A stretch of 64,000 nucleotides of DNA, taken from Bacteroidota bacterium. Its GTDB lineage: Bacteria; Bacteroidota; Bacteroidia; Bacteroidales; FEN-979. This document shows, one piece after another, positions 1 to 64,000 of this stretch. A program made the position numbers and the translations under genes. Numbering within the stretch: position 1 is the first letter of the stretch; each line of letters starts with the position of its first letter. The notes under the pieces were generated by a model. It did no database searches. It saw only the letters and a list, made by a program, of their open reading frames with translations, and was not told where the DNA came from. The stretch covers positions 1-64,000 of the forward strand of contig JAPLDH010000015.1 of assembly GCA_026391355.1 (NCBI GenBank), written 5' to 3'.

Positions 1-122
1 ACCTCTCAAAATGAAACATCGAAATGCTCCCTGATACTTGCCTTAATGATATCTACTAGACCCATAACGTGGTCGCCTTCTCCCCGGGGTGGTATCAATT
101 TGTACCGTTTGCTGGTAGCAGT

Positions 123-686
123 TTAGATCAGGGTCAAAACCTGTGGTACGCCTTTCCTTCTCTTGCGTAATTTCCCTTCAATCTGCAACGGGCTGCGCAG
201 GTAACGCCAGATCAAACGCAATAACTGCGGGTCTTTGACTTTACGTTTCAGCAGGTTCATCAGGTAATCATGGTTCACCTCATCGAAGAAACTCTTCAGG
301 TCGATGTCCACGATATGACTGTGCCCTTCATTAATGTAAGCCAGTGCCTGCAGTATGGCCTGTCCGGCATTTTTCCCCGGTCGGAATTCGAACATCGGAC
401 TTAATTCCTGATGGATCGCCTGCTGGATCATACGGTCGAAGGTCGTCGGAATTCCAAGTAAACGTTCTCCCCCGCTGCGCTTGGGTATCGATACGCCAAG
501 TATTGCTTTGGGCTGATACAGTCCGCTTTCCAGTTCTTCTTTCAACCTTGTCCAATGTTGCTGCAAGTAACCCTTCAGCTCATTGGTTGAGATACCGTCA
601 ACCCTGCACGATCCTTTGTTGCGGATTACATTTTCATAAGCCGATTTCAGGTTTGCACGGCTTAAAATCCTCTTTAATTGTTCCAT
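123..686 (-). pseudogene. Group II intron reverse transcriptase, N-terminal fragment
   Basis: This reads as the first 187 residues of a group II intron-encoded reverse transcriptase (LtrA type). Visible family features are the KGSCRVDGIS region near residue 25, the RLLGIPTTFDRMIQQA block near 75-90, and the first catalytic block VDIDLKSFFDEVNHDYL around 125-140. The frame follows the family up to KGVPQ at about 182, then five unrelated residues and a stop. The YADD catalytic motif, thumb and maturase domain are therefore missing, and the gene cannot make an active enzyme. It lies opposite to the neighbouring cassette genes. A C-terminal RT fragment lies at 2268-2609 on the same strand but upstream in the reading direction, so the two are not one interrupted gene in normal order. 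Confidence 0.88.
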
Positions 687-1270
687 CCTGTTGTTCTTTT
701 GTGCCGCAGTTTCTGGAGAGGTTGCCTGGTGCCCGGGGACTCCCTTTATCGCCTTTCAGACACGGTCATTCAGATGCTGCTGCGGTGTTTGTTCAGTCCT
801 TCATTGTTTCCGTGAGTCCTTCCGGTGATCTGTACCGGCTCGTTTCTTTAACTACTATGACCTCGGCTGACTTCCCGTTGATTCGTTGCCGATTCTCCGG
901 GATCTCCCCTGGTAAGAGCATTTTCCTTCCTCCGATGCCTGCGGTATCTACTATGAATTGGCTGGTTTTCTGGACTTCGTAAGGCCGTGGTTGCTTATCC
1001 CCGTTTCATAGCCTCCTATACCGTTCCTGTTCAGCCTGTCCTGAGCGTAGCCGAAGGGCCTGCCCTGAGCGTAGCCGAAGGGTCAGTACCGGATTTTGCA
1101 GTCTCGCTTCCTTCAGCGTACAGGTTACCCCGAGCCGCCTTGCGACTTGCTAATACTTACGGGTTCGACCCAGTTGTATAAGGGACTTCCAGCCTTCGGC
1201 AGGCAGGTCACCCTCTGGAAAATTGCACACTTATTGTTTGCTCTTGAAGATTTATTTGTATTTTTAAACT
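687..1270 (-). other. Probable 5' non-coding part of a group II intron
   Basis: This stretch of about 580 bases directly precedes the start codon of the reverse transcriptase fragment on the minus strand, which is where the structured domains I-III of a group II intron lie. It has no convincing gene. Open frames on the plus strand here have no recognisable protein features. It contains two adjacent copies of a 24-bp repeat (1035-1082) with the core CCTGAGCGTAGCCGAAGGG, a dispersed hairpin-type repeat that has probably invaded the intron. The assignment rests on position and I have not folded the RNA. Confidence 0.4.
1035..1082. repeat. Two tandem copies of a 24-bp repeat
   Basis: Two 24-base units at 1035-1058 and 1059-1082 differ at one base (CCTGT versus CCTGC at the start) and share the core CTGAGCGTAGCCGAAGGG. 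They lie in the presumed 5' region of the intron remnant. The unit resembles short interspersed repeats found in intergenic DNA, and no function is visible. Confidence 0.75.
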
Positions 1271-1288
1271 TTTTCTAGAACTTACAAC

Positions 1289-1406
1289 AGGTGTGCGCTG
1301 CATGCTCATGCAGGGCACACACGAGCAGCTAATCCGCAACAAAACCAATGGCGACGGTTCTTTGCGAAGGCCGGTGCTTTGCTGCGGTTAGCTGCCGGGC
1401 GTTAGC
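1289..1406 (+). other. attC-like palindromic cassette boundary
   Basis: Two nested imperfect inverted repeats lie here. The first (about 1289-1320) pairs GTGTGC and CTGCATG with CATGCAG and GCACAC. The second pairs GCTAATCCGCAACAAA (1328-1343) with TTTGCTGCGGTTAGC (1378-1392). The block ends in CCGGGCGTTAGC at 1395-1406, close to the GTTRRRY core of integron attC sites, and the next gene starts 16 bases later. The right-hand arm recurs exactly at 2630-2644, and the left arm region has a relative at 4430-4477. This layout resembles an integron cassette recombination site, but the core does not match the consensus perfectly. Confidence 0.45.
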
Positions 1407-1421
1407 AACAATATTTATTTT

Positions 1422-2099
1422 ATGAAATACTCCGATAATTTTAAAAAGAAATGGTGGATTATCATTCTTGTGCTTATTAGCATTTTGATAGTCTTAAAAT
1501 CCATTAAAATTATTAATCCATTTATTGACAATCAATCGTATGATTTACTTCTGTTAATTATTTGGTTTATCCTTATTCTTTATCCCCTAATAGGGGAAAT
1601 AGACATTTTCGGGGTCAAATTGAAAAAGGAAATAGAAGAAGTTAAAACCAAAATGTTTGAGATTAAAGCTGCTTTATCAAATACTAATACTTTTAATCCA
1701 ATTGTTCATTTTCATGGGTCCAGGGATGAAGAACTGGAAGACAAGATTAATCACCATAAGGACAAATCATTTAAAGAAATAGATCAACTAGATATTAAAA
1801 TTAACGAAAAAGATATCTTTCTGCTTCAACTTAGAAAAGCCCTTGAAAAGGAGTTGAGGAGAATTTTTACTAATAATTCTGAATTTAATCAATCCGAAAT
1901 TCGTTTTGAAAGTGTTATAAATTTTATTGAAAACCTGAGAGCAAAAGGGATTATTAACACGAAACTATATGGAACAATAAAAGAATTAGTCGCAATTTGC
2001 AATTTAAGTATTCATGGTGAAGAAATAACTGAGAAGCAACTGTATTTTGCTCATATTTTTGCACCAACTGTGTTAAATGAATTGAGGCAATTAAAATAA
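1422..2099 (+). CDS. Membrane-anchored coiled-coil protein of unknown function
   Basis: A 225-residue protein that I do not recognise as a named family. Two hydrophobic segments (about residues 11-30 and 41-59) should anchor it in the inner membrane with a short loop between. A lysine/glutamate-rich, coiled-coil-prone stretch follows (about 65-145), then a compact helical C-terminal domain (150-225). That domain contains ELVAICNLSIHGEEIT, reminiscent of the RN-x-xHG region of HEPN-like or DUF4145-like domains but without a clear catalytic Rx4-6H. The gene is AT-rich compared with the chromosomal genes to the right, and it sits between an attC-like site and a group II intron end, so it is probably a cassette gene. 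The ATG at 1422 is the first start after the boundary. Confidence 0.7.
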   Translation: MKYSDNFKKKWWIIILVLISILIVLKSIKIINPFIDNQSYDLLLLIIWFILILYPLIGEIDIFGVKLKKEIEEVKTKMFEIKAALSNTNTFNPIVHFHGSRDEELEDKINHHKDKSFKEIDQLDIKINEKDIFLLQLRKALEKELRRIFTNNSEFNQSEIRFESVINFIENLRAKGIINTKLYGTIKELVAICNLSIHGEEITEKQLYFAHIFAPTVLNELRQLK

Positions 2100-2100
2100 A

Positions 2101-2262
2101 GTCGAGTAGGCAAGGGGGAATCTCACCCCCAAGCCTCTCACAGGTAGGGTCGAGCACTGGCGCACCAATCCATCCGATCGTGTTTCCAGCACCCGCCTCG
2201 TCAAACGCAGCGTGCGCATTTAACGCACTGCGCTTTCCTAATGATTTCAGATCAAGTTTATA
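2101..2262 (-). other. 3' end of a group II intron (domain VI-like hairpin)
   Basis: Read on the minus strand, 2145-2101 gives TGTGAGAGGCTTGGGGG-TGAGAT-TCCCCC followed by TTGCCTACTCGAC. This is the familiar domain VI hairpin and branch region that ends many bacterial group II introns. It lies just downstream of the reverse transcriptase C-terminal fragment, as expected for an intron 3' end. The expected domain V hairpin (GAGCCG...CGGTTC) is not cleanly recognisable in 2146-2200, so the catalytic core is probably damaged. The intron ends one base after the stop codon of the cassette gene on the other strand. Confidence 0.6.
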
Positions 2263-2267
2263 GCCTA

Positions 2268-2609
2268 TCATGTCGGTGCAAATTTCCTGGGGGATACATT
2301 AAAATCGCTAAAAATGTTGTACGTAGCATATAACCCTTTTGTACTCCATTGCTTCCAACCGAAGCCCTGCTTTCCTTTGGCTCTCATAAGATGCCTCCGG
2401 ATTTTCTTGGTCAACCAATCTTTCACATACCCAAAAGCTTTTCCTGAGTGTCCTATCTTAAAATATTGCACCCAACCTCGAAGTATGGGATTGATGAGAT
2501 CTCTTACCCTTGTCAGTGGTTGTGATTCATGACGTTTAAACACATCTCTGATCTTTTCCATCACTTTTATACTCTGGCTTGCATCTTGGGTTGATAGTTT
2601 ACTCTCCAT
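2268..2609 (-). pseudogene. Group II intron reverse transcriptase/maturase, C-terminal fragment
   Basis: The 113 residues match the maturase-specific (GIIM) C-terminal domain of group II intron proteins: LINPILRGWVQYFKIGHS around 42-59, then a basic tract KKIRRHLMRAKGKQGFGWKQWS and a short tail. No reverse transcriptase motifs are present. In-frame stops lie just upstream of 2609, next to an attC-like arm (2630-2644), so the 5' part was lost at that junction. It cannot be the missing half of the fragment at 123-686 by simple interruption, because the order is permuted. Confidence 0.85.
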
Positions 2610-2629
2610 TTACCGGTCTTAGTTAGTCG

Positions 2630-2655
2630 TTTGCTGCGGTTAGCGGCCAAGCGTG
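2630..2655 (+). other. Half of an attC-like boundary
   Basis: TTTGCTGCGGTTAGC at 2630-2644 is identical to the right arm of the attC-like site at 1378-1392, and the next ten bases (GGCCAAGCGT) parallel the end of that site. The left half expected for a full site is missing, replaced by the intron reverse transcriptase fragment. The rest of 2656-2868 shows no gene I can support. Confidence 0.45.
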
Positions 2656-2868
2656 GTGTGCCTTGATCCTATTCCCCCTGAACAAGGAATAGGTGCTGTA
2701 TGAAAGATGGAAGGCTCTTGGGAGGTCAAGAATGCATTTTCGCACAAAAAGACTTGCCAGATAGTCCTGATAAAGTGCGCATAATGCGTTTTAAAGGCTC
2801 AAGCTTGATGGTTTTTTCTGGCATTGGTAAGGTTCATTCAATATAATTCCACGTCCATTTCTGAACAA

Positions 2869-3089
2869 ATTCAATTATACATTCATTTTATTACACATAT
2901 CCGGGATTAACCGTATATCCGGAGGGGAACGGCCCGGGAGCCGTCGCTCTATGGTGACCATCTCAAAGGTCTCGACGAATTTTTTCAGAAATAAATCCTT
3001 TGTATCGATATTTGGTTTTTAGTTCGTAAATTTACAAGACCATTGATCAGTCCGGGAGGTTTTAAGACGGACTGGCGTTAGCGGCAAGG
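2869..3089. repeat. Direct repeat, copy A (about 221 bp)
   Basis: This block is about 94-95 percent identical by eye to 3573-3794, differing by around a dozen substitutions and one T in a T-run. It starts at ATTCAATTAT and ends in GGCGTTAGCGGCAAGG, a GTTAG cassette-like core. It has no open frame of note. The PIN gene fragment begins immediately after it, so the repeat edge coincides with the point where that gene is cut. Confidence 0.9.
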
Positions 3090-3286
3090 CATGTGGATTG
3101 CATCGGTACGGAATAATTGCTTTGGCAACAATAAATAGAGCTGATGTTTTAATCAGCTGGAATTTCAAACATATTGTGAATTATAGAAAGATTCGTGGTT
3201 ACAATGCAGTAAATTTAAAATTTGGTTATCCGATGATTGAAATTCGGTCACCTCAAGAAATGATAAGTTATGAAAACGAAAAATAA
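3086..3286 (+). pseudogene. PIN-domain (VapC-like) toxin, C-terminal fragment
   Basis: The readable protein (from TTG at 3098) is RYGIIALATINRADVLISWNFKHIVN followed by about 35 residues ending PMIEIRSPQEMISYENEK, in which the ADVLISWNFKHIV block and the EIRSP tail are typical of the C-terminal third of a Bacteroidota PIN toxin family. The N-terminal two thirds, including the first catalytic aspartates, are missing, and the reading frame is cut at the end of the 221-bp repeat. It overlaps the next small gene by 17 bases, the usual arrangement in this toxin-antitoxin family. The toxin should be inactive. Confidence 0.7.
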
Positions 3287-3425
3287 AAAAGAATTTGATG
3301 CTGTTGAATTTATGCGCCAAACAAGAGATAAAATAAGTGAGGAAATTGCAGACTTGGATTTTGACCAAATTAAAGAGTATTTCGCCAAAAGACGGCCCAA
3401 AACCCGAATCATGCCCAGCCGCTAA
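3270..3425 (+). CDS. Small antitoxin-like protein, partner of the broken PIN toxin
   Basis: A 51-residue gene too short for most callers. ATG at 3270 lies inside the 3' end of the PIN fragment and TAA is at 3423-3425. The sequence pattern (EFDAVEFMRQTRDKISEEI, then DFDQIKEYFAKRR) matches the small antitoxins that follow this PIN family: an N-terminal strand, a central helix with MRxxRDKIS, and a C-terminal EYF-K segment. Since the toxin lacks its N-terminus, this is an orphan antitoxin or a relic. The stop codon lies inside GCCGCTAAT, which is complementary to the cassette start GTTAGCGGC at 3077. Confidence 0.6.
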   Translation: MKTKNKKEFDAVEFMRQTRDKISEEIADLDFDQIKEYFAKRRPKTRIMPSR

Positions 3426-3572
3426 TAAATAAGGCTTCGTGTGGTACGCTTTTCAGTACCCAACATGTCCGCCTTTGGCGGATAAAAAGCCTTTGTTGCA
3501 CTGCCTGCCCCGACTTTTCCTCGGGGAAATCTGCACTAAAACTTTGAAAAGAAGTAAATTAGTTATATGGGG
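3426..3572. repeat. Intergenic hairpins between cassettes
   Basis: No gene is visible. Two perfect short hairpins stand out: CCGCCTTTGGCGG at about 3470-3482, and a longer one pairing CCCCGA with TCGGGG near 3509-3527. The second belongs to a family also seen at about 4775-4795. They may be parts of a cassette recombination site or terminators. Confidence 0.4.
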
Positions 3573-3794
3573 ATTCAATTATCCATTCATTTTATAACAC
3601 ATATCCGGGATTAACCGTATATCCGGAGGGGACCGGCCCGGGAGCCGTCGCTCTATGGTGATCATCTCAAAGGTCTCAACGAATTTTTTTCAGAAATAAA
3701 TCCTTTGTATCGATATTTGGTTTTTAGTTCGTAAATTTACAAGACTATTGATCAGTCCGGGAGGTTTTGAGACAGACTGACGTTAGGGGTAAGG
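3573..3794. repeat. Direct repeat, copy B (about 222 bp)
   Basis: Second copy of the block at 2869-3089. It ends in GACGTTAGGGGTAAGG, so the cassette-like core differs in the last bases from copy A (GTTAGCGGC versus GTTAGGGGT). That is what one expects if the repeat is the shared part of the preceding unit and the last bases belong to the downstream cassette. The ORF6N gene follows. Confidence 0.9.
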
Positions 3795-3840
3795 TGGTAA
3801 AAAAAATCACAACCTCTAAGCTGTAAGAAACAATTTTGTA

Positions 3841-3871
3841 TAAATTTGAGGTATCACAAATTGTGATACCT
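3841..3871 (+). promoter_or_regulatory. ORF6N gene promoter with overlapping palindromic operator
   Basis: TAAATTTG (3841-3848) matches the Bacteroidota -7 consensus TAnnTTTG. One base later, at 3850-3870, is a palindrome with arms GGTATCACA and TGTGATACC around AAT, extended by one base pair on each side. It would cover the transcription start and lies 14 bases before the ATG at 3885, an ideal place for autorepression by the encoded DNA-binding protein. No good -33 box is visible. Confidence 0.65.
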
Positions 3872-3884
3872 TAAAACGGATCAG

Positions 3885-4406
3885 ATGAATCAATTACAAA
3901 TCATTAAGGAAGAAAACATAGCGAGTCATATATATTTTTTAAGAGGGCATAATGTGATCCTTGACTTTGATCTTGCTTCTTTATATGGGGTTGAAACAAG
4001 AATATTAAAACAAGCAGTCAAGCGTAATCTTAAGCGGTTCCCTGATGATTTTATGTTTAGATTATCTGAAAATGAAATTGACTTTGTGGTATCACAAAAT
4101 GTGATACCATCGAAGAGGTATCTTGGTGGAGCTATTCCTTTTGCTTTTAAAGAACAAGGTGTAGCTATGCTAAGTGGAGTTCTTAACAGTGATAAGGCCA
4201 TTCAAGTGAATATAACGATAATGAGAGCTTTTGTTCAGCTTAGAAAATTGATTTCAACTCATAAGGATTTAGTTGAGAAATTAAATCAATTTGAAAAGAA
4301 ATATGATGAACAATTCGCAATGGTTTTTGAAGCGCTGAGACAAATAATTCAAAAAGAATCTGAACCCAGAAAACGGATAGGATATAAAGATTTTGACGAG
4401 AAATAA
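3885..4406 (+). CDS. ORF6N-domain DNA-binding protein
   Basis: A 173-residue protein whose first 125 residues are a clear ORF6N domain, a KilA-N-related DNA-binding module of phages and mobile elements. Signature pieces are IYFLRGHNVILDFDLASLYGVETRILKQAVKRN (17-49), RFPDDFMFRLSENE (51-64), and FKEQGVAMLSGVLNSDKAIQVNITIMRAF (88-116). A C-terminal coiled-coil-like tail (125-173) is probably for dimerisation. It is a cassette-like unit: the start GTTAGGGGTAAGGTGG (3782-3797) is nearly the reverse complement of CCACCCTACCCCTAAC (4416-4431) after the stop. Its promoter carries a 9-3-9 palindrome, and the same arms occur inside its own codons 68-75, so autoregulation is likely. It may have been a phage or mobile-element regulator. 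Confidence 0.88.
   Translation: MNQLQIIKEENIASHIYFLRGHNVILDFDLASLYGVETRILKQAVKRNLKRFPDDFMFRLSENEIDFVVSQNVIPSKRYLGGAIPFAFKEQGVAMLSGVLNSDKAIQVNITIMRAFVQLRKLISTHKDLVEKLNQFEKKYDEQFAMVFEALRQIIQKESEPRKRIGYKDFDEK
4088..4108. promoter_or_regulatory. Intragenic copy of the ORF6N operator palindrome
   Basis: The arms GGTATCACA and TGTGATACC, separated here by AAA, are identical to the arms in the promoter at 3850-3870 and fall on codons for VVSQNVIP of the ORF6N protein. A second operator about 240 bases downstream of the first would fit looping repression. Confidence 0.55.
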
Positions 4407-4415
4407 AACTCTTTT

Positions 4416-4480
4416 CCACCCTACCCCTAACGAGCACTCAACCGCAACAAAACCAACAACGACGGCACTTTTCGAAGCAG
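4416..4480 (+). other. Cassette end with attC-like left half
   Basis: CCACCCTACCCCTAAC (4416-4431) is complementary to the start of the same unit at 3782-3797. It is followed by ACGAGCACTCAACCGCAACAAAACC, which parallels 1321-1345, and both continue to a shared CGACGG and CTT-CGAAG. The right half of a full site is missing: from about 4480 the DNA becomes an intron relic. Confidence 0.45.
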
Positions 4481-4742
4481 ACGTGGATGGATACCACGAG
4501 ATAGTAGCGGCGGACTAAGTCGTAGTAGCGATGAACCCTCTGTAATGGAGGTGGAGCCCCGCAAATGCGGGATAAACTCCAGGATTAGCCTGTTCAGGTT
4601 TCAAGATAAGATACAACCAGAGATGGGACGATTGATTATTTTGAGACAAGATCACGACCATTTTCCGGATTTTTTTCACGGATTATGGTTTATCCAAAAT
4701 GTTTATCCAAAATGTTCTTATACATTTGTGATTGAACAGGAA

Positions 4743-4863
4743 GAGCCTTATGAAGGGAGACTTTCACAGCCTGCCCCGATTTTCGTCGGGATATGGTGGA
4801 GCCTGTCCAGATTTTTCATCGGGATGGGAACGCAGGGGTGAAATTCCCCTGAGTGACCCGATT
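4743..4863 (+). other. Relic of a group II intron 3' end interrupted by hairpin repeats
   Basis: GAGCC-TTATGAAGGGAGACTTTCAC (4743-4767) looks like the 5' strand and loop of intron domain V, and GCAGGGGTGAAATTCCCC-TGAGTGACCCGAT (4832-4863) like the domain VI hairpin and intron end. The 3' strand of domain V is replaced by about 60 bases holding two related hairpins (CCCGATTTTCGTCGGG and a degenerate copy). No reverse transcriptase is attached. An open frame across 4545-4841 is judged to be non-coding. The stretch 4481-4742 shows nothing else I can name. Confidence 0.45.
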
Positions 4864-4888
4864 ATGGGATAATTTTTAATACTTTTCT

Positions 4889-6946
4889 ATGAAAAAGAAA
4901 CGTATTCTTGTAATTGTTTTCTCAATAACAGTATTAACTTCATTTTCTCAATGGCAATGGAGTAATCCCAAACCTCAGGGGAATACACTGTGTTCTGTGT
5001 CCTTCCCTGATACAGGAATGGGGTATACAGTTGGCTATGATGGAACAATTCTTAAAACTTCAGATGGAGGCTTGACCTGGATCAGCCTGAATTCAGGAAC
5101 CGTTGAAAACATTAATGGGGTGTGCTTTACCAGCGAGGACTCCGGGTATGCAGTGTGTGATAATGGATTAGTTCTCAATACTAAGGATGGAGGAAGCACT
5201 TGGAATCAAAAAGTAATTACCTCACAGCATCTCATTGCGGTATGTTTTCCTTCCGCGAATACCGGTTATTCCGTGGGATATTCAGGTACCATCTTTAAAA
5301 CTATTGATGGAGGATCAACATGGTCCAGCCAAAACTCAGGAACAAATGATGACTTGTTCGGTGTGTTTTTTTTAAATAACAGTAATGGGTATGCAGTAGG
5401 TATGAATGGACGGATCGTTCATACAATAAACGGAGGATCGAACTGGAATCTGCAGCCGTCCGGAAGTTTTCAAGTACTACGTTCTGTCTGTTTTGTTGAT
5501 TCGCTAATTGGTTATTCAGTCGGACAATACGGAACGATCCTTAAAACTATAACTGGAGGCACGACCTGGTACAACCAGAATTCCGGATTTAATGGATGTC
5601 TCTCATCTGTTTGCTTTAAAGATATCTTAACTGGTTATATAGCAGGACAGGATGGAACGATTCTTAATACAACCGATGGAGGGATGGCATGGAATAGTAA
5701 ATCCTCTGGAACCACAAATGCTCTTTACTCTCTGGTTAACTGTGGTTCAGGCGTCTTTTATTCAGTCGGAGATTTTGGAACAATAATAAAATCGGTTGAT
5801 GGGGGTTCAACATGGGCCCTTTTGACAAAAGGAACTACAAATTCCCTTTATTCTATTTGGTTTCCGGATTCAAATACAGGGTACGCAACAGGTGCAGGAG
5901 GAACAATTATTAAGACCTCAAATGGAGGAGCAGACTGGAATTATCTTAATTCCGGTACAACTAATACACTTACTACGGTCTCCTTCTGGAATGCTGACAC
6001 AGGATATGCCGGAGGTTACCTGGGCATTCTTAAAACCATTGATGGAGGAACAACATGGATAACTTCACTGATTACATCAGGAATGATTTATTCTGTGTGC
6101 GCTTCAGGTAATAATACCGCGTATGCTACCGGGCTTGATAAAATTTTTAAAACGATTGATGGAGGTGTTTCCTGGGACAGTATTTCCCCGGGAACCTGGA
6201 ATATATTGAACTCTATTTGTTTTCCATCCAATAGCACCGGGTATATTGCAGGCACCAATGGTACTATCTTAAAAACAACTGATGGATCGAATTGGTATTC
6301 GCAGATTTCAGGAACAAACGATAATCTTGTTTCTATCTTTTTCACTGATGACAACAATGGATACATAGTGGGTTATGGTGAAAATATTCTTAAAACGACT
6401 ACTGGCGGAATGACCTGGAATAATGTTCCTGTATCCGGAATCCCGCAGACGTATTTCCATTCCGTTTATTTTCTTAATGACAGTATAGGTTATATTGCAG
6501 GGGGCCTGCAATTCGGAGGCGGATACATTCTGAAAACATCTGATGGCGGAAACTCGTGGACAAATCAGCCGTCAGGTACGCTGAATGCGTTGTATTCTGT
6601 AATGTTTCCGGTTACAGGAACAGGCTTTGCTGCAGGAGGAGGAGGTACGATTCTTAAAACCTCGAATGGAGGATCTGTTAATGTTGAGGAAATCAAAATA
6701 TACGGATCGCAATTCAACATTTATCCCAATCCGGCTACTAACAGAATTTTTATTTCATCAAGAGCAAATATTTCAGGACAAGTAAATATAAGCGTTTTGA
6801 GTATCAGTGGAGAATATTTGATGAAGAAGGTATTCCAGGATAAGAATATTTATGTCCTTGATGTAAGCATGCTGCCAAAAGGTTTTTATCTTATAAAAAT
6901 TCAATCTGAGGAAGTTAATGAAGCTAAAAAAATAGTGATTCAGTGA
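4889..6946 (+). CDS. Secreted YCF48/BNR-like beta-propeller protein with T9SS sorting domain
   Basis: A 685-residue secreted protein. Residues 1-20 form a signal peptide (MKKKRILVIVFSITVLTSFS). From about 25 to 590 there are a dozen or more repeats of roughly 45 residues, each with GY-VG-GTILKT-DGG-TW-SG, the Asp-box/YCF48-like pattern of sialidase-type propellers. The last 80 residues (NVEEIKIYGSQFNIYPNPATNRIFI ... KGFYLIKIQSEEVNEAKKIVIQ) are a type A C-terminal sorting domain for the type IX secretion system, so the protein is exported and anchored at the cell surface or released. No catalytic residues are evident; adhesion or glycan binding is plausible but unproven. It lies alone between the intron relic and mazEF. 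Confidence 0.9.
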   Translation: MKKKRILVIVFSITVLTSFSQWQWSNPKPQGNTLCSVSFPDTGMGYTVGYDGTILKTSDGGLTWISLNSGTVENINGVCFTSEDSGYAVCDNGLVLNTKDGGSTWNQKVITSQHLIAVCFPSANTGYSVGYSGTIFKTIDGGSTWSSQNSGTNDDLFGVFFLNNSNGYAVGMNGRIVHTINGGSNWNLQPSGSFQVLRSVCFVDSLIGYSVGQYGTILKTITGGTTWYNQNSGFNGCLSSVCFKDILTGYIAGQDGTILNTTDGGMAWNSKSSGTTNALYSLVNCGSGVFYSVGDFGTIIKSVDGGSTWALLTKGTTNSLYSIWFPDSNTGYATGAGGTIIKTSNGGADWNYLNSGTTNTLTTVSFWNADTGYAGGYLGILKTIDGGTTWITSLITSGMIYSVCASGNNTAYATGLDKIFKTIDGGVSWDSISPGTWNILNSICFPSNSTGYIAGTNGTILKTTDGSNWYSQISGTNDNLVSIFFTDDNNGYIVGYGENILKTTTGGMTWNNVPVSGIPQTYFHSVYFLNDSIGYIAGGLQFGGGYILKTSDGGNSWTNQPSGTLNALYSVMFPVTGTGFAAGGGGTILKTSNGGSVNVEEIKIYGSQFNIYPNPATNRIFISSRANISGQVNISVLSISGEYLMKKVFQDKNIYVLDVSMLPKGFYLIKIQSEEVNEAKKIVIQ

Positions 6947-7031
6947 AAGTCTCTTTGGAAACAAATTAAAATCATCCCGTTACCAGCCATAAAAATAAAA
7001 ATCAGAATATGAGATCGATTGAAATAATGTG

Positions 7032-7039
7032 TACTTTTG
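7032..7039 (+). promoter_or_regulatory. Putative -7 element of mazEF
   Basis: TACTTTTG matches TAnnTTTG and lies 32 bases before the antitoxin ATG at 7071. No matching -33 box is found at the expected spacing. Confidence 0.4.
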
Positions 7040-7070
7040 TAATTACAATGTGATTATAAACACGGAACAT

Positions 7071-7316
7071 ATGCAAATATCAGTGATCGACATCGGCAAT
7101 TCTAAAGGGATCAGATTGACAAAAAATCTTTTAGACAAATATGACATCAAAGATAAAGTCGAATTGATTCTAGAAAAAGGTCGAATTATTCTAAAACCTG
7201 TCTCTAAGCCAAGACAAGGTTGGGAAAAATCATTTCAAGAGATGCATTCAAATGGTGATGATAGGCTTTTGATAGATGACATCTTTAACGACGAAAATCT
7301 TGAGGAATGGAAATAA
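7071..7316 (+). CDS. mazE: MazE-type (AbrB-fold) antitoxin
   Basis: An 81-residue protein that starts MQISVIDIGNSKGIRLTKNLLDKYDI, the typical N-terminal swapped-hairpin SpoVT/AbrB DNA-binding domain of MazE antitoxins. The acidic, flexible C-terminus (SFQEMHSNGDDRLLIDDIFNDENLEEW) is the part that wraps the toxin. The ATG at 7071 is preferred over an upstream GTG because the domain begins here and the putative promoter lies in between. It overlaps the toxin gene by 10 bases, so the two are translationally coupled, and the complex should repress its own promoter. Confidence 0.85.
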   Translation: MQISVIDIGNSKGIRLTKNLLDKYDIKDKVELILEKGRIILKPVSKPRQGWEKSFQEMHSNGDDRLLIDDIFNDENLEEWK

Positions 7317-7630
7317 AACAATATCAGATTATTATCGTCAATCTGGATCCCACAATTGGAAGTGAGATAAGAAAAACAAGACCATGTATAGTAATCTCAC
7401 CCAATGAGATGAATAAACATTTGAGGACAATAACTATTGCGCCAATTACATCGAAGTCTAAGGATTATATGACGAGAGTTAAATTTGAACTCGAAGGGAA
7501 CGCTAATTGGATTGCGATTGATCAAATTCGAACTATAGATTTGACAAGAATTATAAGAATTATTGGAGAACTCGATACAAAGGAAATTAAAAAAGTCAAA
7601 TCAATTATTAAAGAAACCTTTGTGGATTAA
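7307..7630 (+). CDS. mazF: MazF/PemK-type endoribonuclease toxin
   Basis: A 107-residue MazF-family toxin, expected to cleave mRNA at short sequences. Family landmarks are the N-terminal QYQIIIVNLDPTIGSEIRKTRPCIVISPNEMN, with the conserved Gly-x-Glu-x-x-Lys-x-RP-x-x-v-S pattern, and IAPITSK, followed by the IAIDQIRTIDLTRI strand. The length is normal and no lesion is visible, so the module is probably functional. It is the second gene of the operon. Confidence 0.88.
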   Translation: MEIKQYQIIIVNLDPTIGSEIRKTRPCIVISPNEMNKHLRTITIAPITSKSKDYMTRVKFELEGNANWIAIDQIRTIDLTRIIRIIGELDTKEIKKVKSIIKETFVD

Positions 7631-7645
7631 CACTTTACAGATAGC

Positions 7646-7655
7646 GTTAGGCGGC
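7646..7655 (+). other. Cassette-type core GTTAGGC
   Basis: GTTAGGCGGC lies 16 bases after the mazF stop. Its first seven bases fit the integron core GTTRRRY exactly, unlike the other boundaries in the region. There is no room for a full attC site between mazF and this core, and no complementary GCCTAAC follows the next unit, so if this is a cassette junction it is rearranged. Confidence 0.3.
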
Positions 7656-7723
7656 AAAAATTAAACGATACCTATTTCAATAATGTTACTAGTTTTCGTA
7701 CCTTTAGAGTAAAGAATCTGCAA

Positions 7724-7927
7724 ATGATAATTGAAAAGACAAAAAATCAAATACTTATTAAAATCTCACCCAAGGTTGACCCATTCGGATTTCAACGGAT
7801 TATGGATTATTTAGAGTATTTAGAGGTAACCTCAAAAAGTAAAGCTAAACAATCTGACGCTGACAAACTTGCTAATGAACTCAATCAATCCTGGTGGGAA
7901 AAGAATAAGAACAGCTTTCTTCAATGA
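7724..7927 (+). CDS. Antitoxin-like partner of a PIN toxin
   Basis: A 67-residue protein (MIIEKTKNQILIKISPKVDPFGFQRIMDYLEYLEVTSKSKAKQSDADKLANELNQSWWEKNK) of a small family found directly upstream of PIN-domain genes in Bacteroidota. An N-terminal beta hairpin is followed by a helix and a charged, tryptophan-containing tail. It overlaps the toxin start by four bases (ATGA), so the two are translationally coupled. The DNA-binding mode is unknown. Confidence 0.7.
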   Translation: MIIEKTKNQILIKISPKVDPFGFQRIMDYLEYLEVTSKSKAKQSDADKLANELNQSWWEKNKNSFLQ

Positions 7928-8232
7928 GAATCATTGTTGACGCAAATATAATTTTCAGCGCCATTTTGAGTACTGATGGCAAGATTGGGGATATTTTACT
8001 CAACTCCCATAATGTTTTTGAATTTATTTCACCACATTTCTTAAAAGAAGAGATTCGTAAGTACTACAAGAAAATAATTCGCATTTCCGGGTATTCAAGC
8101 TCAGAACTACTTGATATTGAGGATAAAGTTTATAAACCCATATCATTCATTTCCGAAGTTCATATTCCACTATCAATCAGGATATCCTCTGAGCATCTTG
8201 TCAAAGAAATAGATCCTAAAGACGTGCAATGA
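7924..8232 (+). pseudogene. PIN-domain toxin, C-terminally truncated
   Basis: The N-terminus MRIIVDANIIFSAILSTDGKIGDILL is a clear PIN domain with the first metal-binding aspartate (D6), and residues to about 95 follow the family (ISPHFLKEEI ... LVKEIDPKD). The frame then stops at residue 102, just where the last catalytic aspartates and about 35-40 C-terminal residues would follow. The 3' end has been cut at the border between the accessory region and the chromosomal genes. The toxin is therefore probably inactive. Confidence 0.7.
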
Positions 8233-8247
8233 AAAAACGGCAATAGA

Positions 8248-8838
8248 TCATTCCAGGTCAATCACATTCACAATTTTTGCATAATAACCGCTTAATGATG
8301 CCAGGGTAGACGCATGCACATCAGCCGCAGATACCGTACGGTCACCAAATTTCAGGTCGCGGGCAGCACAGGCATCCTGGACAACAATACAGGTAAAACC
8401 ATAGTCATATGCGGCACGTGTGGTGGCTTCCACGCACATCTGTGTTTGCATGCCACAAATAATCAGCCTTTTTACCCCCAGGAATTTCAGGAATTCAAGC
8501 AAATCCATTCCATTGAAACTATTTGCCTCATGTTTGGTGATCACCTTTTCCCCTGCAGCCGGAGCAACATTTTGGTGGATCGGGCTGTCACTTCCATGCT
8601 GTATCATGATCACGGGTAAATGCTGTTTACGGAATAACTTTATTACCTCTGAAGCATTTGAACAGGCTTCTTCAGGGTTTACCAGCGGTAATTTTCCTCC
8701 GGCGAAATAAAATTCCTGGATATCGATGATCAGCAGGGCGGTCGGCAAGGTGTCATTCTTTATTTTAATTTTATTCTGAGTGAAGCCGGGTTGGGTTAAG
8801 ATAACCAATAGAAATAGAAGGCATAGATTTTTTTTCAT
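8248..8838 (-). CDS. Exported isochorismatase-family cysteine hydrolase
   Basis: A 196-residue enzyme of the isochorismatase/nicotinamidase-like hydrolase superfamily. The expected catalytic triad is present: Asp39 in LLIIDIQEFY, Lys102 in VITKHEANSF and Cys135 in CGMQTQMCVEATTRAA. A signal peptide (residues 1-20, LCLLFLLVILTQPGFTQ) precedes the domain, so unlike most relatives it should act outside the cytoplasm. The substrate cannot be told from sequence. It faces away from the accessory region and is followed upstream by the propeller gene on the same strand, 150 bases away. Confidence 0.85.
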   Translation of the reverse strand: MKKNLCLLFLLVILTQPGFTQNKIKIKNDTLPTALLIIDIQEFYFAGGKLPLVNPEEACSNASEVIKLFRKQHLPVIMIQHGSDSPIHQNVAPAAGEKVITKHEANSFNGMDLLEFLKFLGVKRLIICGMQTQMCVEATTRAAYDYGFTCIVVQDACAARDLKFGDRTVSAADVHASTLASLSGYYAKIVNVIDLE

Positions 8839-8894
8839 ACAGATTTATTTAAAAACCTCATCCCAAAAAGGGTTGTCTAAATAGTAAAAATTTT

Positions 8895-8981
8895 ATTTTA
8901 AACCGCTAAGACGCGGAGACGCAAAGGATTCAATTATTCTAATTATTTCTCTGCGTCTTTGCGCCTCTGCAGTGAGATGGT
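8895..8981. repeat. Inverted repeat of the GACGCAAAG type
   Basis: AAGACGCGGAGACGCAAAGG on the left faces CTCTGCGTCTTTGCGCCTCTGCAG on the right across an AT-rich loop. It separates two minus-strand genes and may act as a terminator. A half copy (AAACCGCAAAGAC) occurs near 56805, so it belongs to a dispersed family. Confidence 0.55.
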
Positions 8982-8988
8982 TATGAAT

Positions 8989-9999
8989 TTATTTAGAAAC
9001 GACCAGTACTTTGAAAGAACCGGGAGTAACGGCTCTTTTCCCGTTCTCCATTTTCACCTCTGCTGTCGGGAGATAGATTTTTTTTGTTTTTGGATCATAA
9101 GTGATGGTACGAGCGCCTTTTTTTGTAGGCAAGGTCTGAATTACTGAATAATGATCAGGATCATTTTGGTGGATGACGGTAAGGGTTCCTTCACCATTGG
9201 AGGTGATGATATTTTTATCTTCCGGGATAAATATCAGTCCATCACAACCCGCACCCATCGGTAATGCCTGTATTACTTTACCGTTGGTTGCATTCATGAC
9301 AACCATTTGTTTTGAGTCGCTGCAGGCGGAAAACAGCCGCTGGTTCTTCTTGTCGTAAGCCAGTCCGGAAGGCTCTTTCCCCGGTGCAAGGGGCCATTCG
9401 GCTTCAACCTTAAGTGTAACCGGATCAAACTTCACGATGGTGCTTTTGTCCTCAATATTCACAAACATCTTTCCTTTCCCGTCGGAAACTGCAAACTCAG
9501 GTTTCCCGGAAACCGGAATTGTTCCCACCACCTTATCTGCAACAACATCAATCACAGTAATATTCTGGCTTCTTCCGTTAAATGCACAGACCCTTTTAGA
9601 ATAAGGATCGTAAATGATGGCATCGGGGTTCTTTCCGGTGGAGGCAATTTTCCCGAGCGTTGCAAGGGTTTTGCAGTCGATCACCGTAATGGTATCGATC
9701 CTGCCATCGGAAATATATCCTTTTCCGGCTTCCAGTTCGATGGCGATCCCATGAACACCGGTGGTATTCGGGATCACCCCGATGACCTTTTCAGTCGCCA
9801 GATCAATTACCTGGACGATCGTACCGTGAGATAAAAACAAGCGTCCTGTGCCCTGATCTATACTTAAATAATCCCAGAAACCGTCGCCTTCCACTGGAAT
9901 CTCTTTAATAAGTTTGTACTGTCCCGGAATGGATTGTCCTAGAACAACCAGGGTCAGGAAGATCAATGATAATGTCAATAATTGCTTTACTGTTTTCAT
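8989..9999 (-). CDS. Exported YncE-like YVTN beta-propeller protein
   Basis: A 336-residue protein with a signal peptide (about 1-21) and a chain of roughly 40-residue blades of the YncE/YVTN kind, for example TVQVIDLATEKVIGVIPNTTGVHGIAIE-like, NITVIDVVADKVVGTIPVSGKPEFAVSD and MVVMNATNGKVIQALPMGAGCDGLIF. These form a seven-bladed lactonase-like propeller. No enzymatic residues can be assigned; such proteins are typically binding or scaffold proteins in the periplasm. Its C-terminus (GSFKVLVVSK) has no T9SS domain. Confidence 0.82.
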   Translation of the reverse strand: MKTVKQLLTLSLIFLTLVVLGQSIPGQYKLIKEIPVEGDGFWDYLSIDQGTGRLFLSHGTIVQVIDLATEKVIGVIPNTTGVHGIAIELEAGKGYISDGRIDTITVIDCKTLATLGKIASTGKNPDAIIYDPYSKRVCAFNGRSQNITVIDVVADKVVGTIPVSGKPEFAVSDGKGKMFVNIEDKSTIVKFDPVTLKVEAEWPLAPGKEPSGLAYDKKNQRLFSACSDSKQMVVMNATNGKVIQALPMGAGCDGLIFIPEDKNIITSNGEGTLTVIHQNDPDHYSVIQTLPTKKGARTITYDPKTKKIYLPTAEVKMENGKRAVTPGSFKVLVVSK

Positions 10000-10018
10000 T
10001 TTTAAGGTTTTAAAAAAC

Positions 10019-10072
10019 TCACCCCCTGGCCCCCTCTCTTTGAAGGAAAAAGAGGGGGAACAGAGGTTTAGT
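10019..10072. repeat. Purine/pyrimidine hairpin repeat, copy 1
   Basis: CACCCCCTGGCCCCCTCTCT and AAAAAGAGGGGGAACAGAGG can pair. Relatives occur at 36472-36528 and 40741-40826. It sits between the propeller gene start and uvrC. The rest of 10000-10228 has only AT-rich DNA with a TAATTTTG at 10162-10169 that could be a -7 box for uvrC. Confidence 0.6.
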
Positions 10073-10228
10073 TCGATGGGTTAGTTCTATTTATAATGAT
10101 TTTATATTTGGTTTCCTGGTAATTCAATTTGGGTCTTTTCCAGGTTTATCTTTTTTTCTGGTAATTTTGTAATGATTTTAATAAACCATATGTAAGCCTC
10201 GACAAAATTAGTGTAAACTATCCGTCAT

Positions 10229-12049
10229 TTGGAAAAGTCATTAAATAAATATTTCTCACATCTTGAGTCGATTGTCAGGAACCTGCCGCAGAAACCGGGT
10301 GTTTACCAGTATTTTGACCAGAAGAACAAGATCATCTATATCGGGAAGGCAAAGAACCTGAAAAAACGGGTGAGTTCCTATTTCAGCAAGATTAACTCTA
10401 TCAGCGGTAAGGTGCAGATGCTGGTGAGAAGGATTGCCGATATCCGGTATATTATTGTTGAAACGGAAACGGACGCCTTATTGCTGGAGAACAATCTGAT
10501 CAAGAAATATCAGCCCCACTATAATGTAGCGCTTAAAGACGACAAGACCTTTCCATGGATCTGTTTTAAGAACGAACCCTTTCCCAGGATCTTTTCCACC
10601 CGCTATGTTGTTCGCGACGGATCATCATACTACGGCCCCTATGCCAACGTCAGGCTGATGAACACGCTGCTTGATCTCATCCGGCAACTTTATCCGTTGC
10701 GCAACTGCAATCTGAACCTGACCGAAAAGAATATCCAGGCAAAAAAATTCAGGGTTTGCCTTGAAAATCACCTGGGGAACTGCAAGGGTCCCTGCGAAGG
10801 TCTTCAGACGATGGAGGACTATGACCTTTCTGTCCATTCGATCAGGGAGATCATCAAGGGAAACATCAATTCGGTGATGCGCCAACTCAGGGAGATGATG
10901 ATGGAATATGCAGGCAGGATGGAGTTCGAAAAAGCGCACCTTGTTAAGATAAGGCTCGACCTTTTGGAAACATACCAGAGTAAATCGACAGTGGTCAACC
11001 CGGCCATCAACAATGTTGATGTATTTTCGATCCTTTCCGGCGATATGAATGCATATGTCAATTTCATGAAGATAATGAACGGTGCGATCATCCAGGTGCA
11101 TACCGTAGAACTTATCAAAAAGCTGGATGAAACCCCGGAGGAATTGATAGAGCTTGCAATTATCGATATCCGCCAGCGGTTTGAGAGTGAAGCTCCCGAT
11201 ATCCTGGTGCCTTTCCCAGTAAGTATTGACCTGCCGGGAGTGACGTTTACCGTTCCGAAGATCGGCGATAAAAAGAAGTTGCTGGAACTTTCAGAACGGA
11301 ATGTGAAGTATTATCAAATGGAAAAGGAGAGGCAGAAAGAGATGGTCGATCCCGAACACCGGTCGAAACGGATCCTGAACCAGGTGATGAGTGACCTGCG
11401 GATGCCGGAACTGCCGGTGACTATTGAATGTTTTGATAATTCGAATATCCAGGGCGCTTATCCCGTAGCTGCCATGGTCAGTTTTAAAAATGCCAAACCG
11501 GATAAGGCCGAATACCGTCATTTCAATATCAAAACGGTTGAAGGCCCGGATGATTTTGCTTCGATGGAGGAGATCATTTACAGGAGATATAAAAGGTTGC
11601 TGGATGAGAATCATCCGTTACCCCAACTGATCGTGATCGATGGGGGCAAAGGACAGCTTAGTTCTGCCCTGAAGAGCCTTGAGAAACTTGATCTGACGGG
11701 GAAGATCACCATCATCGGGATCGCAAAAAAGCTGGAAGAGATCTACTTTCCAAACGATCCGGTACCACTATACATCGATAAAAAGTCGGAGACATTGCGG
11801 CTGGTCCAGCATATGCGCGATGAAGCCCACCGTTTCGGGATCTCCCATCACCGGAAAGTAAGGGAAAAAGGCGGCATGAAAGCTATGCTGACGGAGATCA
11901 TTGGAATCGGGTATTCCACGAATCAAACGCTGTTACGGAAATTCAAATCGGTAAAGAATATCCAGATGGCATCGCTGGAGGAGCTGGCGGAAGTAATCGG
12001 GAAATCGAAAGCGGGGATCGTTTTTAACCATTTTCATAAAGAAGGATAA
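10229..12049 (+). CDS. uvrC: Excinuclease ABC subunit C
   Basis: A full-length (606 aa) UvrC, which makes both incisions in nucleotide excision repair with UvrA and UvrB. In order: GIY-YIG nuclease (about 19-100, KPGVYQYFDQKNKIIYIGKAKNLKKR), a UVR UvrB-binding motif (about 205-245, EFEKAHLVKIRLDLL), the RNase H-like nuclease domain (IECFDNSNIQGAYPVAAMV and LIVIDGGKGQLSSAL), and a C-terminal helix-hairpin-helix region (EIIGIGYSTNQTLLRKF ... IGKSKAGIVFNHF). No ATG fits; the TTG at 10229 gives the usual short leader before the GIY domain. It stands alone on the plus strand. Confidence 0.96.
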   Translation: MEKSLNKYFSHLESIVRNLPQKPGVYQYFDQKNKIIYIGKAKNLKKRVSSYFSKINSISGKVQMLVRRIADIRYIIVETETDALLLENNLIKKYQPHYNVALKDDKTFPWICFKNEPFPRIFSTRYVVRDGSSYYGPYANVRLMNTLLDLIRQLYPLRNCNLNLTEKNIQAKKFRVCLENHLGNCKGPCEGLQTMEDYDLSVHSIREIIKGNINSVMRQLREMMMEYAGRMEFEKAHLVKIRLDLLETYQSKSTVVNPAINNVDVFSILSGDMNAYVNFMKIMNGAIIQVHTVELIKKLDETPEELIELAIIDIRQRFESEAPDILVPFPVSIDLPGVTFTVPKIGDKKKLLELSERNVKYYQMEKERQKEMVDPEHRSKRILNQVMSDLRMPELPVTIECFDNSNIQGAYPVAAMVSFKNAKPDKAEYRHFNIKTVEGPDDFASMEEIIYRRYKRLLDENHPLPQLIVIDGGKGQLSSALKSLEKLDLTGKITIIGIAKKLEEIYFPNDPVPLYIDKKSETLRLVQHMRDEAHRFGISHHRKVREKGGMKAMLTEIIGIGYSTNQTLLRKFKSVKNIQMASLEELAEVIGKSKAGIVFNHFHKEG

Positions 12050-12152
12050 TTACTTCTCTGACGCTGTCTTCTTTAAAATCCGGATTTTCTGCTATTGTCC
12101 GAAAGTCAAGATCGCCGAAAAGAATGTCTTTGCTGATTTCCTCTTTCTTCAT
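12024..12152 (-). pseudogene. N-terminal fragment resembling a type I restriction R-subunit-like protein
   Basis: A 42-residue open frame (MKKEEISKDILFGDLDFRTI, then AENPDFKEDSVREVII) reads like the start of HsdR_N-type nuclease proteins, in which NPDFKEDSVREVIILPIL is followed by the nuclease core. Here the frame ends after VIILLYENG, on the antisense strand of the last 26 bases of uvrC. I take it as the stub left after a deletion that brought uvrC next to it. Recognition is from memory of the family and moderate. Confidence 0.42.
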
Positions 12153-12251
12153 AATCAAATTTAGATATTCAATTACTTGTCCGTTCTATAGCCTTAGTGC
12201 AACGCCCCGGCTCATAAGCTGATGCGGCCAATTGAACAATTGATGTACTGC

Positions 12252-12803
12252 TCATTTATGCTGAGATTTACCTTTTGGTAAACAACAAAGTTTAAATTTT
12301 TTTCCTGATCCACAAGGACACGGTTCGTTTCGGCCTACTGGTTTTTGTTTATTTTGATGATCAGGATTATTCTTTAATGCCATATTCTCGATGTATCCTT
12401 GAAAAATATAATAATGTTCAATGATTCTTTTTACATAGAAGTTATCCTCAAGAGTAATTTTTACACGTTCGAATATTTTATCTGTAATATCTGTTTTTCG
12501 GGTTAAAATATTAATTGACGGACCTTTGAGTTCATAAATGACGTCTTTGTCATACTTGCCAAACCAATTTTCATAATATTTTTCACTTTCCCAACCATAA
12601 TTGATAACTGCAACAGATTTTTTTCGTTTTTCAGAGAGGATATTCAGCATAACTCTTCTGCAATCGCATTTTGGCTCATCACAAAATAATTCCAATAAGA
12701 TAAACTGATCGCCGGCTAATTTCGGATCATTAAATATTTGTATGCAACGAGTTTCTTTTTTAGCAATTTCAGGAAAATATGTTTGAAAAGCAAGATAAGG
12801 CAT
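12252..12803 (-). CDS. SEC-C motif protein of unknown function
   Basis: A 183-residue protein ending in RNEPCPCGSGKKFKLCC (about 159-175), a SEC-C zinc-binding motif like that at the C-terminus of SecA. The N-terminal 150 residues contain a second cysteine cluster (CDEPKCDCRR, near 52-61) and an otherwise unrecognised mixed alpha/beta domain. SEC-C motifs often tether proteins to ribosomes or SecB, but no role is evident here. The gene is AT-rich and stands alone, possibly acquired. Confidence 0.75.
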   Translation of the reverse strand: MPYLAFQTYFPEIAKKETRCIQIFNDPKLAGDQFILLELFCDEPKCDCRRVMLNILSEKRKKSVAVINYGWESEKYYENWFGKYDKDVIYELKGPSINILTRKTDITDKIFERVKITLEDNFYVKRIIEHYYIFQGYIENMALKNNPDHQNKQKPVGRNEPCPCGSGKKFKLCCLPKGKSQHK

Positions 12804-12984
12804 AAATTGTGATTTCGTTTATTAGAACTTATTATTGACCGATTCAGATTGTTATGCCCGGTGCAGTTATTTATGGGCAAACCTTAGACCTTATCAATGG
12901 TCTTCCTTCAGTAAAATTAAACTATAATTCAATAAAATCATCGGGAACTTATCATTTTAATTCTTTTTAGTCAGTCCCGTCGGA

Positions 12985-13165
12985 AAGCCAGATAGAAAAC
13001 GGGCTTCAGTCCGAAACGAAAGCCGGGATTTTCGGACTAAAGTCCGATGGTCGTTTTCACCCCATAACCCCCGCGCTAAAGCGCAGGGAAATTCATCGCA
13101 AAAGACCTTCCAGGTTTCATAAGCTTAAAGATAGTACCCATAGATTACTGAAACCTGGAAGGTCT
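12985..13165. repeat. Cluster of short palindromes and a long inverted repeat
   Basis: The gap between the SEC-C gene and vanZ holds no gene. It carries stacked palindromes: CGGGCTTCAGTCCG / CGGACTAAAGTCCG (about 13000-13050), GCGCTAAAGCGC (about 13070-13085), and a perfect 17-bp inverted repeat with arms 13103-13119 (AGACCTTCCAGGTTTCA) and 13149-13165. The last belongs to a family with a second member at 36209-36291. Nothing recognisable lies in 12804-12984. Confidence 0.7.
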
Positions 13166-13185
13166 ACCCTCACTTTGTCACTCTG

Positions 13186-13572
13186 TCACTTTCTTTTCCC
13201 CCACCATGCAAATGTCCCCCACCCGGCAAAACAACCCACCACATTCGCAATAAAATCGTACTCTGAGCAAATCCGGCCGGGAATGACAAATCGCTGTAGA
13301 AATTCGGTGATCCCGCTGAAAAGGACTCCCATTAGCAAGGCTGTGAAAACCGGATTCATTTTGGGAAATGAAAAGACATCCTGTCTGGTTAAACCCCTGA
13401 TCCATAAAAAGACAAACACGGCAAACATAAAAACATGGACCAGCTTGTCGGGTTTGAAAAGATCAACGAATTGAGGGACATCGGGCAGGAATTTACCCGG
13501 AATACAGATCAGGATCAAAATCAAAAGACCCCAGAGAATACCCTTAAGGTTATTACTGAAAAAGTTATTCAA
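13186..13572 (-). CDS. VanZ-like membrane protein
   Basis: A 128-residue protein with four predicted membrane helices (about 10-27, 42-60, 74-92 and 106-123) and the VanZ-family features DKLVHVFMFAVFVFLW and SGITEFLQRFVIPGRICSEYDFIANVVG. Its role is unknown; VanZ relatives are linked to envelope stress or lipid/antibiotic resistance. It begins 15 bases after gcvH ends, in the conserved Bacteroidota order ruvA-sprA-gcvH-vanZ, so it is probably co-transcribed with gcvH. Confidence 0.82.
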   Translation of the reverse strand: MNNFFSNNLKGILWGLLILILICIPGKFLPDVPQFVDLFKPDKLVHVFMFAVFVFLWIRGLTRQDVFSFPKMNPVFTALLMGVLFSGITEFLQRFVIPGRICSEYDFIANVVGCFAGWGTFAWWGKRK

Positions 13573-13587
13573 AACGGCAAAGAATTC

Positions 13588-13968
13588 CTAAGCCTGGATC
13601 AGATCAGCATATTGCTTTGGATCCAGGAGTTGACCGATCTCCTCTGGTTTCTGGATTTTTATCTTGATCACCCAGCCTTTTTCGTATGAGTCCTGGTTCA
13701 GGATCTCCGGCTTGGTGGTAAGGTTTTCGTTAAATGCGAGCACTTCTCCGCCAACCGGCATGTACATATCGGAAACAGTTTTTACTGCTTCAATGGTACC
13801 AAAAGATTCACCTTTCTGCAGTATTTCACCAACGGTCTCGACCTCGATGAAAACAATGTCGCCCAACTCATGCTGTGCATAATCGGATATACCTACATAA
13901 CCTTCATCTCCTTCTACTCTCAGCCATTCATGATCTTTTGTAAATTTTAAATTTTCAGGGATTTTCAT
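13588..13968 (-). CDS. gcvH: Glycine cleavage system H protein
   Basis: A 126-residue H protein that shuttles the aminomethyl group between the P, T and L proteins on a lipoyl arm. The lipoyl-lysine is Lys63 in GTIEAVKTVSDMYMP, and the strand KFTKDHEWLRVEGDEGYVGISDYAQHELGDIVFIE is typical of the family. The other glycine cleavage genes are not in this window. It has its own promoter (13997-14027) inside the intergenic region and the end of sprA, so it can be expressed apart from sprA. Confidence 0.97.
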   Translation of the reverse strand: MKIPENLKFTKDHEWLRVEGDEGYVGISDYAQHELGDIVFIEVETVGEILQKGESFGTIEAVKTVSDMYMPVGGEVLAFNENLTTKPEILNQDSYEKGWVIKIKIQKPEEIGQLLDPKQYADLIQA

Positions 13969-13996
13969 ATTGAATCGGTTTTATCTGTTGAACTGT

Positions 13997-14027
13997 CAAA
14001 AGTAATTTTTAAATTGCTATTGTGCAA
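13997..14027 (-). promoter_or_regulatory. gcvH promoter
   Basis: On the minus strand, TTG at 14027-14025 and TACTTTTG at 14004-13997 are separated by 20 bases, a textbook Bacteroidota -33/-7 promoter. The start codon follows 28 bases downstream. The -33 box lies within the last codons of sprA. Confidence 0.65.
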
Positions 14028-17000
14028 GGGTAAACTTCAGGGTCAATCCGCCTTTTGTTACCGATGTCCTGTACTGGTTTGAGACATATGGTGAAGAAAT
14101 ATCTTTTGTAAAGTAGAAACGCAGGTTAAAGCGCTGGTTAAGTGCATAATCAGCTGTGAAGGAAATGGCAGTAATCTGTGATCCTGTGGATATTTCATTG
14201 ATATTTTCGTCAACCCTTCTCAAGGTTGTCATATTCTTCCGGATGGAAAAATCAGCTTTGAGGTTGAGATCGCTTGAATATTTGCTCTTTTTTCCTGCAG
14301 TACCTAGTGAGATAAAAGAAAGACGGATATTCTTAAAACGATAGCCCAGGCCGATGATAAGCTCATTGGTCGAAACTTCTGTGAGCTGGTTATTTACGAA
14401 GCTGAATGAAAGGTTACGGCTCCTGCGCCATTCAATATCCGAAAGCAGGCTGTTCACCCATCCCATATCAATTTTGATAAGCGGGCTGAACTGCTCTGTA
14501 ACAGAGATCACGGTGAACTGTGATTTTGGAATGTAATTCCCCGCATCATCCATCACAGAAGGAGCTCCGGCAATTTCCTTGTATTTGATGTTTGATGTAA
14601 AGGAAGATATATTATAAGTAGAAAGATATGCATGGCTGATCGTAAAGGTACGGAACCATTTTTTCATTGCCCTGATCTTCGTTAATCCGTCGTATGTGAG
14701 ATGCCAGTTGGGTAAGGGTATCGATGGAAAGGCATTCAGGCCGACTTTTGAAGGATCACGGCCACCGTAGGCTGAGAGGAATGCAGCGGTCAGTACTTCC
14801 TGGTTATTGGGGCCATAACCCAGGGGATAACCGGTCGTATCGATCTTCCCGGCAGAATTGGGATTCGATGCTGATAATCGCTGAGCAATCTGGTAACGGT
14901 AAGCCTTCAGCTTTTCAAATAACGGGGAAATATTATTGGATCCAACACTGGTAAATGACGTTCCAATCATAAGGTACGACATGGTAAAACTGCCGTTATC
15001 CATCGTGGAGAAAGTATTAAAAATGCCGTCATTGTTTGCTTTGAAATATTCCTGGTGCATTTTTGAATAGGTTTTTGTAGCGATGATCTCGATCTTCAGA
15101 TCAGGAAGTGGCTCAATGGTTGCATTTATCGAAAGGTTTTCATTGAACTTATTGTTATAAGGATTATTCAGGAGGGTATCGTTTGTAAGCCATCCCTGGC
15201 GGACCGCATCCCACCTTATATCACGCTGATCCCCGAAAACGAATCCAAGTCCGGGTGCATTACGTGACCAATTGTTCCCCAACGCTTCCGGTTCCGGTGT
15301 GAAACCCGGGAACATTGTACCATTCCCCTGAGTATAATTTATGCCAATTCTCCTTATGCCCATCAGGATCCGCAATGTTCCGTCCATTAAAAATTTTCCG
15401 ACATTAAAATGATTCTGTATGCTATCCTGTTTTGCCTGCTTATTTTTTGGATCCTGTTTTGGATTTTTGGACGGGGTATTTGGTCTCATATCTCCTCTTG
15501 AACTGCCGCTGGACTGGTTCAACTTCTTCAGATATCCGACCTTATTATACAAGGAAACCAGGTTCAGTCCGCCATTTATTACTTTATTGCATCCGTTTTC
15601 AATGATATTTCCAATTTCTGATTGAACGGAGATAGGACTGGCCGTCCAGTGGTAGGTTGCCTGGTATCCGGCATTTGCCTGTATCCATTCGAAAAACGGG
15701 ATCTTCATAAATGGAATTTCGTAGGTCACATTGAACTGCTGGTTATAAAGCGACCTTGTTCCAAAGGAAAGTATCTGGTTCCAGGCCTGCTGACGGCTTG
15801 ACCGGTCAATCTGACCTGCAGGTTCATTGATGAATGCGTTGGCGTTTGCTATCAGCGTGACCTTGACAGATCTTGTCAGGTCGTATTTCAAATCATAAAT
15901 CCTTGACCAATTCCAGTTCTTTATATAATAGGTTTCCATTGGAATATCGGCGGTGCTTTTGTTTCTGAATTTGCGTGCTTCAAATTCCCGGTTCATATCG
16001 GTGCGGAAGGAAAACGACCTGGGCATGTAAGAAAAGTTGAAATCGCGAATCAAAGCAAGTGCCTTGCTTTTAAGAAACCTCATACGGGTTAAGGGCTGGA
16101 CTATTTTTGGTGAAGCAGCAAAGTTATAACCCAGTCCGCCTGTGTATTTTTTACTCATATCATATTCGATGTCGATATTCCTGTGGAAAATTTCGGAATA
16201 GGCATAGCTGACATTGAAATTCTCTATATCCCAGAATTTAGGTTTTTTATCGGATTTCCGGTCTTTCCGAACATTCATCAGGTTAAAATTCCTGGTTTGG
16301 GTATAATCTTCTTCCTGGCGGGCAACAGAGTCCTTTGATGATTGTGTAGCATAAGAATTAATAACATCCTTGTACAGGATATCGGGACTCAGTTGATCAT
16401 ATTTTGGAGTGCTGTTGGTCATTGAATAGTCGAAGTGCATTGGAATACGGATCCCGGACTTCTCAGGCAAAAACTTACCCAGTTCAAGGTCGGTATCAAA
16501 ACCCAGTGATAAAGTAGAGGCAAGCGCTCTTTCAGTTTGTTTCTGTTCGATGGTTCCAAAGCCGCTGCTGGTGTAAGTTCCTGTCACCTGAACACGACCC
16601 AGGTCAGCCAAAGTAGCCGCCACCCGCGCTGTTGCCGCCCATCCTCCCGAACGGTTAAAATCAGTGAGACGGAGTTCATCCACCCATATTTCCGCACATT
16701 TTGACAATCCATCGTCATTGATGGTCTGACTGCTCTTTTTGGGATTCCGAATTCCGATCATAATCGCTTTAACATCACTGATGGTTGGAGAACCCAGCAC
16801 AGTGATCTTGTTTTTTCCATCCTTTTCCACATAAGGAGTTGACTGTGATATGGTTGTCCCCGGACTGCGCATGGCAATATTCCTGTCTTGTTTCGTTTCA
16901 ACCAGCCGGTTAAAGTCAATATCAAAGGCATTTGCATCTGGCCAGATGGCCCCGGGATGAGAAGAGGTGGTATTCCATGGAGTAAATGTGAGTGGGATTT

Positions 17001-20000
17001 CGTATTCATAATAATTCTGGGTGAAATCGGAACCAACCCGCAGGAAGATGGTCAGGTCACCATCCTTTACGTTCTGACCGGCAATGCTCTGTTCTGCATG
17101 AACGAACATTTGCATCCGTTTGAACTGCCGGAAATCGAATTCACAGGTTTTATATGCAGCGCGGGCATCTCCATCCACCAATTCACAAATCTTCATTACC
17201 ATTGACTGTTCATTCAGTTTTTGTTGGTTGGTAGATCCCCAGTTTGTTTCCTGCTGAATCCCGGGGGGCATAACATAGGGGATTGGTTGTTTACTGCCAT
17301 TTTCTTCAATGCTGACTGTTGCTATATCAAAAGTAGTCTTGTTTTCATTGTCATCAGGAATATATTCTCCGGGGGATAAAAGATCCTGATCATACCTCCT
17401 CCATTCTCCCCTTGATAATTCGAGGGTAGCAAAACGGCATACAATGGGGCTCGGGAATCCTTTGAAGAACATCCTCATAAAACGGATTGAAGTGAATCCC
17501 TGGATACTGCCAACAGTTTTATCGGGTGAACGGACGGGGATCTTGAACTGGTACCATTTTACCGTTCCTTTTTGTCCGTTTGCCAAAGGAATTTCAGTGG
17601 CGTTCTGAATGTTTGTGATATAGTTCATCCCGACTTTCATTTTGTCGGCGCGCAGGTGAACTACATATTGATAGTATTGTTCGGTTTCACTGAGGGTATT
17701 GTCATTATTGATGTCTTCCACATTCGGCATTGTTGTGGCCATGGTTGGGTAGCTTTCAGGGCTGTTGGCAGAAGAGGGAGAGTTGCCCTCAGGCCCGTTG
17801 AACATTTTATACCGCTCAAGGATACTCCCGAATTTCGGATCGTTATCGAAATCGGTACCGCGGAAATAGTGGAAGTCATCACTGGAAGGGTCTTTGGCTG
17901 CTGAAAGATAAGCCTGAGAACTGGTTCCATATAAGGCACCGATCTTCTGAAGGTAGGAGGTGTCAAAAAATGTCCGCTCATCAGCATCCCTGAGACCATC
18001 ATAACCTACATCCTGGTATTGCCTCGAATCGGGGTTGTTGTCGAAAGCATCCACCAATGCCTGGGTGGAGGGAACCCTTCCCCAGATCGTAGTATCTACA
18101 CCGGTTGGCTGGGCAGTGATTGGCAAGCCATTCTCAAAGCTCTTACGGCCATCTCTCAGAATATCCTCTGAAATATCCCCCAGGTTAAAATAGAGATCAC
18201 CTGAATTCAATGAATCTGCTGTGAAGGGATCCATCATCCAGAATTCGATATACTGGATGTTTGTTGCATCGAAATCAGAGGTTTCAATCTTTCGCATAAT
18301 GCCTCCCCACCGTGTTTCCGGATCGAGTAAGGTCCCGTCATTTTTGAGCCCTTTTGAGAAACCTGTTTGATGGGTGTCAAAATTATAAGGGCCTTTCTCC
18401 GCAGGATAATAGGAGAGGTTCAGAATGGCAAGATTTATGGGTACACCGTTCAATGGCTGTTTATTGGGAAATACTTCTGTTTCCCAAACCTGACGGACAT
18501 AGTTGTTCGACAACTCGTTATTGTTAACATTGGGTGGAATCAGGTTCTGGTTCTTGTCATAAAAGAGCGGATCGATCACATACCATGCAAATTTAGCACG
18601 GTTGTATCCGTAGGAAAGCCCCGTGTTTGGCGCAGCTTCAGGAAACATCAACAGGTTGGTTTGTCCCTGGGGAGTGCTGGCGAGGTACCAGTTACCGATA
18701 TTTTTAAGGTCAATGGTTGACCTGGCGCCTTCAAAATCGTCGATGTAGGATGTACCGGCTTTGCCGATGGCCTTGGAGTGGCCCGGTATGAATTGGGCAA
18801 ATTCAGCATCGACTGCAACGGTCGATTGAGCTTTGGTAGTGATCAGCGGCAAGGCATCGACGAGGCGGGTAATCAAACGCGACGAAGTCCGGTAAGTAAG
18901 ATTGAGTCCCCACATGGTGTTGGATAATGGTTCATCACCATAATTCACTTTCTGGGTCAGTGGACTTTCATTTAAATTCATGATGGTTGCACCGATCACG
19001 AAATCCTTGTTGATGGTATAATCCACATGGGCACCCATCAGGCGTTTCGTCTGAACATTGAACATCTCATTGCTTTCCATTGAAATGTTAATGGGTGTAC
19101 CTGAGTTGAGGATCCCCTCATTGATAATCCTTACACGACCCAATGTATAATCGACAGTATAGTCGTGGTTTTCCGTCAGTAAAACACCTCCGGCGGTCAC
19201 TTTAACAGATCCTTGTGGTACGTTCAGTGCATTCAGCGATATTTCCGATCCGGCAGAGGATTTATAAGATCCGTCCAGGACAAACTTATTTTTCTCCGGA
19301 AATTGCCTGGCCATGGTCTTTGTAACAGTATACAAGGAGTCGAAACAGTATTTGGCTGCCAGTTCCAGGGAGCCTTTGGGGTCATTCGGGTCATAGATAG
19401 AGTCGCGAAGATCCTGCCCGAATGGTTCAAGTTCAGTGAAAAAGACCCTGCCGTTGGTTGATTGGATCGTGCCACCTACCCCGGCTGCATTATCGATGAA
19501 GTCAAACATTCCATCTGCAGGAGGATTCATCTGTTGATTCAGGTTGTCTAAGTTCATTACCTTCAGTAAAGGATGGCCGCTGATACGCGTTTCTGTGATA
19601 TAAGCAGTTGGAACGCCGTTTTTATTTCCTGAGTAGAGGATGTTCATCAGGAAACTTTGTGGTTGTACCTGGTAAGCGCCTAGAGCATAAACGTTTTTCA
19701 TCATCAGCTTCCACATAGGAAGGTGTGTATTCAGTGTTGTGCTTTTCAAAAGCTTGACAATCAGGTTATTTGGCGTATGGATACCCTGATCTGAAAATTC
19801 CCCGACCTGGTAAATAGAATCGCTCCCGACGATCTGGTATTGGTAGGCAACAGCCAGTACCTGGTCGGGATTCAATGTCGTATTCAGCGAAATAAACCCA
19901 AGCTTGCTGTTAAAAGTATATTCAGTAGGTAATAGCTTACGGGCACTTTCCACCTTTTCAAAGTCCTGACCTTCCACTAACCCGAAAGTTGATTTCAGGT

Positions 20001-21261
20001 AATTGGTTACCTTATTGATACTCCTTACATTTGCAGTATCAGCCGGGGTCGGCATGATCACACTGAGCAGGTTGTTTGAATAATTCGAGGGATTCGGAAC
20101 AGCCGGATTTCTACTGAACCTTCTATTGTAAGGAGTGTTTTCTCCAAGATCCTGGAAAGCCACGATATTCCTGTTTTCTGTAATTGCTGCCCCAATATTG
20201 GTCAGCCAAACTTCCATCTTTACAATGTTTACATTGGAGGTAATGATGGGCAATTTGGAAAGGGCTTTCTTGTAATTGTTCCGGAAATACTGACCTAAAA
20301 AGAAATGCTTGTTTTCATCATAGTCATCAGCGCGGATGGTAAATTTTGTAGTTTGTGCATTTCCCTGTACCGTAATATTCTTTGTCTGGCTTTTTTGCTG
20401 GGAATAGATAGCGCTTACCATAACCCGTCCGAATTTAAGCTTTGTCTTCAAACCAAACAGACTTTCGGTTCCACGGATAAGGGTGCTGTTCAATGGGAAA
20501 TTAACATCACCACCTTCGATAAGTTGGACGATGTCGTCCTCCTTCCCTTCATATTTCAGTTTCAGCTTATTCTCAAAGTCGAAAGTAGCCTGGGTATTAT
20601 AACTTGTTTTGAACTCGATCTTATCCCCGATCTTGGCGATCACATTCATCTGGATCTTCTCCTCGAAGTCGAAATTTGTCTGCCTGCGCTGGTTGGTATT
20701 GAGCATCGGATCATCGCGGCGGTTTGAAATGATACCAAAGGTTATTTCTGCAGAACCCTGAGGCCGGATATCGACCGTATTGTTACCAAAGATCGTTTCA
20801 AAGACTTTCCCTGGAATATGGAGTTTGGGGATAACGCCGCTGCTGTTATCAATACCGGCTGCTTCACTTCTCTCTTTCCAGTATTGTTGCAGGATCTTTT
20901 TCATATCCTGATCCTGGTATTCTTCAAAACTCATCGTGGTCGGAACACGGTAAGTCATTTTACCTATTTTGTAAACATAAACATACTGCCGGGTTATGGG
21001 ATCATATTCGATTGTGGTTTTGACATTGGATGGGTTTTTCATGTAAAGGTTACTTCTACCCGAAGAACCAGGAGTTGTTGACCCGTCGTCAAAGGGGTAA
21101 CGGAGATGAATACTGGTGTCTTTTACCGTTGTGTCGGAAGGAAGCGGATTGGCAGATAACAGATTTTTCCCTGCAATGGATGAATTCGTCAGGGTAAAAA
21201 CCAGTCCGGTAAGAACAGCAAAATGGCGCAGGAGGTATGTAAACTTCTTAGGCAAATTCAA
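14017..21261 (-). CDS. sprA: Cell-surface protein SprA/SOV, T9SS translocon
   Basis: A giant (2414 aa) outer-membrane protein of the SprA/SOV family, the translocon of the type IX secretion system that moves sorting-domain proteins across the outer membrane and supports gliding in relatives. A signal peptide (about 1-31) is followed by the family N-terminal block (YVYVYKIGKMTYRVPTTMSFEEYQDQDMKKILQQYWKER), repeated SprA-N-type blocks with GRVRIINEGILNSGTPINISMESNEMF, and a C-terminal strand (GLTLKFTLAQ). The length matches the family and no frameshift is visible. It follows ruvA with a 51-bp gap in the conserved ruvA-sprA order. Several cargo proteins in this window carry the matching C-terminal signal. 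Confidence 0.96.
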   Translation of the reverse strand: MNLPKKFTYLLRHFAVLTGLVFTLTNSSIAGKNLLSANPLPSDTTVKDTSIHLRYPFDDGSTTPGSSGRSNLYMKNPSNVKTTIEYDPITRQYVYVYKIGKMTYRVPTTMSFEEYQDQDMKKILQQYWKERSEAAGIDNSSGVIPKLHIPGKVFETIFGNNTVDIRPQGSAEITFGIISNRRDDPMLNTNQRRQTNFDFEEKIQMNVIAKIGDKIEFKTSYNTQATFDFENKLKLKYEGKEDDIVQLIEGGDVNFPLNSTLIRGTESLFGLKTKLKFGRVMVSAIYSQQKSQTKNITVQGNAQTTKFTIRADDYDENKHFFLGQYFRNNYKKALSKLPIITSNVNIVKMEVWLTNIGAAITENRNIVAFQDLGENTPYNRRFSRNPAVPNPSNYSNNLLSVIMPTPADTANVRSINKVTNYLKSTFGLVEGQDFEKVESARKLLPTEYTFNSKLGFISLNTTLNPDQVLAVAYQYQIVGSDSIYQVGEFSDQGIHTPNNLIVKLLKSTTLNTHLPMWKLMMKNVYALGAYQVQPQSFLMNILYSGNKNGVPTAYITETRISGHPLLKVMNLDNLNQQMNPPADGMFDFIDNAAGVGGTIQSTNGRVFFTELEPFGQDLRDSIYDPNDPKGSLELAAKYCFDSLYTVTKTMARQFPEKNKFVLDGSYKSSAGSEISLNALNVPQGSVKVTAGGVLLTENHDYTVDYTLGRVRIINEGILNSGTPINISMESNEMFNVQTKRLMGAHVDYTINKDFVIGATIMNLNESPLTQKVNYGDEPLSNTMWGLNLTYRTSSRLITRLVDALPLITTKAQSTVAVDAEFAQFIPGHSKAIGKAGTSYIDDFEGARSTIDLKNIGNWYLASTPQGQTNLLMFPEAAPNTGLSYGYNRAKFAWYVIDPLFYDKNQNLIPPNVNNNELSNNYVRQVWETEVFPNKQPLNGVPINLAILNLSYYPAEKGPYNFDTHQTGFSKGLKNDGTLLDPETRWGGIMRKIETSDFDATNIQYIEFWMMDPFTADSLNSGDLYFNLGDISEDILRDGRKSFENGLPITAQPTGVDTTIWGRVPSTQALVDAFDNNPDSRQYQDVGYDGLRDADERTFFDTSYLQKIGALYGTSSQAYLSAAKDPSSDDFHYFRGTDFDNDPKFGSILERYKMFNGPEGNSPSSANSPESYPTMATTMPNVEDINNDNTLSETEQYYQYVVHLRADKMKVGMNYITNIQNATEIPLANGQKGTVKWYQFKIPVRSPDKTVGSIQGFTSIRFMRMFFKGFPSPIVCRFATLELSRGEWRRYDQDLLSPGEYIPDDNENKTTFDIATVSIEENGSKQPIPYVMPPGIQQETNWGSTNQQKLNEQSMVMKICELVDGDARAAYKTCEFDFRQFKRMQMFVHAEQSIAGQNVKDGDLTIFLRVGSDFTQNYYEYEIPLTFTPWNTTSSHPGAIWPDANAFDIDFNRLVETKQDRNIAMRSPGTTISQSTPYVEKDGKNKITVLGSPTISDVKAIMIGIRNPKKSSQTINDDGLSKCAEIWVDELRLTDFNRSGGWAATARVAATLADLGRVQVTGTYTSSGFGTIEQKQTERALASTLSLGFDTDLELGKFLPEKSGIRIPMHFDYSMTNSTPKYDQLSPDILYKDVINSYATQSSKDSVARQEEDYTQTRNFNLMNVRKDRKSDKKPKFWDIENFNVSYAYSEIFHRNIDIEYDMSKKYTGGLGYNFAASPKIVQPLTRMRFLKSKALALIRDFNFSYMPRSFSFRTDMNREFEARKFRNKSTADIPMETYYIKNWNWSRIYDLKYDLTRSVKVTLIANANAFINEPAGQIDRSSRQQAWNQILSFGTRSLYNQQFNVTYEIPFMKIPFFEWIQANAGYQATYHWTASPISVQSEIGNIIENGCNKVINGGLNLVSLYNKVGYLKKLNQSSGSSRGDMRPNTPSKNPKQDPKNKQAKQDSIQNHFNVGKFLMDGTLRILMGIRRIGINYTQGNGTMFPGFTPEPEALGNNWSRNAPGLGFVFGDQRDIRWDAVRQGWLTNDTLLNNPYNNKFNENLSINATIEPLPDLKIEIIATKTYSKMHQEYFKANNDGIFNTFSTMDNGSFTMSYLMIGTSFTSVGSNNISPLFEKLKAYRYQIAQRLSASNPNSAGKIDTTGYPLGYGPNNQEVLTAAFLSAYGGRDPSKVGLNAFPSIPLPNWHLTYDGLTKIRAMKKWFRTFTISHAYLSTYNISSFTSNIKYKEIAGAPSVMDDAGNYIPKSQFTVISVTEQFSPLIKIDMGWVNSLLSDIEWRRSRNLSFSFVNNQLTEVSTNELIIGLGYRFKNIRLSFISLGTAGKKSKYSSDLNLKADFSIRKNMTTLRRVDENINEISTGSQITAISFTADYALNQRFNLRFYFTKDISSPYVSNQYRTSVTKGGLTLKFTLAQ

Positions 21262-21312
21262 GTTTTGTTATTACGATATTGAAAAAATTCAATCAGGGAC
21301 ATACTCTTCTCC

Positions 21313-21897
21313 TTAAAGGATCTTCAAAGCATGCCTGATCAACTCTTCCACAGGTAAAGCCGTTCCTTCCACCTCGATGACTTTACTCAGGGCTTTCTCA
21401 GCTATCATTTTTGGAAAACCGAGAATTATTAATCCTGATAACGCTTCTTCTTTCTTAGTATTGTGCAGAAATCCCAAATTTTCATGTGGGATCAGCTCTT
21501 TGGAAATCTTCCCTTTCAGATCAATAATGATGCGTTGCGCTGTTTTTGCACCGATCCCTTTGATCTTCTGTAAAATTAAAGAATTTCCCTGGACGATCGC
21601 CTGACAAATATCATTTGGTGACATGGAGGAAAGGATCATCCTTGCCGTATTTGTTCCCACCCCATTTACTGAGATCAGTTGCCGGAACAATTCGCGCTCT
21701 GCCTGGTCCATAAAACCGAATAGTACCATTGCATCCTCTTTCACCGCCAGATGAGTGTATAAGAGACAATGTTCTTCATCTTTCATCTGGGAATAAGTAT
21801 GCAGGGAGATGTTCAGCAGATAACCGACACCACCGGCTTCGATCACTGCATAAGCAGGATTCTTTTCAGCCAGCTTTCCTTTGATATAATCGTACAT
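21313..21897 (-). CDS. ruvA: Holliday junction branch migration protein RuvA
   Basis: A 194-residue RuvA, which binds Holliday junctions and loads the RuvB helicase. The N-terminal OB fold (MYDYIKGKLAEKNPAYAVIEAGGVGYLLNIS), two helix-hairpin-helix motifs (LFRQLISVNGVGTNTARMIL and LILQKIKGIGAKTAQRIIIDLK), and a C-terminal RuvB-binding three-helix domain (EEALSGLIILGFPKMIAEKALSKV) are all present. It heads the ruvA-sprA unit. On the minus strand TACTTTTA lies about 35 bases upstream and may be part of its promoter. Confidence 0.97.
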   Translation of the reverse strand: MYDYIKGKLAEKNPAYAVIEAGGVGYLLNISLHTYSQMKDEEHCLLYTHLAVKEDAMVLFGFMDQAERELFRQLISVNGVGTNTARMILSSMSPNDICQAIVQGNSLILQKIKGIGAKTAQRIIIDLKGKISKELIPHENLGFLHNTKKEEALSGLIILGFPKMIAEKALSKVIEVEGTALPVEELIRHALKIL

Positions 21898-21951
21898 AAG
21901 AATGAATCTTAAAAAATAATTCCGTAAAAGTAATGATTTACGATTTTAGAC

Positions 21952-24900
21952 TTAGTCTTTTAGACACCGGACACTAAATCCATTTGATCTTAATGACGGA
22001 TATAGCGAAACACTCGGATCCCATGAGTTCATCCCGTGTGCCCAGGCTTTGGTAGGACTGTGAACATCCGATGACCAATAGAAGATCGCCATACCTGCAA
22101 AATCCCAAATGACATTCATATGACGTGTGCCATTCACCATTGCATTGAATCCCGAATAACCCGTTGATTTCAATGGACTACCTGCAAAGCCGTTGTTGAT
22201 GTAATTATTGAAGAGAGTAGTCCATTCTGTTTCCGTCGGTACATGCCATGCCGGCGGACAAAGGCCTTGCTTGGCAGGGGAGTCGTCGTATTGCATGATC
22301 TCATCCCACTGGTAGTATACAGTTCCCAGTTGGCAGTTCCCGGTTATATCGTTCAGACAGTATTTTTCATTGATGCAATTGTCACGTTGGCTTATGTTTC
22401 CGGGAATCATTGTTCCGTAGTTCAGGTTGGCGGCCATCCAACATTGGCTTCCGATCTGCACAGTTGGGTAGACCTTATTGTCCCGGATATCAGTCAGCGG
22501 ATTACCACACACCAATAATGACGAATTACTAATGACTAATGACCTGCTGGCAAACGCAGAACAAAGCGCTGCATTTATATAGGAATAGGTGATCGTTTTT
22601 GTTCCAACCCCTGCAATTGCGGGATAGAAGATGCCATTAGCAACCCCCGGACCGGAGTAAGTTCCACCCAATGAAATTCCTCCTTTCAGCCTGAAGGGTT
22701 GGGCGTTGACACTGGTGACCGAATCGTTGCACCGGGTCAGAGAAACAACAGGCAATGGGTTAACAGTCATTGTAATTGTATTGCTGACTGCAGGGTTTCC
22801 GGTTGCACATATAAAGCTGGATGTCAATGTACAATTAACGGTATCACTGTTCACCGGAAGATACTGGTAAGTTGTGCTGTTCGTTCCTGAGTTGATACCG
22901 TTGACTTTCCATTGAAAAACGGGCGTCGATCCTGTATTGGTGGGTGTTGCCGTGAAGGTTACCGGAATTCCTGAACAAACAGGGTTAACAGAAGCATTGA
23001 TTGAAACAGAGACCGGCATGAGCGGGTTTACGGTCATATTGATGGTATTGCTCGTTGCAGGGTTACCTGTCGGACAGGTTGCATTGGAGGTAAGAGTACA
23101 AGTTATATGGTCACCGGAAACAGGAATGAAGGAATATGTCAGACTATTCGTTCCGACACTTATCCCGTTTGTTTTCCATTGGTAAACAGGTGAAGAACCA
23201 GGGTTGGTTGGATTTGCCGTAAAGTTGACCTGGGTCCCGGCGCAAACTGGGTTTGCAGATGCGCCGATGGTAATACTGACCGGAAGGTTCGGATTGACAG
23301 TCAGTGTGATTGGATTGCCGGTTGCAGGATTGCCGGATGTACAGGGTTCTGAGGAGGTGAGTATGCAGGTCACAATATCACTGTTTGCCGGTGTATACGT
23401 ATATGTTGGACTGCTGATGCCCACATTGATTCCATTCACTTTCCATTGATAAGCCGGAGAGGGACCACCACCGACAGGAGTTGCCGAGAATGTTACTGAG
23501 GTTCCAGAACAGACAATTTCAGCAGTAGAAGAGATGCTCACGCTCACAGATACTATGGGTATAACGATAATCTCAATTACATTGGATTCAACAGCCCCGC
23601 TCCAGTCGCTCATGCAATTCACCCTGGCCAGACGTTTAAACCAGGTTGTTTGTATAACCGGTCCGGGATTATAGGATGCGGAATTACTTCCTGCTAAATC
23701 AGTGAAGCCCGTCGTGCTGCTTGTAGTGGAGAGCTGCCATTTGTATTCGAGTGTACCTGCAAATCCGGTTGGGGATTGAATATTGTTGAGGGTGATCGGT
23801 GTATAACTTCCACACCCGCTCTGATCATTGCCAACCGTTCCTCCTGTTGCCGGATTGGTACAAGGCGGTGTATAACTCCAGAACACCACCGAGGTATCTG
23901 ATTTAAAACCAAAAACTTCAGCATAAATATGATCTTCACCTGGAATAACTCCTGTTTGTGTATAGCAATATTGTGCATTCCCCAGAGCATCAGTATATCC
24001 ATTTCCGGTCAAGGGATTTATACCACTCACATAGAAATTTACCAAAACACCAACAACCGGGTTTGTATAGTTATCTGTTACATTTGCGGTCAGGCAAACA
24101 CTTGTCACGTTCAGTTGGCCGTAAGCCGTATCAGGTGTAAGTGTGACATTGTTGACTGTTCCAACCGGGGATAGTGAACATCCGCCGGGATAACCATAAG
24201 AATCGGCATTTCCCCATCCATAAACAAACACCCCGAATGGAAAGGTACTGGTAAATGTATGCGAGCCTGCTATTACAGATCTTTTCGCACCATAAAAATT
24301 TGTTGTACTTATTTGGGTAAAAGCCGCATTTGGAATCAACACACCATCCTGGTATATCGTACCCAATGCATAGTCGGGAGCAACTACGTTTACCCAATGC
24401 GTGAGAAAGCCGCCGGCAACATTCACCACAGTATAATTTGTCAGGAATTGTTCACATGGTGGGATCAGCATAATGAACGGATCTCCGGTGGTATTTCCCG
24501 TGCAATTTTGACCCTTTGCATATTGTGCCAAAAGGGCAGCTTTAGAGGTAGTGATGGAATTATTTCCTGCAAGGTTTGTTTCATAGTAATCTCCTGTATT
24601 GATGGTTGATACCATTGTTCCGTTTACAGAAATATCTGTGCCATCTTCATCGGCAAGAACCCTGAATATATCCCCGCTGTTATCCCTTCCTGCCAGTGGT
24701 ACAGTCACGAAATTCTTGCCCCAGGAATAATAAGGCCACATCATTTCTACAATATGGTCGCATGCAGTACACGTTATACTCGGGATGTCGACACATTTTA
24801 CTGATCCGAAAACTCCGACCGGAAAATTCGATTGTACCCTTGAACCCGTTAAATCATCAGCATTGTTTGAAGCCTCAACTATATAGGTCTGTCCCTGATC

Positions 24901-25413
24901 AAGGTTCACATAGGTTATCGCATTCGTCTGGTGGTTAAAGAGAGTCAGTGATGTCCCGTCTTGTGTGGCAACTACCGAAAAAGCCGATCCGCTACCGCTG
25001 AGGGTCACTTTAAAGGTAAGTATTCTGTAATCCAACCCCAACGCATTTACCGGCAACGCCAGAAAGGCATCAGTTGAGGCGGTGCGATGGTTAAGTCCAT
25101 ACACGGAAACTGGATCATTGGAAGTTACCCTGATCCCTTTGCTCTCAATTCCGCCCGAAAGTGCTACTCCAGAAGGAACCGTAAGCTGAGTTACAATGCC
25201 AGGGACGACTGTAAAATTTTGGGTTACTCCCGGAAAGGCTGAATAGACCGACCCGCTGGTTGAAAAGTTGGAAGAGATGAAAATTTGAAGTGTAGCTGTT
25301 CCTTGGTTTGGAGGGAAGGCAATCCAGAAATCAGTACCTACGTTGGTTGTTGTTTGGGAAAACCCAGTGTATGAAATACTAAAAAGGATAAAGATTAAAT
25401 AACGATGTTTCAT
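21952..25413 (-). CDS. Large secreted protein: IgGFc-binding-like N-terminus, Ig-like repeats, FISUMP C-terminus
   Basis: A 1153-residue secreted protein. A signal peptide (1-19) precedes an IgGFc-binding-like domain (about 22-410: TNVGTDFWIAFP, GIRVTSNDPVSVYGLN, HWVNVVAP). Then come a linker with a carboxypeptidase-like Ig fold, and at least three consecutive repeats of about 80 residues (about 690-920) of the form VS-I-AS-NPVCAGT-V-FTA-P-N-G-SPVYQWK-NG. The C-terminal 150 residues form a FISUMP domain (DIRDNKVYPTVQIGSQCWMAANL, CPPAWHVPTETEWTTL, GFSVRCLKD), a C-type-lectin-like fold. No T9SS sorting domain is obvious, so its export route past the periplasm is unclear. An adhesin role is likely by architecture only. 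Confidence 0.82.
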   Translation of the reverse strand: MKHRYLIFILFSISYTGFSQTTTNVGTDFWIAFPPNQGTATLQIFISSNFSTSGSVYSAFPGVTQNFTVVPGIVTQLTVPSGVALSGGIESKGIRVTSNDPVSVYGLNHRTASTDAFLALPVNALGLDYRILTFKVTLSGSGSAFSVVATQDGTSLTLFNHQTNAITYVNLDQGQTYIVEASNNADDLTGSRVQSNFPVGVFGSVKCVDIPSITCTACDHIVEMMWPYYSWGKNFVTVPLAGRDNSGDIFRVLADEDGTDISVNGTMVSTINTGDYYETNLAGNNSITTSKAALLAQYAKGQNCTGNTTGDPFIMLIPPCEQFLTNYTVVNVAGGFLTHWVNVVAPDYALGTIYQDGVLIPNAAFTQISTTNFYGAKRSVIAGSHTFTSTFPFGVFVYGWGNADSYGYPGGCSLSPVGTVNNVTLTPDTAYGQLNVTSVCLTANVTDNYTNPVVGVLVNFYVSGINPLTGNGYTDALGNAQYCYTQTGVIPGEDHIYAEVFGFKSDTSVVFWSYTPPCTNPATGGTVGNDQSGCGSYTPITLNNIQSPTGFAGTLEYKWQLSTTSSTTGFTDLAGSNSASYNPGPVIQTTWFKRLARVNCMSDWSGAVESNVIEIIVIPIVSVSVSISSTAEIVCSGTSVTFSATPVGGGPSPAYQWKVNGINVGISSPTYTYTPANSDIVTCILTSSEPCTSGNPATGNPITLTVNPNLPVSITIGASANPVCAGTQVNFTANPTNPGSSPVYQWKTNGISVGTNSLTYSFIPVSGDHITCTLTSNATCPTGNPATSNTINMTVNPLMPVSVSINASVNPVCSGIPVTFTATPTNTGSTPVFQWKVNGINSGTNSTTYQYLPVNSDTVNCTLTSSFICATGNPAVSNTITMTVNPLPVVSLTRCNDSVTSVNAQPFRLKGGISLGGTYSGPGVANGIFYPAIAGVGTKTITYSYINAALCSAFASRSLVISNSSLLVCGNPLTDIRDNKVYPTVQIGSQCWMAANLNYGTMIPGNISQRDNCINEKYCLNDITGNCQLGTVYYQWDEIMQYDDSPAKQGLCPPAWHVPTETEWTTLFNNYINNGFAGSPLKSTGYSGFNAMVNGTRHMNVIWDFAGMAIFYWSSDVHSPTKAWAHGMNSWDPSVSLYPSLRSNGFSVRCLKD

Positions 25414-25690
25414 TTCTGAGAAAAAAATATGCGAATGACAAGAATGAAAAATTCGGGAATGAAATTACAAATAATCGAAATACGAATGAATTCTATATTC
25501 AGAATTCTGACATGAAAGATAAAACCTGTTTAATATCTTTGTATCTATATTGATCTTCAAGGTTGTTCGCTTAAAGGAACGAATAGTTTTAACTGTTCTT
25601 TGTTAGTTGTTCACTGCTGACTGTACATTATTCTTTATTCACTGTTCGCTAAAAACCAACGAATAGTAAAAAGCAAACAATTATTCACAG
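25414..25690. other. Intergenic region with degenerate 7-bp-phased repeats
   Basis: There is no gene. Beyond about 25560 the DNA is built of related short words (GTTCACTG, GTTCGCT, CGAATAGT, CAAACAA), with AACGAATAGTTTTAA and AACGAATAGTAAAAA as two near copies. TATCTTTG at 25534-25541 (plus strand) matches a -7 box but no plus-strand gene follows. Confidence 0.4.
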
Positions 25691-26956
25691 TTAACTCTTC
25701 ATCAGCCATTTCCACACCGGTATGATGTTGATTTTTTTATTCTGAATGCTGAGCGTATCCTCTTGGTTGTATGTCAAAATCAGGCCTTCGGACAGATTAC
25801 AAAAATTGATCGCTTCAAGGAGGCCTTCTGTTTCGCGTTTATAATTATCGGAATTCAGCTCCCAACAAACCTGGGTTGCCTCTCCGATGGTTTTATTTGC
25901 CATTGTAATGAAATCACACTCCCGTTTTCCTGAAAAATAAAAAATTTCCTGATCAGGTTTGAAGTTAGATGATACCAGATTTTCAAGAAGCCACCCTTTA
26001 TCAACACCCGGTTGTGTCGATATAACCGGAATAAAGCCATTATCAACAAGATAAACTTTTTTATCATTAACCAATTGTTTATTCAGGCTATAATCAAATT
26101 TATTAACCAAACGCACCAGATAGGATTCTTCGAGGTAATCCGTATATTTCCGAATGGTATTGATACTACCTGCCGAAAGCTTTTTCGAAAGAGCATTATA
26201 GCTGAATTTTCGTGAAAAATTTGTCATCAGCCACAGATACAACTCTTTGGCAACATGTACATTTTCAACTTTCTTGCGGACTATGATATCTTTATACAGA
26301 ATATCATCATAGATTTGTCTAAGGATGTCGGGGTCTTTATACAATAAGAATTCCGGCATTCCGCCAATGGTCAGATAATCTTCAAACAGGCTAATAATGT
26401 TCGCACGATCTTCGGTTTGCAGAACATTGATTTTTTCAACTGCCATGTTTTTAAACCTCAGATATTCTGTGAATGAAAATGGCCTCAGCCCCGTATCGAT
26501 ATGCCGGCCTGTCAGCCTTGTGCTGATTTCCTCTTTTAACAACCCGGCATTGGATCCTGTAATAAAAAACTTAAACCCATTGTCGTAGAACCTGCGGACG
26601 AATGCATCAAAATCTTCAACATGCTGTATTTCATCAATAAAGAAAGTTTTTTGGGGGCCGAAAAGGCTAACAAGTGTTTCGTAAATATCATTGAAGCCGG
26701 TTGCTTCGAAATTCAGAAACCGTTCATCTTCAAAGTTTATATAATAAAAATCCTGATCATGATGATATTTTTTAATCACCTGCCGCAACAAAGTAGATTT
26801 TCCACATCGTCGTATACCTGTGACCACATGAATATGAGGCAATCTGAGTTTTTCGCCAATAACAGACAACGTTTCCCTTTCAATCCCGGTTTGCTTTTTC
26901 AGGATTGAGTTACGTTGTTCTGTCAGGATTTGCCGGAGTAATTCTTTTGATAACAT
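25691..26956 (-). CDS. AAA-family ATPase with DUF4143
   Basis: A 421-residue protein of the AAA_14/DUF4143 type. Walker A is GIRRCGKSTLLRQ (near residue 47), Walker B TFFIDEIQHVEDFDAF (near 97), then a sensor-like KFFITGSNAGLL. The C-terminal half is DUF4143, with the restriction-endonuclease-like tail EIFYFSGKRECDFITMANKTIGEATQVCWEL. These ATPases are common and often solitary, and their cellular job is unknown. A second, divergent family member lies at 36598-37737. It is flanked by intergenic repeats and has its own promoter. Confidence 0.88.
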   Translation of the reverse strand: MLSKELLRQILTEQRNSILKKQTGIERETLSVIGEKLRLPHIHVVTGIRRCGKSTLLRQVIKKYHHDQDFYYINFEDERFLNFEATGFNDIYETLVSLFGPQKTFFIDEIQHVEDFDAFVRRFYDNGFKFFITGSNAGLLKEEISTRLTGRHIDTGLRPFSFTEYLRFKNMAVEKINVLQTEDRANIISLFEDYLTIGGMPEFLLYKDPDILRQIYDDILYKDIIVRKKVENVHVAKELYLWLMTNFSRKFSYNALSKKLSAGSINTIRKYTDYLEESYLVRLVNKFDYSLNKQLVNDKKVYLVDNGFIPVISTQPGVDKGWLLENLVSSNFKPDQEIFYFSGKRECDFITMANKTIGEATQVCWELNSDNYKRETEGLLEAINFCNLSEGLILTYNQEDTLSIQNKKINIIPVWKWLMKS

Positions 26957-26973
26957 AGCAGATTAATATGTTA

Positions 26974-27006
26974 CAAATATAAGAAATTAATCAATAGAAT
27001 GAACAA
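26974..27006 (-). promoter_or_regulatory. Promoter of the DUF4143 ATPase gene
   Basis: On the minus strand TATATTTG (26981-26974) fits TAnnTTTG and TTG (27006-27004) lies 22 bases upstream. The start codon is 17 bases downstream of the -7 box, giving a very short leader. Confidence 0.45.
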
Positions 27007-27161
27007 TAATATAAAATATCATTCAAACTAATGAATGATTACGACTATCATGAATAAAGAAAAAAGAAAACGGAAACGTGAAAACTTATTTTTCACTCCT
27101 CACTCTTCACTGATTGTATGTTCGTATTTTTACAGCCTTTTAATCCATCCAGTAAACAGAT

Positions 27162-28604
27162 ATGCCTATGTCAAAGCATAAGTCCATTCCGCTTTTATCT
27201 CCCGAAAAATATCTCCGCACACGTGCCCGAACACTCCCCTTAGGCGCATGTTACATTAATGAATTTTGGCAAGATTCAGGAATGGCTTTCATTATTGTTA
27301 CACGAAAGCATGTCAATGGTAACCTCACTTTTGCTGTTTTCCAGGTCGATCTTCACTGCCTGGGTGTAAAAGACGCCTTCTGGAATTTCAATGTTTCATC
27401 GCTCGATGTGGATGAAATAATAAAGACACAAAGTGAAAAAATGAATGGAGAAGACCCATTGATTGATGTTGAATATGTACTTGTACATAATATCATCTAC
27501 GGAGCAATTGAATATGCAGAGGAACTGGGCTTTAATCCTCATAAAGATTTCAATCTTGTGAAAAACATCCTGGAAGAGGATGATGAACACGTTGATTTGA
27601 TGGAGATTGAATTTGGATGGAATGGCAAGCCCGCGATTTATCTCGGCAGAGAACATCATCCGAAAAATATTATCGCTCAACTTGAAAGAAGTGTCGGACC
27701 GGGTAACTTTCATATTATTGGTCTTGAAGGTGAAATTCCTAATGATGATGAGGATATGAATACGGGGATTTTCGATCAGGAGGAGGATAAATTTGAATAT
27801 GAGGGAGATGAAGAAGATTATACTATTTCAGAACTCTCAGTGATCGACAAACCGCTCGAAGACATAAATTCAACGGATATGGAAGATGTCTTCCTTGGCA
27901 GGAAAATTCTATCTGAACGTAATTTATTCCTGGTAACTTTTACTTTGTGGATGGAAGGATTGAATAAAAAAGATAAGAAAGAGGTTAAAAAAATTCTGAA
28001 TGAGATAGAGACCTGGAATATTTCTGATGAATCTCCTGATGAAATTGATTATTTCGAATCAGGAGACGAAATACAATGTTTTGAAAACCTCACTGAAGTA
28101 TATGAAAAGAATCCCCGGGAGGCCATTAAACCATTACAGCAAGCCATCCGGAAGTTCCCTGAAAACTATTCATTTTATAATCTGCTTGGGATGAGTTATG
28201 AAACGCTTGGGGAATTGGATTTAATGAACCGTCTTTCTGAAGAAGTGTACCGGAAATTTCCAAATCATGTAATTGCAGTTTGTAACTACATGAACCGGTT
28301 GTTCCTTGCCGGACGGATTGATGAATTTGAAGAACTGATGGACCCAAGTTTCAATATTCATAAGCAATTTCCCGGAAGAAAATTTTTTGCACCCAACGAA
28401 ATGCTTGCTTACACCGTACCTGTTATTAATTATCTTCTTGAAAGGAATGAAATTTTAAAAGTTGCAGTCTACACATTTTCCCTGACAATATTTGAATGGG
28501 ATGATTTTGCGGAAAAAGTCGCCAATCTTTTCTATCAGGTCGTTGGAGCCCGGCTTACAGAGCTTTTCCCGGAAGAAAAAATAGAAAAGTTCAGAAAACA
28601 GTGA
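27162..28604 (+). CDS. Acidic cytosolic protein with TPR-like C-terminus
   Basis: A 480-residue protein without signal peptide or membrane segments. Residues 10-200 form an unrecognised domain (PLLSPEKYLRTRARTLPLGACYIN, FNPHKDFNLVKNILEEDDEHVDLMEIEFGWNGKPAIYLG). Residues 200-235 are a very acidic linker. From about 300, PREAIKPLQQAIRKFPENYSFYNLLGMSYETLGELD and the following helices look like two to four tetratricopeptide repeats, so a protein-protein scaffold role is plausible. Two in-frame ATGs lie at 27162 and 27168, and either could be the start. TATTTTTA about 35 bases upstream may be a weak -7 box. Confidence 0.75.
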   Translation: MPMSKHKSIPLLSPEKYLRTRARTLPLGACYINEFWQDSGMAFIIVTRKHVNGNLTFAVFQVDLHCLGVKDAFWNFNVSSLDVDEIIKTQSEKMNGEDPLIDVEYVLVHNIIYGAIEYAEELGFNPHKDFNLVKNILEEDDEHVDLMEIEFGWNGKPAIYLGREHHPKNIIAQLERSVGPGNFHIIGLEGEIPNDDEDMNTGIFDQEEDKFEYEGDEEDYTISELSVIDKPLEDINSTDMEDVFLGRKILSERNLFLVTFTLWMEGLNKKDKKEVKKILNEIETWNISDESPDEIDYFESGDEIQCFENLTEVYEKNPREAIKPLQQAIRKFPENYSFYNLLGMSYETLGELDLMNRLSEEVYRKFPNHVIAVCNYMNRLFLAGRIDEFEELMDPSFNIHKQFPGRKFFAPNEMLAYTVPVINYLLERNEILKVAVYTFSLTIFEWDDFAEKVANLFYQVVGARLTELFPEEKIEKFRKQ

Positions 28605-28747
28605 ATTAATCGGAGAAAAATGAAAAGGTAATACTATTTTTTAATTTTTTTTCAGGCTCGGTAATACAGAATTTCCTCTTGTTTTTTAAGGTGTTCTATA
28701 GCAATCTCTATATGTTATCTTAAGGAAAATAGTAAAGGAAATGATTC

Positions 28748-28975
28748 CTACCAAGAAGGATTGTTATTGACATGTTGCATGTCATAGTAAAACCTCCTGC
28801 CGATAGTGTCAATCGGAGAGATATTATAATCTTGCTTTTTCGAAATCCCAAGATTTCTCATCTCTTCATGATACTCTTCAAACTCCGCAAATGTCTTATC
28901 CGATTGAAATGATTGATTTTTTTCCTTTATTAAGGTAGTCAGTTTATCAACTAACTTATTTTCATCTGTATTCAT
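28748..28975 (-). CDS. Small hypothetical protein
   Basis: A 75-residue, charged, probably helical protein (MNTDENKLVDKLTTLIKEKN at the start, EFEEYHEEMRNLGISKKQDY in the middle). No family is recognised. Amino-acid use is normal for this genome and it has no antisense competitor. It could be a stand-alone small gene or an antitoxin-like relic. Confidence 0.5.
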   Translation of the reverse strand: MNTDENKLVDKLTTLIKEKNQSFQSDKTFAEFEEYHEEMRNLGISKKQDYNISPIDTIGRRFYYDMQHVNNNPSW

Positions 28976-29156
28976 AACATTCTAATTTTGAAAATGTTAT
29001 ATGTAAATCAAAAGGCCGGATATGCAAAGAAAACGCAACAATATTTATCTTATTATCTTACGGAATTTTGGTGGTTGTAACGATTACCGGAGAATTGCAT
29101 TCTTTCTTTTTCCTCCTGAAAACTGTTTTGACATAATTTGTAATATCTTTGTCTCA

Positions 29157-29885
29157 CTAAAACATCACCAAAGATGCTATCTTTGGCCCGACCTTCCGAA
29201 AGGAGCGTTTCTCATTTATTCCAATTACCGCATCGCAATCTGTTGCTACCGGTGTTCCCCAGGTTTCGGTTCCTTTTTTATAATAAACAAGATAGTTGTA
29301 AAAGTATTGGGTTCCATATTCACTGATTTCGTAATAATGGCTGGAGAAATTTCCAAGACCTGTGGCATAGTATTGATAGCCGCTTGGATATTCCCACCCA
29401 GGACAACCGGTACAACAACTGTCCTGTAAAAAGCATACTGTTCCCCAGATATATCCGACCTGGTCCCTTCCAATAAAACGATCGGTCAGAAGACTATACT
29501 GATTTCCATCATGAACAATATGATCTACTTCCAGGGGCAGGTGTCCTGCCCAGTATTCCATGCCCAGAGATTGAAAATTGTACCTCTCAATGATTGTATC
29601 CCGGCCTGAGTACCATCCGGTCGGTCCATCTCCCTGGTAGCAATGTTCAACAGTGTAAACAACGGTATCATTCCCATAAGAAGTCTTCGCAAGGACGGTT
29701 TTAATGATTTTCTGACCACCACCCGATGCAGTGAGGGTATAGTGAAATTCATCCCCAACATCAAAATTATATATGTCCTGCCAAGTAATTCCCTGAAAGC
29801 CCATTCCGTTTGAGGTCTTTCCAGCTAACGAATAACAAAGGGTATCATAGGGAGTCCGGTATATATCATAAATGCGGATTAATCC
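29157..29885 (-). pseudogene. Secreted-protein fragment cut at both ends
   Basis: From just after an in-frame TAA (29888-29886), the frame reads GLIRIYDIYRTPYDTLCYSL and continues through MGFQGITWQDIYNFDVGDEFHY to the end. This resembles the middle of Bacteroidota T9SS cargo proteins that normally start with a signal peptide. There is no signal peptide or good start upstream. At the C-terminus GINEKRSFRKV is just where a sorting domain (usually continuing YPNP) should begin, but the frame leaves the family and stops nine residues later. Both ends are thus missing. If translated at all, it would start at the internal ATG at 29804 and stay in the cytosol. Confidence 0.6.
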
Positions 29886-30080
29886 TTAATGCTGGCTAAG
29901 CCCGATTGTTTTACCATTGAAAATGTGGGAGATCGTTTGCCCGTTATTTTGTTTCGCTTGCAGTGTGATGACCTTCACCTGGTCAGTTTGTCCTTGTATG
30001 GTCTCCTGCTGTAAGGCAGTCACCTTTGCTTCGAGGTGACAATTCGATGGAAGTGAGGTGTATTTCCGTGTCTCGTTCAT
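29886..30080 (-). CDS. Small hypothetical protein
   Basis: A 64-residue frame (MNETRKYTSLPSNCHLEAKV, then QQETIQGQTDQVKVITLQAK) with no recognised family. It ends in the same reading phase in which the downstream secreted-protein fragment begins, separated only by its TAA stop. The two could therefore be joined by deletion rather than being one gene. It could be the N-terminal part of a longer, lost protein. Confidence 0.4.
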   Translation of the reverse strand: MNETRKYTSLPSNCHLEAKVTALQQETIQGQTDQVKVITLQAKQNNGQTISHIFNGKTIGLSQH

Positions 30081-30122
30081 TGCAAAGTCGTTTCATATTA
30101 AACGGTTGATAACTAACTAAGA

Positions 30123-30164
30123 GTGAACAGTGAAATTGTTAGTTGTAAGTTGTTCACTGTTCAC
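30123..30164. terminator. Inverted repeat GTGAACAGTGAA ... TTCACTGTTCAC
   Basis: Perfect 12-bp arms at 30123-30134 and 30153-30164 flank an 18-base loop just after the stop of the ArsF-like gene, so it can serve as its terminator. The right arm continues as 7-bp-phased TTCACTG/TTCACCG/TTCACTG copies into the end of that gene. Confidence 0.5.
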
Positions 30165-30167
30165 CGT

Positions 30168-30590
30168 TCACTGCTTCAGCGCTTTGAGGATCTCTTCCTT
30201 CAACCTTGCCTTGAATCTTTCAGGGTTGCTCAGACCGTATGAGAAAGCGAATTCCGTAAGGTCATTTTTGACCTCCTTCCCCTGATCGTTCTTCACAATG
30301 TAAAGAGCCTGGGCATTGATTTCGAACCTTGCTACCAGTTTAGCAAACCCTTTATTTTCTGTATTTACTACCATGTATCGGATGGTTCCCTCTTTTATCT
30401 CTTTCGCAAAGTAAGTCTGTATTACTTTTTTTGTATTCTCTTCCACGGCCTGGTCGATCGGACAACGTTCGGTCGGATGAAAATAATAAACTTCCAAACG
30501 TGGCTTGTTACCGGCCACAGGTTTGGTTTGGGCATTTAAAAAGGTTAATGCTATGGATAGAATAAGGGAAATAAAAATGATCTTTCTCAT
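30168..30590 (-). CDS. Exported thioredoxin-like protein of the ArsF-like family
   Basis: A 140-residue protein with a signal peptide (1-20) and a thioredoxin-like fold reminiscent of proteins annotated as nitrophenyl compound nitroreductase subunit ArsF: LEVYYFHPTERCPIDQAVEENTKKVIQTYF, then RYMVVNTENKGFAKLVARFEINAQALYIV. In the relatives I remember, the position after the strand is RC-x-x-C. Here it is RCPID, so only one cysteine remains and no dithiol chemistry is possible. A -7 box TACCTTTG lies at 30642-30635. Function unknown. Confidence 0.6.
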   Translation of the reverse strand: MRKIIFISLILSIALTFLNAQTKPVAGNKPRLEVYYFHPTERCPIDQAVEENTKKVIQTYFAKEIKEGTIRYMVVNTENKGFAKLVARFEINAQALYIVKNDQGKEVKNDLTEFAFSYGLSNPERFKARLKEEILKALKQ

Positions 30591-30634
30591 GGGAATGGGT
30601 TATGGATTTTATTAAAATGGAGTTATTAATGGAG

Positions 30635-30642
30635 CAAAGGTA
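30635..30642 (-). promoter_or_regulatory. Putative -7 element of the ArsF-like gene
   Basis: TACCTTTG on the minus strand (30642-30635) matches TAnnTTTG and lies 45 bases before the ATG at 30590. No -33 box is evident. Confidence 0.4.
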
Positions 30643-30678
30643 AGGTATTTCAGACGGGTAAACCCAGTCCCTTACCTC

Positions 30679-30990
30679 TTAATTTGATCTCCTGTTCCTT
30701 CTTACTCCATGTCCTCCCAAAAGTCCCCAGCCACCGCTGCCAATCAGGAATCCGAAGGCATACCATGCCCCGTTATTATTCTGGGCGAATACGGTTGTCT
30801 TCTCATAGATCAACATCCCGATGAGATCAATGGGGGCCATAAAACCATGCAATAATCCACCCCAGAAACCATAAGTATGTCCCTGCAGGCAGTTGGAAAC
30901 GATTTCCCGGTTTGCGCATCCTGAAAACAGGATCAGCGACAGCAATAATAATCCCAGGATAACTGGCCATGATAAAAAATTCTTCTTCAT
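30679..30990 (-). CDS. Small lipoprotein, inner or outer membrane
   Basis: A 103-residue lipoprotein if started at MKKNFLSWPVILGLLLLSLILFSGC, where SGC is the lipobox and Cys the lipidated residue. An upstream start at 31089 would bury this signal and is rejected. The mature part has two glycine-rich hydrophobic stretches (GFWGGLLHGFMAPIDLIGMLIY and AFGFLIGSGGWGLLGG), a layout seen in small Bacteroidota envelope proteins without known function. It begins 29 bases after the metallopeptidase-like gene on the same strand, a probable operon. Confidence 0.7.
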   Translation of the reverse strand: MKKNFLSWPVILGLLLLSLILFSGCANREIVSNCLQGHTYGFWGGLLHGFMAPIDLIGMLIYEKTTVFAQNNNGAWYAFGFLIGSGGWGLLGGHGVRRNRRSN

Positions 30991-31019
30991 AATGTTTGAT
31001 TTAATGGATAACATAAAAA

Positions 31020-32387
31020 CTATTTTGGTCTGCTGATCAGGTAATTTCTTTTGAGGTCTCCCGGGTGCACGACAAACAAAGGTCCCCAACTGGGATTATT
31101 ATCATGCATCTTTGTCAAGATGGCAATCATGCCGGTGAACAGGGGTTGGATTTCCTGTTGTACCAACAATGCTTCATAAATTGCTGCGGCAACAACATGT
31201 GCAGCGTAGGCACCTGATAAAAGAGAAGGGTCCGGTTGTAAGGTGGAAGTCAGCGCTTTGCGGAGTCCGTCAACAATCTTTTCATCAGAGTCCTGCCAGT
31301 CCTGGAGTTCCTGCAGGGAATGGCCATTAAGTGTAGTAAACGGTGTTTGCATCAATGCTTTGGCGATGATATCTGCGGAACGTTGTGCGGAGGTTTTATC
31401 TATATAATCCGAACCATTGAGAACGATTTTGGTTATATCCTTCAATCCTTCCTTAAGAATAGCATCAGCCCAGTCATTCTTCCCGGAGAATGAAAGGAGG
31501 CGGATCACGGATGATCCCAGCATGATCCGGAGAATATCGGCCGGATGTTCATCGTCTTTTGGACCATCTGAACGGAGTTTCTGTTCCAATCCAAAAGACC
31601 CCAGCAAGGCACGGAAATAGGGAATGACAACAGCACTCGCAGCAGGTCCCATATTCAGTACCCCCATGGTATCAGAAATTGTTTCATCGATCCGGTCGCT
31701 CCAGTAATTTGCAAGGATCCCTCGGATCTTTGCATTCTTGATCTTGGTGTCCTTATTTATTGCCGCCTTGACAACTTGCGCCATCTCCGTGAGAAGCCCG
31801 TCATCAGCATGAACAATATCATGACCGGCGGTTTCATGAGCCAGGCATCCCCAGCCAACCAATACCCCGTGGGCATGCGAAGGCGGGAGATTCACGATGG
31901 CACAGTTAACATTAAAGGATATTGTAGCATCGGGAGTATCGGTATAAGGTCCATCATCCGGGTATCCCCATTTTACCAGCGGAGGCAAAAGATCGTGATC
32001 CGGAAATTTAATGTTGTGCCGGTCTTCGGCGCTTAAAAACCCGTCATACAGGTCACTGACAACCTCTTCAAAGGCATGGGTTGCATCCGCTTCATATTCT
32101 GAAGCATCCTGAAGGATTGCCTGGGCGATATCAAACAATATGAATCCCTGATCGTTATTCGGATTATGTAACTTTTTGAAATCGTTGACCGTGAATCCGT
32201 TTATGATCTTAACAAAGGGTTCACAAACGTTTTGGCGATAAATGGGTGGTAATTTATCCTTGGCAGCCGTAAGTTTCTTTTTCAAATCAGCAAGTGTCGC
32301 CGGGTCAGCCGGTCCCTTGTTTTTCTTTTTAAGATTGTTGTATGCATCCTTTTGTGCAGCATCCAGGTTGATAAATTTGATTGTCAT
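31020..32387 (-). CDS. Putative zincin metallopeptidase with HExxxH and ExxxD motifs
   Basis: A 455-residue protein without signal peptide or membrane helices that I do not place in a named family. It contains GCLAHETAGHD (His184, Glu185, His189) and, 46 residues later, DRIDETISDTMG (Glu235 ... Asp239). The second element is like the NEAISD helix of thermolysin-type gluzincins. The first resembles HExxH but with one extra residue (HExxxH). A metal-dependent hydrolase is a reasonable inference but catalysis is unproven. The ATG at 32387 is preferred to one at 32420 because the promoter's expected start point is only about 10 bases from the latter. A lipoprotein gene follows in the same direction. 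Confidence 0.65.
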   Translation of the reverse strand: MTIKFINLDAAQKDAYNNLKKKNKGPADPATLADLKKKLTAAKDKLPPIYRQNVCEPFVKIINGFTVNDFKKLHNPNNDQGFILFDIAQAILQDASEYEADATHAFEEVVSDLYDGFLSAEDRHNIKFPDHDLLPPLVKWGYPDDGPYTDTPDATISFNVNCAIVNLPPSHAHGVLVGWGCLAHETAGHDIVHADDGLLTEMAQVVKAAINKDTKIKNAKIRGILANYWSDRIDETISDTMGVLNMGPAASAVVIPYFRALLGSFGLEQKLRSDGPKDDEHPADILRIMLGSSVIRLLSFSGKNDWADAILKEGLKDITKIVLNGSDYIDKTSAQRSADIIAKALMQTPFTTLNGHSLQELQDWQDSDEKIVDGLRKALTSTLQPDPSLLSGAYAAHVVAAAIYEALLVQQEIQPLFTGMIAILTKMHDNNPSWGPLFVVHPGDLKRNYLISRPK

Positions 32388-32433
32388 AATACACGGGTTT
32401 AAGGTTATCTGATCCATCATGAATAATTAAGAG

Positions 32434-32464
32434 TAAAGATAGGCAGGAACTTCATATATTCAAA
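32434..32464 (-). promoter_or_regulatory. Promoter of the metallopeptidase-like gene
   Basis: On the minus strand TTTG (32464-32461), 19 bases, then TATCTTTA (32441-32434). Only the last base departs from TAnnTTTG. Confidence 0.55.
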
Positions 32465-32522
32465 TAAAAAATATCCGGTGAAAATCAAAAATTTTACCCG
32501 GAATAGAAGATGATATTTCTTT

Positions 32523-32530
32523 TACATTTG
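32523..32530 (+). promoter_or_regulatory. Putative -7 element of the symporter gene
   Basis: TACATTTG fits TAnnTTTG and lies 18 bases before the ATG at 32549. This argues against an upstream start at 32510, which would precede the promoter. Confidence 0.5.
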
Positions 32531-32548
32531 TCGATCAGTTCCTTACCA

Positions 32549-33898
32549 ATGAAAAAGTCCCCAATCCTGGTCTTCATTCTTTTTTTTATCCTCTTATCCC
32601 TTTCAGCATCCATTACCCTCCTTGATTATTATGGGATTATGGAAATTCAGAAATGGATCATGATTGTTTCACGTTGGCTGGTAATTGGGATCCTTTTTTG
32701 GTTTGCTGCCCAAAAGAGATCCCTGACCGGATTTATTCTGATCAGTATGCTGGCTGGAATTGAATTCGGGTGCGATCTTCCCGGGATTGCCGTCAAAATG
32801 GATATCATCAGCCAGGTTTTTCTCCGGCTAATCAAAACCATCATCGCTCCGTTATTATTCGGAACCTTGGTAGTAGGGATTGCCGGTCATTCTAATCTGA
32901 AACAGGTAGGAAGGATCGGGTGGAAATCAATCCTTTATTTTGAAGTGGTTACCACCATGGCCCTTTTTATCGGGCTGGCAGCGATAAACATCAGCCATGC
33001 CGGCGTTGGGATCCAGTTACCACCGGCAACAGATTCAGGTGATTTGAAAGTTTTACCGCCACAATCAGCCCGTGATCTGATCCTTCATATATTTCCGGAA
33101 AATTTTGCAAAATCAATTGCAGAAGGCAATGTTTTACAGGTCGTTGTGTTTTCAATCCTGTTCGGGATCGGATGTGCGATGGCAGCCGAGAAATACCGGA
33201 ATCCAATGGTCCGTTTTGCGGAAGCGCTTTCGGAGGTGATGTTCAAGTTCACGAACATCATTATGTACTTCGCCCCCTTTGCTGTTTTTGGAGCTATTGC
33301 CTTTACGGTAGGACATCTTGGACTCGGTATTATGGTTAAACTGATCATGCTTCTTATAACACTCTATGTTTCCCTGATTGTCTTCATTGTATTTATCCTG
33401 ATCCCCATCTGCCTTATCCTGAAGATACCCATAAAACGATTTTTCAACGCAGTCCTTGAACCGGCTTCCATTGCATTTGCAACTACAAGTTCTGAAGCAG
33501 CATTGCCCCTGGCAATGGAGAACATGGAAAAATTCGGTGTTCCCCGTCGGATCGTTTCTTTTGTTATTCCGCTGGGTTACAGCTTCAACCTCGACGGAAC
33601 TACGCTCTACCTGAGCATGGCTTCGATCTTTGTTGCCCAGGCGGCAGGAATTAATATGCCGTTCGGGACACAGCTTGTCTTAATGCTTACCCTGATGCTG
33701 ACCAGCAAAGGTGTCGCCGGTGTTTCCCGGGCTACCATCGTGATCCTGCTCGGGACGGTCTCCTCATTTGGCCTTCCAACCATGCCGGTCTTCGTACTTC
33801 TGGGTATCGATGCACTCATGGATATGGGACGCACCGCCACCAATGTAATCGGGAATTGCCTCGCTTCTGCAGTCATGGCGAAATGGGAGAAGGAATGA
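32549..33898 (+). CDS. Dicarboxylate/amino acid:cation symporter (DAACS/GltP family)
   Basis: A 449-residue inner-membrane transporter of the glutamate/C4-dicarboxylate:cation symporter family. Family marks are GIEFGCDLPGIA near the N-terminus, RLIKTIIAPLLFGTLVVGIA (TM3 region), the first re-entrant loop TTSSEAALPLAMENMEKFGVP, then IVSFVIPLGYSFNLDGTTLY and the second loop MLTSKGVAGVSRA. The usual SSS-x-TLP tip is SSEAALP here. Substrate (glutamate, aspartate, malate or succinate) cannot be fixed from sequence. It is a single-gene unit ending in a convergent hairpin region. Confidence 0.9.
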   Translation: MKKSPILVFILFFILLSLSASITLLDYYGIMEIQKWIMIVSRWLVIGILFWFAAQKRSLTGFILISMLAGIEFGCDLPGIAVKMDIISQVFLRLIKTIIAPLLFGTLVVGIAGHSNLKQVGRIGWKSILYFEVVTTMALFIGLAAINISHAGVGIQLPPATDSGDLKVLPPQSARDLILHIFPENFAKSIAEGNVLQVVVFSILFGIGCAMAAEKYRNPMVRFAEALSEVMFKFTNIIMYFAPFAVFGAIAFTVGHLGLGIMVKLIMLLITLYVSLIVFIVFILIPICLILKIPIKRFFNAVLEPASIAFATTSSEAALPLAMENMEKFGVPRRIVSFVIPLGYSFNLDGTTLYLSMASIFVAQAAGINMPFGTQLVLMLTLMLTSKGVAGVSRATIVILLGTVSSFGLPTMPVFVLLGIDALMDMGRTATNVIGNCLASAVMAKWEKE

Positions 33899-33906
33899 CC
33901 TTCTTC

Positions 33907-33985
33907 CTTAATGACTTAATGACCTGATGACTTATTGTCTTAAGGTTCTACAAGAATTTAGTCATTAAGTCATCAAGTCATTAGG
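33907..33985. terminator. Inverted repeat built of 8-bp units, between convergent genes
   Basis: The left arm contains AATGACTT-AATGACCT-GATGACTT and the right arm the complementary series TCATTAAG-TCATCAAG-TCATTAGG-TCATT. Together they can form a long stem between the 3' ends of the symporter and PAP2 genes, a likely bidirectional terminator. Each arm is itself an octamer repeat. Confidence 0.6.
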
Positions 33986-35170
33986 TCATTTTATAAGAAT
34001 CATTTTTTGATTACCCGGCAGATTAATCTCCTTACATACATATTTCTCGGGCAGATCATTAATGATCTTCCCTTTATTGATCCGGATCAGAAAGGAACAG
34101 GAATCTCTTACTGGTAGGGCAAGCTTTACCTCATTTTTCAGTTCCGTAAACCACCCCATGGATTCGAAAGTGTATCGGCAGGTATCGCCTATCGTCCAAT
34201 GTCCACGGATCTTGCTGTTCGGGAAACCGAATGCATTTACTTTGTATTCCAGGTGGAAAGCAGTATCCGGTAAAATTCTCACACTGGCATTCTTCAAATC
34301 AAACAGAATTACCCTGGGCCTGATTTTGGCTAATTCGGAATTGGTTACGTGGAATTGCTTGGAGGAGATGTAAGGTGTTGCAAGCAGCAACCCGATGGTT
34401 ATAATGGGTAAAAGGATACCCATTGCCAAAGTTATCCGTCGTGCTTTCTTTTTTTGATCTTCAGAAGAAAGGATCTTCATTTCTATGGGTTTATCAACCC
34501 TGAACAAGTAATGCCCTGTCAATGCAATGAGCCAAACCAACCCTCCTGCCCACAATACATCACTTGCAAAATGGCCGCCGGCCATCATCCTCGCAATGCC
34601 GATGATCACTCCGTAACCGATACCCAGGACCAGGAAGGAGCAGGCAAGAAGCCTTTTCCGGTTCCGCAGAAAAAGATAAGGGATTGCAAGGTAAAAGCCC
34701 ATAGAACAGTGTCCGCATGGGAAACTCTTTCCCTCATTGGTATCGCCTTTCTCACAAACGCAAACATACTTTTCCGTACCGCCAAATTCGGTGATCTCAC
34801 GAGGCCGCGGACGACCCGTATGGTCTTTAAGGAGCAGATTCACCAGGACCCCGGGGCCAACCACTATTGTGAAGACAAGTACCATCGATGCTTTCCGGTA
34901 ATGAATATACTTTACATTCCAATAAGAGAGTGTGATCATGATCAATCCTGCAAATGCCAGGAAGTATCCGGGGAAGATACCGAACCGGTAAATAAAATCC
35001 CAGAATGGTTTGTATTGAAGAAGCCATCCTTTTTCCGGAGAATAGAAATATCGTTGGAGGGCAATATCTGTATTGGTATAACGAAAAACCAGGGTAATGA
35101 CACCCAATAACAGGATAATGATGGCAAAGTCCTTAAATGCCTGGTTTTTAATAAATTTTGTGAATTTCAT
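33986..35170 (-). CDS. PAP2-family membrane phosphatase with extra C-terminal domain
   Basis: A 394-residue protein. The first 240 residues hold six membrane segments and the three phosphatase signatures: KDHTGRPRPRE (about 115), FPCGHCSMGFYLAIPYLF (about 151, with Cys in place of the usual Ser of PSGH) and ARMMAGGHFASDVLW (about 194). These fit a lipid phosphatase acting at the outer face of the inner membrane, for example on undecaprenyl diphosphate or lipid A. Residues 265-394 form an extra, probably periplasmic, beta-rich domain. It starts 24 bases after the aldo/keto reductase gene, so the two form an operon. Confidence 0.82.
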   Translation of the reverse strand: MKFTKFIKNQAFKDFAIIILLLGVITLVFRYTNTDIALQRYFYSPEKGWLLQYKPFWDFIYRFGIFPGYFLAFAGLIMITLSYWNVKYIHYRKASMVLVFTIVVGPGVLVNLLLKDHTGRPRPREITEFGGTEKYVCVCEKGDTNEGKSFPCGHCSMGFYLAIPYLFLRNRKRLLACSFLVLGIGYGVIIGIARMMAGGHFASDVLWAGGLVWLIALTGHYLFRVDKPIEMKILSSEDQKKKARRITLAMGILLPIITIGLLLATPYISSKQFHVTNSELAKIRPRVILFDLKNASVRILPDTAFHLEYKVNAFGFPNSKIRGHWTIGDTCRYTFESMGWFTELKNEVKLALPVRDSCSFLIRINKGKIINDLPEKYVCKEINLPGNQKMILIK

Positions 35171-35194
35171 CCGGTGAAGGAAGTTTGTGCCTGT

Positions 35195-36169
35195 CTATAC
35201 TTGAAACACCCTGCTTTCCCTGTCAAGCCGCTCCATATCCTCATCCGTCATCCGGAAATTCATTGCCCCTGGATTTTCGAGTGCATGCGATTCCTTGGTT
35301 GCTCCCGGAATGACAAAAACGGTTTCCCCGTGAAAATGGATCATCCAGTTCAGGGCGACCTGCGAAGTAGTCACCTGATACTTTTTTGCAAGCTCTTTGA
35401 TGAGCATGATCAGAGGTCTGCTCTTTTCAAGGGCAGATGGTTTAAAAAAGGAAGAATGTTTTCTGTAACCGATCGTTTTTATCATTTCGGGATGTTCGTG
35501 AAACTTACCGGTCACTAAACCTTGAGCCAACGGGGAATAGGCAATGATTGATATCCCCAATTCCTTTGCTGTTTGCAGGATCCCGTTAGATTCAATACGC
35601 CTGTCGAGCAGACTGTATCGAACCTGGTTTGATACCAGGGGAATCCCAAGTTTATCAAGCGTTTCCCAGGCATTCTTCATTTTCGCTGCGGAAAAGTTGC
35701 TTACCCCGATATACCGGATCTTCCCGGATTTCACAAGCTCTGCCATCGCTTTCATCTCTGCCTTTTCATTGGAAAGTCCATACGGCTGGTGAACCTGGTA
35801 AAGATCGATGGGAAAGGGAGAAAGAGCTTCAATCCGCTCCCCGATGGTTTTTGGGATGTTGGATGCAAAACGGAACATCGGCCACCACTTGGTAGCGATC
35901 AGCACATCGCCTGGCTTTTTGCCTAGAGTCGTGAGTGATTTCGAAAGCGCCTTTTCGGAAACTCCGTTACCGTAAACCTCAGCCGTATCAAACCAGTTGA
36001 TCCCTCCTTCAAGAGAGATATTAACGATCGACCGGATAAGATCATCATCAAGGGTTGGCCAGAATTTTCCGGCTAGATTGTTTTGCTTGCTGAATTGCCA
36101 GCATCCCAAACCAACCGGTGTTAAGTGTAAATCCGATTTACCTAAGAAACGGTAATTTGTTTGTTCCAT
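35195..36169 (-). CDS. Aldo/keto reductase
   Basis: A 324-residue NADPH-dependent oxidoreductase with a (beta/alpha)8 barrel. The catalytic tetrad is visible: Asp and Tyr in NWFDTAEVYGNGVSEKAL (about 58-75), Lys in DVLIATKWWPMF, and His in LYQVHQPYGLS. The cofactor-binding C-terminal part (VIPGATKESHALENPGAMN) is also typical. The substrate is unknown. It is the first gene of an operon with the PAP2 phosphatase, and the -7 box TATATTTG at 36203-36196 drives it. Confidence 0.9.
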   Translation of the reverse strand: MEQTNYRFLGKSDLHLTPVGLGCWQFSKQNNLAGKFWPTLDDDLIRSIVNISLEGGINWFDTAEVYGNGVSEKALSKSLTTLGKKPGDVLIATKWWPMFRFASNIPKTIGERIEALSPFPIDLYQVHQPYGLSNEKAEMKAMAELVKSGKIRYIGVSNFSAAKMKNAWETLDKLGIPLVSNQVRYSLLDRRIESNGILQTAKELGISIIAYSPLAQGLVTGKFHEHPEMIKTIGYRKHSSFFKPSALEKSRPLIMLIKELAKKYQVTTSQVALNWMIHFHGETVFVIPGATKESHALENPGAMNFRMTDEDMERLDRESRVFQV

Positions 36170-36195
36170 AAAATTAAAGATTAAACCAGGGAGAA

Positions 36196-36203
36196 CAAAT
36201 ATA
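36196..36203 (-). promoter_or_regulatory. Putative -7 element of the aldo/keto reductase operon
   Basis: TATATTTG on the minus strand lies 26 bases before the ATG at 36169. The inverted repeat at 36209 occupies the region where a -33 box would be. Confidence 0.45.
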
Positions 36204-36208
36204 CAGAA

Positions 36209-36291
36209 AAACCTTCCAGGTTTGAATTTGATAAATTTAGACTATTTTATCCAAGAATAAATGTGTTTATTAACAAAAACCTGGAAGGTTT
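36209..36291. repeat. Inverted repeat AAACCTTCCAGGTTT ... AAACCTGGAAGGTTT
   Basis: Perfect 15-bp arms (36209-36223 and 36277-36291) separated by an AT-rich loop of 53 bases. Each arm is itself nearly palindromic (AAACCT-TCC-AGGTTT). The same arms occur at 13103-13165, so this is a dispersed element. Confidence 0.8.
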
Positions 36292-36471
36292 GATGCTAAT
36301 CCGTTTTGATCTGCTTAACTCTTACCGCAAAAAGCGGTGTCGCTCATCAATGGTTGCTAACAGAAATTTATTTTAATTTCATGGTAATTACCGAAATAAT
36401 CAATTGGTATGAACCCCAAGGCAAAGCCCTGGACCCCAAATTCCGGGGCAAGCCCCGGGGAATTTACCATG

Positions 36472-36528
36472 CACCTCATCCCCTGCACCCCTTCTCCTTA
36501 AGGAGAAGGGGACGGGGGGGTTGAGGTG
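36472..36528. repeat. Purine/pyrimidine hairpin repeat, copy 2
   Basis: CACCTCATCCCCTGCACCCC and CTTCTCCTTAAGGAGAAG form a long hairpin that ends in GGGGGGTTGAGGTG. Relatives are at 10019-10072 and 40741-40826. Confidence 0.7.
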
Positions 36529-36556
36529 AAAAAATTAAAATATGTCAACCTGATAT

Positions 36557-36595
36557 GACAAATATTATTAAATTTGTCGAATAAACATGACAAAT
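36557..36595 (+). promoter_or_regulatory. Promoter with GACAAAT half-sites, ATPase gene
   Basis: TAAATTTG (36569-36576) fits the -7 consensus. GACAAAT at 36557, its inverse ATTTGTC at 36572 and a third GACAAAT at 36589 surround and overlap it, ending three bases before the ATG at 36598. The arrangement looks like an operator for an unknown regulator. Confidence 0.45.
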
Positions 36596-36597
36596 TT

Positions 36598-37737
36598 ATG
36601 AATCAGCAAAATTATGTTCGTTTTCAAAAGGAAAAAATTGTTTCCTGGTTATTCCAGGGGAAGGTGATTATTGTTTATGGAGCAAGACAGGTAGGAAAGA
36701 CGACACTGGTCAAGGAGATTATTGAGGAGACGCCCGGATCCGTTTATTTTAACTGTGAACGTCATAATATAAAAACAATTCTGGAAAGCGGGAACCTGGA
36801 GTCAATTCGAGACCATTTCGGGCAAGCCAAACTGGTCGTATTGGATGAAGCCCAGAAAATAAAGGGAATCGGATCCCTGTTAAAACTTTTAACAGATACC
36901 TGGCCGGAAATACAACTCATTGCAACGGGATCCAGCAGTTTTAACCTTATCAGCGAACTGTCTGAACCGCTAACTGGGAGAAATGTTAAATTTTTACTCT
37001 TACCGTTAGCATTAACCGAATTGAAACAAAAAAATACACTTGCTGAACTGGATGAAAAACTGGAATCATATCTGCGGTTTGGGATGTATCCGGGAATTGT
37101 TGACAGGGATAATGAAAAGAAAATGATATTGCTTGATGAACTTGCTTCAGATTATCTTTATAGGGATGTACTCATGTTTGAAAATCTTAAAAATCCTGAA
37201 CTTTTGACACAAATCCTGAAAGCATTGGCCTTGCAATTGGGAAATGAAGTTTCGTACCGTGAGTTATCAACCCTTTTAAAAGTTTCCGTCGCAATGATTC
37301 AGAAATATATCCAGGTACTGGAGCGCTCCTTTATTATTTACAGGTTGACTTCCTTTAGCCGGAATCTGAGAAATGAACTTACCAGGAGCCATAAGTATTA
37401 TTTTTATGATCTTGGGGTACGGAACAGCCTGCTTCAGAATTTTAATCTTTTACAAAACAGGAATGATACCGGTTTCCTTTGGGAAAACTTTTGTATGATA
37501 GAGCGCCTGAAAATTAATCAGCGACAAGATCTTCGAAAAAATCTTTATTTCTGGAGAACTTATCAGCAACAGGAAATCGACCTGATTGAAGAATACGGCG
37601 GGAGATTATCGGCATATGAATTCAAATGGACTCCCGGTACAAAAACGAAACCCCCCGATACCTTTATGAGATCTTACCCCGGAAGCGATTTCCACGTTAT
37701 TCATCCGGAGAATTATCATTCATTTCTTCTGGAATAA
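36598..37737 (+). CDS. AAA-family ATPase with DUF4143
   Basis: A 379-residue relative of the ATPase at 25691-26956. Walker A is GARQVGKTTLVKEI (near residue 25), Walker B KLVVLDEAQKIKGIG (near 80), the sensor region IQLIATGSSSFNLI, and DUF4143 covers the C-terminal half (YRDVLMFENLKNP, YFYDLGVRNSLLQNF, WENFCMIERLK, WRTYQQQEIDLIEEYGG). The ATG at 36598 is preferred over an upstream TTG at 36574 because the -7 box lies between. No partner gene is adjacent. Confidence 0.87.
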   Translation: MNQQNYVRFQKEKIVSWLFQGKVIIVYGARQVGKTTLVKEIIEETPGSVYFNCERHNIKTILESGNLESIRDHFGQAKLVVLDEAQKIKGIGSLLKLLTDTWPEIQLIATGSSSFNLISELSEPLTGRNVKFLLLPLALTELKQKNTLAELDEKLESYLRFGMYPGIVDRDNEKKMILLDELASDYLYRDVLMFENLKNPELLTQILKALALQLGNEVSYRELSTLLKVSVAMIQKYIQVLERSFIIYRLTSFSRNLRNELTRSHKYYFYDLGVRNSLLQNFNLLQNRNDTGFLWENFCMIERLKINQRQDLRKNLYFWRTYQQQEIDLIEEYGGRLSAYEFKWTPGTKTKPPDTFMRSYPGSDFHVIHPENYHSFLLE

Positions 37738-37925
37738 ATTGACTTTTCGGCGTGGACTCAAAGATGAAATTCAGAAAATAACAAAAAATGTTTATTCTAA
37801 TAATCCGGATTTTCTAAGAAAAGAATAAATATGGCAAACAGGTAAGAGATGTCTTTTCAGTTGGACCTGGCTAAGAATACCCAAAAAAAATGTAACTTTC
37901 TATGGATTAATTTATAAGAAGACCA

Positions 37926-38105
37926 ATGAACGAAATAATTTTTCTTGTTGAAGAAACACCGGAAGGTGGTTATACTGCTCGTGCATTAGGTAATGATATA
38001 TACACGCAAGCAGAGACAGAGAAGCAACTGAAAGAGATGATAAAGGATGCAGTAATCTGCCATTTTGATGAAAAGACAAATCAGTCTATTATAATAAATA
38101 GGTAA
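37926..38105 (+). CDS. Small HicB-like (DUF1902-type) protein
   Basis: A 59-residue gene that starts MNEIIFLVEETPEGGYTARALG and continues with DIYTQAETEKQLKEMIKDAVICHFDE. This is the partial RNase H-like fold of small HicB-type proteins, often mislabelled 2-oxoisovalerate dehydrogenase. Relatives usually precede a HicA toxin; none follows here. It is 17 bases upstream of a second HicB-type gene. No DNA-binding domain is visible in such a short protein. Confidence 0.65.
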   Translation: MNEIIFLVEETPEGGYTARALGNDIYTQAETEKQLKEMIKDAVICHFDEKTNQSIIINR

Positions 38106-38122
38106 GCAAATTTATCATTGTG

Positions 38123-38365
38123 ATGAAAAAGAATAATAGTCAAAAAATCCATCTTCCAATATTGGTTGAACAAGATGAAGATGATATTTATATTGTAAGC
38201 TGTCCTGTCTTTAAAGGATGCCATTCTTATGGCAAGTCGATTGATGAGGCGTTGAATAATATCAAAGAAGTAATTGAAATTTGCATTGAAGAAGAAAGAG
38301 AGAGGAACCCAACCGGTATGAACCGGTTTGTTGGTTTTCGGGAGATGGAAGTATCGCCAAATTAA
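38123..38365 (+). CDS. HicB-family antitoxin-like protein
   Basis: An 80-residue protein with the HicB fold: LPILVEQDEDDIYIVSCPVFKGCHSYGKSIDEALNNIKEVIEICIEE. The pattern strand-strand-CP-x-GC-s-G-s-eEAl-ni-e-i matches HicB antitoxins. ATG at 38123 directly follows a GTG at 38120, and either may be used. No HicA toxin gene is found on either side, so it is an orphan, perhaps together with the preceding small gene. Confidence 0.75.
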   Translation: MKKNNSQKIHLPILVEQDEDDIYIVSCPVFKGCHSYGKSIDEALNNIKEVIEICIEEERERNPTGMNRFVGFREMEVSPN

Positions 38366-38418
38366 TTCAACGCAGAATTCACAAATTAACAGGGTGAATT
38401 AAATAGAGTGTTACCGTT

Positions 38419-40236
38419 TCATCCCCGTTCCAATGATTTTCTTTTTGCACGAATCCATTGCGGTACGGCATCTTTCAGAATAGCCAGGGCACATAGCAGG
38501 ATCACAACCGTTAAGATGAGATTGATAATTCCATGAATAAACATATTCGGAATATACATCTGCGGGATATATATTCCGGAAATATTTTTAATACATGCAG
38601 TAAAGGTAACCGCGAAGACAAAAATCATAGGAATAATGGTTACCCAGGCATATCTCAATTTTCCCTGGTTGATGATGTATGAAGTTCCGATGGTCAGCGC
38701 AATTCCGGCAAGAAGCTGGTTGGCTGCACCGAACATTGGCCAGATGCTGGTCACACTCCCGGTATAGATAAAATAGCCCCAAATGAAAACTACAACTCCG
38801 CTGGCAAGAAGATTTCCAGGCAACCAGTCCGTTCTTTTAAACCGTTTGGAATAATTGCCAAGGAATTCCTGCAGGATAAAACGTGCCACACGTGTTCCGG
38901 CATCGATCGTTGTAAGAATGAACAATGCCTCGAACATAATGGCAAAGTGATACCAATAGGACATCAGAGAATTGAGCCCGGGAATGGACGAAAATATCTG
39001 TGCCATCCCGACTGCCAGTGAGACTGCCCCGCCGGTCCTGCCAACCACATTCTCGCCAACCTCTTTGGAGAGCTTTGCCAGGTCTGAATGAATGAACCCC
39101 ATTGCGTGCAGTTGCGGTAAGATCTGGGTGAATTTCTCAGGTGAAACATTGATCTGGAAATAATCGAGCGGAAAAAGACTGGCAGCGGCGATTAATGCAA
39201 GGATGCTTACAAACCCTTCGGAAAGCATTGCTCCCACGGCAATTGGTTTGATATGCGACTCTTTCAGGATCATCTTTGGAGTCGTTCCGGAACCGATTAA
39301 AGCATGAAAACCGGAAATGGCCCCGCAGGCAATGGTGATGAAAAGGTAAGGGAACAGGGTTCCCGGAATAACCGGACCTCCGCCATGGATAAATGTAGTA
39401 AATGCAGGCATCTTCAGATCGGGTGCAACAATAATAATTCCTGCAGCCAGCATGGCTACGACACCAAGTTTCATAAATGTGCTGAGATAATCACGTGGGG
39501 ATAGAAGTAACCAGACCGGCAATGCAGACGCCAGGAAACCATAGACTGCCAAGAGAATGACCAATGTTTTGCGATCGAAATGAAACCAGGAAGCCAGTGG
39601 AGATCCCGGTATATATTTTCCAATGATAACGGCCAGTGTGAGAAAGATAACTCCAAAAACTGTCGCTTCTACTGTTTTTCCTTTTCTGAAACGAAACATC
39701 CATAGGCCCATCGCAATGGCGATGGGGATAGTAGAAGCAATGGTGAAGGTGGCCCATGAGCTTTCTGCCAGGGCATTGACCACAACCATTCCCAATCCTG
39801 CGATGGCAATGATGATAATGATGAAAGTGGCTATGGATGCAGTTATCCCGCTGGTCAGTTTTTTAATCTCAAGCAATGCAATTTCAGCCAATGACTTGCC
39901 GTCATGCCTGACTGAAGCAGTAAGAATGACTACATCATGCACTGCTCCTGCAAGTACTGCACCCAGTACCATCCACAAGAAACCGGGGAAATACCCGAAC
40001 TGGCATGCCAGGACGGGCCCGACAAGGGGACCTGCCCCTGCAATAGCCGCGAAATGATGCCCGAACAGCACCCATTTGTTCATCGGGTAATAGTTCTGGC
40101 CATCATAAAGCCGGCCTGAAGGTGTAAGCCGTGAATCATCCAGCGCAAGAACCTTTGCAGTGATAAAACTGAAGTAAAAACGATAAGCCAGGACAAAGAT
40201 CGCGAGTGAGCCGATCACCAGGGGCATTGCATTCAT
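38419..40236 (-). CDS. cstA: Carbon starvation protein CstA-like peptide/pyruvate transporter
   Basis: A 605-residue integral membrane protein of the CstA family with about 15 membrane segments. Signature regions are the N-terminal [51 protein letters not shown], the next helix pair with [24 protein letters not shown], and the central [19 protein letters not shown]. Characterised relatives import peptides or pyruvate upon nutrient limitation. It is a single-gene unit on the minus strand, divergent from the nuo operon. Confidence 0.92.
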
Positions 40237-40302
40237 AGTATCAAAGAATTTTAGTGTATCATTACCACGTCAATCCAATCAAGGAAGCAAATTTATTTAA
40301 AT

Positions 40303-40339
40303 TTTGAGCCGGTGTAGGATAAGAAAAAAATTAACTTTG
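40303..40339 (+). promoter_or_regulatory. Putative promoter of the nuo operon
   Basis: TAACTTTG (40332-40339) matches TAnnTTTG and lies 19 bases before the nuoA ATG. TTTG at 40303-40306 is 25 bases upstream, wider than the usual 19-21. Confidence 0.45.
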
Positions 40340-40358
40340 TCAAGAATTATTCTAAATT

Positions 40359-40739
40359 ATGGATAAGACATTCGTTCCGGCTGATTACATACCCATACTT
40401 GTTCAATTTGCTGTTGCTTTTGGTTTTGTCTTAATTACAATGACCCTGACCCATATTATCGGGGGTAAACGAAAGAAAATTCACACGATCAGAAAAGAAG
40501 AAAATTTCGAATGCGGGATCGAGGTGAAAGGCAATGCAAGATTCCCCTTTTCGGTTCAATATTTCCTTATTGCCATTTTATTTGTATTGTTTGATGTGGA
40601 AATAATCTTCTTTTATCCCTGGGCGATCAACTTTAAATCCACAGGGTGGAACGGATTTTTTGAAATGCTCCTATTCCTGGGTTTTTTAATGTTTGGATTT
40701 TATTACATCATACAGAAAGGGGCATTTAAATGGGATTAA
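40359..40739 (+). CDS. nuoA: NADH-quinone oxidoreductase subunit A
   Basis: A 126-residue membrane subunit of complex I with three transmembrane helices. The family signature EENFECGIEVKGNARFPFSVQYFLIAILFVLFDVEIIFFYPWA covers residues 48-90. It opens a plus-strand operon containing all 14 subunits in the order A, B, C, D, E, F, G, H, I, J, K, L, M, N. A hairpin repeat separates it from nuoB by 97 bases. Confidence 0.95.
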   Translation: MDKTFVPADYIPILVQFAVAFGFVLITMTLTHIIGGKRKKIHTIRKEENFECGIEVKGNARFPFSVQYFLIAILFVLFDVEIIFFYPWAINFKSTGWNGFFEMLLFLGFLMFGFYYIIQKGAFKWD

Positions 40740-40740
40740 A

Positions 40741-40826
40741 CCTGCCCCCTCCTAAATCCTCCCCCAAAAAGGGGAGGACTTATCGCCCCTCCCTTAGTGG
40801 GGAGGGGGACGGGGTGGGGCTAAGAA
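40741..40826. repeat. Purine/pyrimidine hairpin repeat, copy 3, between nuoA and nuoB
   Basis: Two G/C-rich hairpins: CCTCCCCCAAAAAGGGGAGG and CCCCTCCCTTAGTGGGGAGGGG, followed by GGGGTGGGGC. The family also occurs at 10019 and 36472. Its position inside the nuo operon could cause partial termination or mRNA processing. Confidence 0.75.
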
Positions 40827-40836
40827 ATGAATTCAA

Positions 40837-41385
40837 ATGGTTAACACAGAATATACAATAGTTGAACCTCCTGATGGTTATTCTGCGCCTGGTTTTTTTG
40901 CAACCAGTATAGATAAGGTCGTCGGATTAGCCAGGCAAAATTCCATCTGGCCGTTGCCTTTTGCAACATCCTGTTGTGGAGTAGAGTTTATGGCCTTGAT
41001 GGGGGCTACTTACGACCTTGCCCGGTTTGGAGCTGAACGGTTAAGTTTCAGTCCCCGGCAGGCAGATCTGCTAATGGTCATGGGAACCATTGCCAAAAAA
41101 ATGGCCACGATTGTTCTGCAGGTATATATCCAGATGGCAGAACCCCGATGGGTACTTGCTATGGGTGCCTGCGCCTCAAGCGGAGGGATCTTTGATACTT
41201 ACAGTGTTTTGCAGGGAATCGACAGGATTGTCCCTGTGGATGTTTATGTTCCAGGCTGTCCGCCACGACCTGAACAGGTCATCCAGGGCTTTATGAAAAT
41301 CCAGGAACTGGTTGGAAATGAATCAATCCGGAGGAGGTACTCCCCCGAGTATAAGAAACTTCTGGCTCAATACGGAATTGTTTAA
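40837..41385 (+). CDS. nuoB: NADH-quinone oxidoreductase subunit B
   Basis: A 182-residue peripheral subunit that holds iron-sulfur cluster N2, the last electron carrier before quinone. The ligands are the tandem cysteines in FATSCCGVEFMALMGATYDLARFGAER, the cysteine in GACASSGGIFDTYSV and that in DVYVPGCPPRPEQVIQG. Length and motifs are complete. It is followed after 29 bases by nuoC. Confidence 0.97.
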   Translation: MVNTEYTIVEPPDGYSAPGFFATSIDKVVGLARQNSIWPLPFATSCCGVEFMALMGATYDLARFGAERLSFSPRQADLLMVMGTIAKKMATIVLQVYIQMAEPRWVLAMGACASSGGIFDTYSVLQGIDRIVPVDVYVPGCPPRPEQVIQGFMKIQELVGNESIRRRYSPEYKKLLAQYGIV

Positions 41386-41414
41386 TAGTCACAGAGGAAC
41401 AGAGTTAAAGAGAT

Positions 41415-41909
41415 ATGGAAAATAGCCTGATCATCGGGAAGTTAACTAAACGTTTTAGAAATGATATCCTTTTTGTTGATGATTCTTCAGACATGTTGAC
41501 CGTCACTGTCAGCCATGAGGTTATCCATGAGGTTATCCGTTTCCTGATGGATGATGAAACACTGAACTTTAATTTCCTGACGACCCTCTGTGGAATCCAT
41601 TACCCTGAAAACCCATTGCCATTGGGCGTGGTCTATCATATGCATAATTTTTTTCAAAACCGGCGGATCCGGATCAAGACTTTTCTTCCGTTGGAAAACC
41701 CATCGGTAAAAAGCATAACGGATCTGTTCCAAACGGCCAACTGGATGGAACGTGAAGCATATGATTTTTATGGCATTCTGTTCGAAGGGCATCCTAACCT
41801 GAAACGGATCCTGAATATGGAAAATATGGATTATTTCCCCATGCGAAAGGAATATCCATTGGAAGATGCTACAAGGAAAGATAAAGATGACCGGTTTTTT
41901 GGGAGATAA
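41415..41909 (+). CDS. nuoC: NADH-quinone oxidoreductase subunit C
   Basis: A 164-residue subunit of the peripheral arm, separate from NuoD (they are fused in enterobacteria). The C-terminal signature NWMEREAYDFYGILFEGHPNLKRILN-x-ENMDYFPMRKEYPLED covers about 113-155. The tail RKDKDDRFFGR ends one base before the nuoD start codon, so the two genes are coupled. Confidence 0.93.
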   Translation: MENSLIIGKLTKRFRNDILFVDDSSDMLTVTVSHEVIHEVIRFLMDDETLNFNFLTTLCGIHYPENPLPLGVVYHMHNFFQNRRIRIKTFLPLENPSVKSITDLFQTANWMEREAYDFYGILFEGHPNLKRILNMENMDYFPMRKEYPLEDATRKDKDDRFFGR

Positions 41910-41910
41910 A

Positions 41911-43119
41911 ATGGCGGAAAATCAAAATATCACAATTCAACCTGTCGACTTTGATAAGCGTTATACGACGCTTAACCTTGGCCCTACTCACCCTGCCACG
42001 CATGGTATTTTTCAGAATGTTCTCACGTTGGACGGGGAAAAGGTGATTGAGGCAGAACAGACTATTGGCTATATTCACCGGGCTTTTGAGAAAATCGCTG
42101 AACGGCGTCCTTATTACCAGATCACACCCCTCACCGACCGGATGAATTATTGTTCATCACCCATCAATAATATCGGGTGGCAAATGACGGTTGAAAAACT
42201 CCTGGAGGTGAAGACCACAAAACGCATTGATTATATGCGTATTATCATCATGGAGCTTGCAAGGATCACCGATCATCTTGTTTGTACAAGTGTTATTGGG
42301 GTGGATAGCGGGGCATTTACACCATTTCTTTGGGTAATGCAGGAAAGAGAAAAGGTTTATGAAATCTATGAAGAAATTTGCGGAGCAAGACTTACTACCA
42401 ATCTTGGCAGGATAGGTGGATTTGAAAGGGATTTTAATTCATCGGTTTTCAAAAAGATCAGGGATTTCCTTGACCGGATGCCAAAGCTCATGAAAGAGTT
42501 TGAGAAACTTTTCCTCAGGAACCGGATTTTCCTTGACAGGACCGTCAATGTAGGAGCCATTTCTGCCGAAAGGTCCCTCAATTATGGCTTTACCGGTCCT
42601 AACCTCAGGGCAACCGGTGTTGATTATGATGTGCGCGTGGCAAGCCCATACAGTTCATATGATGATTTCAATTTTCTGGTTCCTGTCGGAACTCATGGTG
42701 ATACGTATGACCGGTTCTCTGTCAGGATAGAGGAGATTCACCAGAGTCTCAACCTGATCAGGAATGCCCTTGATAACCTGCCTGCAGGAAAGTATCATCT
42801 TGATATTCCCGAATTCTACCTGCCGCCAAAGGAGGATGTTTACAGTAAAATGGAAGCCCTGATCTGGCATTTCAAGATTGTGATGGGGGAAATCGAGGTT
42901 CCTGCAGGTGAAGTATATCATTCGGTGGAGGGAGGCAATGGTGAACTGGGTTTCTATCTGGTTAGCGACGGTGGGCGCAGCCCTTACCGGCTTCATTTCC
43001 GGAGGCCTTGCTTTATCTATTACCAGGCTTACCCCGAATTGATCAAAGGCGGAGTATTGTCAGATGCAATTCTGACATTAAGCAGTTTGAATGTGATTGC
43101 CGGGGAACTGGACGCATAA
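41911..43119 (+). CDS. nuoD: NADH-quinone oxidoreductase subunit D
   Basis: A 402-residue subunit forming the quinone site with NuoB. Typical regions are TLNLGPTHPATHGIFQNVLTLDGE near the start, the quinone-pocket histidine in this PTHPATHG stretch, GYIHRAFEKIAERRPYYQ, MNYCSSPINN and the C-terminal HFRRPCFIYYQAYPELIKGG with LNVIAGELDA at the very end. The ATG at 41911 is chosen, one base after nuoC; in-frame ATGs at 41866 and 41887 lie inside nuoC. Confidence 0.96.
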   Translation: MAENQNITIQPVDFDKRYTTLNLGPTHPATHGIFQNVLTLDGEKVIEAEQTIGYIHRAFEKIAERRPYYQITPLTDRMNYCSSPINNIGWQMTVEKLLEVKTTKRIDYMRIIIMELARITDHLVCTSVIGVDSGAFTPFLWVMQEREKVYEIYEEICGARLTTNLGRIGGFERDFNSSVFKKIRDFLDRMPKLMKEFEKLFLRNRIFLDRTVNVGAISAERSLNYGFTGPNLRATGVDYDVRVASPYSSYDDFNFLVPVGTHGDTYDRFSVRIEEIHQSLNLIRNALDNLPAGKYHLDIPEFYLPPKEDVYSKMEALIWHFKIVMGEIEVPAGEVYHSVEGGNGELGFYLVSDGGRSPYRLHFRRPCFIYYQAYPELIKGGVLSDAILTLSSLNVIAGELDA

Positions 43120-43161
43120 GTAATTAAAAATTAAAGATTAAAAATTACGAATTGGTTTTAG

Positions 43162-43728
43162 ATGATAAATCATCATTTATATAAGAAAGAGGGTGTTAAT
43201 GTAGCTTTTTCATCGAAAATATTGGAGAAGGTGCGGTTAATTATCAAACGCTATCCTGATGGGAAACAGAAATCTGCGCTACTCCCCATCCTGCATATCG
43301 CCCAGGAAGAGTCAGGGGGTTACCTGAATGTGGAGATCATGGATTATGTAGCTTCTTTATTAGAAATTCAACCGATAGAAGTTTACGAAGTTGCCACTTT
43401 TTATACTATGTTCAACCTGGAAAAAACAGGAACTTATCTGATCGAGGTTTGCAGAACGGGTCCATGTGCCATAAGCGGGGGTGAGCACATCCTTGATTAT
43501 CTGGAGAAAAAGCTGAACATAAAAACAGGGGAAACAACTTCTGACGGACTGTTCACCCTGAAGACTACCGAATGTTTGGGCGCTTGCGGCAATGCGCCAG
43601 TTATGCAGGTGAACACCGAATATTATGAGTTTTTATCAAACGAAAAAATTGACCTGATCCTCGACACACTGAAGAAAATGGCAAACGGGAATAAACCTGA
43701 AGGTTCGCGATGGGTCGAAAAATTCTGA
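43162..43728 (+). CDS. nuoE: NADH-quinone oxidoreductase subunit E
   Basis: A 188-residue thioredoxin-like subunit carrying the 2Fe-2S cluster N1a. Cysteines in EVCRTGPCAISGG and in TTECLGACGNAPVMQVN are the four ligands. The helical N-terminal domain (PDGKQKSALLPILHIAQEESGGYL ... EVYEVATFYTMFNL) is typical. Its last 19 bases overlap nuoF, indicating coupling. Confidence 0.95.
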   Translation: MINHHLYKKEGVNVAFSSKILEKVRLIIKRYPDGKQKSALLPILHIAQEESGGYLNVEIMDYVASLLEIQPIEVYEVATFYTMFNLEKTGTYLIEVCRTGPCAISGGEHILDYLEKKLNIKTGETTSDGLFTLKTTECLGACGNAPVMQVNTEYYEFLSNEKIDLILDTLKKMANGNKPEGSRWVEKF

Positions 43729-45065
43729 CCGGGTTGGTAACCGTTCCGGGTATCCGGAGTTTCCCTGTTTACAGGGGAGAAGGTGGCTATATGTCCGTTG
43801 AGAAAGCCCTTTGTGAGATGACCCCAATCGATATAATCAAGGAGGTCACAAAATCAGGGTTACGGGGAAGGGGTGGCGCCGGTTTCCCTACCGGGTTGAA
43901 ATGGAGTTTTCTTGACCGTAAACCTGACAAACCCCATTACCTGGTTTGCAATGCGGATGAAAGTGAGCCGGGAACATTCAAGGATCGTTTCCTGATGGAG
44001 AATATGCCACATCTGCTCATCGAGGGACTCATCATTTCAAGCTTTGCATTGGGGGCCAATACCTGCTATATATATGTTCGTGGAGAATTCAAATACATCA
44101 TCGGCTTACTGAATAAAGCCATCCGTGAAGCATATGAGAATAAATTTCTGGGTGAAAACATCCTGGGAACAGGTTATTCACTCGATATCTTTGTTCACCC
44201 CGGGGCAGGGGCCTATATCTGTGGAGAAGAGACGGCATTGCTGGAGTCGTTGAAAGGAAAACGCGGAAATCCACGTATTAAGCCTCCATTCCCTGCCTAC
44301 AAGGGATTATATGATTGCCCCACCGTCGTAAATAACGTGGAAACCATTGCCACTGTCGGTCCAATAATCATAATGGGAGGGGAAGAATATGCTAGTATCG
44401 GGAAAGGAAAAAGTACCGGGACAAAGCTGATCTCGGCCTGCGGAAATATAAATAACCCAGGTGTTTATGAAATTGAACTTGGATTACCGGTGGAAGATTT
44501 CATCTATTCACAGGAATATTGTGGTGGCATCCGGGATGGAAAACGCTTGAAAGCAGTGGTTGCAGGAGGATCTTCTGTACCTGTATTGCCAGCCGATCTT
44601 ATTCTTTCAACACCCCAGGGACAGAAACGTCTCATAACCTTTGAATCGATGCAGGAGGGTGGATTCGACAGTGGCACAATGCTCGGATCAGGAGGATTCA
44701 TCGTATATAATGAAGATCAGTGCATGGTGAGGAACACATGGAATTTTACGAGATTTTACCGGCATGAATCCTGCGGACAATGTTCCCCATGCCGCGAAGG
44801 GACAGGATGGATGGAGAAGGTTCTGTACAGGATTGAGCATGGGAAAGGAAAAGTCTCAGATATAGACTTGCTGGTCAGTGTTGCAAACAAGATAGAAGGG
44901 AATACAATATGTCCGCTGGGAGATGCGGCAGCATGGCCTGTTGCAAGCGCTATCCGCCATTTTCGTCATGAATTCGAATATCACATTGAACATCCGGAGA
45001 TTTGCAATAGAATGGATCATGGGAAGCTGATCGAGCAACCGGCAGCCAGTATAAAATATCGTTAA
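43710..45065 (+). CDS. nuoF: NADH-quinone oxidoreductase subunit F
   Basis: A 451-residue subunit with the NADH- and FMN-binding sites and cluster N3. FMN loop: [19 protein letters not shown]. Nucleotide region: [18 protein letters not shown] and [25 protein letters not shown]. The 4Fe-4S ligands lie in [16 protein letters not shown] plus the cysteine of [14 protein letters not shown]. The start overlaps nuoE; GTG or TTG alternatives are not needed. Confidence 0.97.
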
Positions 45066-46001
45066 ATGGTAAAAGTAACAATCGACAATATCAGCATCGA
45101 AGTCGAGGACGGCACCATGATCCTTGAAGCTGCCCGGAAAATCGGAGGGAAGATCGTGCCTCCGGCAATGTGCTATTATTCGAAACTCAAAAAAACAGGG
45201 GGTAAATGCCGTACTTGCCTGGTTAAGGTTGCGGAATCTTCATCCAGAGATCCTCGTCCGATGCCCAAACTGGTTGCATCGTGTTCAACCCCTGTTCAGG
45301 ATGGAATGGTCGTTCAGAACATAACTTCAAAAGAGGTGCTCGATGCCAGGAAAGCCATCGTTGAGTTTCTGCTTATCAACCACCCGCTCGATTGTCCGGT
45401 CTGTGACCAGGCCGGTGAATGTGACCTGCAGGATCTCAGTTTTTTGCATGGAGTGATGGCTACGAGATATGAGGAAGGGCGAAGGGAATACCCCGCGATC
45501 GATATCGGTTCATACATCAAGCTCCATATGAACCGCTGTATTCATTGTTACCGTTGTGTTTTCGTTGCAGACCAACTGACAGATCAGCGGGTTCATGGAA
45601 TGTTTTACCGCAGCGACTCAATGGAGATCAGTACTTATATTCAGAATGTCGTTGACAATGATTTCTCCGGAAATGTAATCGATGCTTGTCCTGTCGGAGC
45701 GCTCACCGACCGCACATTCCGCTTCAAAAGCCGGGTCTGGTTCCTTAAACCAATTGACGCACATCGGGAATGTAACAAATGTTGCGGTAAGGTAACTGCC
45801 TGGATGTTCGGTAATGAGATATACCGTATCACAGGACGAAAAGATCAATGGGGGGAAGTTGAAGAGTTTATCTGCAACGAATGCAGGTTTGAAAGGAAAG
45901 AGATAAAGGACTGGTTCATTGAAGGCCCGCGTAAGATAAAACGGCAGTCAGTAATTTCGGCTAATAAATACGAAAAACTGTTAAAACCAAATCAAAAATA
46001 A
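45066..46001 (+). CDS. nuoG: NADH-quinone oxidoreductase subunit G, short form
   Basis: A 311-residue NuoG-like subunit with the N-terminal iron-sulfur chain only: the 2Fe-2S ferredoxin domain (AMCYYSKLKKTGGKCRTCLVKV), the His-Cys3 4Fe-4S motif (HPLDCPVCDQAGECDLQDLSF), and the region MNRCIHCYRCVFVADQ with IDACPVGALTDRTFRF. The long molybdopterin-oxidoreductase-like C-terminal domain of the usual 700-900-residue NuoG is absent; only another cysteine pair (HRECNKCCGKV ... ICNECRFERKE) and a basic tail follow. The gene is intact and continuous with nuoF, so this is a compact form and not a truncation. Confidence 0.88.
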   Translation: MVKVTIDNISIEVEDGTMILEAARKIGGKIVPPAMCYYSKLKKTGGKCRTCLVKVAESSSRDPRPMPKLVASCSTPVQDGMVVQNITSKEVLDARKAIVEFLLINHPLDCPVCDQAGECDLQDLSFLHGVMATRYEEGRREYPAIDIGSYIKLHMNRCIHCYRCVFVADQLTDQRVHGMFYRSDSMEISTYIQNVVDNDFSGNVIDACPVGALTDRTFRFKSRVWFLKPIDAHRECNKCCGKVTAWMFGNEIYRITGRKDQWGEVEEFICNECRFERKEIKDWFIEGPRKIKRQSVISANKYEKLLKPNQK

Positions 46002-46047
46002 AATTTGATTTTTGCATTTTTCATTTTGATTTTTGAATTATTCTGGC

Positions 46048-47067
46048 ATGACCATTTTCATAATATATAAAGTCTTTCTCTGTTCAGTAATCCTGATCCT
46101 GAGCCTGCTGGTCGCCATGTATTCCACCCTCATCGAACGGAAAGTCGCAGCTTTTTTGCAGGACAGGATAGGGCCGGATAGGGCCGGGCCATTTGGACTG
46201 TTGCAACCCCTTGCCGATGGTATCAAACTCTTTTTCAAGGAGGAATTTATGCCCAATACAGCGGATAAGTTCCTCTATATCCTTGGCCCGTCGCTCACCA
46301 TGCTGATCGCTTTGCTGACCAGTGCGGTAATACCCTGGAGCATACCAGTTATTATCGGCGGCAAAATATACCCCTTGCAGGTAGCCGACATCAATATCGG
46401 GATCTTATACATCTTCGCTATTGTATCGATGGGTGTTTACGGGATCATGATCGGAGGATGGGCATCCAATAATAAATATGCTTTGCTGGGCGCTGTGCGC
46501 GCTTCTTCCCAGATGATCAGCTATGAACTGGCCATGGGACTTTCAATTATCTCACTGGCAATGATGACCGGTTCTTTGAGCCTGAAGGATATTGTAGAAC
46601 AGCAACAGGGTTTTCACTGGAACATTTTTTATCAACCCCTCGCATTCCTCATCTTCCTGGTTTGTGCTTTTGCTGAAACTAACCGCTCCCCCTTTGATTT
46701 GCCTGAATGTGAAACAGAACTGGTGGGCGGATATCATACCGAGTATAGCAGTATGAAGCTCGGCTTTTACCTGTTTGCAGAATATGTGAACATGTTCGTG
46801 TCAGGAGCAATAATGGCCACTCTCTTTTTTGGCGGATATCATTTCCCTTTCGTTGACAAACTGGGGTTGTCAAACAATACATTGGCAGTTGTCGGATTTT
46901 TCATCCTTTTTACAAAGATTACCTTTTTTGGGTTTTTATTCATGTGGATAAGATGGACACTGCCCCGGTTCCGTTTCGACCAGCTTATGCGTTTGGGCTG
47001 GAAAGCATTGATACCGTTGGCAATATTGAATATCCTGATAACAGGAATTGTAATACTGGTGAGATAA
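46048..47067 (+). CDS. nuoH: NADH-quinone oxidoreductase subunit H
   Basis: A 339-residue membrane subunit with eight helices that lines the quinone chamber. Signatures are ERKVAAFLQDRIGPDRAGPFGLLQPLADGIKLFFKEEF (about 30-70) and AFAETNRSPFDLPECETELVGGYHTEYSSMKLGFYLFAEY (about 205-245). The ATG at 46048 is preferred over an in-frame TTG at 46033. It ends four bases before nuoI. Confidence 0.96.
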   Translation: MTIFIIYKVFLCSVILILSLLVAMYSTLIERKVAAFLQDRIGPDRAGPFGLLQPLADGIKLFFKEEFMPNTADKFLYILGPSLTMLIALLTSAVIPWSIPVIIGGKIYPLQVADINIGILYIFAIVSMGVYGIMIGGWASNNKYALLGAVRASSQMISYELAMGLSIISLAMMTGSLSLKDIVEQQQGFHWNIFYQPLAFLIFLVCAFAETNRSPFDLPECETELVGGYHTEYSSMKLGFYLFAEYVNMFVSGAIMATLFFGGYHFPFVDKLGLSNNTLAVVGFFILFTKITFFGFLFMWIRWTLPRFRFDQLMRLGWKALIPLAILNILITGIVILVR

Positions 47068-47071
47068 AATA

Positions 47072-47647
47072 ATGGAATCATTAAGTAACAGATCGAAAGT
47101 TGTTTCCAACCGGAAAATGAATTTGTGGGAAAAGATCTATCTTCCTGCAGTCATTATCGGGTTATCGGTCACAATCAAACATCTGTTCAAAAAGAAAGTG
47201 ACCATTCGTTTTCCCGAAGAAACACGTAAATTCTCTGATATTTACCGCGGGAAGCATGTATTAAAACGGGATGATGAAGGGCGTGAACGGTGCACTGCCT
47301 GCGGACTGTGTGCTATTGCCTGTCCTGCCGAAGCCATTATTATGGTGGCTGCTGAGCGCAAACCGGGAGAAGAGAATCTTTACAGGGAAGAAAAATATGC
47401 CGCAATCTATGAGATCGATATGATTCGTTGTATTTTCTGCGGATTATGCGAAGAAGCCTGTCCCAAGGAGGCAATATTCCTGACAAAAGAGCTTGTACCT
47501 TCAGAATATGAACGGGAGCGTTTTAAATATGGAAAAGATATTTTGCTTGAACCTGTTGATCCCGGGAAAAGGATCGATATCTCAAAAAGGCAGACAAAAG
47601 AAGTTCTGGAATTTAAAAAAGATAAATCCAAGAGACACAACAAATAA
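47072..47647 (+). CDS. nuoI: NADH-quinone oxidoreductase subunit I
   Basis: A 191-residue subunit with two 4Fe-4S clusters (N6a, N6b): CTACGLCAIACPAEAI and CIFCGLCEEACPKEAI. An amphipathic N-terminal helix holds it to the membrane arm. The lysine-rich tail (SKRQTKEVLEFKKDKSKRHNK) is a little longer than usual. Confidence 0.96.
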   Translation: MESLSNRSKVVSNRKMNLWEKIYLPAVIIGLSVTIKHLFKKKVTIRFPEETRKFSDIYRGKHVLKRDDEGRERCTACGLCAIACPAEAIIMVAAERKPGEENLYREEKYAAIYEIDMIRCIFCGLCEEACPKEAIFLTKELVPSEYERERFKYGKDILLEPVDPGKRIDISKRQTKEVLEFKKDKSKRHNK

Positions 47648-47653
47648 TAACAG

Positions 47654-48154
47654 ATGATCACCCGCTATCTTTTTTATTTTCTTTCGATTCTGGCCCTGTA
47701 CAGCGCCATTATGATGCTTATCTCGCGACGGCAGATACACAGCGTACTCTATCTGACGCTTGCATTTTTCGCGATCGGTGGGCATTATATCCTTTTAAAT
47801 GCCCAGTTCCTTGCCGTAGTGCATATTATTGTATATGCAGGCGCCATCATGGTTTTGTTTCTTTTTACAGTCATGCTGCTAAACCTCAACACGGAACAAA
47901 AATCTCCCAAAAAGATGTCTGCGAAGATAGGAGCCATCGTTTCGGGAGGGATGCTTATGATCGTATTGATCGCAATTCTAAGAACCTATGATATCTCTAT
48001 GACCCATGATCCTGACCTGACCCAGATAGGCCTTATCAAGAACCTGGGTAAAGTACTGTATGAAGATTATTTATTACCGTTTGAAATATCGTCGGTGCTG
48101 TTCCTGACAGCAATGGTGGGAGCCGTTTTACTTGGGAAGAAGGAGCAGATTTAA
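47654..48154 (+). CDS. nuoJ: NADH-quinone oxidoreductase subunit J
   Basis: A 166-residue membrane subunit with five helices. The central helices SVLYLTLAFFAIGGHYILLNAQFLAVVHIIVYAGAIMVLFLFTVMLLNL carry the conserved EY-like/VYAGAIMVLFLF signature. In most operons nuoK follows directly; here it is separated by an inserted four-helix-bundle gene. Confidence 0.95.
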   Translation: MITRYLFYFLSILALYSAIMMLISRRQIHSVLYLTLAFFAIGGHYILLNAQFLAVVHIIVYAGAIMVLFLFTVMLLNLNTEQKSPKKMSAKIGAIVSGGMLMIVLIAILRTYDISMTHDPDLTQIGLIKNLGKVLYEDYLLPFEISSVLFLTAMVGAVLLGKKEQI

Positions 48155-48161
48155 AGGGATT

Positions 48162-48655
48162 GAATATCGAATATTGATCAACGAAGTTTGAATTTTGAAC
48201 GAAAAAAAGAATAGAGAATATTGATCAACGAAATGGGAAGTATGAATAATAATAGAAAATATGATCTTGAAGAAAGGCTGGTGAAGTTCTCTGTGTTAAT
48301 CATTTCCCTGGTGGAAAGTTTACCGGATAATCTTCCCGGAAAATATCTCGCAGGTCAAATTACCCGTTCAGGCTTATCTCCTGCACTTAATTATGGTGAA
48401 GCGAAAAGTGCAGAATCAACCAATGATTTTATACATAAAATGAAAGTTTCATTAAAGGAATTACGTGAAACATATGTCAGTTTACTTATTATCAAAGAAA
48501 AACCTTTGACAAAAAAGATGGAATTATTACAATCTTGTTTAATAGAATGTAATGAATTGATTTCCATTTTTGTAAAAAGCATTCAAACCGCAGAGAAACA
48601 TAGAAATAACAAATAACTTCAGACTTCAAGATTCGTTGTTCAATATTCAATATTC
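48162..48655. mobile_element. Inserted element with inverted ends carrying a four-helix-bundle gene
   Basis: The outer ends are imperfect inverted repeats of 39 bases: 48162-48200 (GAATATCGAATATTGATCAA ...) and 48617-48655 (... TTGTTCAATATTCAATATTC). They agree at roughly 32 of 39 positions when one is reversed and complemented. A 17-bp direct repeat (GAATATTGATCAACGAA) occurs at 48169-48185 and again at 48216-48232 just before the ATG. The element sits between nuoJ and nuoK without breaking either. It contains no transposase. Confidence 0.55.
48233..48616 (+). CDS. Four-helix-bundle protein (S23/IVS type)
   Basis: A 127-residue all-helical protein of the family named for open frames in 23S rRNA intervening sequences and related to the accessory proteins of diversity-generating retroelements. 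Helices run from KYDLEERLVKFSVLIISLVESLP through KYLAGQITRSGLSPALNYGEAKSAES (conserved Q-x-x-RS-x-x-x-x-xNy-EA) to KMKVSLKELRETYVSLLIIKEK and LIECNELISIFVKSIQTAEK. Function unknown. It lies in the same orientation as the nuo genes and would be co-transcribed with them. The ATG at 48233 is used; 48239 is an alternative. Confidence 0.85.
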   Translation: MGSMNNNRKYDLEERLVKFSVLIISLVESLPDNLPGKYLAGQITRSGLSPALNYGEAKSAESTNDFIHKMKVSLKELRETYVSLLIIKEKPLTKKMELLQSCLIECNELISIFVKSIQTAEKHRNNK

Positions 48656-48664
48656 TTCTAAATA

Positions 48665-48985
48665 ATGGTCCAAAACTTAAACTATATCCCAATCCACGAC
48701 TACCTGATCTTCTGCTCAGCGCTTTTTTGCATTGGTGTGACCGGTGTGCTGATAAAACGCAATGCACTGGTGATCCTGATGTCGATTGAATTGATGGTAA
48801 ATTCGATAAATCTTTTACTTGCTGCGTTCTCGGCGTATACAAACGATCCTGCAGGTCAGATCTTTGTGTTCTTTATCATGGTGGTTGCAGCGGCAGAAGT
48901 CGCTGTCGGACTTGCCATCATTGTGGTGATATTCAGGACGACACATTCTATTGATATTGATGTCCTTAATAAACTAAAATGGTAA
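48665..48985 (+). CDS. nuoK: NADH-quinone oxidoreductase subunit K
   Basis: A 106-residue subunit with three membrane helices. GVLIKRNALVILMSIELMVNSINLLLAAFSAY contains the conserved glutamate of helix 2 involved in proton transfer, and FFIMVVAAAEVAVGLAIIVVIFR the second. It starts 9 bases after the inserted element, which may have replaced its normal upstream coupling to nuoJ. Confidence 0.96.
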   Translation: MVQNLNYIPIHDYLIFCSALFCIGVTGVLIKRNALVILMSIELMVNSINLLLAAFSAYTNDPAGQIFVFFIMVVAAAEVAVGLAIIVVIFRTTHSIDIDVLNKLKW

Positions 48986-49021
48986 AATAAATTCAATTAT
49001 TTTTAACAGAATACTTAAATA

Positions 49022-50959
49022 ATGAACATTCTTATCTGGCTGATCCCCTTATTTCCCCTCCTTGGTTTTCTCATACTGGGACTTGGCTTTAAAAGGATTC
49101 CCAAAGCCATCGCCTCCTTTATTGGTACTGGAACCATTGGTATTTCTTTTATCTTCAGCATTATCCTATTCATCAATTCTACTCACCAAATCACCAGTTC
49201 ACCAGTTCACCAGCTCACCAGCTCACCAGTTCACCATCTATTTACCTGGTTCTCAATTGGCAATCTGACAATTCCATTTTCCTTCCTTATCGATCCGCTT
49301 TCCATACTTATGCTTTTAATTGTGACCGGCGTCGGATTCATTATCCATGTTTATTCAGTTGGCTATATGGGTCATGACGAAGGTTTCAACCGGTTTTTCG
49401 CCAACATGAACCTGTTTGTATTTTTCATGTTGTTACTGGTGATGGGAGCAAATTACCCGGTAATGTTCATCGGATGGGAAGGAGTTGGCCTTTGTTCTTA
49501 CCTGCTCATCGGTTTCTGGTTCAGAAATCATGAGTTCAATGCAGCGGCCATTAAAGCATTCATCATGAACCGCATCGGCGATCTGGGTTTCCTGCTGGGG
49601 ATGTTTTTACTTTTTACAACATTTAAAAGTCTTAATTTCAACGAGATATTTTCGTTGGCAAAAGGGATGACGCCGGGCAACGGAACCATGGTTGCAATTA
49701 CACTTTTGCTTTTTGTTGGCGCCATCGGGAAAAGTGCTCAGATCCCGCTATATACCTGGCTTCCTGATGCAATGGCCGGCCCAACACCTGTTTCAGCGCT
49801 GATTCATGCAGCAACAATGGTAACTGCAGGTGTATATATGATTGCCCGCTCTCATATCCTTTACCTGCTTGCACCGGCTACTATGAACGTGATTACTGCT
49901 GTCAGTCTTTTTACGGCGCTTTTCGCTGCCACGATTGCCATATACCAGAATGACATTAAGAAGATCCTTGCTTATTCCACCATCAGCCAACTGGGATATA
50001 TGTTTCTCGGCCTGAGTATGGGTGCATTCACCGGGGCCATGTTCCACCTGACCACCCATGCTTTCTTCAAAGCATTGCTGTTCCTTGCTGCAGGAAGCCT
50101 GATTCATGCACTCAACGGAGAGCAGGATATCCGGAAAATGGGAGGATTGAAGTCTAAGCTTACCAAAACCTGGTGGACTTTCCTGATCGGAACAGTGGCA
50201 ATCAGCGGAATTCCTCCCTTCTCCGGATTTTTTTCAAAAGATGAGATCCTGCTCAGTGTGTTCAGGAACAGTATCACCCTCTGGACCATTGCGACAATCG
50301 GAGCTTTACTGACAGCCTTCTATATGTTCAGACTGTTATTCCTCACATTTTACGGAAAATACAGAGGTCAGGCCGATCGGGAAAGTTCTATTCATGAATC
50401 GCCGAAAGTGATGATAATTCCACTCATCACGCTTGCCGTTTTATCTGCCCTGGGAGGGATCATCAATTTACCCGGATTATTTGGCGGATCAACCATGCTT
50501 GAGCAATACCTTGCACCGGTATTTGCAGGGGCTGAGCAATTTATCAGGCCTCCTAATTATTCAGTCCAGCCCCTTACCGAGTGGCTTTTAATCGCCGTGA
50601 TCGTCGTTTACATCGGGGCAATGGTGTTAATCGCATATTCCAGATGGATGAAAAATAAGTTGGTCCCGGATGCTAAAGTGATTGAAAAGTCCTTTTTTAC
50701 CCGGCTCTGCGTGAACAAGTTTTACGTGGATGAAGCCTACGATGCAGTTATCGTAAAACCGGTTCTCTGGTTCTCAAGGATATTGGACGAAATTGTTGAC
50801 ACAGGGATCATCGACCGGGTTGTTACCGGAACAGGTCGGGTAACGGTCTGGACCGGGAATACCGTACGCTACCTGCAAACAGGACATGTCGGATTTTACC
50901 TGTTTGTAATGATCGGCGCCATCATTGCTATTTTAGTGTATAACCTACTGATATTATGA
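49022..50959 (+). CDS. nuoL: NADH-quinone oxidoreductase subunit L
   Basis: A 645-residue antiporter-like proton-pumping subunit. The N-terminal domain, the core (MFIGWEGVGLCSYLLIGFW; YTWLPDAMAGPTPVSALIHAATMVTAG; AFFKALLFLAAGSLIHAL) and the long C-terminal lateral-helix region are all present. Residues 54-72 (STHQITSSPVHQLTSSPVHH) are an odd low-complexity insert in the loop after the second helix, encoded by seven 8-bp repeat units at 49183-49238. Because the unit is not a multiple of three, gain or loss of one unit would destroy the reading frame. Confidence 0.96.
   Translation: MNILIWLIPLFPLLGFLILGLGFKRIPKAIASFIGTGTIGISFIFSIILFINSTHQITSSPVHQLTSSPVHHLFTWFSIGNLTIPFSFLIDPLSILMLLIVTGVGFIIHVYSVGYMGHDEGFNRFFANMNLFVFFMLLLVMGANYPVMFIGWEGVGLCSYLLIGFWFRNHEFNAAAIKAFIMNRIGDLGFLLGMFLLFTTFKSLNFNEIFSLAKGMTPGNGTMVAITLLLFVGAIGKSAQIPLYTWLPDAMAGPTPVSALIHAATMVTAGVYMIARSHILYLLAPATMNVITAVSLFTALFAATIAIYQNDIKKILAYSTISQLGYMFLGLSMGAFTGAMFHLTTHAFFKALLFLAAGSLIHALNGEQDIRKMGGLKSKLTKTWWTFLIGTVAISGIPPFSGFFSKDEILLSVFRNSITLWTIATIGALLTAFYMFRLLFLTFYGKYRGQADRESSIHESPKVMIIPLITLAVLSALGGIINLPGLFGGSTMLEQYLAPVFAGAEQFIRPPNYSVQPLTEWLLIAVIVVYIGAMVLIAYSRWMKNKLVPDAKVIEKSFFTRLCVNKFYVDEAYDAVIVKPVLWFSRILDEIVDTGIIDRVVTGTGRVTVWTGNTVRYLQTGHVGFYLFVMIGAIIAILVYNLLIL
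49183..49238 (+). repeat. Seven tandem 8-bp units (TCACCAGT type) inside nuoL
   Basis: The units are TCACCAAA, TCACCAGT, TCACCAGT, TCACCAGC, TCACCAGC, TCACCAGT and TCACCATC. Four related units occur in another gene at 58080-58111. The sequence looks like an intergenic-type simple repeat that has come to lie in frame within a coding region. Confidence 0.9.
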
Positions 50960-50960
50960 C

Positions 50961-52409
50961 ATGTTGACAGGAATACTGATTTTATTTCCATTGCTCGGCT
51001 CTTTAGTGCTTCTTTTTGGAAGGGATTCCGGGAAGATCAGGAGATTGGCATTGGGAATTTCGCTTGTTGAATTTGGCTTAGCCCTCTATGGCCTCTATCT
51101 TTTTGTCACAACATGCCATTGTCAACTGCAGATGGAAATTAACTGGGCAAACAGCCTTGGAGTGACCCTCCGCTTCGGGATGGACGGAATATCCCTACTT
51201 CTTGTGTTGCTTACCACTTTTCTTATCCCATTGATCATCCTGTCCTCTTTTCGTCATGAATACAGGAACCCATATGCATTCTATGCATTGATATTATTGA
51301 TGGAGACAGCCTTTATCGGGGTTTTCTGCGCAATGAACGGGATTGTGTTTTATGTTTTCTGGGAACTGGCGCTGATTCCAGCCTGGTTCATCTGTGCTGT
51401 TTGGGGTGGAAATGACAGAATCCGGATCACCTTTAAATTCTTCATTTATACCTTCGTGGGTAGCCTGGCCATGCTTGGGGCATTGGTTTACCTGTATTAC
51501 AGGACTCCCATGCCGCATTCGTTTGATATTCGTTTTCTTTATGGTGCAATTCTTTCGTATAAAGAACAGGTCTGGATATTCTGGGCATTTTTCCTGGCAT
51601 TTGCGATCAAGATCCCGGTGTTTCCCTTTCATACCTGGCAACCGGATACCTATACTGAATCACCAGCAGGTGGAACCATGCTGTTGTCGGGGATCATGCT
51701 GAAAATGGGAATCTACGGGCTGATCCGGTTTTTGTTACCCATCTGCTATGGGGTATTGAAGGACTGGGGAATGGTTGCAATGATCATGGCCGTAGCCGGG
51801 ATTATCTATGCTTCTGTTATTGCTCTTCGCCAGAATGACATGAAACGTCTGGTCGCCTGGTCGTCAATCGCACATGTAGGGCTGATCACTGCAGGGATCT
51901 TCACGCTTACAATAAAAGCGATGGAAGGAGCGGTCATCCAGATGATTTCTCATGGGATCAACATCGTCGGGTTATTTATAATCCTTGACATCATCGAAAG
52001 ACGGATGAAAACCCGGAAGATCTCTGAGTTGGGAGGAATTGCGAACGGTGCTCCCTGGCTGGCTGTCTCCTTTATGATCATTCTGCTGGGAGTCGTCGCA
52101 CTTCCTTCAACAAATGGATTTATCGGCGAATTCCTGCTACTTTTCGGATTGTTCGAATACAATTACATCATTGCAGGGATTGCCGGTCTGACGATCATCT
52201 TCACTGCGATATACATGCTGAGGATGTTCCAACGGGCCATGCTGGGAGAAAAGAACGAACTGACTGCGGCATTTACCGATCTTACAATGGCTGAAACAAT
52301 TACCCTTGTCCCGGTGATCATAATGATCCTCTGGATCGGTCTGTTCCCGGGTTTCTTCCTGCAACTGGCAGAACCTGCAATTAAAGATATTCTTATGTTT
52401 ACACGCTAA
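50961..52409 (+). CDS. nuoM: NADH-quinone oxidoreductase subunit M
   Basis: A 482-residue antiporter-like subunit with about 14 helices. Conserved segments: FYVFWELALIPAWFICAVWGG (the glutamate in the TM5 region), IKIPVFPFHTWQPDTYTESPAGGTMLLSGIMLKMGIYGLIRF, and LVAWSSIAHVGLITAGIF. It starts two bases after the nuoL stop. Confidence 0.96.
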   Translation: MLTGILILFPLLGSLVLLFGRDSGKIRRLALGISLVEFGLALYGLYLFVTTCHCQLQMEINWANSLGVTLRFGMDGISLLLVLLTTFLIPLIILSSFRHEYRNPYAFYALILLMETAFIGVFCAMNGIVFYVFWELALIPAWFICAVWGGNDRIRITFKFFIYTFVGSLAMLGALVYLYYRTPMPHSFDIRFLYGAILSYKEQVWIFWAFFLAFAIKIPVFPFHTWQPDTYTESPAGGTMLLSGIMLKMGIYGLIRFLLPICYGVLKDWGMVAMIMAVAGIIYASVIALRQNDMKRLVAWSSIAHVGLITAGIFTLTIKAMEGAVIQMISHGINIVGLFIILDIIERRMKTRKISELGGIANGAPWLAVSFMIILLGVVALPSTNGFIGEFLLLFGLFEYNYIIAGIAGLTIIFTAIYMLRMFQRAMLGEKNELTAAFTDLTMAETITLVPVIIMILWIGLFPGFFLQLAEPAIKDILMFTR

Positions 52410-52413
52410 TAAC

Positions 52414-53790
52414 ATGAATACAATAATTGCCCTTACAGTTTTAGGTGTGGCGATCCTTTTCTTAGGAATACTTAAGAAAAACTCCTGGTTATTGCCGACC
52501 ATCCTGGCAGGTATCCCCATTGTCCTTATCCTGACCATCACCGGGTGGGATACCAACCGGCATTATTTCAATGATATGCTGATCGTTGATAATTATGCAG
52601 TGACGTTTAATTCTGTCATGATCTTTTCGACCTTCCTGATATTTATGTTTGCAGGAAAATATTACCACCTGGTACAACGCTCGCTCGACGACATTTATGC
52701 CATTGTGATCTTTGCTCTTGTGGGATGTGTTTTGATGACCTCATACGGAAACCTGATCATGCTTTTCCTGGGCATAGAAACCCTTTCCATAGCTCTCTAT
52801 ATCCTTGCCGGAAGTCACAAAGAGTCGATTACTTCCAATGAAGCAACGCTGAAATATTTTCTGTTGGGTTCTTTTCTTTCGGGTTTTCTTCTTTTCGGGA
52901 TTGCTTTAATTTATGGAGCATCCGGAACGTTTAACCTGGATGGGATCAATTCCTATGTTATAAATCATGCTTCACATCTTCCACCGATATTTAAGGCAGG
53001 ATTGTTTTTAATGATCATCGGTCTGGCATTTAAAATTGCCATAGTACCGTTTCATTTCTGGGCTCCGGATGTTTATGAAGGGACACCGACCCTCGTTTCA
53101 GCATTCATGGTTACAGTTGTGAAAACAGCCAGTATCATAGCCTTATTCAGACTGTTCAGCACCAGTTTTTCTGCTGTGAAAGAACTCTGGGAGCCGACCC
53201 TGGCAATCCTGGCTGTTCTGACCATTCTTGTCGGGAACTTCACAGGTTTATACCAGACCAACCTGAAGCGGATGCTTGCCTATTCCAGTATTTCCCATTC
53301 AGGATATATGATGCTTGCGGTAATTGCTTTCAGTCATAGTTCGGCCAATACCCTTTTATTCTATGCGTTTGCATATTCAGTTGCTACGATCCTTGCTTTT
53401 GGTGTTCTTATCCTGGTGAGGGAGGCAAAAGGCAATGACCTGTTTACTTCATTCAGGGGCCTTGCAAAACGAAACCCGGTTGAAGCTTTTTCACTTTCGG
53501 TTGCTATGCTTTCGCTCACAGGTATTCCGCCATTGGCAGGTTTCTTCGCTAAATATTATCTTTTCTTTACCGTGATGGATAAAGGCTATCTCTGGTTGAT
53601 GATCATAGCAATCGTTGGATCGGCGGTCAGCGCGGTGTACTATTTTAAGCCGGTGATCTCCATGTATTTAGAGGAGGGGCAGGAATTCGATCTGAAGGCA
53701 GGTGTGGCTTACAGGATGAGCCTGCTTTTCCTTGCAATACTGACAGTTCTCACTGGAGTATTGCCATTCTTCCTGATAAATTTAATCTGA
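52414..53790 (+). CDS. nuoN: NADH-quinone oxidoreductase subunit N
   Basis: A 458-residue antiporter-like subunit, last gene of the operon. Marks are LIMLFLGIETLSIALYILAG (membrane glutamate), KIAIVPFHFWAPDVYEGTPTLVSAFMVTVVKTASIIAL and LKRMLAYSSISHSGYMMLA, and the C-terminal GIPPLAGFFAKYYLF. The gene ends two bases before the 3' end of the convergent ferritin-like gene. Confidence 0.95.
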   Translation: MNTIIALTVLGVAILFLGILKKNSWLLPTILAGIPIVLILTITGWDTNRHYFNDMLIVDNYAVTFNSVMIFSTFLIFMFAGKYYHLVQRSLDDIYAIVIFALVGCVLMTSYGNLIMLFLGIETLSIALYILAGSHKESITSNEATLKYFLLGSFLSGFLLFGIALIYGASGTFNLDGINSYVINHASHLPPIFKAGLFLMIIGLAFKIAIVPFHFWAPDVYEGTPTLVSAFMVTVVKTASIIALFRLFSTSFSAVKELWEPTLAILAVLTILVGNFTGLYQTNLKRMLAYSSISHSGYMMLAVIAFSHSSANTLLFYAFAYSVATILAFGVLILVREAKGNDLFTSFRGLAKRNPVEAFSLSVAMLSLTGIPPLAGFFAKYYLFFTVMDKGYLWLMIIAIVGSAVSAVYYFKPVISMYLEEGQEFDLKAGVAYRMSLLFLAILTVLTGVLPFFLINLI

Positions 53791-53791
53791 T

Positions 53792-54253
53792 TTACAGAAA
53801 CCGGCTGATCAGCGCTACATGTGATTTTTCCTCATCAATGATCTGCATGATCATCTTTCGGGCGTCATTCTTTGCTTTTTTATACAACTCTTCGTAAAAC
53901 GCCACACTGTCCTTTTCAAATTTTAAGGCAAGTTCCAGGGCTTCCTTCGGTGATGAAACGTCCTTTGCTATTTTTCCGCCGGCGTCTTTCTTCCCAAAGA
54001 TATGAGAGTCAGCCAGAAAATTAATGTACCCGGCAGCTTCATCCTGATCAAATTCAAAATTTTCTGCTTCAAATTGTGCAGAAAGTTTTTGAAAAACATC
54101 GGAATGATGCACCTCCATTTCCGCAAGGTCAAGGAATAGATTTTTTATATCGTTCGGCGCTTTGATGTTCTTCGCAGCAGTTATATAATAATCATAACCA
54201 TTTTGTTCAATCCTGACGGCAATTTCAATTATCTCTTGTCCTGAATAATACAT
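53792..54253 (-). CDS. Ferritin-like (rubrerythrin-type) protein
   Basis: A 153-residue four-helix ferritin-like protein. Likely di-iron ligands sit in EIAVRIEQNGYDYY (Glu of helix 1), LAEMEVHHSDVF (E-x-x-H of helix 2), KFEKDSVAFYEEL (helix 3) and IIDEEKSHVALI (E-x-x-H of helix 4). It lacks the rubredoxin domain of full rubrerythrin. A role in peroxide or iron handling is probable. Its 3' end meets nuoN tail to tail, and the -7 box TATATTTG (54307-54300) drives it. Confidence 0.8.
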   Translation of the reverse strand: MYYSGQEIIEIAVRIEQNGYDYYITAAKNIKAPNDIKNLFLDLAEMEVHHSDVFQKLSAQFEAENFEFDQDEAAGYINFLADSHIFGKKDAGGKIAKDVSSPKEALELALKFEKDSVAFYEELYKKAKNDARKMIMQIIDEEKSHVALISRFL

Positions 54254-54299
54254 GGGTTCAATATTTAGTGATTACATTATTTATTCTAATTCCAAACAA

Positions 54300-54370
54300 C
54301 AAATATACTATGTTTATCCTTGTAAATATCTGCAGATATTTTCCCCTCTTAATAAATTTACTTAAATTTG
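54300..54370. promoter_or_regulatory. Divergent promoters between ferritin-like gene and Omp28-like gene
   Basis: On the plus strand TTTT (54339-54342), 20 bases, then TAAATTTG (54363-54370) leads to the gene at 54414. On the minus strand TATATTTG (54307-54300) lies 47 bases before the ferritin-like start; no -33 box is clear for it. Confidence 0.5.
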
Positions 54371-54413
54371 AACGGTTTTAATTTCAACAATTTAGTAAAC
54401 AAACCCAAAAAAT

Positions 54414-56762
54414 ATGAAAAGATTTATCTTCTTTGTCATTGCATTATATGCAACTGTCATTGTTTTTGGACAGGTTCCAAGAAACATGGTGATCATGGAA
54501 ACCGGCACCAGTACTCTTTGTACTTATTGTCCCGGGTCAGCCATGGGTGCCGATGATCTTATTGCCAATGGTTGTGCCGTTGCAGTTATCGAATATCACA
54601 GCAATGGACTCGGCACTGAACCTTTCACCAATTCATACTCAACTGCCCGGAATGCATATTATAATATTACAGGTCTGCCCACGGCTTTTTTTGATGGAGT
54701 ATTGAGTTATGTGGGAGGAAGTCACACCGTAAGCATGTATCCCCAGTACCTTCCCTTGTACAATCAGCGTCATGCGATTCAATCGCCTTTGACAATTGAT
54801 ATTTCTGGAACATCCCCTTCCTCGAATGTTTATAATATCACCCTCTCCGTACATAAGGTTTCGACAATAACCGCATCTGACATGAGATTGCATTGTGTTC
54901 TGACTGAATCTGCCATTCCATATTCATGGGAAGGTTTGTCGATCCTGAATTATGTGGAAAGATTAATGGTTCCTGATCAGAACGGGACAAACATCTCTTT
55001 CGGTACCGGCGATATGCAAATCGTTACCCTGACCTTTACCAAGGATGCATCATGGGTCAACGGCAATTGCGAGCTGATCTCCTTCGTGCAGGATAACACC
55101 ACAAAAGAAATTCTGCAGGGAGTAAAAGTCTCATTAAATTCGCTTCAGCCCCCGATGGCAGTTGATTTCACAGGTACACCTACCACAGGTTGTGCTCCTT
55201 TAACTACCAATTTTACGAGTATAGCTCCGGCAGCCAATACCTATCAGTGGAGTTTCCCGGGAGGTACACCTGCATCCGCAACCACTCAGAATGTATCTGT
55301 AACTTACAGCACTGCCGGAACCAATGATGTTGCTCTTATGGCATGGAGTACGACAACCTGGAAAGGAAATAAGGCAACCAAGACCGGCTATATTACCGCC
55401 ACCTCAACCCCGGTTGCCCCTGGGACACCTACAGGTAACGCAAGCATGTGTTCCAATCCCGGTAGCGTTGTTTATACTACTTCAGGATCTACCGGAGCCA
55501 CCAGCTATAACTGGGATCTTCAACCGCCATCAGCAGGAACGCTTACGAACAACGGAACCAGTTGTACTGTTGCCTGGAGCAGTTCCTATATCGGTACAGC
55601 GAACTTAAAAGTACAGGCAACCAACTCCTGCGGTACAGGACCCTGGTCGGCTTCGCTAATTATTACCCTCTACCAGGTACCTACTGTTCCGGGTACACCA
55701 ACCGGTCCCGCTCAGATTTGCCAGGATCCCCCCAACACCGTCTATAATACCAGTGGCGCTACTCCGGCCACATCTTATACCTGGGAAATCGTACCAAGTA
55801 CTGCTGGTACATTGACTCCCGCAGGGACTACCGTAACTGTGGATTGGGCCGGCAATTTTGTGGGCACTGCACAGCTTCATGTAGCTGCAATCAATGGAAC
55901 CTGCCAGGGTAGTTGGTCCGCTTTCCTCGATATCGTTGTCAGCACGGGACCAGGAATCTTTAATGTTACCGGTGGTGGCGCATACTGCGGTCAGGGAGGT
56001 AATGGTTCTCCGGTCGGAGTCAGCGGATCACAAACAGGTGTTGACTATACACTCTATCTTAATGGAACTTCAACTTCAAACGTGGTTTCCGGAACAGGAA
56101 GCCCCATTTCCTTCGGAAACCAGATAAATGCCGGTAATTATACCGTTGTAGCCTCATATCCGGGTAATTCTTACTGCAATGTGAACATGAACGGAACAGT
56201 CACCGTTTCTGTTGACCCACAGGTTCCGGATGCTCCTGCTTCTCCCAACGGCCCAACCACTGTTCACAGCGGATCAACTCCGAATACCGATTATTCAACA
56301 ACCGGAGGGACCTATGCAACAACCTATACCTGGGAACTGACCCCGATAAGCGCCGGTACTATTGCCGGGACCACAAGCATAGGTACTGCAACCTGGGACA
56401 ATGCCTTTATCGGCACTGCCCACATCAAGGTGAAAGGGGTAAACTCCTGTGGAGGAGGTTCCTTCTCAAACGAACTGACAGTATCCGTGGATAACTCCGT
56501 TGGAATTGCTGAGATCAAAGGCAAAAAAACCTTGTCGATCTATCCAAACCCTGCTAATGAGACCCTCAACATCCAGACAGGAAAAACACTTGTTGCAGAT
56601 ATCCGGATATACAATTCCCTTGGATCGATTGTTCTTGCACAACAGAAAGTCGAATTGAAAGCCATTCACCAGGTGGATGTCTCCCAGTTGAAACCCGGCG
56701 TTTATTTCATCAGGATCACCGGAAATGATGTTCAGGAGATCCAGAAAATTGTGATCCAATAA
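54414..56762 (+). CDS. Secreted Omp28-like protein with Ig/PKD-like domains and T9SS sorting domain
   Basis: A 782-residue T9SS cargo. After a signal peptide (1-19) comes an Omp28-like thioredoxin-fold domain with the motif STLCTYCPGSAMGADDLI (CTYC near residue 37) and YNITGLPTAFFDGV. A PKD domain follows (about 245-330, FTGTPTTGCAPLTTNFTS ... YQWSFPGGTPASAT). Three Ig-like modules of about 90 residues share the pattern PGTPTG-x-x-x-C-x-x-P-x-VYTTSG-A-SY-W. The last 75 residues (KTLSIYPNPANETLNIQTG ... KPGVYFIRITGNDVQEIQKIVIQ) are a type A sorting domain. It may be a surface adhesin with redox potential, but its function is unknown. Confidence 0.9.
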   Translation: MKRFIFFVIALYATVIVFGQVPRNMVIMETGTSTLCTYCPGSAMGADDLIANGCAVAVIEYHSNGLGTEPFTNSYSTARNAYYNITGLPTAFFDGVLSYVGGSHTVSMYPQYLPLYNQRHAIQSPLTIDISGTSPSSNVYNITLSVHKVSTITASDMRLHCVLTESAIPYSWEGLSILNYVERLMVPDQNGTNISFGTGDMQIVTLTFTKDASWVNGNCELISFVQDNTTKEILQGVKVSLNSLQPPMAVDFTGTPTTGCAPLTTNFTSIAPAANTYQWSFPGGTPASATTQNVSVTYSTAGTNDVALMAWSTTTWKGNKATKTGYITATSTPVAPGTPTGNASMCSNPGSVVYTTSGSTGATSYNWDLQPPSAGTLTNNGTSCTVAWSSSYIGTANLKVQATNSCGTGPWSASLIITLYQVPTVPGTPTGPAQICQDPPNTVYNTSGATPATSYTWEIVPSTAGTLTPAGTTVTVDWAGNFVGTAQLHVAAINGTCQGSWSAFLDIVVSTGPGIFNVTGGGAYCGQGGNGSPVGVSGSQTGVDYTLYLNGTSTSNVVSGTGSPISFGNQINAGNYTVVASYPGNSYCNVNMNGTVTVSVDPQVPDAPASPNGPTTVHSGSTPNTDYSTTGGTYATTYTWELTPISAGTIAGTTSIGTATWDNAFIGTAHIKVKGVNSCGGGSFSNELTVSVDNSVGIAEIKGKKTLSIYPNPANETLNIQTGKTLVADIRIYNSLGSIVLAQQKVELKAIHQVDVSQLKPGVYFIRITGNDVQEIQKIVIQ

Positions 56763-56776
56763 ATTCAAACCTTATA

Positions 56777-56842
56777 GGGGGTGACTAAAAAGTAAAGATT
56801 TTCTTTAAACCGCAAAGACTTTTTGGTTAGTCCCATGGGGGA
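56777..56842. terminator. Imperfect inverted repeat GGTGACTAAAAAGT ... ACTTTTTGGTTAGTCCC
   Basis: The arms flank AAACCGCAAAGAC and follow the stop of the T9SS gene by about 15 bases, so a terminator role is plausible. The central AACCGCAAAGAC word belongs to the dispersed repeat seen at 8895-8981. Confidence 0.45.
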
Positions 56843-56867
56843 TGAGTTCTCTGCCTAAGTTACCCGG

Positions 56868-58637
56868 ATGACCTCACAACAACTCGAAAAATACTCTTCG
56901 GCTTTTACCCTCTCCGATATGGAGATCTTTATCTTCCCGGAATTGCTATATGCATTGGTTCTCTCCAATATTATGTCGCCTGAGATCTGGAAATGGCGCG
57001 ATGATCCATGGTTTACCGGGATCAACAAAATGGGACCCCTGAAGAAGATCCACCGGTTGAAGCAATACATCATGGATCATTACAACTTCAACCTCGATCT
57101 TGAGACCTGGGGGCTTACGGATAAACAAACTGAAATTGAACGATTCAGGGATTTTGTCGATATTGATCTTCTTTCCCGCTCCAACGCACTTTTCGGTTAT
57201 GAGGGTGATAAATATTATTTTGATATTGATATCCGGAAACATTTTGGACTGGATAAATTTGACACGGATATCATTCCTTACTGGAAGACCGAAACTGTGG
57301 AGGCCATGAATGCTTTCCGTTTTAAACCCGGTTATGAGACCGGGGCAGGAGAATGTGTTTCATTGGCCTGCCTTTATGCAGCAGCTCTCTTTATCGTTGC
57401 CGGGATCCCTCTTGAAAATATATTCCTTATGGGAACTCCGTTACATTCCCAGAATTTTGTGCTTGTGGATGAAGGTGTTTTGACCAACAACCGCCGGATT
57501 GTTACAAAATCAATGTGGTTCAATGGGACTGAGTTGTCTTCCCTGGCATGTCGTGCGCTCGAACATGAGCACGTTACGATTGTTGCACATCAATCCGGAT
57601 ACATCCATGCTATCTATCCGGAAGCGACCATCGACCAGCAGGCATATCATCTGTTCAGGGAAAAATTAACACACTTCCTGGAAACTTCAGTAGATTTTGA
57701 AATATTCATCAACTTTCTCAGGGATTATAGTAAGTATCAGAAATTATTCCAGATCAGCTATCCATGCCGGGGATTTACAAAATACATCTCCCTGGAAAAA
57801 GCCTTCAGCTATGAACATGGAAGTAAAAACCGTTTGGGAGAGAAAACCGGAAGGAAATTACTATGTGAAATGGAGGAGGAAGATTTTTACCTTCAACCCA
57901 TTGACGCCCGGTTTATTTTGAATCCTGACGACAAAATTTTCAGCCAACAACCTTACCATCCTTTTCTTGACGTACTTCACTTAAAATTTCCAAAACTTTC
58001 TGAAAACAAATCCTTCATCCACGACTTTAAGAAGTTTGTCCATACCGAACCCAAACTTCCCTCTTCTAATAAAAATTACTCACCAATTCACCAGCTCACC
58101 ATCTCACCATCTCAATCCCGCGAAGAGATTGTCAATTATTTGTCTGGGTTTAGACGGCAGTCACCAGTCACCAGTCATGAGGCACGAGGCACGAGGCACG
58201 AGGCATCAGGCATTAGGCAACAGGCAATAGAAGGCAATAGTAATCTGGCATCTGAAACGGTCGATCTTGCTTTTTATGCCGGCCGTTTTATGGATTCATG
58301 TGATTGGGAGCCATTCCTTAAGGCAGCCTTTGAGCGAAATCCTGTTTCAATCTCTTATTTTCATGACCGGGAACTGGAAACTGTTTACTGCGAACTGAAG
58401 GAGTGGCCAAACGAATCGATCTATGAAGAAAACAGGCTGGCTTTGCCCGATGAGGTAGTGAATTTTGGCCGCGGTGATGGGATCGAAAAGGCAATCACCC
58501 TTGTCAATATTCTGAAATCAAGGCACATTATTTCCCATATAGAGATCAAAGACCAGGTAGTTCTGGTAAAAACCCCCGGAAAAACCTATGATTTCCTGAC
58601 CGATAAAAACCTAAAGGTTCCTCACATTACATTTTAG
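56868..58637 (+). CDS. Transglutaminase-like protein with simple-repeat insert
   Basis: A 589-residue cytosolic protein without signal peptide. I do not recognise a named family. A Cys-His-Asp series in order (GAGECVSLACLYAAALFIVAGIP, GTPLHSQNFVLVDEG, about 164-202) resembles the catalytic core of transglutaminase-like cysteine hydrolases. The N-terminal 150 residues (ELLYALVLSNIMSPEIWKWRDDPWF) and C-terminal 120 residues are helical. Between them, residues about 404-455 are low complexity (PIHQLTISPSQ and SPVTSHEARGTRHEASGIRQ), encoded by tandem 8-bp and 7-bp repeats. The activity is inferred from motif spacing only. Confidence 0.75.
   Translation: MTSQQLEKYSSAFTLSDMEIFIFPELLYALVLSNIMSPEIWKWRDDPWFTGINKMGPLKKIHRLKQYIMDHYNFNLDLETWGLTDKQTEIERFRDFVDIDLLSRSNALFGYEGDKYYFDIDIRKHFGLDKFDTDIIPYWKTETVEAMNAFRFKPGYETGAGECVSLACLYAAALFIVAGIPLENIFLMGTPLHSQNFVLVDEGVLTNNRRIVTKSMWFNGTELSSLACRALEHEHVTIVAHQSGYIHAIYPEATIDQQAYHLFREKLTHFLETSVDFEIFINFLRDYSKYQKLFQISYPCRGFTKYISLEKAFSYEHGSKNRLGEKTGRKLLCEMEEEDFYLQPIDARFILNPDDKIFSQQPYHPFLDVLHLKFPKLSENKSFIHDFKKFVHTEPKLPSSNKNYSPIHQLTISPSQSREEIVNYLSGFRRQSPVTSHEARGTRHEASGIRQQAIEGNSNLASETVDLAFYAGRFMDSCDWEPFLKAAFERNPVSISYFHDRELETVYCELKEWPNESIYEENRLALPDEVVNFGRGDGIEKAITLVNILKSRHIISHIEIKDQVVLVKTPGKTYDFLTDKNLKVPHITF
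58080..58111 (+). repeat. Four tandem 8-bp units inside a coding sequence
   Basis: Units TCACCAAT, TCACCAGC, TCACCATC and TCACCATC, the same family as in nuoL (49183-49238), are read in frame as PIHQLTISPS in the transglutaminase-like gene. Confidence 0.85.
58160..58229 (+). repeat. Ten tandem 7-bp units inside a coding sequence
   Basis: Units drift from GTCACCA (twice) through GTCATGA, GGCACGA (three times), GGCATCA, GGCATTA and GGCAACA to GGCAATA. Ten units span 70 bases and encode the repetitive part of SPVTSHEARGTRHEASGIRQ. One unit more or less would shift the frame of the last 135 or so codons. Confidence 0.85.
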
Positions 58638-58649
58638 GTTAACGATCTC

Positions 58650-58830
58650 ATGATGAAATATTCTTAGTCTTTTCCTGGTTCATACATCTTTGTTTGGGTA
58701 ACCTCCTGTTGAATAGAAATGGTATTTCTGCTTTAAACGGATGCCTTATACCTATGCTGAGCGGAAATTGTATTTCCGCTTGGAATATACCAGCATTTGC
58801 AATTCCGCTCATTTTATTTTATATTTGGCA
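58650..58830. repeat. Dispersed palindromes of the GCGGAAATTG type
   Basis: No gene is visible between the transglutaminase-like and the next T9SS gene. AGCGGAAAT-TGT-ATTTCCGCT (about 58760-58780) is a perfect hairpin, with degenerate relatives GAAATGGTATTTCTGC upstream and GCATTTGCAATTCCGCTC downstream. Such stacked hairpins look like remains of repeated intergenic elements. Confidence 0.5.
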
Positions 58831-58878
58831 GAGTTTTATTTCAGATATGATATGGTCATTAAATCAAAATAATGCCCT

Positions 58879-59769
58879 ATGAAAAAGTCTTTAATATTTC
58901 TGGGAATGTTGTGCGTTTTCTGCTCCGCTACCGCACAGACTTACCACCCGCTGGTTGCCACCGGCAAAGTCTGGAGTAACTATCATGATTATTGTAAGTT
59001 AAAAGAATACAGGTTTTCAGAGTTCAACAAATTTGAAGGTGACACACTCATCGATGGCTATACCTATAAAATAGTTTGGAAGTCTCAAGACACAACCCTT
59101 GCTTTCTGGTCGATCGATTCCTATATCCGGGAGGACTCCCTGAAAAGAGTGTACCAGCAATATCCATATGGTACAGATGAAAAACTGATTTATAATTTTG
59201 GTGTCCTGGCAGGAGATTCAATATTTTTACGGGATACATGCGATGAAAATAAATATGTTGTCGATTCTGTTACATGGACCACCCTGCTTGACAATGAACC
59301 CAGGAGGGAATATTATTTGCACAACCCATATTTCAATCTCGGTGAAACCTGGATTGAAGGAGTTGGTTGTACGAAGGGTGCACTCGCAGGAGGCACCTGT
59401 GGTTTTTGTGGAGACCTCGATCCCGAACTAATCTGTTTTTTTGAGCACGACACACTTAAATACCATAATCCTGATTTTGAGGGTTGCTTTGTCATTACAG
59501 GGATACCCGCTACTTCAGATGTACCCGGGATTACTGTTTTTCCCAATCCGGTCTTTGATCACGTAACCTTCAGGTTTGAAAGTCAACTTTGGGATGATGC
59601 TCTTATTGAGATTTGTGACCTCCCTGGAAAGCTTATCTGTTCCAGACAGGTCACAGGTAATTCGATAACAATTAATGTAAAGGATCTTAACCTCTCTCCC
59701 GGAACTTATCTTTACAGGGCATTCCGGCATAAAACCCTGGTGATTTCAGGGAAGCTCAGTATTCTCTGA
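58879..59769 (+). CDS. Secreted protein with T9SS sorting domain
   Basis: A 296-residue cargo protein. A signal peptide (1-20, MKKSLIFLGMLCVFCSATAQ) precedes a domain of about 190 residues of the kind found in many short Bacteroidota secreted proteins (WSNYHDYCKLKEYRFSEF, GDTLIDGYTYKIVW, WIEGVGCTKGALAG with paired cysteines). The last 80 residues (ITVFPNPVFDHVTFRF ... LNLSPGTYLYRAFRHKTLVISGKLSIL) form a type A sorting domain. No function is known. Confidence 0.88.
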   Translation: MKKSLIFLGMLCVFCSATAQTYHPLVATGKVWSNYHDYCKLKEYRFSEFNKFEGDTLIDGYTYKIVWKSQDTTLAFWSIDSYIREDSLKRVYQQYPYGTDEKLIYNFGVLAGDSIFLRDTCDENKYVVDSVTWTTLLDNEPRREYYLHNPYFNLGETWIEGVGCTKGALAGGTCGFCGDLDPELICFFEHDTLKYHNPDFEGCFVITGIPATSDVPGITVFPNPVFDHVTFRFESQLWDDALIEICDLPGKLICSRQVTGNSITINVKDLNLSPGTYLYRAFRHKTLVISGKLSIL

Positions 59770-59786
59770 TATTCCTAAGAAGGCCA

Positions 59787-59932
59787 ATGCAAAATCGCAA
59801 AATGGTAAAACTGAACTCCATTTTACCATCTAACGATTTCTTTTTAACGAACAGACCAGTAAATCTTGAAAGCTTTTGCATCAACCTATACCCGTGAGTG
59901 TGACAGCAGTTTTGAGCAAAGGCATCCTGGGT
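59787..59932 (-). pseudogene. Decayed copy of the response regulator 3' end and its terminator
   Basis: On the minus strand this reads ...SKLLSHSRV*VDAKAFK, matching DKLQVHSRAQVVVKAFK at the end of the LuxR-type regulator (62901-63530) but with a stop inside. The following hairpin region, ATGCAAAATCGCAAAATGG ... CCATTTTACCAT at 59787-59829, has a close copy at 62843-62886 after the intact gene. The segment between the two copies holds the lipoprotein, DUF2279-like, beta-barrel and FISUMP genes. This is the footprint of an old duplication of the regulator. Confidence 0.65.
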
Positions 59933-59938
59933 GGTTGG

Positions 59939-60331
59939 TTAGTCTGTGTACCACATTTTTTTCCCATCGTAATATATACTAAGGACGATTACCTTATCAA
60001 ATACACCATTAGCTGCCCCACTAAATTCATAATCCAATGTTAAAATGGTATTCCCACTCATACCAACGGCAAATGTTTGCTTATAAGGATCCTCGCCAAT
60101 ATTCTCGGCACTCTTAATATTTGTCGAATAGATCACGCAAAGGGTTCCATTAGATACCACCTTGTTTGATTCAGCACAATGATCCGGTATCTGGTAAAAA
60201 TGTGCTGAGTACGGAGACCAATTATAATAATGAACTGTGTAAGCCATTTCCGTTGGCTTACTGCAGCCATCCCAAAATAAAGATAAAGTCACCAAAATAA
60301 TCAGTGTTAAAGTTACGGTTGTTTTTTTCAT
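59939..60331 (-). CDS. Lipoprotein of unknown function
   Basis: A 130-residue protein with a lipoprotein signal: MKKTTVTLTLIILVTLSLFWDGC, where Cys23 is the lipidation site. The mature 107 residues (KPTEMAYTVHYYNWSPYSAHFYQI ... VFDKVIVLSIYYDGKKMWYTD) look like a small beta domain with no recognised family. It is preceded by its own promoter with the regulon-type box at 60414-60436. A decayed response-regulator fragment lies just downstream. Confidence 0.7.
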   Translation of the reverse strand: MKKTTVTLTLIILVTLSLFWDGCSKPTEMAYTVHYYNWSPYSAHFYQIPDHCAESNKVVSNGTLCVIYSTNIKSAENIGEDPYKQTFAVGMSGNTILTLDYEFSGAANGVFDKVIVLSIYYDGKKMWYTD

Positions 60332-60385
60332 ATTCCTTTGAATTTAATAGTGCTGTCAGTAAAGAATGTCCACAATTTATTTATG

Positions 60386-60436
60386 TAAAATTAAAGGGAA
60401 AGAAACGATGCCACAATAGCCCGAACGGGTCATTTT
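60386..60436 (-). promoter_or_regulatory. Promoter with shared box 1 (lipoprotein gene)
   Basis: On the minus strand the box TGACCCGTTCGGGCTATTG (60432-60414) ends in a -33-like TTG; 20 bases later TAATTTTA (60393-60386) fits TAnnTTT. The ATG is at 60331. The box touches the stop codon of the upstream gene. Confidence 0.65.
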
Positions 60437-61461
60437 TTAAAAGTAAAAAGAATGAAATTTCCACCTTTCCTTTCTATTGTATTCTATTGCTGAACAAGGA
60501 ACCTTCAAACAATTTACAATACTAAATATGGTTTTTAAAACTTTGGATTTCGTCCGGATCTTTGTAAAATCCACATCCAATGAAAAATAATATTCCCTGT
60601 AAATGTTATTGTTGTCATAAAAATTAAAAAAGTTTATTCCATATCCAAAGGCAATATTTAACCATGAGGGAATAAATTTTGGCTCTTTGATAAATGACTT
60701 CAGGTTTATTGAAACCCAATAGGTTTGCCCGTTATAATCTTTTAACATTCTGTCAGTAAACTTTGTGCCATATAAAAGGTTGGCAACCCCAAATGTGTCA
60801 TTCGGATAGATCTCTTTATGGGATGAGAATTTGATGGAGATTCTCTGTTCATGCCAGAGTTTCTCCTGTGAAAAAACAATCAATGATCCGGTAAGATTAG
60901 CTACCATATCACCTGGCGAAAAACCCCAATGAGCCGACAATCCATCGAGTATTTCATATGGGGTCAGGAGTAATAACCCAAGGAAACTGCCATAATTCTC
61001 TGCATGATTTTCCTTAACCCCGCTCCATCGTAAAAGTTTCACTCCTGCCAGACCTTCCTGGTAGGATGTCCATAAATGACCTGCTTTATCCATCTGAAGC
61101 CAGTCATTGTTATCATTGTAGAAATGAAACCGGGATTTTGGATATTGCTTATACCAACTTTCGTTGAGGAAATATAAAGTTCCCAGATAAACAACGGCCA
61201 CAATGCTTCCTGTAATGATGAGTCGGTTGGATTTATGTCCGGATTTTTTTTGTGGAAACAGATTTTTTGGGTCCACATATTCATCCCTTTCTGTCAGACC
61301 GCCGGTGTGTATTGACAGAGAATCAGGAATGATAATTTGGGAATGGGGATTAGAAGGATAAGCCGGATGGTTTTTTTTTATACAAAAATTATCCTGGGCT
61401 AATAGAGGAATTTGGATGAGTAAGAAAATGAACCCAAAAAAAAACCTGAACGAGTATTCAT
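60437..61461 (-). CDS. DUF2279-like exported protein, frame broken by a 9-T tract
   Basis: The main frame (60437-61276) gives a DUF2279-type protein: KAGHLWTSYQEGLAGVKLLRWSGV and LLTPYEILDGLSAHWGFSPGDMVANLTGSLIVFSQEKLW, with membrane-associated character. It continues upstream without stop as GFIFLLIQIPLLAQDNF, plainly a signal peptide, but has no start codon there. ATG at 61461, 21 bases after the beta-barrel gene stop, gives MNTRSG and then a run of nine T (61444-61436), after which the frame is wrong by one. Ten T would yield MNTRSGFFFGFIFLLIQIPLLAQ. This is either a sequencing error, a lesion or a slippage switch. Confidence 0.7.
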
Positions 61462-61482
61462 TATCGATTAAATATCAGGTTT

Positions 61483-62040
61483 TTACTTGAATAAATTGAG
61501 TTTATAGGCGGCTCCGATATTAATTCCAAAATAACTCCACTGGCCTGCAATATTCATTTTGGCAGCCAGGAAAACACTCACCTGGTCATTAATTGTATAT
61601 TCCGAACCCAATGCCGGGGCAAGACCAAATTTAGCCATTGTTTTATAGGCAGCGTCTTTGGAATGAAAGGTGCTGAAATATAATCCTAAATCTAACCGTA
61701 TATAAGGTTTAAAACGGCCCAAAGGCATTCCATAGGAATAAAACAGCGAAACAGGAACAACGTGATTACTCAATTTGTATTTAACCGCTTCACGTATAAT
61801 ATCCTGGCCTGAAAAATACAGATAGCCAGCATCTATTCCTGCCTGCATTTTCTCTTTGTAAAATGAATATCCGGCATACAAATCGAGTCCTGTGCCAAAA
61901 GTGTTTATTGTTCTGAAGTCACCGACAGGAATTCCCAGTGCCAGGTTGCCGCCGGCAACAAACTGCGATTTTGCGTTTACTGTAAACATGACTAAAAAAA
62001 TGCTTACAATTAATGTAACAGAGATCATTTTGTGTTTCAT
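61483..62040 (-). CDS. Small outer-membrane beta-barrel protein
   Basis: A 185-residue porin-like protein with a signal peptide (1-26) and the alternating strand pattern of an eight-stranded barrel: FVAGGNLALGIPVGDFRTINTFGTGLDLYAGYSF ... FKPYIRLDLGLYFSTFH ... GINIGAAYKLNLFK ending in an aromatic residue. ATG at 62040 is preferred over a TTG six bases upstream. It is followed by the DUF2279-like gene after 21 bases and preceded by a promoter carrying shared box 2. Confidence 0.8.
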   Translation of the reverse strand: MKHKMISVTLIVSIFLVMFTVNAKSQFVAGGNLALGIPVGDFRTINTFGTGLDLYAGYSFYKEKMQAGIDAGYLYFSGQDIIREAVKYKLSNHVVPVSLFYSYGMPLGRFKPYIRLDLGLYFSTFHSKDAAYKTMAKFGLAPALGSEYTINDQVSVFLAAKMNIAGQWSYFGINIGAAYKLNLFK

Positions 62041-62093
62041 AACCAAGCCTTAAGTATATCATTAATAAGTTTTTTGATTGTCAAAATATTCAT

Positions 62094-62144
62094 CAAAAGT
62101 ACCATGATCAAAAGGTAACTGCAATAGCCCGAACGGGTCATTTT
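62094..62144 (-). promoter_or_regulatory. Promoter with shared box 2 (beta-barrel gene)
   Basis: On the minus strand TGACCCGTTCGGGCTATTG (62140-62122) is followed after exactly 20 bases by TACTTTTG (62101-62094), a perfect -7 consensus, and the ATG is 54 bases downstream. The box overlaps the TGA stop codon of the FISUMP gene. Confidence 0.75.
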
Positions 62145-62737
62145 ACCATAATACAACGCACAGATATACCCATTAATTTAGAAAGGTCGCCGGTGTTAAA
62201 AGTGGAAGACTGGTAGTATAGTATCCAGTAATGTGCACCGAAACCGCCCTGTGTAGCACTCCACCAATTACCATAGGACATAGCGTCGTAAAACATACCT
62301 TTGAAGTCACGCTTGCCACTCCCAATGGCTGTAAAGCCGCTTTCATTGGTTGCTTCTAAATTTTGGGGACCCCAATGCGTTGTGCCGGCTTCTTTTAGTT
62401 TGCGGCCGGCAAACTGCCAACCTCCCAAATAGTTTGCCAGTGTCGTCCACTCCGCATCACAAGGCAAATGCCAACCTGATGGACATATTTTTATTGCCTT
62501 TTCCCAGGTGTAAAGATACCCGTGTGTACTCACATGATTTGCATTGTTTTCCGGAGCCCAACAATCGCTGCCTGTATTGTAAGCAAGGTTTTGTGCCATC
62601 CATGTTTGGGTGCCAATAATTACTGTTTTGTAGGTTTTACCATCTCGCGAATCGGTAAAAACACCAGTTACCTGGGCTTCTGAATACGTTGCAATTAATA
62701 AAATTGCAATTGTCATTAACAAAGATTTGTTTTTCAT
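62138..62737 (-). CDS. FISUMP-domain secreted protein
   Basis: A 199-residue protein: signal peptide (1-21) and one FISUMP domain (Fibrobacter succinogenes major paralogous domain, a C-type-lectin-like fold): FTDSRDGKTYKTVIIGTQTWMAQNLAYNT, KICPSGWHLPCDAEWTTLANYLGG, SGFTAIGSGKRDFKG, YWSATQ-like NWWSATQGGFG, ISVRCIMVK. No sorting domain or lipobox is present. It shares this domain with the 1153-residue protein at 21952-25413. It is flanked by promoters carrying the shared box on both sides. Confidence 0.87.
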   Translation of the reverse strand: MKNKSLLMTIAILLIATYSEAQVTGVFTDSRDGKTYKTVIIGTQTWMAQNLAYNTGSDCWAPENNANHVSTHGYLYTWEKAIKICPSGWHLPCDAEWTTLANYLGGWQFAGRKLKEAGTTHWGPQNLEATNESGFTAIGSGKRDFKGMFYDAMSYGNWWSATQGGFGAHYWILYYQSSTFNTGDLSKLMGISVRCIMVK

Positions 62738-62783
62738 ACTTCTGCATTTAAATAAAATGCTGGTTGATACCGCATTAATATTG

Positions 62784-62834
62784 CAAAAATGAACAAATGG
62801 AAATCTTTACGCAATAGCCCGAACGGGTTATTTT
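62784..62834 (-). promoter_or_regulatory. Promoter with shared box 3 (FISUMP gene)
   Basis: On the minus strand AACCCGTTCGGGCTATTG (62829-62812), 20 bases, then CATTTTTG (62791-62784), one base from TAnnTTTG. The ATG is at 62737. Confidence 0.65.
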
Positions 62835-62842
62835 AATATCAA

Positions 62843-62892
62843 ATGCAAAATCGCAAAATGGTAAAATAGCGCTCCATTTTACCATTTTACCA
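62843..62892. terminator. Hairpin after the response regulator gene
   Basis: AAAATGGTAAAA and TTTTACCATTTT pair across a short loop just after the stop of the regulator gene on the minus strand. The same structure is duplicated at 59787-59829. Confidence 0.55.
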
Positions 62893-62900
62893 TTTGGTTC

Positions 62901-63530
62901 TCAGATCAGCTTTTCCTTAAAAGCCTTTACGACAACCTGCGCCCGTGAGTGCACCTGTAGTTTGTCGTAGATGTTTTTGATGTGATTGTGTACGGTCTGG
63001 ACACTGATGAACAATTTGACAGCCATCACCTCATTGGTCATTCCCTGGGTGATCAGCACAAGTATTTCTTTTTCACGGGGAGTAAGATGGGCCTGTGATT
63101 CCGTTTTTGTTGCTTCAGGTTTTAAAAACGCCATCACCTGCCTGGCCACCATGGGCGTCAATGCAGCCCCTCCATCATAAACCTGCTGTATTGCATCCAG
63201 TATTTTAACCGGGGTTGATTTTTTCAGGATATATCCGTCAGCGCCGTTTTTTATAGCCTCGAGTATATTGTAATCATCTTCGAGTATGGTGAGCATTACA
63301 ATTTTTAGGTCGGGACACTCCTGTTTAAATAGCGGGATGGCTTCAATGCCGCTTAAACCCGGAAGGTTGATATCCAACAATATAACATCCGTTTCAGTAT
63401 AGTTTTCCAGGGCTTCTTCCACGGAGGGATACGCCCATGATACCGTATAATCGGAAAAGGAAGAAATAAGGTACACCAGACTCTGCCTGAATTCGGAATG
63501 ATCTTCAACGATTCCTATGGATATCGACAT
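62901..63530 (-). CDS. LuxR/NarL-family response regulator
   Basis: A 209-residue two-component regulator. The receiver domain (1-120) has the acidic pair Glu9-Asp10, the phospho-acceptor Asp53 in VILLDINLPGLSG, and the switch lysine in GYILKKSTPVK. The LuxR-type helix-turn-helix covers about 148-203 (LTPREKEILVLITQGMTNEVMAVKLFISVQTVHNHIKNIYDKLQVHSRAQ). It lies directly after the histidine kinase gene, with its own promoter bearing a divergent copy of the shared box, suggesting autoregulation and control of the adjacent envelope genes. Confidence 0.93.
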   Translation of the reverse strand: MSISIGIVEDHSEFRQSLVYLISSFSDYTVSWAYPSVEEALENYTETDVILLDINLPGLSGIEAIPLFKQECPDLKIVMLTILEDDYNILEAIKNGADGYILKKSTPVKILDAIQQVYDGGAALTPMVARQVMAFLKPEATKTESQAHLTPREKEILVLITQGMTNEVMAVKLFISVQTVHNHIKNIYDKLQVHSRAQVVVKAFKEKLI

Positions 63531-63544
63531 CTCTAATTTTTATG

Positions 63545-63595
63545 CAAAATAAACACTTTAACCAGGTAATTGTATAGCCTTAATGGGTCATATTT
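63545..63595 (-). promoter_or_regulatory. Promoter with divergent shared box 4 (response regulator gene)
   Basis: On the minus strand ATATGACCCATTAAGGCTATA (63594-63574 region) parallels the other three boxes with four changes, followed after 19 bases by TTATTTTG (63552-63545). It overlaps the TGA stop of the histidine kinase gene and lies about 42 bases before the regulator ATG. Confidence 0.55.
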
Positions 63596-64000
63596 TAAAA
63601 TGCATTATTATTTCTGTTCCTGCACCTTCACCGGAATGGATGGTAAAATCAATTTCTGATTCCTGGGCCCTTCTGCGCATATTTACCAGTCCGTTGCCAT
63701 GTGATCCTTTCTTTGTCTGCTTTGAATCAACCATCCCCACTCCATCATCTTTCAGGTATATCGTACATATATTTTCCTTGATTTCTGCACTGAACTCAAC
63801 ATTCCCGGCTCCTGCATGCCGGATAATATTGTGTAAACCTTCTTTCAGGATTAAAAATGCATCGTTACGAATCTTCTCCTGCAGAATTATGGGATCATCA
63901 GGAATATTAATAGCCGGACGAAAATTGATCTTGTTATCGGTAAGAATTTCAAGCATGTAATTGCTTGTTTTAGAGATCAAACTCTGCAATGAATCATTTC
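63588..64000 (-). CDS. Sensor histidine kinase, C-terminal part (runs off the window)
   Basis: The 136 visible residues are the HATPase domain of a NarX/LiaS-type (HisKA_3) kinase: N-box FLILKEGLHNIIRHAGAGNVEF, G1 box IYLKDDGVGMVDS, G2 box GSHGNGLVNMRRRAQES, and the end GTEIIMHFKI. The frame is still open at the right edge, so the dimerisation/phospho-acceptor and sensor parts lie outside. Its stop codon overlaps the regulator promoter; the pair surely forms one two-component system. Confidence 0.9.
   Translation of the reverse strand, partial: NDSLQSLISKTSNYMLEILTDNKINFRPAINIPDDPIILQEKIRNDAFLILKEGLHNIIRHAGAGNVEFSAEIKENICTIYLKDDGVGMVDSKQTKKGSHGNGLVNMRRRAQESEIDFTIHSGEGAGTEIIMHFKI

Follow-up and report, generated by a model that had tools for sequence, protein, structure and literature searches.

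Why should a gene for a presumed DNA-binding protein carry the same perfect palindrome twice, once beside its promoter and once within its own coding sequence? The question is raised by an ORF6N-domain gene near the start of the 64,000-nucleotide stretch of DNA analyzed here (the window), where the relevant elements are the following.

3841–3848, plus strand: candidate −7 box TAAATTTG, picked by eye, which abuts the promoter palindrome
3849–3871, center 3860: candidate promoter operator with 11-bp perfect arms, of the same TCACA/TGTGA class as the intragenic copy
3885–4406, plus strand: ORF6N-domain gene of 173 amino acids, from the open reading frame list and a PF10543 match
3996–4025, plus strand: predicted recognition helix, residues 38–47, from the AlphaFold2 model and the residue/base association
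4002–4004, 4011–4013 and 4023–4025: codons of I40, Q43 and R47, predicted to read, within each half-site, base pairs 5, 4 and 3
4084–4112, center 4098 (about ±14 bp), perfect arms 4087–4109: candidate intragenic operator, from the palindrome, its position in the family and its symmetry

Residues 15–99 of the encoded protein match PF10543 with E = 2.9e-28 and 98.4 bits (cut-off 27.8), spanning profile positions 2–86 of 86. The promoter palindrome at 3850–3870 is exactly GGTATCACA-AAT-TGTGATACC and the intragenic one at 4088–4108 is exactly GGTATCACA-AAA-TGTGATACC, with the arms of both remaining perfect for one further base on each side (3849–3871 and 4087–4109). The first-pass annotation had located the two sites here, assigned the second to codons 68–75 of the ORF6N gene and judged two such arm pairs improbable by chance; positions and codons are as it described, and none of 100 dinucleotide shuffles produced two pairs. 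The octamer at 3841–3848 fits TAnnTTTG, which we take to be the Bacteroidota −7 box consensus. No third copy of the palindrome with up to three mismatches occurs elsewhere in the 64-kb window, and across the assembly (4.83 Mb in 81 contigs) the exact 21-mer pattern is found solely at the two window sites. Two more places in the genome lie three mismatches away, one of them (C35) inside another ORF6N gene. The genome holds six ORF6N genes, and in each of them a palindrome, perfect or nearly so, occupies the equivalent position of the domain, with TTCCA..TGGAA cores in one gene, TCGCA..TGCGA in four and TCACA..TGTGA in one, the window gene.

The intragenic site proves to be a property of much of the family. 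We assembled ORF6N genes from the window's own genome, 60 relatives, a 198-genome sample of the phylum and 38 other genomes with the window's palindrome, fetching no more than the 30 best-scoring loci per search and, by hand, part of the remainder; 316 domain hits were reduced to 262 genes by a 90% identity filter, and to 204 by setting aside 58 'pattern' genes. Arms of at least 8 bp centered at offsets 170–179 from the domain start occur in 119 of these 204 non-redundant genes, and all other 10-nt bins from −300 to +450 hold 0–4 genes each. Over 100 sets of synonymous-codon shuffles, arms of at least 8 bp were expected in 2.3 genes on average (maximum 8) versus 121 observed, and arms of at least 12 bp in 0.06 versus 69, which rules out codon usage as the source of the palindromes. 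Conservation in homologous loci, whose absence the annotation had said would refute its reading, is strongly positive. The longest arms reach 22 bp, forming a perfect 45-mer (locus L139). A scan of public genomes for GTATCACANNNTGTGATAC found at least 118 loci; among the matches listed, an ORF6N gene is present in 101, with the palindrome 150–185 nt past the domain start in 84 ORF6N loci, up to 330 nt upstream in 18, both upstream and intragenic in 5, and elsewhere in 4.

As a control, 29 of 30 MerR-family loci were examined (one was omitted as short), and 2 of the 29 genes have such a palindrome within 330 nt, at two different places; in the same comparison 77 of 131 ORF6N genes have one, 72 of them in the same bin. 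Phage_pRha, for which MerR was substituted, proved unusable as a comparison family, with matches in 10 of 198 genomes and 9 of the 10 places coinciding with ORF6N places. Divergent phage-type ORF6N genes mostly go without the palindrome, a perfect one being found in 3 of 11 and one with 9 of 10 pairs in one more. Three phage-type loci (L373, L380 and L381) have a different intragenic palindrome, GTCCGAAWTTCGGAC, which encodes SEFRT at roughly the same place. As for a viral source, a scan gave no locus with the window protein as query and two with L004, and phage records numbered 5.

Of the genes with arms of at least 7 bp, 112 have the palindrome center at offset 174 and 21 have it at offset 172, so that the same DNA is read in two reading frames, as RSQIVTS (frame A) or as VTNCD/VTNCDR (frame B); 11 switches of frame are counted on a tree of the family. 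Frame-A sites are more symmetric than synonymous codons would predict over base pairs 1–14, with the exception of base pair 3, for which 0.98 is expected to begin with, and they return to expectation by base pairs 15–16. The free third base of the Ser TCN codon follows its partner base at +4, A going with T in 82 of 83 cases and G with C in 40 of 40. The window's own reading of this DNA, VVSQNVIP, had been described as a conserved segment in which protein and operator may be constrained together. Joint constraint is borne out, and the conservation of the peptide looks largely like an operator read as protein, since an operator of this kind is spelled elsewhere in the family as RSQIVTS or, in the other frame, as VTNCD.

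Protein columns were scored against operator class (bases 3–5, with half-sites agreeing) in 195 frame-A genes; domain residue 30 ranked first, residue 60, which is itself encoded by the palindrome, second, and residue 27 third. Domain residues 27, 30 and 34, equivalent to I40, Q43 and R47 of the window protein, covary in that order with base pairs 5, 4 and 3, and occupy positions i, i+3 and i+7 of one predicted helix. Over 309 genes, base pair 4 follows residue 30 as Q-T (165/172), E-C (72/73), R-G (33/40), K-G (16/17) and L-C (2/2); base pair 5 follows residue 27 as R-G (72/74), N-A (16/18), Q-C (9/12) and V-G (76/77); and base pair 3 follows residue 34 as R-G (292/295) and N-T (8/8). Pairings of Q with A, E with C, R or K with G, and N with A are familiar residue–base contacts. 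For the window gene the three residues predict TCACA..TGTGA, and both window sites agree.

These counts are conditional on a recognizable site, because 16 of 262 genes with fewer than 5 of 7 pairs and no recognizable site were removed beforehand; the pattern genes, of which 53 are left, were chosen by palindrome and not by residue 30. In the genes from the window's own genome, its relatives and the phylum sample, a count that omits the pattern genes and the 'other' genes (those from genomes with the window's palindrome), the code holds in 106 of 125; the half-sites differ in 13 (12 with R30), 5 genes violate the code and 1 is unassigned. One gene (L003), scored as 'other' at this residue through an alignment gap, reads R..E by eye and fits, and a Q30 gene (L391) breaks the code with an intragenic site of GCG class, while its upstream sites are GTG in two of three. 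Judged by sequence, the covariation of residues 27, 30 and 34 with base pairs 5, 4 and 3 is strong.

A replication set, which played no part in deriving the code, was drawn from the phyla of a gammaproteobacterial (L067), a Nitrospiraceae (L026) and a Woesearchaeota (L015) genome, one of these phyla being archaeal; filtering left 63 genes from 85 loci, with 11 low-scoring phage-type genes examined apart. At least 6 of 8 pairs are present at the site in 62 of 63 genes (with the center set at whichever of five offsets paired best, a choice that slightly inflates pair counts), but perfect arms of at least 8 bp are seen in just 26 of them. By residue 30 alone, the code is kept by 50 of the 63 and violated by 5, with differing half-sites in the other 8. 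Where the site is symmetric and residue 30 is Q, E, K or R, the code fits in 261 of 264 genes. We mapped these states on a tree built without residues 27 and 30 and the palindrome-coded stretch, from short sequences with a median support of 0.79. Operator class changes about 56 times (90 with shuffled labels), the residue 57 times and both combined 58 times; the near-equality of these numbers arises because 261 of 264 tips fit, so they serve as a count of specificity switches and not as separate proof, and tree error could inflate the figure of about 56.

In the AlphaFold2 model of the window protein, helix 38–47 lies in a block with a pLDDT of 93–95. Palindrome-coded residues 68–75 fall mostly within the lowest-confidence block of the domain (71–80, pLDDT 64), between two strands, and this block may be a place where sequence change could be tolerated. 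A sequence search for relatives of solved structure returned none, with two rows at chance level, and Foldseek with the window model gave no match at E≤0.001. VIA Z scores were 7.2 for Ski-like, 6.7 for Dachshund, 6.4 for granulovirus Orf22, 4.8 for the MerR-type RacA-DNA and 4.5 for HiNmlR-DNA; all are below 8, where a score may reflect merely a common arrangement, and the model hints at a winged-helix-like fold for ORF6N.

A dyad conserved in the DNA, selection acting on the DNA itself and an association between residues and bases are direct results of these computations, and a dyad-symmetric site at the gene's own promoter or within the gene, as expected of an autoregulator, is present. We consider it very probable, on this comparative evidence, that ORF6N is an autorepressor with an operator inside its own gene, that its helix reads this operator, and that the two evolve as a unit. 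ORF6N proteins would be winged-helix-like regulators, presumably acting as dimers, whose main recognizable target is a 27–29 bp operator within their own coding sequence to which they would bind. The helix would read this site through domain residue 34 at base pair 3, residue 30 at base pair 4 and residue 27 at base pair 5. The bound protein would most likely repress its own gene, the intragenic site acting as a putative roadblock to transcription and, where a second copy sits at the promoter as in the window, the promoter probably being occluded as well. Operator and helix are no more than about 90 bp apart, and would therefore be inherited and transferred together, change as one unit and stay paired through recombination.

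Copies upstream of the gene are informative for this reading. The annotation proposed looking for paired promoter and intragenic palindromes in other ORF6N genes; the intragenic member is widespread, but the core palindrome is found upstream in just 17 of 204 genes. Sites with an ORF6N core number 20 in 240 genes between −130 and −40 of the domain, and 29 in 236 genes between −320 and −40, compared with 1, 2, 3, 6 and 2 in five 280-nt control regions (220–239 genes). In a test that omits pattern genes and tandem genes, the nearest upstream site within 130 nt is of the class of the gene's own protein in 15 of 20 cases (shuffled mean 7.6, P 0.0002), and out to 320 nt in 15 of 23 (P 0.0009). One gene with a broken intragenic site (L196) has an upstream site of the predicted class. 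Sites of another class make up 5 of 20 proximal and 5 of 6 distal ones, and regulation is therefore not purely own-class; with tandem and pattern loci set aside, only 1 in 6 distal sites is of its own gene's class, which suggests cross-regulation among ORF6N paralogues. Upstream of L068, L354, L364, L247, L336 and L385 an own-class palindrome lies proximally, together with others, several of them of another class.

It had also been proposed that promoter and intragenic copies cooperate by DNA looping. The window, L040, L112, L116, L189 and others do have both copies about 230–240 bp apart, but the upstream copy is confined to the small minority of genes given above, and no helical phase emerges from 24 hand-compiled spacings, pattern-selected loci included (Rayleigh p ~0.7 at 10.5 bp), so that they lend looping no support. 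Of the earlier proposal, autoregulation is supported, in that both palindromes look, as far as sequence can tell, like operators for the protein that the gene encodes, and looping finds no support as a general mechanism; we regard it as unlikely.

An equally improbable alternative is that the site serves a DNA transaction, such as recombination, gene conversion, homing or copy recognition, and not the control of transcription. Several ORF6N copies per genome speak for this idea (6 here, and 11 matches in G264), as do the tandems at L045 and L100. A scan of this genome with TCRCANNNTGYGA, which covered the TCRCA/TGYGA class pattern alone, found 20 places, and the 7 that are symmetric and A/T-centered are all in ORF6N loci, a restriction that counts for the autorepressor reading as well as for this one. 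Against it, four longer ORF6N forms examined have no nuclease or recombinase domain in Pfam, and class-matched upstream copies sit at operator-like positions. A nuclease or homing function was rejected on the same four proteins, where ORF6N alone scores above its cut-off and Phage_pRha, FliG_C, PhoX and Dna2_Rift fall below theirs. At L045, L100, L174 and L305, ORF6N genes or fragments of them stand in tandem, two to four per array.

Long perfect inverted repeats in transcribed DNA could in principle form an RNA hairpin in the mRNA, acting in attenuation or translation control. Such a stem tolerates G-U, yet arm mismatches of GU and AC type number 30 versus 30 at distances 3–9 from the center, 67 versus 76 at 10–16 and 7 versus 20 at 1–2; G-U is not preferred, which argues for a protein-bound DNA dyad and not an RNA stem. 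Base identity additionally tracks the helix residues, and we hold a hairpin to be very unlikely.

Still less credible is coevolution inside the protein, of residue 30 with residues 57/60, with the DNA passive. Residue 60 does vary among V, A and G as residue 30 changes, but residue 30 also predicts the choice among synonymous codons some 27 codons downstream: the Gly codon is GGA with K30 in 16 of 16 genes and GGC with R30 in 29 of 33, and the Ser TCN codon is TCA with Q30 in 150 of 152 and TCG with E30 in 56 of 57. Residue 30 therefore goes with a reading of DNA and not with coevolution within the protein. Frame-B genes, which were excluded from the derivation and encode other residues at the site, keep the DNA rule in 10 of 10 E30 and 11 of 13 Q30 genes, while the four R30 genes misfit a simple class, and the upstream copies obey in the 15 of 20 cases noted above. 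An inserted palindromic repeat of the Rickettsia palindromic element, REP or MITE type, kinds of element known to lie within genes in some cases, can be dismissed almost entirely, as the ORF6N site is confined to one codon position in one gene family, the window's site has no exact copies elsewhere in the genome, and its sequence is tied to protein residues.

Returning to the autorepressor with its operator in its own gene, a broader version of this model would make ORF6N genes self-contained specificity modules whose main, perhaps only, targets are ORF6N genes, the own copy and paralogues alike, a closed network with a three-residue code; this version could as easily fail as hold.

Autoregulation through an internal site is a known kind of arrangement. 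The purR gene is autoregulated with a second operator within its coding sequence, and as proposed for ORF6N, this site lies in the regulator's own gene. The purR case is that of a single gene, and to our knowledge it has no family-wide fixed position, no two-frame encoding and no residue/operator code within the gene. The unusual features of ORF6N are a fixed codon position across much of the family, encoding in two frames and a within-gene code. Among the sites of LacI-family regulators, those in coding regions make up less than 1% (PMC4052901). The lac site in lacZ and the PurR site in purB described there are likewise binding sites within coding sequence (PMC4052901); they lie in target genes and are exceptions, whereas the ORF6N site is in the protein's own gene, at a fixed codon position and in several phyla. 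Coding palindromes of up to 284 bp are reported in protein genes of Nematomorpha mitochondria in the abstract of PMC6649704, and in both cases perfect inverted repeats lie in coding DNA with protein and DNA jointly constrained (PMC6649704). The difference from ORF6N is that the abstract refers to elements of secondary structure, with no mention of a DNA-binding protein (PMC6649704). A literature search, with subscription journals mostly outside its scope, returned no ORF6N operator, target or recognition code, and publications combining KilA-N with palindromes were unrelated in their titles and the opening of their abstracts.

Operators of repressors usually need experiments to find, and they drift apart from the gene of the protein that binds them. 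The 309 sampled ORF6N genes appear to contain their own operator, and would thus offer a readable protein–DNA code with many natural specificity switches. A likely target is thereby assigned to ORF6N, a family on which the literature search returned almost nothing, and protein residues that seem conserved or covarying receive an explanation with its cause in the DNA. There is a warning in this, in that covariation in protein alignments may stem from a binding site in the DNA. If the broader version of the model is true, the wiring of ORF6N networks could be read from sequence in bacteria and in an archaeal phylum. ORF6N genes would also supply candidate orthogonal repressor/operator pairs.

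Several other features of the locus were observed. Inverted repeats of 21 nt at 3781–3801 and 4412–4432, 90% complementary, flank the window ORF6N gene. A short form of this bracketing motif is found around 1 of 67 ORF6N genes from the window's own genome and its relatives, and the repeats therefore seem peculiar to the window locus and were rejected as a feature of the family. A 90-nt direct repeat, 93% identical, lies at 3000–3089 ahead of the preceding small open reading frame and at 3705–3794 ahead of the ORF6N gene. Positions 4374–4388 encode a conserved C-terminal tail, R..IG[FY]K, which the alignment shows in short ORF6N proteins, and a loose [IV][GS][FY] pattern near the protein end is present in 162 of 262 ORF6N genes. 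On the minus strand, at 123–2609, open reading frames resemble by eye a group II intron reverse transcriptase broken into pieces.
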